The notes below the pieces were generated by a model. It was given only the letters and a program-made list of their open reading frames with translations. It ran no database searches and had not been told where the DNA came from. From a virus, in the IMG/VR virus record IMGVR_UViG_3300037520_000346, positions 1 to 24,817 of that record: a stretch of 24,817 nucleotides of DNA; one strand, given 5' to 3'. A program made the translations under genes and the position numbers. Below, piece after piece: positions 1-24,817 of this stretch. Position 1 is the stretch's first letter. Each line of letters begins with the position of its first letter.

Positions 1-983
1 CAAGGATTCGTACCGAAGTCATGGTTAGGATCTCTACGACCATTGATAGCTGCTTGCTTCTTCGATGCGTCTCTGTTAAAGATACCACGCTCACCTGAAT
101 GGCTTTCATAGATCGAACACCATTCACGCATAAACTGCCCTACAGAAGGCTTTACATCATACACAGCAGAGTTGTTAGCAAGGCTACGCTGTCCTTGTTG
201 TTCCCACCATGCTCCTGCTTTAGCGTGTGCCATACGATCATCACTGAGATCGCTTAAAGATATCATTGCAGAACGCCGCACACCACCCACAACAACAACC
301 TCCCCGATCTTGCACAGAATATCATGGCATTCAAGGGACGACAGACGACGATTTTTGGCCGCTTGGAACTTCCTAATAACAAACTTGAATAGTTCAACGA
401 GGGGTTCTGGGCCAGAAGCTCTGCCTCCAAAGGTCTTAAGTCTGGAGCCAGCAGGTCTAACTTTGGATACGTCCCATGTTGCAATCTCTCCAGCATAGAG
501 TAAAGCAATGAGTTGTCGTAGTGCTTTAGCCCAGCCCTCTTTGCTGTCGGATACCACGATAGTAGTTTTACTATCGAATAGCTGATCAGGGACTTCAGGG
601 AGTTGATTAACATACTTAGCCTCTACAGAGAATCCTACACCAGTACCACAAAGAAGGATGTACATCGCTTCATCGAAGGACTTAGGATCATCAATAGGTA
701 GATAACTACAGTTGTATCCAGCAATGTTCTGACGCTCCAGAGCCTCACCAGCAGTCATCATACAACGCATGGAAGGCATCACATCCATGTTACGAATAGC
801 TTTCTCTACAGTCTTGTAGATATGCTGTGGGATCTCATACTTGTGTTTGTCTAACAGTTGCTTCTTCATGAAAGCCATGTAGCGGTTAACTGTTTCATCC
901 CAGTTCTCACGCCTGCCTTGTTCGTCAATGAAACGGCTGTAACGGCTCTTGTGGATAAAACTTGAATAGTTATTCAACTTCAT
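1..983 (-). CDS. Adenosylcobalamin-dependent (class II) ribonucleotide reductase, N-terminal part, cut by window edge
   Basis: Reduces ribonucleotides to deoxyribonucleotides for phage DNA synthesis in the host cytoplasm. About 327 residues are visible. The N-terminal cone region has MRCMMTAG near residues 72-79 and NCSYLPIDD at 91-99, where C92 is the likely first redox cysteine, followed by GTGVGFSVE at 113-121. Further on come NNSAVYDVKPS and GERGIFNRDA. The reading frame leaves the window inside N-P-C, the start of the NPC-x-EI active-site motif with the thiyl-radical cysteine. The monomeric layout resembles the Lactobacillus-type B12-dependent enzyme rather than NrdA or NrdD (family knowledge). 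The ATG overlaps the stop of the preceding small gene as ATGA, which suggests translational coupling. The C-terminal half and the stop codon lie outside the window, so intactness cannot be judged. Confidence 0.9.
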   Translation of the reverse strand, partial: MKLNNYSSFIHKSRYSRFIDEQGRRENWDETVNRYMAFMKKQLLDKHKYEIPQHIYKTVEKAIRNMDVMPSMRCMMTAGEALERQNIAGYNCSYLPIDDPKSFDEAMYILLCGTGVGFSVEAKYVNQLPEVPDQLFDSKTTIVVSDSKEGWAKALRQLIALLYAGEIATWDVSKVRPAGSRLKTFGGRASGPEPLVELFKFVIRKFQAAKNRRLSSLECHDILCKIGEVVVVGGVRRSAMISLSDLSDDRMAHAKAGAWWEQQGQRSLANNSAVYDVKPSVGQFMREWCSIYESHSGERGIFNRDASKKQAAINGRRDPNHDFGTNP

Positions 984-1156
984 TCTTCTTCCTCTTCGGT
1001 GTCATCTATTTCGTCAACAAGTTGGTCAAACATGGCTTCGATTCTGTCTTCAAACCTGTCTACCAGTTCTTCTGATGTTATCCCTAAGATCTCCATTAGC
1101 GAGATCTCATCCAGTCTCTTAAGTTTATCAAACAAGTCCAGAATCGTTAAAGCCAT
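980..1156 (-). CDS. Small acidic conserved phage protein (58 aa) coupled to the reductase
   Basis: A 58-residue protein, MALTILDLFDKLKRL at the start and an all-acidic tail ending DDTEEEEE. It is probably helical and has no transmembrane segment or cysteine. The ATG at 1156 has a strong AAGGAG ribosome-binding site seven bases upstream. The TGA stop overlaps the reductase ATG in an ATGA junction. Small proteins containing an ITSEELVDRFEDRIE-like helix are common beside replication or reductase genes in phages, but I know no function for them. An accessory role to the reductase is inference from coupling only. Confidence 0.75.
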   Translation of the reverse strand: MALTILDLFDKLKRLDEISLMEILGITSEELVDRFEDRIEAMFDQLVDEIDDTEEEEE

Positions 1157-1158
1157 AG

Positions 1159-1401
1159 CTACTCCTTATAGTACTTCTTTATCACTGTATCATAGTTTGC
1201 AATCACATACTCCAGATAGTGTACTGCTTTCTCTAGATCTTCTTTACCATTCTTACGTTGATGTCTCTGTACATACTTAACAACATTAGCTAACCAAGGA
1301 TCTAAGGACCATGCTGAGATAACATCCCAAGGTTGTAGTGTTGTTTCCTTGTAATGATTACCACCAACCTGTTTAGCTTGGTTTGAGTATTTCGGCAGCA
1401 A
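1159..1401 (-). CDS. DUF3310 family protein (SaV-like), probable TTG start
   Basis: The family signature is clear: VGGNHYKETTLQPWDVI, then NVVKYVQRHQRKNGKEDLEKAVHYLEY. DUF3310 proteins are small, widespread in phages and sometimes described as nucleotide-kinase-like, with no settled role. The open frame continues upstream to an ATG at 1590, but that would bury 218 nt inside the real exonuclease gene and add 63 residues unlike the family. A TTG at 1401 preceded by GAAGGAG at suitable spacing gives an 80-residue protein of normal size and only a 29-nt overlap, so I chose it. A GTG three codons upstream coincides with the ribosome-binding site itself. Confidence 0.75.
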   Translation of the reverse strand: MLPKYSNQAKQVGGNHYKETTLQPWDVISAWSLDPWLANVVKYVQRHQRKNGKEDLEKAVHYLEYVIANYDTVIKKYYKE

Positions 1402-2107
1402 TTGGTTCACTCCTTCTTTGTTGTTGCCATCCACCACAGTCTTGGCACTGGTAACGCTGATACTTTCCGGTAAGGGATGTACTGAATCCACGCCTTTGTA
1501 GATTGATGCTAGCACATCTTGTGCAGCTCCGATGATCCCCTGAGACTGAGATGTTCGGGTGGGTTCGAATCCAGGGAAGAAATCGCTCATAGACTTTTTC
1601 CAATAAGATTACATCTTGTTTGTTGTACTGCTCCATGACTTCCCATGCTGCTTTGTCTTTGTTCATACACTTGATCCAAAGTTCAAAGCCTTCATGCTTA
1701 GTCTTCTGTCCTAGTCCTAATGCTCTAGCAACATAGTCCAATTTATTACTAGGAAACCTAAATTCCTTTCTAGCAGTCTTTAACAGGTCAATCTGATGGT
1801 AAGGTGCTGGAGGAGACATACCAGCCTCTAGGAACTCTTTATTGAGTGTAGGTATGTCAAACCTAGTTCCATTGTAATGTACCACAGCATCGCATTCATC
1901 TAAGAGACTATGGATCTTCTTTAGCATAGTCTTCTTACCGTTTAGGATACTGCTAAACATTAACTGATCACCTTGATACCACTTAGCGGACCAACACAAA
2001 ACACTACTGCTGTCTACGATCTGGCTGATACTGATGTTCTGTTGGAATAAACCCCAGACATAAGCAGTGTTTGGTGCTGATTCGATATCAAGTAGTAGGA
2101 TTCTCAT
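1373..2107 (-). CDS. RNase H-fold 3'-5' exonuclease with C-terminal zinc ribbon
   Basis: A 244-residue predicted nuclease. The N-terminus MRILLLDIESAPN holds the D-x-E first motif of DEDD exonucleases. VVHYNGTRFDIPTLNKEF near residues 76-93 gives the second acidic motif, and YNKQDVILLEKVY near 160 gives the third (Y-x3-D). The C-terminal 60 residues carry two CxxC pairs, CTRC and CQDC, forming a zinc ribbon. This arrangement matches the YprB-like ribonuclease H-fold proteins often called DNA polymerase exonuclease subunits in phages. The polymerase here keeps its own exonuclease motifs, so this enzyme is probably extra, for repair or host DNA breakdown (inference). The start overlaps the upstream gene by 20 nt. 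Confidence 0.82.
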   Translation of the reverse strand: MRILLLDIESAPNTAYVWGLFQQNISISQIVDSSSVLCWSAKWYQGDQLMFSSILNGKKTMLKKIHSLLDECDAVVHYNGTRFDIPTLNKEFLEAGMSPPAPYHQIDLLKTARKEFRFPSNKLDYVARALGLGQKTKHEGFELWIKCMNKDKAAWEVMEQYNKQDVILLEKVYERFLPWIRTHPNISVSGDHRSCTRCASINLQRRGFSTSLTGKYQRYQCQDCGGWQQQRRSEPIAAEILKPS

Positions 2108-2396
2108 TAGCTTCTGAGTCTGTGTCAGTGCTTACAGTATCATCATGTCCGAAGATGTTAACGATCTTTCCGAACCGTTCAACAAACACTTTATCCTTGA
2201 TATCGTAACCGTAGTAAGCACTGATAGCTTCACAGGCTTTCTCTAACAATGTAGGCCAAGCAATACTATAATCATAGGTAGCATCAATAGTAACTATATG
2301 GCTTAGTGGATAACCATAGTTAGCGTTGTGCTTCTGTCCTTCTTCGTCTTCCTCTGAACTTATTGACATATTAAAACTAATTCTACTGTCGCTCAT
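2088..2396 (-). CDS. Hypothetical acidic phage protein (102 aa)
   Basis: Not recognised. The protein starts MSDSRISFNMSISS, has an acidic stretch EEDEEG, a central part with aromatic residues (YDYSIAWPTLLEKACEAISAYYGYD) and an acidic C-terminal tail. There are no cysteine pairs or membrane segments. Three in-frame ATGs lie close together (2408, 2402, 2396). Only the last has a GGAG at correct spacing, so I prefer it; the longer form would add four residues. It overlaps ThyX upstream and the exonuclease downstream, as is normal for this operon. Confidence 0.6.
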   Translation of the reverse strand: MSDSRISFNMSISSEEDEEGQKHNANYGYPLSHIVTIDATYDYSIAWPTLLEKACEAISAYYGYDIKDKVFVERFGKIVNIFGHDDTVSTDTDSEANENPTT

Positions 2397-3093
2397 CTTC
2401 ATCTCCATTCATTAGGGCATCCCAGGCATTAGGGAATACTTCAGAGCAGACTCGGCAGATGTTCTCTGCAACGATCCTTGTCTCTGCTTGGGCTTCCTTT
2501 GCTAACCTTAATTGACATACTCTAGCAAAGGCGTAAAGGCTCCCACTCCAATACCATTCAGTCATCATGGATTGGGGGAGAATCATCCTAGCTTGCTCAG
2601 GGCAAATACCTTCCTTAAGCATCAGCTCATACAATGTTACCATATAAGCAGTGTACTTGTCAACTGTTTCATTCCAGTCTGTGAAACTTTGTACAGGCTC
2701 TGATGAACTACCTTGCTTGACATTGGGTGCTTTACGTCTGAAATAAGTAGGCTGATAGAACTCTGGTGAGCTATCAACATAGCGTCTACTGACTTCATTC
2801 CAGGCTAACCCTACCGTATGCTTCATCAACTGCCTAGCTACGAATATAGGTGCTTTAACCCTGAACTGGATAAAGCAATGACTGAAGGGACTCCAATGGT
2901 TATGTTTAGCTAGATACTTAATCAGCTTGACATCTTTAGGATCTAACACAGGTAAAGGGAAGTAATGGTTACTTTGCTCTGTGTCAAACCAATCAGTAGC
3001 CTCTGACTCTTTATCGAAGCTAACACGAGCAGCATTGACAACTGTTAAGTCATCGCCCATGTGGTTTAGGTAGTCTACTTTAATGTTGGCCAT
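2383..3093 (-). CDS. thyX: Flavin-dependent thymidylate synthase
   Basis: Makes dTMP from dUMP using methylenetetrahydrofolate, FAD and NADPH. The 236-residue protein has the fold landmarks of ThyX: HNHWSPFSHCFIQFRVKAPIFVARQ near 65-89, then KHTVGLAWNEVSRRYVD, the phage form of the RHR-x7-S motif. Here the leading RHR is replaced by K-H-T, while the N-E-x-S-x-R-Y part is kept. The C-terminus has the expected LRL...EAQAETR helix and final helices. Together with the reductase it would supply thymidine nucleotides for phage replication. The start ATG at 3093 overlaps the nuclease gene by 14 nt. Confidence 0.93.
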   Translation of the reverse strand: MANIKVDYLNHMGDDLTVVNAARVSFDKESEATDWFDTEQSNHYFPLPVLDPKDVKLIKYLAKHNHWSPFSHCFIQFRVKAPIFVARQLMKHTVGLAWNEVSRRYVDSSPEFYQPTYFRRKAPNVKQGSSSEPVQSFTDWNETVDKYTAYMVTLYELMLKEGICPEQARMILPQSMMTEWYWSGSLYAFARVCQLRLAKEAQAETRIVAENICRVCSEVFPNAWDALMNGDEDERQ

Positions 3094-3505
3094 AAACCTT
3101 TCTCATTCTGGTGGCTTGTTTGCTTTCCTCTACAGTCTTCTGCTTCTGATGTATTTCCCACAGTTTAGCCTTTGATGCTAGGTCAATGAAGTGATCAAGG
3201 CTAACCAGTGCTAAAGGATCAGATCTATTCTGCTTGATGACTAAGAGGGGTTCTTTGTCTTTACCTTCACAGTGCCGTATTGCTTGTTCATAGTCTGTGT
3301 AGACTGCGATTCTTGCTCTGTTCTTGCATTCGACACCATATCTAAATCTCTCCAGTGCGTTCGTCGAGAGCCAGACATCCTCGCCTTGTGTACCCATTGG
3401 TGTGCTTTTGCAATCATGTTCGCTTAGGTTGAAAGTGTCTCTTAGCTTTTGTACCACCAGCTTTTGCAACAGTCTTCCTTTGTTTTTTGCGCTTGAAGGC
3501 TTCAA
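3080..3505 (-). CDS. PD-(D/E)XK nuclease, Holliday-junction-resolvase-like, TTG start
   Basis: A 141-residue protein with the order expected of a PD-(D/E)XK enzyme: a basic N-terminal helix (SAKNKGRLLQKLVVQKLRD), then STPMGTQGEDVWLS with the catalytic Asp, then YGVECKNRARIAVY with E-C-K as the E-x-K motif. PLLVIKQNR is the following strand. Similar short proteins in phages are annotated as putative Holliday junction resolvases; resolving or trimming recombination intermediates is inference. No ATG precedes the conserved helix. Two TTG codons exist at 3511 and 3505; only 3505 lies seven bases from GGAG. The gene overlaps the preceding one by about 92 nt. Confidence 0.7.
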   Translation of the reverse strand: MKPSSAKNKGRLLQKLVVQKLRDTFNLSEHDCKSTPMGTQGEDVWLSTNALERFRYGVECKNRARIAVYTDYEQAIRHCEGKDKEPLLVIKQNRSDPLALVSLDHFIDLASKAKLWEIHQKQKTVEESKQATRMRKVYGQH

Positions 3506-3731
3506 TATCAATCTCCGTCCATTGACTAATCCATGCTTTAGGAATGATCATCAATCCATTACACTCATCATCATGTATGGTGGCTGCAATGTGTACACAA
3601 TCGTTGTTCTCAAATGTCATGAACCCTATTGCCTTACACTTTGCAGTATCACCAACACCCTTCTTAGACCATCCTGAGCTGGCTACAGCGTCAACCCATT
3701 CTAAATAAACTATTGTGTCGGTGGTTGCCAT
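3414..3731 (-). CDS. Conserved hypothetical protein (105 aa)
   Basis: Function not known to me. Visible elements are an N-terminal YLEWVDAVASSGWSKKG, a middle CKAIGFMTFENNDCVHIAATI, and ECNGLMIIPKAWI. This order (WxDA..GW, then C-x-(S/A)-I-G-F, then a short strand and MxIPK) recurs in small proteins of many tailed phages. The last 25 residues are very basic (KRKKQRKTVAKAGGTKAKRHFQPKR), which may bind nucleic acid, although this part also overlaps the nuclease gene. The ATG at 3731 overlaps the exonuclease stop by 22 nt. Confidence 0.65.
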   Translation of the reverse strand: MATTDTIVYLEWVDAVASSGWSKKGVGDTAKCKAIGFMTFENNDCVHIAATIHDDECNGLMIIPKAWISQWTEIDIEAFKRKKQRKTVAKAGGTKAKRHFQPKRT

Positions 3732-4399
3732 AGCTCATCTTCCTGTCGTCTAATCCATAACAATTGACCATTCTCTATTACACGTTCTTGATTGTTATCG
3801 TAAGCCTTCAGCACAGCTTCGTACATCTTTAGCTCTGTATCTGCTTCAGCAAGGATCTTATCTGCTTTCTTAGGACCGATACCACGTAAGCCTTCAATGT
3901 TATCTACCTTGTCTCCTGTAAGGATTTGTCGGTAGAAGTTTTTAATAGCTTCTTTGTCGTCGATGTAATAACTCTCTTTCTTGACTGGGTTGTAGTGATA
4001 ACCAGGAATCATGTCTAAGTCTTTGTCAATGGTAACGATTACCGATTTGTCTCGTAAGCTCGTGGCATGGATTCCAATAGCATCATCAGCCTCTTGTCCG
4101 TTGACCACTCTGAAGTCCCAAGCAGTATGCAGGTACTCACGAAGGCGAGGAAGATGAATTGGCCTAGCTGCATCTTTTCTGTTTCCTTTGTATGGTTGTG
4201 TCTTAGCAATAGCATACCTAAAGTTATTAGATCCTGTTAGGTAGCCGACACAATCGTCAGAAGAGAGATCTATAAAGACCAGCTCTTCCAACAACTCTGC
4301 CATAGTTTTGATGGCTACACTCTCAGTCTCTTCATTGCAGGCAAAGCCTACTCTGTAGCAGAGAATGTCACCATCAATGATTGGCAGTTTAGAGGACAT
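3710..4399 (-). CDS. 5'-3' exonuclease of the FEN/PIN family
   Basis: Probably removes RNA primers and degrades 5' ends or flaps, similar in role to T7 gp6. Key points in the 229 residues are IIDGDILCYR (D9, D11), YKGNRK at 70-75, the metal-binding EADDAIG at 103-109 and TIDKDLDM at 123-130, and the helix-3-turn-helix TGDKVDNIEGLRGIGPKKA at 161-179. All expected acidic residues appear intact. It lies between SSB and a second nuclease, in the replication block. The start at 4399 overlaps the SSB-like gene by 11 nt. Confidence 0.9.
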   Translation of the reverse strand: MSSKLPIIDGDILCYRVGFACNEETESVAIKTMAELLEELVFIDLSSDDCVGYLTGSNNFRYAIAKTQPYKGNRKDAARPIHLPRLREYLHTAWDFRVVNGQEADDAIGIHATSLRDKSVIVTIDKDLDMIPGYHYNPVKKESYYIDDKEAIKNFYRQILTGDKVDNIEGLRGIGPKKADKILAEADTELKMYEAVLKAYDNNQERVIENGQLLWIRRQEDELWQPPTQ

Positions 4400-4793
4400 C
4401 TTCCGTTTCTTCCTGATCCTGTTGTGGATTGGAACTATAAGTAACTAGGTCAGTGATGACTAGCTTCTTCAGTGACGGTGAAACACCTTTCTTATTCTTA
4501 AAGGTCCAAGAGTAAGCTCCTAAGACGCATACAGCCTTGGTTCCATTACCAACGTGTGCTAAGACCTCATCACCATTCTTATCCAATGCCTTGATGGTAT
4601 GGTTACTCTTAGCGGTAATGAAGAAGCCTTTACCTTCTTTATTACGAACAGTGATACCCATATCCTCTAAAGCCCTTACAGCCTTCTCTGACAGGTTTGT
4701 CAGATCTACTTGGTACTTACCAGACATGTCGTTAGGCTTGTCCAGGAAAGGCCACATAAGGGTTGCTTCGATACGTACAGGTTTGATATCCAT
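4389..4793 (-). CDS. Single-stranded DNA-binding protein, T7 gp2.5-like
   Basis: A 134-residue protein whose strand pattern follows T7 gp2.5: an early strand ending in KYQVDLTNL, a middle GFFITAKSNHTIKA, then HVGNGTKAVCVLGAYSWTFKNKKGV and LKKLVITDLVTY. The tail DQEETEDVL is acidic, as expected for an SSB that contacts polymerase and helicase. It is shorter than T7 gp2.5 (232 residues). The neighbours are FEN exonuclease and DNA polymerase, which fits. The assignment rests on pattern similarity, not on a strict signature; a structure prediction showing an OB fold would settle it. Confidence 0.65.
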   Translation of the reverse strand: MDIKPVRIEATLMWPFLDKPNDMSGKYQVDLTNLSEKAVRALEDMGITVRNKEGKGFFITAKSNHTIKALDKNGDEVLAHVGNGTKAVCVLGAYSWTFKNKKGVSPSLKKLVITDLVTYSSNPQQDQEETEDVL

Positions 4794-4800
4794 AGTTTCC

Positions 4801-5016
4801 TCAGTTTAACTTTGCTTTATCAATCGCCATCATTGCCATGATGTCTGCTCTTACACTCTCCTCTGCTGATTGTGCAACAGAGTATAACAACGTAACCATC
4901 GTACCATTTGATACAAGTTTGTCAGTACTTATATCCATCAGTATATCACCATCATCACTCCTTGTAAAGCGAACAGTAACAGTTAGTTCATCGATCTTCA
5001 ATGGATCGGTAATCAT
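4801..5016 (-). CDS. Hypothetical protein (71 aa) between polymerase and SSB
   Basis: Not recognised. Two beta-like segments (ELTVTVRFTR and DILMDISTDKL) are followed by an amphipathic helical half (MVTLLYSVAQSAEESVRADIMAMMAIDKAKLN). The start is fused to the polymerase stop in a TGATG junction, so translation should be coupled to the polymerase. No known motif is seen. Confidence 0.65.
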   Translation of the reverse strand: MITDPLKIDELTVTVRFTRSDDGDILMDISTDKLVSNGTMVTLLYSVAQSAEESVRADIMAMMAIDKAKLN

Positions 5017-6656
5017 CAGTGGGTTTCCTTCCAGTTATTACCTACTTTGTATTCCCCTGTTAGAGGACAACGTAACCCTAAAGTTACTCCAGCTTGCTCT
5101 ATAGCATCTACTGCAAGCCTACCAACCTTGTCGGATAACTCAGAAGGACACTCTATCTGCCATTCATCATGGACGTTAGCAACAAACTTAGCAGGTATCT
5201 TAAACTTCTTCAGTGAATCATGAAGATGGATAAGACCTTGTTTCATGCAGATCGCCCCAGCTCCTTGAAGAAGCGTATTAAGTGCTGCGTGTTCCGACCG
5301 TATCCATAGTCTACGACCATCCAATCCTGGCACAAACCCTTTCTCTGCATACTTTGCAACCTTCTCTTTAAGCATTTTGAGAGCTGGCGTATTCTTAAGG
5401 AACGAGGCGATAAGCCTCTTGCCAGCATCTGCGTTGCCTCCGACAATTGATCCGATCTTAGCTGGGCCAGCCCCGTATAAAAACGCGTAGATAAACGTCT
5501 TTGCTTGAGGTCTGGTTTGTAAACCAGCAGCGAGTTGGTTTTTGCTGTGGACATCCCCATTAATCACCTCCTTTGTATACTCTTCATCCTTCATGTAGTG
5601 GGCTAGCATTCTTAGTTCTAACCCTGAAGCATCACAGCCTACTAAGACATTACCAGCATCCACAGTCCACACTTGTCTGGATACATCACCATACTCTGCT
5701 GTCACTGCTGGAACCTGAGCCATGTTAGGGCTATGGTGTGTCATACGGCCTGTGACAGCACCATTAGTGATGACCTTACCATGAACCCTACCATCGTCAG
5801 CAACGTGCTCTAGCCACGATGAAGCCTGTGCAATACGCTTTTGTATCAGTAGGTATTCAGCCATTGCCTTAGCCTCTGGATAGGGTAGCTTAGACAGAAT
5901 AACCTCATCAACCATAGGCTTACCTGTCTCAGTAAACTTCTCAGGCTTCCAGCCTAGCGATGTAAGTCTACGTCCTATCTGATCTCTAGAGCCGGGGTTA
6001 AACACTTCGACATGATCCTTTAGTTTCTTTCCTGTTTTTTCACTGATCCTTTCTGTAATGATAGGTGGAAATATTGATTGTAGATTCTCCTCAATGTTAG
6101 ATAACTTAGACTGTAACTCGGACACAAAAGCAGTACACAAAGGTATGTCTAACTTAAAACCATTACGCTCCTGCTGTGCAACAATGAATTGTACCTTATG
6201 TTCCAGTGCAATGCTTTGCGGTGAAAAGTCCTTCATATCTTCGCATAACTTGCGGTGAAGATCACCAGTGAGGTGTACATCCTGGATACAATAGTCAATC
6301 ATTTGCTGTGTCAGTGCAGTGAAATCTTGGAACTCAATCTTGTGATTCCCCAGCCTTTTTCCCCACGCCTCTAGACTGTGTCCTCCTTCGATACTGGGAT
6401 TCCATAGCCTCGACAGCACGAGCGTATCGCAAGCCTTCTTGAGTGGTATCGTAATGTTCCACAATCTCCGTAGGTGGTAACCGTCGAAGCTGATTAGATT
6501 GTGTCCGATCACTGTGTCGTAATCCTCTATAAGAGGCTTTAGTGTACTTGCTTGAGTATGACATACAACCTCACCCGTTGTCAGATCCTTTGTTACTACG
6601 CAAAAGATAACACTCTGCTTCATGTCTGTTTCGATGTCCAGAACTAAGCTCTTCAT
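5016..6656 (-). CDS. Family A DNA polymerase with 3'-5' exonuclease (T7-like, compact)
   Basis: The replicative polymerase. The exonuclease part has D7/E9 (LDIETD), HNLISFDGYHL at 52-62 and YCIQDV at 122-127. The polymerase part has VTGRMTHHSPNMAQVP at 301-316, motif A CDASGLELRMLAHYM at 341-355, motif B RPQAKTFIYAFLYGAG at 382-397 and motif C VHDEW at 495-499. The motif B position equivalent to E. coli Phe762 is Tyr390. At 546 residues it is far shorter than T7 polymerase (704), and I see no room for the thioredoxin-binding insert in the thumb. The start is fixed by the exonuclease motif near the N-terminus; its ribosome-binding site is weak. Confidence 0.95.
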   Translation of the reverse strand: MKSLVLDIETDMKQSVIFCVVTKDLTTGEVVCHTQASTLKPLIEDYDTVIGHNLISFDGYHLRRLWNITIPLKKACDTLVLSRLWNPSIEGGHSLEAWGKRLGNHKIEFQDFTALTQQMIDYCIQDVHLTGDLHRKLCEDMKDFSPQSIALEHKVQFIVAQQERNGFKLDIPLCTAFVSELQSKLSNIEENLQSIFPPIITERISEKTGKKLKDHVEVFNPGSRDQIGRRLTSLGWKPEKFTETGKPMVDEVILSKLPYPEAKAMAEYLLIQKRIAQASSWLEHVADDGRVHGKVITNGAVTGRMTHHSPNMAQVPAVTAEYGDVSRQVWTVDAGNVLVGCDASGLELRMLAHYMKDEEYTKEVINGDVHSKNQLAAGLQTRPQAKTFIYAFLYGAGPAKIGSIVGGNADAGKRLIASFLKNTPALKMLKEKVAKYAEKGFVPGLDGRRLWIRSEHAALNTLLQGAGAICMKQGLIHLHDSLKKFKIPAKFVANVHDEWQIECPSELSDKVGRLAVDAIEQAGVTLGLRCPLTGEYKVGNNWKETH

Positions 6657-6750
6657 ATTTGTGTACCAGCTTTTGATAGTCTTGTAAGAGTGTATCGTAC
6701 TTCTTCTTTAAGTCTGAATGCTCTGCTATTAACTTATCCATTGCCCACAT
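6571..6750 (-). CDS. Small coiled-coil protein (59 aa) overlapping the polymerase start
   Basis: The frame encodes MWAMDKLIAEHSDLKKKYD followed by more heptad-like helix (TLLQDYQKLVHKYEEL) and a basic/polar tail. A coiled coil is likely from the regular L/K/Y spacing. The chosen ATG at 6750 has AAAGGG at good distance; a second ATG at 6741 is possible. Its last 86 nt overlap the polymerase gene, more than most neighbours, so it may be real but is less certain. Function unknown. Confidence 0.45.
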   Translation of the reverse strand: MWAMDKLIAEHSDLKKKYDTLLQDYQKLVHKYEELSSGHRNRHEAECYLLRSNKGSDNG

Positions 6751-6913
6751 CAGATACCCTTTCCTGATAGTTTTCAACAGCAACCCTAGAGATCTCTTCA
6801 GCAAACCGCATCAGTGCATCAATATTGACGTACTCAACGTTGTAGCCACTGATAAGTTTAGCATCCCATGCTGCTTGAACAACTTCATTCATACTCATGA
6901 CTAAGAATCCCAT
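6734..6913 (-). CDS. Hypothetical protein (59 aa)
   Basis: Encodes MGFLVMSMNEVVQAAWDAK and continues ISGYNVEYVNIDALMRFAEEI. The ATG at 6913 follows AAGGAG by five bases, a very strong signal, which decides against an upstream in-frame ATG at 6967. It overlaps the preceding gene by 13 nt. Small proteins with a similar GYNVEYVNIDALMRFA segment occur in other phages, without a role that I know. Confidence 0.65.
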   Translation of the reverse strand: MGFLVMSMNEVVQAAWDAKLISGYNVEYVNIDALMRFAEEISRVAVENYQERVSDVGNG

Positions 6914-7059
6914 TTGAACTCCTTCTCTGCTTTGATACCAGCTTTGATAGCTTCTCTGATAGCCCATTGTATCAGTATCCTAGCCTCTTCATTAGTTAAG
7001 TCTAAGGTAATGGTAGCAGAACCATCTTCATGCTCTACAAGGTTGGTTACTTCAGCCAC
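6901..7059 (-). CDS. Small protein (52 aa) with GTG start
   Basis: Reads AEVTNLVEHEDGSATITLDL, then TNEEARILIQWAIREAIKAGI and KAEKEFKWDS. The GTG at 7059 has a textbook AGGAG six bases upstream, and shares one base with the TAG stop of the gene before it. The pattern is a short beta pair (EHEDGSATITLDL) followed by a helix, typical of small phage proteins; no function is known. Confidence 0.65.
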   Translation of the reverse strand: MAEVTNLVEHEDGSATITLDLTNEEARILIQWAIREAIKAGIKAEKEFKWDS

Positions 7060-7229
7060 TATGGTCTCCTGTTAGCATCTTGAATAGCATACATGTAATC
7101 ACTGAAGCTAGACATCTCTTTAGCAGTGTCGTTGAAAGCATGGATGACTTCGCCTAATGAGCTACCAGTACGAAGTTGTTCTAAAGCAAACTTCTTAGTT
7201 AGTTCCATCAGCTCTTCATAAGTTTTCAT
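7059..7229 (-). CDS. Small helical protein (56 aa) after the helicase
   Basis: Begins MKTYEELMELTKKFALEQLR and continues TGSSLGEVIHAFNDTAKEM. The same frame is open further upstream to 7406, but that part lies inside the helicase gene and is not coding in this frame. The ATG at 7229 has AGAGGT at suitable spacing and overlaps the helicase end by 14 nt. Function unknown. Confidence 0.65.
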   Translation of the reverse strand: MKTYEELMELTKKFALEQLRTGSSLGEVIHAFNDTAKEMSSFSDYMYAIQDANRRP

Positions 7230-8826
7230 CTTCGATGACCTCTGATAACCTTCCTGTTGTGTGGTTGTAGTAGACGCTACAGGCTGGACCTGTCGTACCT
7301 GAGAAGCGGTTCTTGAGTACCCTAATCCTGGTGATATTGCGTTCACGTTCATCATCATGCTGTGCATTCCTTTCCATACCGATAACCATGTCAGACAATT
7401 GTGCAATGCTTCCAGAGCCTCTAAGCTGTCCTAGCGATGTTGCTGCTCCTTCTTCATGGCCTTTACCGTCAGGTCTCTTTAGGTGGCTGACAATCAGTAA
7501 GGATATACCAGTCTCTTGAACCAGCATCCTTAGCTTTGTCATGATCTCATCTAAGGCTTTCCTCTCATCGCCAACATCACCAGCACTGACGATGATGCTA
7601 ATATGATCCAACACCACAAAGCTACATCCCAATCCTTTTGACATGAATCTGACTCTTGATAAAATATTATCAATTGACGTACTACCAAAATGATCAAAAA
7701 GATAAACCCTGTTAGTGCCAAGAGTGTGCTCAAAGGCATCTCTAAACTCCTCATCTGTGTATGCTGTGTCTGGTAAATGTAAAGGTTTGTTAGCGTGTAT
7801 CGACATCAAGCCTTTAGCAGTGCGAACAGTAGACTCCTCGAGGAACATCAAACCAATGTTGTCATCTGTCTTGCACAAGATATGATACACGATCTCACGC
7901 AACACCTGTGATTTACCTAGTCCAGATCCAGCAGTGAAAGTAACTAGTTCACCCTTCCTAATGCCATAGGTTAGCTTGTTAAGACCATCAAAGGGATAGT
8001 TACATGAAGACTTAATAGCCGGTGTATTGATGTCTTCCCACAGCTTAGAGCCATTGACAATGCCATCAGGTACATAGGTCTCAGCAGCAAACCAATCTTG
8101 TATGTATTCCTTTATTGCTCCTTCTTTAAGGTAATCGTTAGCATCCTTGAATGGTGCTCTATGCTTGACAACTTTAGCCTTAGCACCAAATAGGTCAGCT
8201 ACTTGCGTAGCAGCTTTCTTCCCAGGTTCATCAGCATCAAAAGAGATAACAATGGTTTCAAAAGAATCAAGATATTCATAGTTGGCTTTACAGTCCTTTA
8301 GTGCTGCCTGTGCTCCATTGCGGATAGATACTGAAGGATACTTCATACCATTCATCTGATAGACTGCAATGGCATCAAACTCACCTTCAGTGATGGTAAT
8401 GCTCTTACCTCCTTTAGCAAATAAGTGTTGTCCGAACAATGTATTAGCTTTGCTCCAATCTCCTTTGATGGTGCATTCAGTCTTCGTAGCTTCATGCCTT
8501 ACCTTGTATGCTGCTACCTTTCCATCAGCATCATGATAGGGAAATACTACTTCGTAGTCATCAGTAAGCACTACGTTGTAAGCCTTCAGTGCATCAGCAC
8601 TAAGGTTTCTCACTGGTATCGAGCGATATTGACCTTGAATCATAGGTACAACTTTAGGCTTAGATGGTGTGTTTTGTACGAAGTTATCAACATTTGTAGA
8701 CAACTTCTTATTTGTACCGCAACTAAAGCAGTGACTCCATGTCTCGCCTTTGTCGTTCTCTGACACTGATAAGGCATCAGAGCTACCGCAATCATCACAA
8801 CCCTGGTGCGTAGCTAAGTATGTCAT
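7216..8826 (-). CDS. T7 gp4-like primase-helicase
   Basis: A fused primase and replicative helicase, 536 residues. The zinc-binding domain has C10, C13, C33 and C36. The TOPRIM primase core has ITEGEFDAI (144-152) and ISFDADEPG (194-202). The RecA-like helicase has Walker A GSGLGKS (300-306), FLEES, Walker B VVLDHISI near 400, and LLIVSHLKRPDGK followed by LRGSGSIAQLSD, the usual gp4/DnaB motif 3 and 4 region. It unwinds DNA ahead of the polymerase and lays down primers on the lagging strand. It is the first gene after the methyltransferase cassette; its ATG overlaps the preceding stop (ATGA), with the repeated GGGGTGAG element as ribosome-binding site. Confidence 0.95.
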   Translation of the reverse strand: MTYLATHQGCDDCGSSDALSVSENDKGETWSHCFSCGTNKKLSTNVDNFVQNTPSKPKVVPMIQGQYRSIPVRNLSADALKAYNVVLTDDYEVVFPYHDADGKVAAYKVRHEATKTECTIKGDWSKANTLFGQHLFAKGGKSITITEGEFDAIAVYQMNGMKYPSVSIRNGAQAALKDCKANYEYLDSFETIVISFDADEPGKKAATQVADLFGAKAKVVKHRAPFKDANDYLKEGAIKEYIQDWFAAETYVPDGIVNGSKLWEDINTPAIKSSCNYPFDGLNKLTYGIRKGELVTFTAGSGLGKSQVLREIVYHILCKTDDNIGLMFLEESTVRTAKGLMSIHANKPLHLPDTAYTDEEFRDAFEHTLGTNRVYLFDHFGSTSIDNILSRVRFMSKGLGCSFVVLDHISIIVSAGDVGDERKALDEIMTKLRMLVQETGISLLIVSHLKRPDGKGHEEGAATSLGQLRGSGSIAQLSDMVIGMERNAQHDDERERNITRIRVLKNRFSGTTGPACSVYYNHTTGRLSEVIEDENL

Positions 8827-9026
8827 TGCTCACCCCTTGCTTTCAGCATGGCGTCGGCCATCAAATACGACGCCTTTGCGGTGACGTGTGCGGTATGCTC
8901 ATCGTGCGCTTTTCCGCAACTAAACAGACCTTGCATCGCCTTAGCTGCAAAGTAATCGCGCAGTGTCATTCCTGTTTCGTTCGGCCATCCGTTTCGTGGA
9001 AATGCTGGTCCTCCATCGTTAATCAT
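8823..9026 (-). CDS. Small conserved phage protein (67 aa), RDYFAAKAMQG type
   Basis: Contains GGPAFPRNGWPNETGMTLRD then YFAAKAMQGLFS, and ends with ASYLMADAMLKARGEQ. Proteins of this type (GPAFP...GMTLRDYFAAKAMQG...A.AYxMADAML) are common in proteobacterial phages and prophages; their function is unknown. It belongs to the cassette joined by the repeated junction, with ATGA overlap to the helicase on one side and to the next gene on the other. Confidence 0.75.
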   Translation of the reverse strand: MINDGGPAFPRNGWPNETGMTLRDYFAAKAMQGLFSCGKAHDEHTAHVTAKASYLMADAMLKARGEQ

Positions 9027-9211
9027 TGCTCACCCCACACAAGCACGTCCGCCTTTCCGGTAAACACCATCCACGCAGCCGTAACGCGCTTTTTGATGTT
9101 GATCCCAGACCAGCTTTCTGGTCTGGCTGGCGCCCACAAGCCATTTTTCAATTGCTTAGAAACATCCCAACACTTGATGTCCGTCGCTGAATAGACCATG
9201 GGTGTCCTCAT
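9023..9211 (-). CDS. Hypothetical protein (62 aa)
   Basis: Encodes a small, weakly basic protein: MRTPMVYSATDIKCWDVSKQ, then LKNGLWAPARPES and a C-terminal VTAAWMVFTGKADVLVWGEQ. It looks globular and has no known signature. The coding case rests on clean ATGA overlaps at both ends and on the repeated GGGGTGAG ribosome-binding element shared with its neighbours. The tail GEQ is partly dictated by that element. Confidence 0.6.
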   Translation of the reverse strand: MRTPMVYSATDIKCWDVSKQLKNGLWAPARPESWSGINIKKRVTAAWMVFTGKADVLVWGEQ

Positions 9212-9501
9212 ATCTCACCCCTTGCTCTGATGTCGTCTCTAATTTCGTGCAATGCTCGATAAGTCCATTCACAAGCAAGCTCTCCAGACCGAGAATTACC
9301 GACAGGTATTCGATACGTTTCAATGATCTCGATGCAGGCTTTTCTTTCATGTGCTGCGACAAGGGCAGCAAAACGCTCTAAATCCTTGTGGGTAAAAGCA
9401 TAAAGACCGTACGGTGTTTTCGTCATCATCAAGAGGGTTTCCCACGGCTTGCGTATGCCTTCTTGTATAGCAAGTTCGTCAAGTCCGATGTGGTTAGTCA
9501 T
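9208..9501 (-). CDS. Hypothetical protein (97 aa), phage HER-type
   Basis: Contains FTHKDLERFAALVAAHERKA then CIEIIETYRIP. A segment of the form LERFAxLVAAHERxAC is found in many small proteins of proteobacterial phages, usually of unknown role. The start ATG lies just behind GGGGTGAGCA, which also carries the methyltransferase stop codon. The end ATGA overlaps the next gene. Confidence 0.65.
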   Translation of the reverse strand: MTNHIGLDELAIQEGIRKPWETLLMMTKTPYGLYAFTHKDLERFAALVAAHERKACIEIIETYRIPVGNSRSGELACEWTYRALHEIRDDIRARGEI

Positions 9502-9504
9502 TGC

Positions 9505-10398
9505 TCACCCCTTGTCGATTCTTTTACCAATCCATGCCATGACTGGCACTGCCATTGAATTACCCAATGCTTTGTATCTCGTGGTATCTGATGCTCCTAG
9601 TATGTTGGTGTAGTTATCAGGAAATCCTTGCAGTCGCTCACATTCAGTTGGAGTTAGTCGGCGAACCGCCATTGATTGCGCCACTGCTGCCGGTTGAGCG
9701 CGATCTAATGTAGGAGCAATTTCAACACTGATTCCTAATCCGTTAGATCCAGTATTAGCCGTAATCATGCTGTAGGATTTAGATTTAGGCGCGATTCCAA
9801 AGCGATCCGCAATGGTTCCGGCAACTTCTTGCCCCTTTTCTCTGCTCGGCGCAGGATGCCCTTGCAAGCTGTGGCGCTCAAAAAGTACCGCTGCGGCACG
9901 TCGCCAGTCTCCAAAGTATCCGACAACGAACACACGTCTGCGTCGCTGGGCCACTCCGAAGTACTGAGCGTCAAGCACTCGATACGCGAACCCATACCCG
10001 AGTTCTGCCAACGCCCCGAGGAAGGAACCAAAGTCCCGTCCTCCGTTGCTTGACAATACGCCGGGGACGTTTTCCCAGACAAACCACTTGGGCTTAAATC
10101 GGTCAAGAATGCCGCAATAGACAAGTGCAAGGTTGCCTCTTGGGTCTGCGAGTCCTTTCCTGAGTCCTGCGATGCTGAAGGATTGGCAGGGGCTTCCCCC
10201 AACAACAAGGTCAACTGTTCCAAGATCCCACTCCTGATATTTGATCATGTCGCCTAGATTTGGCACGTCTGGATAGTGATGCGCCAACACTCTGCTAGGA
10301 AATTTATCTATTTCTGAAAAAGCAACTGGCTTCCAACCTAGCGGATGCCACGCAACAGTTGCCGCCTCGATGCCAGAACATACGGAAAGATATCTCAT
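9505..10398 (-). CDS. dcm: C5-cytosine DNA methyltransferase (orphan)
   Basis: Transfers a methyl group from S-adenosylmethionine to the C5 of cytosine. All main motifs are visible in 297 residues: motif I SVCSGIEA (5-12), motif IV GGSPCQSFS with catalytic C71, motif VI WENV (108-111), motif VIII QRRRRVFVVG (151-160), motif IX RLTPTECERLQGFPD and motif X KALGNSMAVPV near the end. The target-recognition part between VIII and IX is short. No restriction nuclease lies next to it, so it is probably an orphan enzyme that protects phage DNA from host restriction (inference). It begins in an ATGA overlap with the gene upstream. Base composition is richer in G+C than the replication genes, suggesting transfer as a cassette. 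Confidence 0.93.
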   Translation of the reverse strand: MRYLSVCSGIEAATVAWHPLGWKPVAFSEIDKFPSRVLAHHYPDVPNLGDMIKYQEWDLGTVDLVVGGSPCQSFSIAGLRKGLADPRGNLALVYCGILDRFKPKWFVWENVPGVLSSNGGRDFGSFLGALAELGYGFAYRVLDAQYFGVAQRRRRVFVVGYFGDWRRAAAVLFERHSLQGHPAPSREKGQEVAGTIADRFGIAPKSKSYSMITANTGSNGLGISVEIAPTLDRAQPAAVAQSMAVRRLTPTECERLQGFPDNYTNILGASDTTRYKALGNSMAVPVMAWIGKRIDKG

Positions 10399-10703
10399 GC
10401 TCTTCCCGTCTCTACCATTTTCCCTAAGTTAAAAGGATTATGCCAACAGATACCCGTTGTATCCTTAGTGACATAACCACCTAAAGTATAGATGATTTTC
10501 TTCTGCCTGTCACCATAGATGTAAATATCCCTATCAACAGTGTAGTTATCTACTAGCTTCTGCATTGCATTCAGCAGTGCATTCTTACCCTTAGCAGGGA
10601 ATGCTGCCATCAGATCCTCTAAAGAGCATGTACCACCATTAGAGTGCATAAACAGCACATACGGTGAAGGCTTACGCTTCCTGGGTTGTATCTTCTTCTT
10701 CAT
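10395..10703 (-). CDS. Hypothetical basic protein (102 aa), possible winged-helix
   Basis: Starts MKKKIQPRKRKPSPYVLFMH, with a cluster of lysines and arginines. The middle (CSLEDLMAAFPAKGKNALLN, then AMQKLVDNYTV and IYTL) has helix-helix-strand spacing like a winged helix, so DNA binding is possible, but this is only a pattern reading. Its stop overlaps the methyltransferase ATG (ATGA), and its own ATG overlaps the gene before it, so it is translated in the same chain. Confidence 0.6.
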   Translation of the reverse strand: MKKKIQPRKRKPSPYVLFMHSNGGTCSLEDLMAAFPAKGKNALLNAMQKLVDNYTVDRDIYIYGDRQKKIIYTLGGYVTKDTTGICWHNPFNLGKMVETGRA

Positions 10704-10900
10704 ACGTTGAACCCCTTAGCATTCAAAGCCTTAGTTAACTGACGCATCATAAAGTAAAAACCATACTCTTGACATAAGCGAACAAAACGATTTAACACAT
10801 CATTGACATTGTGATCCTCATGCATATCTTCATACTCGCCTTTAGTGTAGTCAAAGGCTTCTTCAGGTAAAAACTCGTCATCAGGGTACATTTCGAACAA
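10700..10900 (-). CDS. Small acidic hypothetical protein (66 aa)
   Basis: MFEMYPDDEFLPEEAFDYTK leads into an acidic EYEDMHEDHN stretch and a helical C-terminus (VLNRFVRLCQEYGFYFMMRQ). Such an acidic N-terminal half could mimic DNA or bind a basic partner, but nothing more can be said. It is the first gene downstream of the large palindrome and the leftward promoter candidate. Ribosome-binding signal is AAGGA, rather far upstream. Confidence 0.6.
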   Translation of the reverse strand: MFEMYPDDEFLPEEAFDYTKGEYEDMHEDHNVNDVLNRFVRLCQEYGFYFMMRQLTKALNAKGFNV

Positions 10901-10926
10901 TCCTTATGTTAAGCCCTACTGTACAT

Positions 10927-11003
10927 AGGCTAAATAGTCTAAGTACTAAGTATATATTAAATATTATACATAGTATATACTTAGTACTTAGACTAAGTAG
11001 CCT
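10927..11003. repeat. Large inverted repeat (30-nt arms, 17-nt loop)
   Basis: The inner 20 bases of each arm (10937-10956 and 10974-10993) are exact reverse complements. The next 10 bases outward match at 8 of 10 positions. The loop is an AT-only/A+T-rich 17 nt. Neither side is followed by a T run, so a plain rho-independent terminator is unlikely. A promoter-like site lies just upstream in the leftward direction, so the hairpin would fall in the 5' leader of the next transcript. It could be an RNase III processing site, an operator for a dimeric protein, or a replication-related structure; the sequence alone does not decide. Confidence 0.9.
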
Positions 11004-11022
11004 ACATAACCTATATAGATTT

Positions 11023-11052
11023 AGGGTATCAGAAAAAAAACAAAGTTGTCAA
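11023..11052 (-). promoter_or_regulatory. Candidate sigma70 promoter, leftward
   Basis: On the minus strand an exact TTGACA (-35) at 11052-11047 is followed after 18 bases by TACCCT (-10, poor match). The spacer is T-rich. Transcription would start near 11015, directly before the large palindrome, and serve the genes from 10900 leftward. The weak -10 suggests that it may need an activator or may not be used. Confidence 0.4.
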
Positions 11053-11053
11053 G

Positions 11054-11251
11054 TCATTCTTCATCAATGTTACGTTTGCTTACAATGTCATCATCTCCTT
11101 CATTGATCAATCGTACATTACCAACAGCAGCAATCTCATCTCGGACATACTTAAAACATCCATTGCATAAGTCAATGTACTGGTGTGTTCGAACACTACG
11201 CCTAGAGGCTTCGTAGTCACTTAAGGCTTCATTACATGATAAGCATCTAAT
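11054..11251 (-). CDS. Zinc-ribbon protein (about 65 aa) without a canonical start codon
   Basis: The reading frame gives RCLSCNEALSDYEASRRS, then THQYIDLCNGCF and an acidic tail. Two C-x2-C pairs make a small treble-clef or ribbon finger, of a type common in phages (RCxxCNxxLSDxEA...CxxC). Between the in-frame stop of the HNH gene and the first cysteine there is no ATG, GTG or TTG. The best candidate is ATT at 11251, six bases after AGGGA. Either AUU is used, as in bacterial infC, or the HNH insertion removed the original start. The frame stays open with normal codon use, which suggests recent function. Confidence 0.55.
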   Translation of the reverse strand: MRCLSCNEALSDYEASRRSVRTHQYIDLCNGCFKYVRDEIAAVGNVRLINEGDDDIVSKRNIDEE

Positions 11252-11260
11252 CTTCCGTCC

Positions 11261-11728
11261 CTACCTTTCGTATGAGTATCTTTGTTTAACTATGTTGTGA
11301 ACTGTAGCCGTACTGGTGTTGTTTAAGGCTGCTGTTTTTCTTAAGGATAGTAAAGATAAATAATCTTTTCGTATCTTTTCAACCTCAGCTTCAGTGTGTT
11401 TTTTAGGGTTTGGGTTAAATCTTCTTCCTTTCCTTATCATGTCTTGTACATTGTCTTTTTGAGTTCCTAAAAACAAGTGATTAGGGTTAACACAGCCGGG
11501 ATTATCGCAATGATGGCAAACACAAAGGTTACTTGGTACAGGCTGTTCATTGTTTTTGTAGTATTCATAAGCATACCTATGTGCAAGTGAAAATTTATAT
11601 TCTGTGTCCCTTTGAACATGAAATTGCCCATAACCTCTCCTATGTTTAAAACCTAACCATTCCCAACAATCATCTGGACCTTTCATGTCTACTTTCTTAC
11701 GCCAGCGTTCAAAGGTAGTCCTTTTCAC
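11261..11728 (-). CDS. HNH homing endonuclease, free-standing
   Basis: A 155-residue protein of the HNH_3 type. The nuclease core has CWEWLGFKHRRGYGQF (22-37), SLAHRYAYEYY, LCVCHHCDNPGCVNPNHLFL with the HH, zinc cysteines and final N-x-x-H, then GTQKDNVQDMIRKGR. The C-terminus (SLRKTAALNNTSTATVHNIV) resembles a helix-turn-helix DNA-binding unit. Start is GTG, which shares bases with the TGA of the preceding gene (GTGA). No room exists on the upstream side for a group I intron core, so it is an intergenic mobile gene. It sits immediately before the zinc-ribbon frame that lacks a start. Confidence 0.88.
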   Translation of the reverse strand: MKRTTFERWRKKVDMKGPDDCWEWLGFKHRRGYGQFHVQRDTEYKFSLAHRYAYEYYKNNEQPVPSNLCVCHHCDNPGCVNPNHLFLGTQKDNVQDMIRKGRRFNPNPKKHTEAEVEKIRKDYLSLLSLRKTAALNNTSTATVHNIVKQRYSYER

Positions 11729-11898
11729 TTAAGATCATCCTTCATTGATTCAATCAACGAAACAAGTCTGTAATACTGAACATGTTCTTTCTCTGCTTCT
11801 TTGTCTGCAGCATCAGCATGACCTAATGCAATGGCAATGTTAGCCTTGATTTGAAGCTCGATTAGGTACAGTAACTCATCCAACATCTCTTTAGTCAT
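11725..11898 (-). CDS. Small helical hypothetical protein (57 aa)
   Basis: Reads MTKEMLDELLYLIELQIKAN, then IAIALGHADAADKEAEKEH and VQYYRLVSLIESMKDDLK. It is almost entirely helical with alternating charged residues and could form a coiled coil. The ATG at 11898 is preceded by GAGGG at correct spacing. Its stop overlaps the GTG of the HNH gene. Function unknown. Confidence 0.65.
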   Translation of the reverse strand: MTKEMLDELLYLIELQIKANIAIALGHADAADKEAEKEHVQYYRLVSLIESMKDDLK

Positions 11899-11908
11899 AG
11901 AATACCCT

Positions 11909-11949
11909 CTAGAATCGATTAAAACAGGCCTAGAAGCGATTATCTAGGC
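11909..11949. repeat. Two 13-bp direct repeats 21 bp apart, with a 7-bp hairpin
   Basis: CTAGAATCGATTA (11909-11921) and CTAGAAGCGATTA (11930-11942) differ at one base and are spaced 21 bp, two helical turns. The second unit also starts an inverted repeat, GCCTAGA (11928-11934) with TCTAGGC (11943-11949), loop 8 nt. They lie in the gap before the 57-aa gene. On the minus strand the hairpin is followed by a short T run, so a weak terminator or an operator are both possible. Confidence 0.5.
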
Positions 11950-11964
11950 TAAGGTGACACCTAC

Positions 11965-12174
11965 CTACATGAGTGCATCTTCAACGCCTTGTAGAGCCTC
12001 TAATTGCTTAGCGTGTTTAGACTGCCTAAGCTTAGACAATACGCTGGGATTAACCCAAGTATAATTAGGGAATGGCCAGTTAGGATTATCAGCAGCATAG
12101 CGTATACAGACTAAACCTTCAGCGTCTGGACCTTGGACAATCTCGCATGGTTGATCATTGAATGTTAAGCTCAT
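11965..12174 (-). CDS. Hypothetical protein (69 aa)
   Basis: Starts MSLTFNDQPCEIVQGPDAEG and continues with VCIRYAADNPNWPFPNYTWV, then a helical tail. The N-terminal half looks like a small beta-barrel or SH3-like fold with aromatic residues, but no family is recognised. Its ATG overlaps the stop of the gene before it (ATGA). Confidence 0.65.
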   Translation of the reverse strand: MSLTFNDQPCEIVQGPDAEGLVCIRYAADNPNWPFPNYTWVNPSVLSKLRQSKHAKQLEALQGVEDALM

Positions 12175-12401
12175 TTGGTAATCCTATATTGTTTCCTGAA
12201 TTCTATGGTGTCTAAGTCTGTAAAGTTTTCCCTGTAGTGCTCTGCTAATTCAACATCAGATAGGTTATTGAATCCACCCTCAGAGAGAAAGCGAACAATC
12301 TCATCATAGACTTCAGGAAACTTAACAGAGGCAACAGCATAGTCTAATTCTCTCTTCGTGCAATCATAAAGTATATCTTCTTTCTTCAGTATGGTTGTCA
12401 T
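12171..12401 (-). CDS. Hypothetical protein (76 aa)
   Basis: MTTILKKEDILYDCTKRELD is followed by PEVYDEIVRFLSEGGFNNLS and VELAEHYRENFTDLD. The protein is probably all-helical. No signature found. The start lies three bases after the preceding stop. Confidence 0.6.
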   Translation of the reverse strand: MTTILKKEDILYDCTKRELDYAVASVKFPEVYDEIVRFLSEGGFNNLSDVELAEHYRENFTDLDTIEFRKQYRITK

Positions 12402-12404
12402 GAT

Positions 12405-12575
12405 CTAGTCCCCTGATAGGTCCACAATGGGGTTAATAACGTATTCAGTCAATTCTGAACTCTCAGCATAGTCTTCTGCCTTCGCCAGTGTATCAAAGCA
12501 ATCTAGGTGGGTTAAACCAGAGTATTCTGGATAACGATAAGTTAATAGATAGCCTACAATCTTATATTGTTCCAT
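12405..12575 (-). CDS. Small hypothetical protein (56 aa)
   Basis: Reads MEQYKIVGYLLTYRYPEYSG, then LTHLDCFDTLAKAEDYAESS and EYVINPIVDLSGD. Strand-helix-strand layout. The ATG at 12575 follows GAGGT within the preceding gene's end, five bases after its stop. Function unknown. Confidence 0.6.
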   Translation of the reverse strand: MEQYKIVGYLLTYRYPEYSGLTHLDCFDTLAKAEDYAESSELTEYVINPIVDLSGD

Positions 12576-12580
12576 TAAGT

Positions 12581-12784
12581 TTACCTCTGAACATAAAGTC
12601 TTGGAAAATTCTCGGTTTCGTAGGCGAACGAAAAGAAAACTTTTTTAGTGATTGGATTGTAACCGTAGTAAGTACCTACTGGCTTATCCATAGTATCTAA
12701 AAAGTCTTTCGCTAATCCAATATCATTATAGGATGCGACAACAACGCCTGATTTAATACCGCTGCGATAACGTATCTCGAACAT
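12581..12784 (-). CDS. Hypothetical protein (67 aa)
   Basis: MFEIRYRSGIKSGVVVASYN leads to DIGLAKDFLDTM, then TYYGYNPITKKVFFSFAY. The order strand-strand-helix-strand resembles that of the next gene downstream (12405-12575), so the two may be distant paralogues; I could not test this. No function is known. It starts two codons after the stop of the small helix-turn-helix-like gene. Confidence 0.6.
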   Translation of the reverse strand: MFEIRYRSGIKSGVVVASYNDIGLAKDFLDTMDKPVGTYYGYNPITKKVFFSFAYETENFPRLYVQR

Positions 12785-12793
12785 GTTAAACCC

Positions 12794-12943
12794 CTAAGAT
12801 AACAGAAGCTTTTTGAGGAAGGGTACAGCATAACCGGTAAGGTTTGATAGTTCCTTCAACGTCATACTAGGATTATTATCATATATGCGTTTGATATCAT
12901 CAAAGCTTAACCCATTGATTGGTTTTTTGAGTGTATAGGACAT
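12794..12943 (-). CDS. Small helix-turn-helix-like protein (49 aa)
   Basis: Encodes MSYTLKKPINGLSFDDIKRI, then YDNNPSMTLKELSNLTGYAV and PFLKKLLLS. The part MTLKELSNLTGYAVPFLKKL has the spacing of a helix-turn-helix unit of the kind that begins transcription regulators, but the protein ends there, so it may be a minimal regulator or a truncated one. The ATG at 12943 follows GAGGT by five bases. Confidence 0.55.
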   Translation of the reverse strand: MSYTLKKPINGLSFDDIKRIYDNNPSMTLKELSNLTGYAVPFLKKLLLS

Positions 12944-12950
12944 GATAACC

Positions 12951-13037
12951 TCATAGTGAGAAGAAAATCATTGCAGCATACAGTGCACCGAACAGTGCAC
13001 CGCCTAAGACTAAGATAACATCATTTGACTTTGACAT
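12951..13037 (-). CDS. Single-pass membrane micropeptide (28 aa)
   Basis: MSKSNDVILVLGGALFGALY plus AAMIFFSL. Residues 7-27 form one hydrophobic segment rich in Gly and Ala, after a short polar N-terminus. The ATG at 13037 follows AAGGG, which is also the end of the preceding gene. The position in a tight gene run and the good ribosome-binding site support it. It could act on the host membrane early in infection (inference). Confidence 0.5.
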   Translation of the reverse strand: MSKSNDVILVLGGALFGALYAAMIFFSL

Positions 13038-13039
13038 GA

Positions 13040-13717
13040 TTAACCCTTTGCAAGTTTGAGTCTGATAACTTTGGACATTTTAACGCCATGTGCTACGTAA
13101 CCGATAACTGGTATCGATTTATCCCAACATGCTCTACAACCCTTGCATTTGCCTTCATGCTGGTAAGCATGGCACACGCTAACATTAGCGTTATCGTATG
13201 ATTGTGCAATGGTGCTAGACCATGGTGCATCAAGTACTTCGCCGATAACAGAGTCTGATGACCTACGAACAACCACATTCGGAAGTGCATCCATTTGCTC
13301 TAAGATTGCTTGATACTTAGGGAATTTATACATTCTAGTTGGCAGCCAGTGTTTACACCACGGTGTACGCTTCATAACTTCGAACATTTTCTCTGCAAGC
13401 TTGATTGTGTACATGTCGCCAGAGTCAAACCAGCGGAAGTAACGGTCTGAGTCTAAGGCTTGTACCATGTCATCAACCCAACTATCACGCTGCCAATCTT
13501 CCTTGTTATGCTCTCTTGGAGCTTTAACATTAGGATATAAATAATTGCCTGTAGTGGCATAGCAACCAGCGCAGGCAGCAACAAGCGAACCATCGCTAGC
13601 CTTTGATCCCGGGCATGTATCGAGTGCCTGAAGGGACCACGAACGGATACCATCTAGCTTTGACGTGACGCTGATTTTGACTAGGGGTTTACTATACTCT
13701 GCTGCCTGCATTGCCAT
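13040..13717 (-). CDS. GP88-family cysteine-rich protein
   Basis: A 225-residue protein with the layout of the phage Gene product 88 family: KISVTSKLDGIRSWSLQALD, then TCPGS and ACAGCYATTGNYLYP. Later it has FRWFDSGDMYTI, PTRMYKFPKY, NVVVRRSSDS, and a cysteine cluster CHAYQHEGKCKGCRACWDK. The cysteines suggest a zinc or iron-sulphur site, but the family has no known activity. It is the first gene of the leftward transcription unit, 35-40 bases downstream of a good promoter, so it should be expressed early. The ATG at 13717 has AAGGA upstream. Confidence 0.75.
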   Translation of the reverse strand: MAMQAAEYSKPLVKISVTSKLDGIRSWSLQALDTCPGSKASDGSLVAACAGCYATTGNYLYPNVKAPREHNKEDWQRDSWVDDMVQALDSDRYFRWFDSGDMYTIKLAEKMFEVMKRTPWCKHWLPTRMYKFPKYQAILEQMDALPNVVVRRSSDSVIGEVLDAPWSSTIAQSYDNANVSVCHAYQHEGKCKGCRACWDKSIPVIGYVAHGVKMSKVIRLKLAKG

Positions 13718-13758
13718 GATAGTTAGTCCTTTGTGATTAGATTGTTGTCGATGTATGC

Positions 13759-13787
13759 ATACTAACTAACTGCTTTTGCGTTGTCAA
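13759..13787 (-). promoter_or_regulatory. Sigma70-type promoter for the leftward operon
   Basis: Minus strand: exact TTGACA at 13787-13782, 17-base spacer, TAGTAT at 13764-13759 (four of six consensus bases). The expected start near 13752 is about 35 nt before the GP88-family ATG. The position just ahead of the whole leftward gene block supports it. Confidence 0.65.
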
Positions 13788-13867
13788 TGCACTTTGAAGC
13801 TTATCCGACGAACGGCAGACAATCCAGGATGAACGGTAACGTTGTTCGAACACAACAGTTTAAGCTG

Positions 13868-13883
13868 TGTTTCACGTGGAACC
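13868..13883. promoter_or_regulatory. parS-like ParB-binding site
   Basis: TGTTTCACGTGGAACC. Bacterial parS has the form TGTTNCACGTGNAACA, with TGTTCCACGTGGAACC known as a Pseudomonas-type variant; the site here differs from that at one position and from the Bacillus-type site at two. It is a near-perfect 16-bp palindrome with the CACGTG core intact. No ParA or ParB gene is seen in the window, so any binding would be by host ParB. Confidence 0.65.
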
Positions 13884-13957
13884 AGTGCAAGCTTGCTAGG
13901 CTTTGCAGTATCTTCTAAGTACTTCTGTGGGGTGCCCCATCGATACACCTACCTAGT

Positions 13958-14049
13958 CAGTGCAGATCAGTGCAGTCTACTGTACAGATATACAGTGCAG
14001 TATCTTACGCTATCTTACTGCTAAGTTACGCTATCTTACGTTATCTTCA
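13958..14049. repeat. CAGTGCAG repeats and five tandem 10-bp iteron-like units
   Basis: CAGTGCAG occurs at 13958, 13968 and 13993, with a related CAGTGCAA at 13883. Directly after, TATCTTACGC (14001), TATCTTACTGC (14011), TAAGTTACGC (14022), TATCTTACGT (14032) and a partial TATCTT (14042) form a head-to-tail array with a period of about one helical turn. The arrangement resembles iterons bound by a replication or regulatory protein. The binding protein is not identified. Confidence 0.75.
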
Positions 14050-14115
14050 GTGATCATCAGCATAGGGGGAGGGGGTAACCAGCGTTGTTGATTGCGTTAG
14101 CACCCCAATAGCCTT

Positions 14116-14170
14116 AAAAAAAGCTAAAATGGAAACACCAGCTTAGACACAAAAAAAAGCTAAAATGGAA
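14116..14170. repeat. 19-bp direct repeat with A-tract, 36 bp apart
   Basis: AAAAAAAGCTAAAATGGAA is present at 14116-14134 and 14152-14170. The copies are identical, and the second has one additional A in front. The A-tracts would bend DNA. The ATG inside the repeat is not followed by a useful frame, so the repeat is probably not coding. Confidence 0.75.
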
Positions 14171-14342
14171 GTCTCTAAAGCCTAAACAGTCTATCTAATA
14201 ATATCTAATAAAATCAATAGCTTAGTAATAAAGCCTCTGCGGAGCCTCTGACACCATGTAAATGGAGTCCCGCCATAGCCTTGTGTGATCTGTGCTGGTG
14301 TCGGTACAGAACAACAATCTTGACTGAATAAGTAGAAATAAC

Positions 14343-14371
14343 TTGACAAAACTCTAAAAATATGCTAGAAT
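14343..14371 (+). promoter_or_regulatory. Strong sigma70 promoter for the structural genes
   Basis: Exact TTGACA at 14343-14348, 17-base spacer, TAGAAT at 14366-14371, and TG one base before the -10 (extended -10). This is the best promoter-like site in the window. It precedes terS by about 165 nt of AT-rich leader. Confidence 0.8.
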
Positions 14372-14503
14372 ATATCCTTCTATGTAGAAACGATGAACAG
14401 ACGATGTACGAACAATAAACAAAAACTTAAATTTATATACTACATACAGACTTCATACTGACTACATTGTAGAGATACATAAAATTATATACACTCTTAT
14501 GTC

Positions 14504-14517
14504 CTGCCTTCCGGCAG
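14504..14517 (+). other. Small hairpin in the terS leader
   Basis: CTGCC, loop TTCC, GGCAG: a 5-bp G+C stem in an otherwise AT-rich leader, about 22 bases before the terS ATG. No T run follows, so it is unlikely to terminate. It may stabilise the mRNA or affect ribosome loading. Confidence 0.4.
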
Positions 14518-14539
14518 AGAAACTATATAGAGGGATTTG

Positions 14540-15034
14540 ATGTCAGAAATTAAAATTAATTCTCTTACTGAGGATTGTTCGCTACCTTCATCAGTCAGCC
14601 AGGATGTCTTGGCAGTCAATGAAGAGAAGAAAGTGCCTGCGAAAAAGAAGAGATCTAGAGGTCGTCCTAAGCAGGAAGAAGTACAAAAGTATATAAAAAG
14701 AGAGAAAAGAGGAAGACCACCAGGAGAAGCAGCAAGGATTAAAGAGTTCACTGCTTCGCTGTTGCTAACACACTCTAATGCGATTATCAGAAAGATAGTA
14801 CATAAAGCATTAGATGACAATGATAAGGATCAGATTGCAGCACTTAAGATGTGTATGGATCGTATGCTTCCAGTATCTTACTTTGAGGATAAAGGAACAG
14901 CATCAGGGGCTAAAGCAATTACTATTAACATCACTGGTGTGCAAGAGTCACCAGTGGAGATGATAGAACATGAACCAGTTGATGTAGAGACTACATTGAT
15001 TGATTACGAGGAAGAAGATGGATCTACAAGTTAA
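14540..15034 (+). CDS. Terminase small subunit, putative, with AT-hook-like motifs
   Basis: A 164-residue protein directly before the large terminase subunit. After an acidic N-terminus come two AT-hook-like cores, SRGRPKQ and KRGRPPGE, between lysine-rich stretches, suited to binding the minor groove of AT-rich packaging DNA. A helical part (SNAIIRKIVHKALDDNDKDQ, then IAALKMCMDRMLPVSYFE) probably forms the oligomer. The tail is acidic. Assignment rests on gene order and DNA-binding features; small subunits are poorly conserved. The ATG at 14540 follows AGGGA; an in-frame TTG one codon upstream is less likely. Confidence 0.7.
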   Translation: MSEIKINSLTEDCSLPSSVSQDVLAVNEEKKVPAKKKRSRGRPKQEEVQKYIKREKRGRPPGEAARIKEFTASLLLTHSNAIIRKIVHKALDDNDKDQIAALKMCMDRMLPVSYFEDKGTASGAKAITINITGVQESPVEMIEHEPVDVETTLIDYEEEDGSTS

Positions 15035-16271
15035 ACTTCTTCCTTGGCAGCAAGAGGTCTTCAAAGACCCTACAAGGTTTAAGATCATCGCTGCTGGTAG
15101 ACGTACAGGTAAATCAAGGTTAGCAGCTTGGACATTGATTATAGAAGGACTACAGACTGAGAAGGGTCATGTCTGGTATGTAGCTCCTACGCAGGGACAA
15201 GCTAGAGATATTATGTGGTCTACGCTGTTAGAGCTAGGTCATTCAGTGATCAAAGGTAGTCATGTCAATAACATGCAGATTACGTTGATCAATGGTGCAA
15301 TGATATCGCTAAAGGGTGCAGATAGACCAGAGACAATGCGTGGTGTTAGTTTGAAGTACTTAGTGATGGATGAGTACGCAGACATGAAGCCACAGGTGTT
15401 TGAACAAATCCTTAGACCTGCTTTAGCGGATCAGAAGGGTAGAGCAATGTTCATTGGAACACCGATGGGTAGGAATCACTTCTATGAGTTGTACAAAGTA
15501 GGTGATGCAGGTAAAGATAAAGATTACAAGGCATGGCACTTCACTAGCTTTGATAATCCGTTGTTAGATCCATTAGAGATTGAAGCAGCTAGAGGTTCGA
15601 TGTCTAGCTTTGCTTTCAGACAAGAGTTCATGGCATCGTTTGAGGCAGCACAGTCGGAGATCTTCAAAGATGAATGGATTAAGATTAATGAGGAAGAGCC
15701 TGAAGAAGGTAACTTCTTTATGGCGGTGGATCTCTGTGGTTTTAGCGATTCATCACAGACGAATCAAACGAAGAATAAGAAGTTGGATGACACAGCGATA
15801 GCTATTGTTAAAATCAATACTAAAGGCTGGTGGGTTGCTGACATACAACACGGTAGGTGGGATGTCCGAGAAACAGCAGTGAGGATTCTAAAGGCTGCAA
15901 AGGACTACAGAGTTAATGCTGTAGGGATTGAGAAAGGTGCACTGAAGAATGCAGTGATGCCTTATATGAATGATTTGATGAGAAGGTTAAACTATTATCC
16001 TCGCATCGAAGAACTTACTCACGGTAATAAGAAGAAAGCAGATAGGATTGTTTGGTCACTACAGGGTCGCTTTGAACACGGTAGGATTGTGTTAAACGAA
16101 GGGGATTGGAATAACAAGTTTGTTGATCAATTGATGCAATTCCCTGATCCTAAGACGCATGATGACTTAATTGATGCGTTGAGTTACATAGACCAGATTC
16201 AAGTAGCAGATTGGAATCAGAATCTGGATGAAGAAGACTACGAAGTCCTAGACTCTACAATAGGTTGGTGA
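15018..16271 (+). CDS. Terminase large subunit
   Basis: The packaging ATPase and nuclease, 417 residues. Walker A is AAGRRTGKSR (around 25-34), Walker B is YLVMDEYAD (114-122) with the catalytic Glu119, and FIGTPMGRNHFYELY is the coupling motif region. The C-terminal nuclease (RNase H fold) has FFMAVDLCGFSD near 230, a middle acidic part at GIEKGA, and HDDLIDALSYID near 385. All parts are present, so it should be active. The ATG at 15018 has AGGA upstream and lies inside the end of terS by 17 nt; an in-frame TTG at 15000 is a weaker choice. Confidence 0.95.
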   Translation: MDLQVKLLPWQQEVFKDPTRFKIIAAGRRTGKSRLAAWTLIIEGLQTEKGHVWYVAPTQGQARDIMWSTLLELGHSVIKGSHVNNMQITLINGAMISLKGADRPETMRGVSLKYLVMDEYADMKPQVFEQILRPALADQKGRAMFIGTPMGRNHFYELYKVGDAGKDKDYKAWHFTSFDNPLLDPLEIEAARGSMSSFAFRQEFMASFEAAQSEIFKDEWIKINEEEPEEGNFFMAVDLCGFSDSSQTNQTKNKKLDDTAIAIVKINTKGWWVADIQHGRWDVRETAVRILKAAKDYRVNAVGIEKGALKNAVMPYMNDLMRRLNYYPRIEELTHGNKKKADRIVWSLQGRFEHGRIVLNEGDWNNKFVDQLMQFPDPKTHDDLIDALSYIDQIQVADWNQNLDEEDYEVLDSTIGW

Positions 16272-16273
16272 CA

Positions 16274-18250
16274 ATGAAATTTGAATCTGAAATCACTCCT
16301 CAGGATGCGTTAGTAGCGTTTGTTACTGATCGCTGTAATGATTGGAGGAACTATAGAGATGAGAACTTCCTTGAGCGTTGGGATGAATACGAACGTCTAT
16401 GGCGTGGCTTATGGGCTGATGAAGATAAGACTAGAAATACTGAACGCTCTAAACTGATTTCACCAGCACTGCAACAAGCAGTGGATAACAAACAAGCTGA
16501 TCTTGAAGAAGCTGTATTCGCTAAAGGTATGTTCTTTGACATCAATGATGATGTTAATGATAAAGATAAAGCAGATATAGAGAATATGAAGTCTTTGTTA
16601 GCTGAAGACTTTAAGAAAGATAAGGTACGTAAGCAGATTGGTCAAGTAATGACCTTAGCTGAGATTTACGGTACTGGTATCGGTGAACTGATTGTAAAAC
16701 AAAAGAAGAGCCTAGCACCAGCAACACAGCCTACAGCACAGCCTGGATTGGCTATGATTGGTGTAAACACTAACTATCGTGTGTCCGTAGACTTAAAACC
16801 AATTAATCCTCGTAACTTCCTTATTGATCCTAACGCAACTACCGTTGATGATGCGATGGGTTGTGCTATTGAAGAGTATGTCGGAAGACATGCAGTCATC
16901 AAAGGTATGGAAGATGGAGTATACAAGAAGGTTGATCTAGGTGATGCCTCATTAGATACAGACTTAGAACCTACTCAGGATCTGACATACTACCAACAAG
17001 ATAAAGTATTACTACTTAGATACTATGGATTAGTACCTAAGAAGTTATTAGACAACCCTGAAGATACAACCGTTGCTGATGAAGAACTATATTCAGAGAT
17101 GGTTGAGGCTTTGATTGTCATTGCTAATGGTGAAGTTCTTCTAAAGAGTGAAGAAAACCCATTCATGATGCAAGATAGACCTGTTGTAGCCTACCAAGCT
17201 GATACCGTTCCTGGTCGTTTCTGGGGCCGTGGAACAGCTGAGAAAGCCTACAACATGCAAAAGGCTGTTGATGCACAGATTCGTAGCCATGTAGACTCTT
17301 TAGGGCTTACAGCAGCTCCTATGATGGCTATTGATGCCTCTAGATTACCTCGTGGACAGAAGTTTGAGATCAAACCAGGGAAGAATATTCTTGTTAACGG
17401 TAACCCACAAGAGATCTTACAACCGTTTAAGTTCGGTGTAACAGACAAATCAAACATCGAAACAGCTCAGATCTTTGAAAGAATGATGCTGCAAGCCACT
17501 GGAACCCTTGATACAGCTAACTTACCTGCTCAAGTTAGTGGTGGTGATGCCGCTGCTGCTGGTTTAGCAATGGCTGTTAGCGGTATCATCAAGAAGAATA
17601 AGCGTTCATTGGTTAATTTCCAAGAAGATTTCCTTATTCCGTTCGTTCAAAAGGCTGCATGGCGGTATATGCAGTTCTCTCCAGAGCGTTATCCTGTAAA
17701 AGACTTTGAATTTATACCTACAGGTACGCTAGGCATGGTTGCTAGAGAGTTTGAACAGGCTCAAATGATGGCAATGATGTCTACTTTAGGTCCAAATAGT
17801 CCTATTGTACCGTTATTGCTACAAGGTATTGTTGAATACTCATCATTACCCAACAGAGAAAGCCTATTACAGCAACTTCAGCAGCTAACACAGCCTAATC
17901 CTGAGCAACAACAGGTACAACAACAGGCTGCGCAGCTTCAATTAGCGGATGCACAGGCAACAGTGCAGGAAAAACAAGCTAGAGCACAGAAAGCTGCTGC
18001 TGAGGCTCAGAAAGCCGTTGTAGAGGCTCAATTAATGCCTGAAGAAACCAGAGCAAAGATTGTTAATGCAGCCACTCAGAACCTTCCTAACAACGATGAC
18101 ACAGCACAGCGTGAGTTTGAACGTAGGATTAAGATTGCTGAGTTGATGTTGAAGGAAGAAGACATCAAGAGTAACGAAAACATAGCTAAGATGCAGATGG
18201 AGGCTAAAAAGCAAGTAGATAAGCAATTCAGTGACGCTCTTGGTGAGTGA
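16274..18250 (+). CDS. Portal protein
   Basis: The dodecameric ring at the capsid vertex through which DNA passes. The 658-residue protein has a portal N-terminus (WRNYRDENFLERWDEYERLW, RSKLISPALQQAVDNKQADL), a body with NPRNFLIDPNATTVDDA and DRPVVAYQADTVPGRFWGRG followed by EKAYNMQKAVDAQIRS, and the clip/crown region. The last 130 residues are a long Gln/Ala-rich coiled coil (barrel-like) with a charged end. Such a helical extension resembles the barrel of P22-type portals. It starts at ATG 16274, two bases after the terL stop; an upstream TTG is less likely. Confidence 0.9.
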   Translation: MKFESEITPQDALVAFVTDRCNDWRNYRDENFLERWDEYERLWRGLWADEDKTRNTERSKLISPALQQAVDNKQADLEEAVFAKGMFFDINDDVNDKDKADIENMKSLLAEDFKKDKVRKQIGQVMTLAEIYGTGIGELIVKQKKSLAPATQPTAQPGLAMIGVNTNYRVSVDLKPINPRNFLIDPNATTVDDAMGCAIEEYVGRHAVIKGMEDGVYKKVDLGDASLDTDLEPTQDLTYYQQDKVLLLRYYGLVPKKLLDNPEDTTVADEELYSEMVEALIVIANGEVLLKSEENPFMMQDRPVVAYQADTVPGRFWGRGTAEKAYNMQKAVDAQIRSHVDSLGLTAAPMMAIDASRLPRGQKFEIKPGKNILVNGNPQEILQPFKFGVTDKSNIETAQIFERMMLQATGTLDTANLPAQVSGGDAAAAGLAMAVSGIIKKNKRSLVNFQEDFLIPFVQKAAWRYMQFSPERYPVKDFEFIPTGTLGMVAREFEQAQMMAMMSTLGPNSPIVPLLLQGIVEYSSLPNRESLLQQLQQLTQPNPEQQQVQQQAAQLQLADAQATVQEKQARAQKAAAEAQKAVVEAQLMPEETRAKIVNAATQNLPNNDDTAQREFERRIKIAELMLKEEDIKSNENIAKMQMEAKKQVDKQFSDALGE

Positions 18251-18252
18251 TC

Positions 18253-18813
18253 ATGGATGAGGAAAAGCTACTACAGCTTGCCGCTGTTGTTGGTAAACTC
18301 AAAAAGAAAGTAAGTGAGTTAGATACCAAAGCAGAAACCATTACAAAACTAGAAGGACCACAAGGTCCAAGAGGTGAAAAAGGTAATCCTGGTAAAGATG
18401 GTTTACCTGGGAAAGATGGTAGAGATGGTGTTGATGGTAAGGATGGTAAAGACGGTAAGGATGGTAAGCAAGGTAAAGATGGTGTATCAGTTGTTGATGC
18501 TTACATAGACCTTGATAACTCTCTTGTTCTTAAGTTATCAAATGGTATTGAAGTTAGTGCTGGTGAGTTACCTCAGACAAATAAATCAAAAGACAACATC
18601 TACATCCAGAACACACAGCAGTTTGCTCTAGATGGTTTACCTGATGCCTCTGAAGACCCTGTACCAGAGTATTTCTTAGTAAGACAAGACGGACAGTGGA
18701 AGAAAGCATCCTTTACTTATCTCTTAGGTTGGTTAAGTGTTTCGAACATTATTGCTACCGAGAATGGCGATTTCCTCACCACAGAAGCTGGTGATTATAT
18801 TATCATGGAGTAG
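18253..18813 (+). CDS. Collagen-like structural protein
   Basis: A 186-residue protein. An N-terminal helix (EKLLQLAAVVGKLKKKVSEL) is followed by about 14 Gly-X-Y triplets, mainly GKD, GPQ and GEK (residues about 35-77), giving a collagen-like triple helix. The C-terminal part (VVDAYIDLDNSLVLKLSNG, and a repeat-like TENGDFLTTEAGDYIIME) looks like beta structure. It is likely a trimeric fibre or connector on the particle surface. The start at 18253 is supported by GGTGAG in the portal end. Confidence 0.8.
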   Translation: MDEEKLLQLAAVVGKLKKKVSELDTKAETITKLEGPQGPRGEKGNPGKDGLPGKDGRDGVDGKDGKDGKDGKQGKDGVSVVDAYIDLDNSLVLKLSNGIEVSAGELPQTNKSKDNIYIQNTQQFALDGLPDASEDPVPEYFLVRQDGQWKKASFTYLLGWLSVSNIIATENGDFLTTEAGDYIIME

Positions 18814-18815
18814 AC

Positions 18816-19829
18816 ATGGCTGACGTAAAGATCTCAGCTCTATCGAATGCAAGTGCTTTAGCTGGCACTGAAGTTGTGCCTATTGTACAAAGTGGTAATA
18901 CTGTAAAGACAACGCTTAGTAGTATTGCTGCCTTGTCAGGGAATGGTACAGTTACTTCAGTGGGTATGACTGTACCGACAGGATTAAGTGTTAGTGGGTC
19001 TCCTATTACGACTAGTGGTACGTTAGCAGTATCATTAGCGTCTGGCTATAGTATTCCTACCACAGCAAAGCAAACAGAATGGGATACTGCTTATGGTTGG
19101 GGTAATCATGCTTCAGCAGGTTATGCGTCAACATCAGGTTCCTATGCTAACCCAGCGTGGATTACTTCGCTAGCTTGGTCAAAGATTACATCAACACCAA
19201 CAAGTATAAGTGGTTATGGTATTACTGATGCTGTAAGTACATCAAGGACTATCACTGCTGGTACAGGCTTAAGTGGTGGTGGTGATTTGTCCGCTAATAG
19301 AACTTTAAACCTTGCTGATACAGCAGTGACTGCTGGTAGCTATACCAATGCAAACATCACTGTTGATGCTCAAGGTCGTATTACTGCTGCTTCTAATGGC
19401 TCTGGAGGCGGTGGCGGTGGTACAACAACTTACGCAGCTACGTTTGATAATAGCGGATCAGGAGCAGCTTCAGGAACTACATTTGATGGTTCAGTAGCAA
19501 GAACAATTAGCTACAACACTATAGGATCACCATCAATAACAGGAACCAATGCTACAGGTACGTGGAGTATTGATGTACTAGGTAGTGCAGGATCAGCAAC
19601 TAACTTGCTTGGTGGCGCTGCTAATCGTATTGCTTACCAAAGTGGATCAAATACAACAACATTTATTACCGCACCAACAACATCGGATACTTATTTGAAA
19701 TGGAGTGGCTCTGCTTTTACATGGGCTGCTGTATCTGGTGGTACAGGCGGTGGAAGCCCTAATTTAGATGGCGGTACACCAAGTAGTAGCTACTTAGCTG
19801 TCGATCCTATTGACGGAGGAACACCATAA
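18816..19829 (+). CDS. Tail fibre / appendage protein rich in Ser, Thr and Gly
   Basis: 337 residues, starting MADVKISALSNASALAGTEV, an opening typical of phage appendage proteins. Repeated short beta patterns follow (GTVTSVGMTVPTGLSVSGSP, GYGITDAVSTSRTITAGTGL, then NITVDAQGRITAASNG). A poly-Gly linker sits near residue 200, and the end carries two copies of (N/I)DGGTP. This last motif is common at the C-terminus of fibre-associated proteins in environmental phages. It is joined to the next gene by a TAATG overlap. Confidence 0.75.
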   Translation: MADVKISALSNASALAGTEVVPIVQSGNTVKTTLSSIAALSGNGTVTSVGMTVPTGLSVSGSPITTSGTLAVSLASGYSIPTTAKQTEWDTAYGWGNHASAGYASTSGSYANPAWITSLAWSKITSTPTSISGYGITDAVSTSRTITAGTGLSGGGDLSANRTLNLADTAVTAGSYTNANITVDAQGRITAASNGSGGGGGGTTTYAATFDNSGSGAASGTTFDGSVARTISYNTIGSPSITGTNATGTWSIDVLGSAGSATNLLGGAANRIAYQSGSNTTTFITAPTTSDTYLKWSGSAFTWAAVSGGTGGGSPNLDGGTPSSSYLAVDPIDGGTP

Positions 19830-20569
19830 TGCCAGTTCAGGTACAACTCAGGCGTGGCTCAACATCTGATTGGTCTACAGCCAATCCAACACTAGCGGCT
19901 GGTGAGGTAGGTGTTGATACATCGTTAACTAAATTCAAAGTAGGTAATGGCTCTACAGCTTGGAATAGCTTAGGCTATGCCACACTTACGTTTCAAGGTG
20001 CTTACGCAAGCGGTACAACGTACTATCCTAATGATGTTGTAACTTATAGCGGCTCTACTTACATTTGTATTTTACAAAGTACAGGTAACGCACCTACTAA
20101 TACAACAAATACAACATACTGGTCTGTATTAGCCACTAAAGGCACTGATGGTGAAGTCACATTAAGTACTTCACAGACGTTGACTAATAAAACAATATCA
20201 GCTAGTAATAATACGCTTACTGGTCCAGATGGTACAACCCAAGTGGGATATTTAAGTGCACCGCAGAATAGCCAATCAGGATCTACTTATACGCTTGTTT
20301 TAGGTGATGCAGGTGACCACGTCTACTTCACTGGTGGATCTACTGCAACACTGACAGTACCGACTAATTCATCAGTAGCGTTTCCTACAGGTACAACTAT
20401 CCTAGTTCTCAACAACAACAGCGGCAACCTTACGATCTCTGGCGCTGGCGTGACATTTCAGTTAGCCAACGGAACCACAGGCAACAGAACGGTGGCGACA
20501 AAGGGCATGGCATCATTGCTGAAGGTTGCTACAGATACGTGGTGGGTAACTGGGCCAGGAGTGACCTGA
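19829..20569 (+). CDS. Fibre protein with Mtd-like N-terminal and carbohydrate-binding-like domains
   Basis: 246 residues. The first 50 (VQVQLRRGSTSDWSTANPTL, AAGEVGVDTSLTKFKVGNG) match the Major tropism determinant N-terminal fold (QxRRGT...GEVxVDTxxxxxxxGDG). Residues about 55-100 (FQGAYASGTTYYPNDVVTYS, GSTYICI, YWSVLA) resemble small chitin/cellulose-binding modules of the CBM5/12 kind. Then comes TLTNKTISASNN, a motif common in phage fibres, and a beta-rich end. A role in host surface recognition is likely. No reverse transcriptase or variable repeat is seen, so no diversity-generating system is implied. Confidence 0.75.
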   Translation: MPVQVQLRRGSTSDWSTANPTLAAGEVGVDTSLTKFKVGNGSTAWNSLGYATLTFQGAYASGTTYYPNDVVTYSGSTYICILQSTGNAPTNTTNTTYWSVLATKGTDGEVTLSTSQTLTNKTISASNNTLTGPDGTTQVGYLSAPQNSQSGSTYTLVLGDAGDHVYFTGGSTATLTVPTNSSVAFPTGTTILVLNNNSGNLTISGAGVTFQLANGTTGNRTVATKGMASLLKVATDTWWVTGPGVT

Positions 20570-21432
20570 TGGCTGGCGCACTTACGGCAATGGTGGCTGC
20601 GATTTCAGGAGCGGCTGCGGCTCCACCTACTGTTGAATATTTGGTTGTTGCTGGTGGTGGTGGCGGTAGTAATGGCGGTGGCGGTGCTGGGGGTTACAGA
20701 ACAAACACTGGGCTTGCTGTTACCGCTGGGTCTGCAATTACTGTAACTGTAGGTAATGGCGGCACAGGAATTATTTTTGCTACTAACGCTCAAGGCGGTA
20801 AAGGAGGAGATTCTAGCTTTGGAAGTATTACATCTACTGGGGGCGGGGGCGGCGGTAACGTAAGTTCAGTTGCGCCAAATAAAAATGGGGCAAGCGGCGG
20901 GTCAGGTGGAGGTGCAAGTCATTATAACGGTGCAGGAACGGGCGGTACTGGTAACACGCCTTCAACTTCTCCGTCTCAAGGTAACAACGGCGGCGCAGGC
21001 AATGAACCTAGAGGTGGTGGAGGTGGCGGTGGTGCTGGCGGCACTGGCGGGGCTTGTAGTTCAACCACTGGTGGTGCTGGTGGTGCTGGATCTGCCTCAT
21101 CAATATCTGGGTCTTCTGTGACGTATGCCGCTGGTGGTGGAGGTGGCGTTACTAGCGGAGGAACCGCTGGGTCAGGTGTTTCCGGCGTGAGTGGTAACGG
21201 CGGGGTTGGAAGTGCTAATGGAGGCGCTGGAACGGCTAACAGAGGTGGTGGTGGTGGAGGATGCGGTGAGGCGTTTAATTATTATGGCGGCAACGGAGGC
21301 TCTGGCATTGTCGTCATTCGTTATGCAGACAGCTATGCCGCAGCAACCTCAACCACAGGCTCACCAACGATCACAGTCTCTGACGGGTATCGGATTTATC
21401 AATGGACCGGCAACGGCTCCATCACATTCTAG
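20569..21432 (+). CDS. Polyglycine-rich receptor-binding adhesin
   Basis: 287 residues with an opening of MAGALTAMVAAISGAAAAPP and then VEYLVVAGGGGGSNGGGGAG, the classic beginning of the glycine-rich phage adhesin domain. Many runs of 4-7 glycines follow between short variable strands, then a C-terminal SGIVVIRYADSYAAATSTTG with a beta cap ending YQWTGNGSITF. Glycine-rich tips of this type (as in T-even-like gp38 adhesins) fold as stacked polyglycine II helices whose loops bind receptors. It starts in a TGATG overlap with the fibre gene. GC content is higher than its neighbours because of glycine codons. Confidence 0.75.
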   Translation: MAGALTAMVAAISGAAAAPPTVEYLVVAGGGGGSNGGGGAGGYRTNTGLAVTAGSAITVTVGNGGTGIIFATNAQGGKGGDSSFGSITSTGGGGGGNVSSVAPNKNGASGGSGGGASHYNGAGTGGTGNTPSTSPSQGNNGGAGNEPRGGGGGGGAGGTGGACSSTTGGAGGAGSASSISGSSVTYAAGGGGGVTSGGTAGSGVSGVSGNGGVGSANGGAGTANRGGGGGGCGEAFNYYGGNGGSGIVVIRYADSYAAATSTTGSPTITVSDGYRIYQWTGNGSITF

Positions 21433-21441
21433 GGATTGCAC

Positions 21442-21807
21442 ATGGCTCACTTTGCAAAACTAGATGAAAACAATGTTGTGCTTGAAGTTCACGTTGTGCA
21501 TAACAACGAGCTGCTGGATGAGAACGGCGTAGAGCAAGAGCAGCGAGGCATTGATTTTCTAATTAGTTGGTCTAACGGATATTTGGCTTGGAAGCAGACC
21601 AGTTACAACGGCACGTTCAGAAAAAACTACGCAGGCATCGGCTACAGCTACAGACAAGACATTGATGCGTTTGTACCTCCGCAGCCATTTGCATCGTGGG
21701 TACTGAACGAAATGACAGCTCAGTGGGAAGCTCCAGTGGCGATGCCTACTGATGGGAAGATGTATAACTGGAATGAAGAAACAACCAATTGGGTAGAAAT
21801 ATCTTGA
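21442..21807 (+). CDS. Conserved phage structural/fibre-associated protein (121 aa)
   Basis: Reads MAHFAKLDENNVVLEVHVVH and NNELLDENGVEQEQRGIDFL, then SYNGTFRKNYAGIGYSYRQD, PPQPFASWVLNEMTAQWEAP and a W-N-E-E-T-T-N-W end. This sequence type is very common in marine and freshwater phages, usually beside tail-fibre genes, with no known activity. The ATG at 21442 has AGGGA upstream. Confidence 0.75.
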   Translation: MAHFAKLDENNVVLEVHVVHNNELLDENGVEQEQRGIDFLISWSNGYLAWKQTSYNGTFRKNYAGIGYSYRQDIDAFVPPQPFASWVLNEMTAQWEAPVAMPTDGKMYNWNEETTNWVEIS

Positions 21808-21855
21808 CAAAAGTATAAAAATATACTTGACACAGAAACAAAAATGTGGTAAAAT
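21804..21855 (+). promoter_or_regulatory. Promoter with tandem -35 boxes; likely leaderless start
   Basis: A full promoter is TTGACA at 21827-21832, 17-base spacer, TAAAAT at 21850-21855 with TG before it. The -10 ends six bases before the ATG at 21862, so transcription should start at or next to the A of that ATG. A second TTGACA at 21804 has no good -10 at proper distance; its surrounding sequence resembles the 14343 promoter (CTTGACAAAA, then TAAAAATAT), as if a decayed copy. This site would boost expression of scaffold and capsid. Confidence 0.7.
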
Positions 21856-21861
21856 AACAAC

Positions 21862-22092
21862 ATGGATACTACACAGTTAATAAAGTACTACGAAGAGCGT
21901 TTTGACCTAATAAGCCATCCAGGATGGAAATCCTTAATGGAAGACGCTAAAGAGTACAGACAGGCTGTAGCGGACATAACCACTATCAGTAGTGGTGAAG
22001 AACTACAAGAACGTAAAGGTCAACTAAAAGCATTAGATTGGCTCCTAACAATGAAAGACGTTTGGGAAAAAGCCTATGAGGATATTAAATGA
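21862..22092 (+). CDS. Small helical phage protein (76 aa), probably leaderless mRNA
   Basis: MDTTQLIKYYEERFDLISHP, then GWKSLMEDAKEYRQAVADIT and LKALDWLLTMKDVWEKAYED. It is all-helical with charged faces. Similar small proteins precede a zinc-ribbon gene and scaffold in other phages; the role is unknown, perhaps in head assembly (inference from location). There is no ribosome-binding site before the ATG, and the promoter leaves no leader. The end overlaps the next gene by 17 nt. Confidence 0.7.
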   Translation: MDTTQLIKYYEERFDLISHPGWKSLMEDAKEYRQAVADITTISSGEELQERKGQLKALDWLLTMKDVWEKAYEDIK

Positions 22093-22315
22093 TTTTGAAT
22101 GTGACAACGGTCATCTAAGCGAACACTTAGTTGATCGTTCAACAGACCGTGTGCAATGCCCACACTGTGACTTACTAGCGACAAGAAAGTTAGCAGCTCC
22201 TCGGAGTAAATTGGAAGGCATCACTGGTGCTTTTCCAACTGCTTATGATCAATGGGCTAGGGTTCACGAACAGGCAAATAGAGTAGCACAGTCTAAGTCC
22301 TTTTATGAAGGGTAG
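22076..22315 (+). CDS. Zinc-ribbon protein, FmdB-like (79 aa)
   Basis: FECDNGHLSEHLVDRSTDRV followed by QCPHCDLLATRKL gives a C-x3-H and C-x2-C metal site, as in FmdB-like regulatory zinc ribbons. The second half (GITGAFPTAYDQWARVHEQA) recurs in phage proteins found just before scaffold genes. Function unknown; possibly a head-morphogenesis helper (inference). Confidence 0.72.
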   Translation: MRILNDFECDNGHLSEHLVDRSTDRVQCPHCDLLATRKLAAPRSKLEGITGAFPTAYDQWARVHEQANRVAQSKSFYEG

Positions 22316-22369
22316 CTTAGATTCCTTTTTTAATTCCTAACAATTGGGTTATCCCGACTAGGAGAGCAG

Positions 22370-23152
22370 ATGGCTGAATTTGTAGAATCTCAAGATGATG
22401 AAGTCGTAGGTGATGAATTTCAAGCTGAAGAAGTTAAGTCTCAATCAGCACCACCTCCAGAGGAACCAACGATCCCTGAGAAGTACAAGGGCAAATCGAT
22501 GGATGACATTATTAGGATGCACCAAGAGGCTGAAAAGCTAATCGGTCGTCAAGCACAGGAAGTTGGTGAAGTTCGTAAACTTGCCGATGAACTTATTAAG
22601 AGGCAAATCTCACCGCAGGAACAACCTGCTAAAGCTATCGAAGATGATACTGACTTTTTTGCCGATCCTGTTAAGGCAGTTAACAAAGCAGTAGAAGCGC
22701 ATCCAGCTGTTGTACAAGCACAGCAAGCAGCTATGCAAATGGCTAGGATGCAGACAGCGAACAGGCTAGCTCAAAGTCACCCTGATTACACTCAAGTGAT
22801 CGCTGATCCTGAGTTTGCAACATGGGTGAATGAGTCACCGATTCGTCAGAGACTATACGCAGCAGCAGACAAACAATTTGATTTCGATTCAGCTAATGAG
22901 TTGTTAGCTAACTTCAAAGCATTGAGGAAAGCTAAACAGGAAACTGTTCAACAAGCAGCACAGCAGCTACAGGATCAACGTAATCAAACATTGAAAGCAG
23001 CTACTGTAGCAGTCGATGGTGCTACTGGTGAAGCGAGCAAGAAAATTTATCGTCGAGCAGATCTTATTCGACTACAAATGACAGACCCTGAGCGTTATAT
23101 GGCTTTACAAGATGACATCATGGCAGCCTATAACGAGAATAGGGTTAGATAA
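22370..23152 (+). CDS. Capsid scaffolding protein
   Basis: 260 residues located directly before the major capsid gene. The N-terminus is acidic and proline-rich (EEVKSQSAPPPEEPTIPEKY), then KGKSMDDIIRMHQEAEKLIG and a coiled coil. The C-terminal third is helical and more basic (SKKIYRRADLIRLQMTDPER). This acidic-to-basic helical layout and the position are typical of phage scaffolds, which guide procapsid assembly by their C-terminal contact with coat protein. The ATG follows AGGAGAG, a strong signal. Confidence 0.82.
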   Translation: MAEFVESQDDEVVGDEFQAEEVKSQSAPPPEEPTIPEKYKGKSMDDIIRMHQEAEKLIGRQAQEVGEVRKLADELIKRQISPQEQPAKAIEDDTDFFADPVKAVNKAVEAHPAVVQAQQAAMQMARMQTANRLAQSHPDYTQVIADPEFATWVNESPIRQRLYAAADKQFDFDSANELLANFKALRKAKQETVQQAAQQLQDQRNQTLKAATVAVDGATGEASKKIYRRADLIRLQMTDPERYMALQDDIMAAYNENRVR

Positions 23153-23175
23153 CCTAAACTTTTAAGGAATTTAAA

Positions 23176-24742
23176 ATGGCATCAGCAGCATATCCTGGAG
23201 GAAGTGGCTCCATTGTTAACAAGACCAATGCGGATAAATTTATCCCTAGCCTATAATTTTGGGGATGTAAAACCTTCTCTGAATAACTGGGAAAGAACGT
23301 AAGGTGTCTTAACCAGAGGGAACACGACATTACCAACAATGCAGTTCACACCGTGGAGGGTGTATGAAGCGATTAAGTTGGAAGTATATTGCAGGTTTGA
23401 TTGATGGCGAAGGCTGTCTAGATGTTCAAGTAACAAACGGTATTTATGTCAGACCAAGAGTTAGAATTGGAATGGCTGTTAGTTCTAAGATGTTACTTGA
23501 TATGTTGCAAACAAATCATGGTGGTTTTTTAACCTACCGTGAAAGTAAGAATGACAACTGGCAAGATTCTGTATCATGGGAACTTGTTGGATACAGTAAA
23601 GTATGTCCTTTCTTACGAAACATAGCAAACCATCTATATATCAAACATGAACAAGCCAGATTTCTCCTGTGGATGGAGAATAACTTAAAAGGCAAGCAGG
23701 TCGCTGATGAAGCAAGACAGCTTGTTATAACTGAGCTAAAAGCAATGAAGCGTGACCCGCACAGACTAAGTGAGAAGGCACAGGAGTTAGTAAGTAGACT
23801 TCTGTGATGCGATAGTCGGAATATCTTTTTAGATATTGGGAAATTTGGTCAGACGAAATAATTGCAAGTTACAAAAAGAATCTTGTTATGGCGAACCTCG
23901 TCAACAAGATGACGATGCGTGGTAAGAAAGGCGATACGCTTCACATTCCTAGCCCCACTCGTGGCGCAGCGTTCGCTAAAGCAGCTAACACCGCTGTTAC
24001 GATTCAGGCTAACGTTGAGTCTGAAGTACAGGTCAGCATCAACAAGCACTACGAATACTCACGCCTCATCGAGGACATCGTAGAAGTTCAGGCATTGGCA
24101 TCACTTCGTCGTTTCTACACGGAAGACGCTGGTTACGCCCTTGCTACTCAGGTAGACAGCGATCTTATTCAGATCGGTCGTCTCTTCAACGGCTCACACG
24201 CTGCTGGTGCTACTGGTGACTATAGTGTGTCAGGTACAACCACTGCCTACATTGGTGGCGATGGTACTACTGCATTCGTTGGTGGTGCTGGTGCTGGTAA
24301 TGCAACTGCATTGACCGATGCTGCTATTCGTCGTACGATTCAACGTCTTGACGATGCTAACGTACCTCAAGATGGTCGTTACTTGGTTATTCCTCCTGTT
24401 GCTCGTAACACCCTTATGGGTCTTGCTCGCTTTACTGAGCAAGCATTTGTTGGTGAGCAAGGTGGTAACAACACCATCCGTAACGGTCAGATTGGTGACG
24501 TATACGGTGTTAAAGTGTTTGTTTCTAGCAACGCTGACACTGCTTACGCTTCTTCTGGTACAGCTCCTCGTGCTTGCTTGATGTTCCACAAGGATGCAAT
24601 GGTTCTTGCAGAGCAAATGGCTGTTCGCTCACAGGCTCAGTACAAGCAAGAGTACCTAGCTACGCTTTACACTGCTGATACCCTTTACGGTGTTGCAGAG
24701 CTGCGTAACGATGCTGGTATTGCTCTGATCATTCCGAGCTAA
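23176..24742 (+). CDS. Major capsid protein, split gene: exon 1 23176-23247, exon 2 23840-24742
   Basis: The spliced product is 324 residues. Exon 1 encodes 24 residues (MASAAYPGGSGSIVNKTNAD, KFIP). Without splicing, translation stops at TAA two codons later. Exon 2 continues EIWSDEIIASYKKNLVMANL, then MTMRGKKGDTLHIPSPTRGA, KHYEYSRLIEDIVEVQALAS and ends with AELRNDAGIALIIPS. The join P|E between codons (phase 0) restores the usual coat-protein beginning KFIPEIWSDE-xx-xYK. The protein is probably an HK97-fold coat. AAGGAA precedes the ATG. An internal ATG at 23888 would give a form lacking the N-terminal 40 residues, which is unlikely to be the real start. Confidence 0.9.
23248..23839 (+). ncRNA. 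Group I intron in the major capsid gene
   Basis: 592 nt. The guide AATTTTGGGGAT (23255-23266) pairs on one side with exon 1 end ATCCCT (P1, with U-G at the splice site) and on the other with exon 2 start GAAATT (P10). Core pairings: P3 GTGTCTT (23304-23310) with AAGGCAC (23775-23781); P7 GACTA (23764-23768) with TAGTC (23813-23817); P8 AGGAGT (23782-23787) with ACTTCT (23798-23803). P9 is AATATCT/AGATATT (23820-23837) with a TTTT loop. The last intron base is G. P4-P6 were not resolved by eye. Confidence 0.93.
23364..23807 (+). CDS. LAGLIDADG homing endonuclease encoded in the intron
   Basis: 147 residues. KYIAGLIDGEGCLDV (7-21) is the LAGLIDADG motif with the catalytic acidic residue; PRVRIGMAVSSKMLLDML and YRESKNDNWQDSVSWELVGY form the beta-sheet DNA saddle, and ARFLLWMENNL with a basic C-terminus follow. 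One motif only, so it should work as a homodimer. GGAGG lies just before the ATG. The last 44 nt of the gene also form the P7 left strand, P3 right strand and P8 of the ribozyme, so translation and folding must compete. It would spread the intron into intronless capsid genes. Confidence 0.9.
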   Translation: MKRLSWKYIAGLIDGEGCLDVQVTNGIYVRPRVRIGMAVSSKMLLDMLQTNHGGFLTYRESKNDNWQDSVSWELVGYSKVCPFLRNIANHLYIKHEQARFLLWMENNLKGKQVADEARQLVITELKAMKRDPHRLSEKAQELVSRLL

Positions 24743-24756
24743 TTAGAAGCACTATA

Positions 24757-24788
24757 GAGAGGCTGCTTAGGCAGCTTCTCTTTTATAT
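24757..24788 (+). terminator. Rho-independent terminator after the capsid gene
   Basis: GAGAGGCTGC, loop TTAG, GCAGCTTCTC (10-bp stem with one G-U pair) followed by TTTTATAT. It lies 14 bases after the capsid stop and is the clearest terminator in the window. Confidence 0.88.
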
Positions 24789-24798
24789 AGAGGTCACA

Positions 24799-24817
24799 AT
24801 GGTTACTTTTAGATGTA
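24799..24817 (+). CDS. Start of a following gene, cut by window edge
   Basis: An ATG at 24799 behind AGAGGT begins MVTFRC. Only six codons are visible. Genes after the capsid gene often encode head or tail completion proteins, but the product cannot be identified from this much. Confidence 0.5.

Follow-up and report, generated by a model that had tools for sequence, protein, structure and literature searches.

A probable mobile group I intron with a LAGLIDADG endonuclease reading frame in the major capsid gene of a podovirus-like phage

The locus described here raises a simple question: how is a full-length capsid protein made from a gene that is split in two? The window, by which we mean the whole stretch of 24,817 nucleotides analysed (IMG/VR record IMGVR_UViG_3300037520_000346), carries the gene and all parts of its interruption on the plus strand. 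Exon 1 (positions 23176–23247, 24 codons, MASAAYPGGSGSIVNKTNADKFIP) is preceded by a Shine-Dalgarno-like AAGGA at 23164–23168. It ends in GATAAATTTATCCCT (KFIP), which is followed by AGC CTA TAA, the stop being the third intron codon in frame with exon 1. Exon 2 (23840–24742, 300 codons plus stop) begins with GAAATTTGGTCAGAC (EIWSD...), and its frame is open to 24742. The initial annotation had described both a 24-codon exon that meets a stop at once if unspliced and a coat-protein frame that resumes at 23840, and it was correct on both points. Exon 2 matches PHROG 267 (major head protein) with E=5e-47, the match beginning at profile position 43, and also matches the Pfam families Phage_capsid_2 and P22_CoatProtein (PF19821, PF11651). 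The interrupted gene is a P22-type major capsid gene (MCP), and the carrier is a podovirus-like phage. Joining the two exons gives ...KFIP|EIWSDEI... at the junction.

The extent of the interruption is clear from related capsid genes, in which exon 1 has a homologue that is contiguous with exon 2. The 80 closest loci in IMG/VR were compared, 73 of which are informative. In 66 of these, exon 1 runs straight into exon 2 (FIP|EIW) with no insertion at the site, while five carry this intron in the identical position and two carry a relative of it lying 10 nt downstream. The closest of the intronless alleles, L003, is identical at 97.6% of the 972 coding bases. By this comparison, the sequence missing from the relatives is 592 nt long, from 23248 to 23839, and its last base is G, as it is in the other copies extracted.

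The pairings expected of a group I intron were compared in 42 copies extracted with their boundaries. P1 is formed by the end of exon 1 (ATCCCT, 23242–23247) and the internal guide sequence GGGGAT (23261–23266). It pairs 6/6 in 41 of the 42 copies, with a U.G pair at the splice site (U at -1) in all 42, and the exon end and guide co-vary in nine combinations. Exon ends ATCCCT, ATTCCT, GTCCCT, GTTCCT, ATACCT, ACGCCT, TTGCCT and TTTGGT each have a matching guide. Immediately before the P1 guide lies AATTTT (23255–23260), which forms P10 with the start of exon 2 (GAAATT, 23840–23845). When exon ends were shuffled among copies, the permuted sets averaged 177.9 P1 pairs (sd 2.0), where 197 of 198 are observed, and 139.3 P10 pairs (sd 4.0), where 159 of 198 are observed; none of 2000 shuffles reached the observed value in either case, although these permutations ignore shared ancestry and so give strong rather than exact probabilities. 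P3 (CCTTCTC, 23273–23279, with GAGAAGG, 23772–23778) is paired at 231 of 231 positions in 17 co-varying pair sets, compared to a shuffle mean of 182.0 (sd 3.8) and a maximum of 199. Chance is thus excluded, by comparison among copies, as the source of the P1, P10 and P3 pairings.

P7, P8 and P9 are also present. P7 (GACTA, 23764–23768, with TAGTC, 23813–23817) shifts in step to GACTG/CAGTC and GGCTG/CAGTC in relatives, and the P9 hairpin (AATATC-TTTTTA-GATATT, 23820–23837) has compensatory changes among copies. The P8 hairpin (CACAGGAGTT / GACTTCTGTG, 23779–23806) is variable in relatives yet remains paired. An RNAalifold consensus of the aligned copies contains P4 (CTGG, 23287–23290, with CCAG, 23313–23316), P5 within it (23293–23296 with 23307–23310) and P6 (GAAC, 23320–23323, with GTTC, 23344–23347); P5 shows variation, whereas P4 and P6 hardly change and covariation accordingly says little about them. 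Taken across copies, the co-varying P1, P3, P7, P9 and P10 identify the element as a group I intron on sequence grounds. The initial annotation had proposed such an intron, with one continuous guide pairing with both exon ends, a U.G pair at the junction, P3, P7, P8 and P9, and a terminal G; all of these features are found, and the guide pairings co-vary.

The Rfam model suggested as a check on this proposal was less responsive. A scan of the window at the gathering threshold gave no match, and under relaxed settings RF00028 scores 15.1 bits against a gathering cut-off of 50, with a match that extends over the full model, P7 and P9 included. The gathering score is a detection threshold and not a structural criterion. 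An ORF of about 400 bases lies between P6 and P7 and the sequence is divergent, so that the low score plausibly reflects this insert and the divergence and not a missing fold. Among 32 related loci, the sole Rfam match was to a second, different intron in L130, described below.

While the initial annotation had the fold and the boundaries right, it overlooked an ORF that takes up most of the intron. The ORF runs from 23364 to 23807 (147 residues plus stop), with a Shine-Dalgarno GGAGG at 23355–23359, 4 nt upstream, and contains a single motif, IAGLIDGEG. It matches Pfam PF00961 (LAGLIDADG_1) above cut-off (E=9e-5), and a profile built from 34 relatives matches I-MsoI (E=1e-13), I-CreI and I-CvuI in the PDB. 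AlphaFold2 gives a confident model (pLDDT 94.5), for which Foldseek finds I-CvuI (E=1e-8) and I-CreI (about 5e-8) with TM-scores of 0.6–0.7. On these predictions, the protein is a LAGLIDADG homing endonuclease with an I-CreI/I-CvuI-like fold. Relatives conserve E16, the motif's acidic residue. Because there is only one LAGLIDADG motif, the enzyme is presumably a homodimer. The homing endonuclease is probably the main reason for the presence of the element.

The ORF is intact, and a dN/dS of 0.11–0.24 over its whole length indicates that it is under purifying selection. The 3' strand of P3, the 5' strand of P7 and the 5' half of P8 all fall within the last endonuclease codons (HRLSEKAQ...), the stop codon TGA overlapping the foot of P8. 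In this overlap dN/dS rises to as much as 1.65 (close pairs, few sites), compared to 0.10–0.18 elsewhere in the ORF, the pattern that RNA pairing would produce if it governed the C-terminal codons.

Relatives of the endonuclease outside the family are remote. A search of isolate phages found only relatives at 33–37% identity, mostly LAGLIDADG genes of Gordonia and Streptomyces phages, many of them near methylases, and bacterial and archaeal genomes contained none above about 33% over a useful length. Since there is no good bacterial or archaeal match, no host is inferred. It is worth adding some observations on annotation. A gene of Cyanophage PP (KF598865.1, 38042–38467; L260:4001–4426) annotated as DNA endonuclease / HNH endonuclease is actually a LAGLIDADG relative with 35% identity, free-standing between the terminase and portal genes. 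PHROG 5046 (62 bits) and 12980 (21 bits), both labelled HNH endonuclease, match the LAGLIDADG protein, and the label may be wrong. Elsewhere in the window, in the early gene region, an HNH_3 homing-endonuclease-like ORF lies on the minus strand at 11261–11728, and Rfam shows no intron around it.

The intron is one member of a sizeable family. A DNA motif from the P4-P5 region was found in 79 contigs, 77 of them in a capsid context; the other two (L184, L258) look like chance matches and were rejected. The endonuclease search gave 83 relatives, of which 80 were kept. The two lists overlap strongly, and the total is roughly 80–90 IMG/VR contigs. Family members occupy the capsid site of the window or lie within about 10 nt of it. 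The same codon junction is used in MCPs that are down to 20–30% identical as proteins, and all ten of the distant ones tested belong to PHROG 267. Among isolate phages a search with the intron DNA gave no match, nor was any family member found in an isolated phage, and an exact search of viral contigs for the spliced junction of the window allele, as in an RNA-derived contig, gave none.

Within the family, introns are more alike than the genes that hold them. The intron of L082 and L032 is 98.8% identical to that of the window, compared to 85% for the L032 coding sequence and 75% for its upstream gene. In L090 the intron is 92.6% and exon 2 76.6% identical, and introns at the downstream site are 96.7–98.7% alike in capsid genes that are 77–83% alike. 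Such comparisons indicate that the intron has moved horizontally. The sequences flanking the site carry a short, conversion-like footprint: ATCCCT|GAA is present in 15 of 15 close intron-bearing alleles and in 1 of 30 intronless ones. L005 and L003, its nearest intronless relative, are identical over the 72 nt before and the 80 nt after the site except at -4 and -1, and L093 differs from L031 only at -10, -4, -1 and +3. Co-conversion over a very short tract would explain this footprint, and so would selection for bases that allow splicing, because the positions that change are the ones that pair in P1 and P10.

Other insertions occur close by. The related intron at site B, 10 nt downstream (FIPEIW|S; L114, L116, L117, L119, L120, L122–L124, also L012 and L053) has P1 TTTGGT/GCCAAA and an endonuclease 60% identical to that of the window, and is found in near-identical capsid genes. 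L130 has a second group I intron (3564–3834, Rfam 81.4 bits) about 80 nt into exon 2 of the same capsid gene, and L153 and L159 stop matching where it is inserted. L198 (near 8880–9240) and L143 (after 3560) carry a further intron-like insertion, whose LAGLIDADG ORF is a different one; this insertion begins about 36–39 nt past the intron at the window's site (site A) and implies a micro-exon. In L208 (near 3355) and L225 (reverse strand, near 5880) the family member is apparently about 5–6 nt downstream of site A.

The best explanation, in which we have high confidence, is a mobile, splicing group I intron that carries a homing endonuclease in the capsid gene. In the transcript, the guide sequence would dock both exon ends through P1 and P10, and the P3–P9 core would presumably splice autocatalytically, by the standard two-step guanosine reaction, restoring ...KFIP-EIWSDEI.... 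Unspliced RNA, with its own ribosome site, would be translated into the 147-residue single-motif endonuclease. The enzyme would then cut the intronless capsid genes of co-infecting phages, presumably at the conserved codons of FIP-EIW-SDE, and repair templated on the allele with the intron would install it together with a few flanking bases. The horizontal transfer and the flank footprint are indirect support for cutting of the intronless allele. As a logical consequence, capsid yield would depend on splicing. The element has the appearance of an active gene parasite, one that standard annotation misses.

The endonuclease might in addition benefit the carrier phage mainly by attacking intronless phages that infect the same cell, as a weapon of interference competition. 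This would be an addition to the intron explanation and not an alternative to it. The enzyme would be expected to cut the capsid gene of close competitors, and the intron endonuclease of PhiPA3 is a precedent (PMC11620839). Furthermore, with sites A and B separated by 10 nt and the capsid genes near-identical, the two related introns compete for almost one target. However, homing alone accounts for the data, and we consider a weapon role possible but somewhat unlikely. A wider proposal goes further: that this is a capsid-specific mobile intron family which has spread over deeply divergent phages via their most conserved capsid codons, with introns competing 10–40 nt apart, with the endonuclease acting as an inter-phage weapon, and with translation through the core balancing enzyme against capsid. 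We offer it tentatively, as a speculation that we rate below even odds by a good distance and slightly doubt more than the weapon role itself.

Two other readings fare much worse. The homing intron could be degenerate, splicing poorly on the way to loss, or the phage could tolerate little capsid. The low Rfam score is compatible with degeneration, but the core helices that were found are intact in the window, compensatory changes among family members keep P1, P3 and P7 paired, and nothing interrupts the endonuclease ORF. The capsid gene, moreover, is essential and apart from the intron has an open frame. This reading is very improbable. Finally, that a free-standing homing endonuclease gene broke the capsid gene, with capsid made without exon 1 from the ATG at 23888, which starts a 284-residue ORF inside exon 2 that gene callers would pick, can be set aside as the least credible: such a start would drop 40 N-terminal residues found in the intact intronless relatives, and would leave the U.G-ended P1 covariation, the P3 covariation and the terminal G unexplained. 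The initial annotation had itself looked to relatives starting at this ATG without exon 1 as the evidence against an intron; the intact intronless ones begin with exon 1, FIP|EIW uninterrupted, and the broken gene was rejected on this ground. An intein in the window is ruled out by the stop codon right after exon 1 and by the frame.

These observations add a sizeable intron family that lies below the Rfam threshold. Gene callers would hide such an intron, because the internal ATG gives a plausible capsid protein that is 40 residues short, and marker-gene surveys of capsids would mis-start or split such genes. Intron-plus and intron-minus alleles that are about 98–99% identical, with co-changing guide–exon pairs, allow direct tests of homing, of co-conversion and of the efficiency of capsid splicing. 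The core helices that lie over endonuclease codons are a natural case of one sequence shared by RNA and protein.

The family appears to be a new, apparently undescribed one of an already known kind; the literature search, with many subscription papers outside its scope, found no paper on it. The endonuclease shares with I-CreI, I-MsoI and I-CvuI the fold and size class, the single motif and the acidic motif residue, at about 20% identity. Those enzymes come from introns in algal organelle rRNA genes, whereas the host gene here is a phage capsid gene. The cyanophage Pf-WMP3, which has a distantly related capsid protein (29% identity), also has a group I intron with a homing enzyme (I-PfoP3I), but in the DNA polymerase gene and with an HNH nicking enzyme (PMC3428280). 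The usual enzymes of phage introns are GIY-YIG, HNH and related types (PMC3984707), with one LAGLIDADG case listed in Bastillevirinae (PMC11878797). The initial annotation regarded a capsid gene as an unusual location; the intron is indeed there, but it is not unprecedented. The mycobacteriophage LittleE has a probable group I intron in its major capsid gene, with splicing demonstrated by RT-PCR and N-terminal sequencing, and resembles the present case in its endonuclease ORF, U at -1, terminal G and intronless relatives (PMC3706429); the lactococcal phage Tuc2009 is cited in the same paper as having a capsid-gene group I intron. In LittleE, however, the enzyme is of the HNH type and encoded on the opposite strand, and the intron lies at another site (nt 496, PMC11855218) in an HK97-like capsid gene, whereas here the enzyme is of the LAGLIDADG type, its sense-strand ORF overlaps the core of the ribozyme, and the interrupted genes are P22-type capsid genes.
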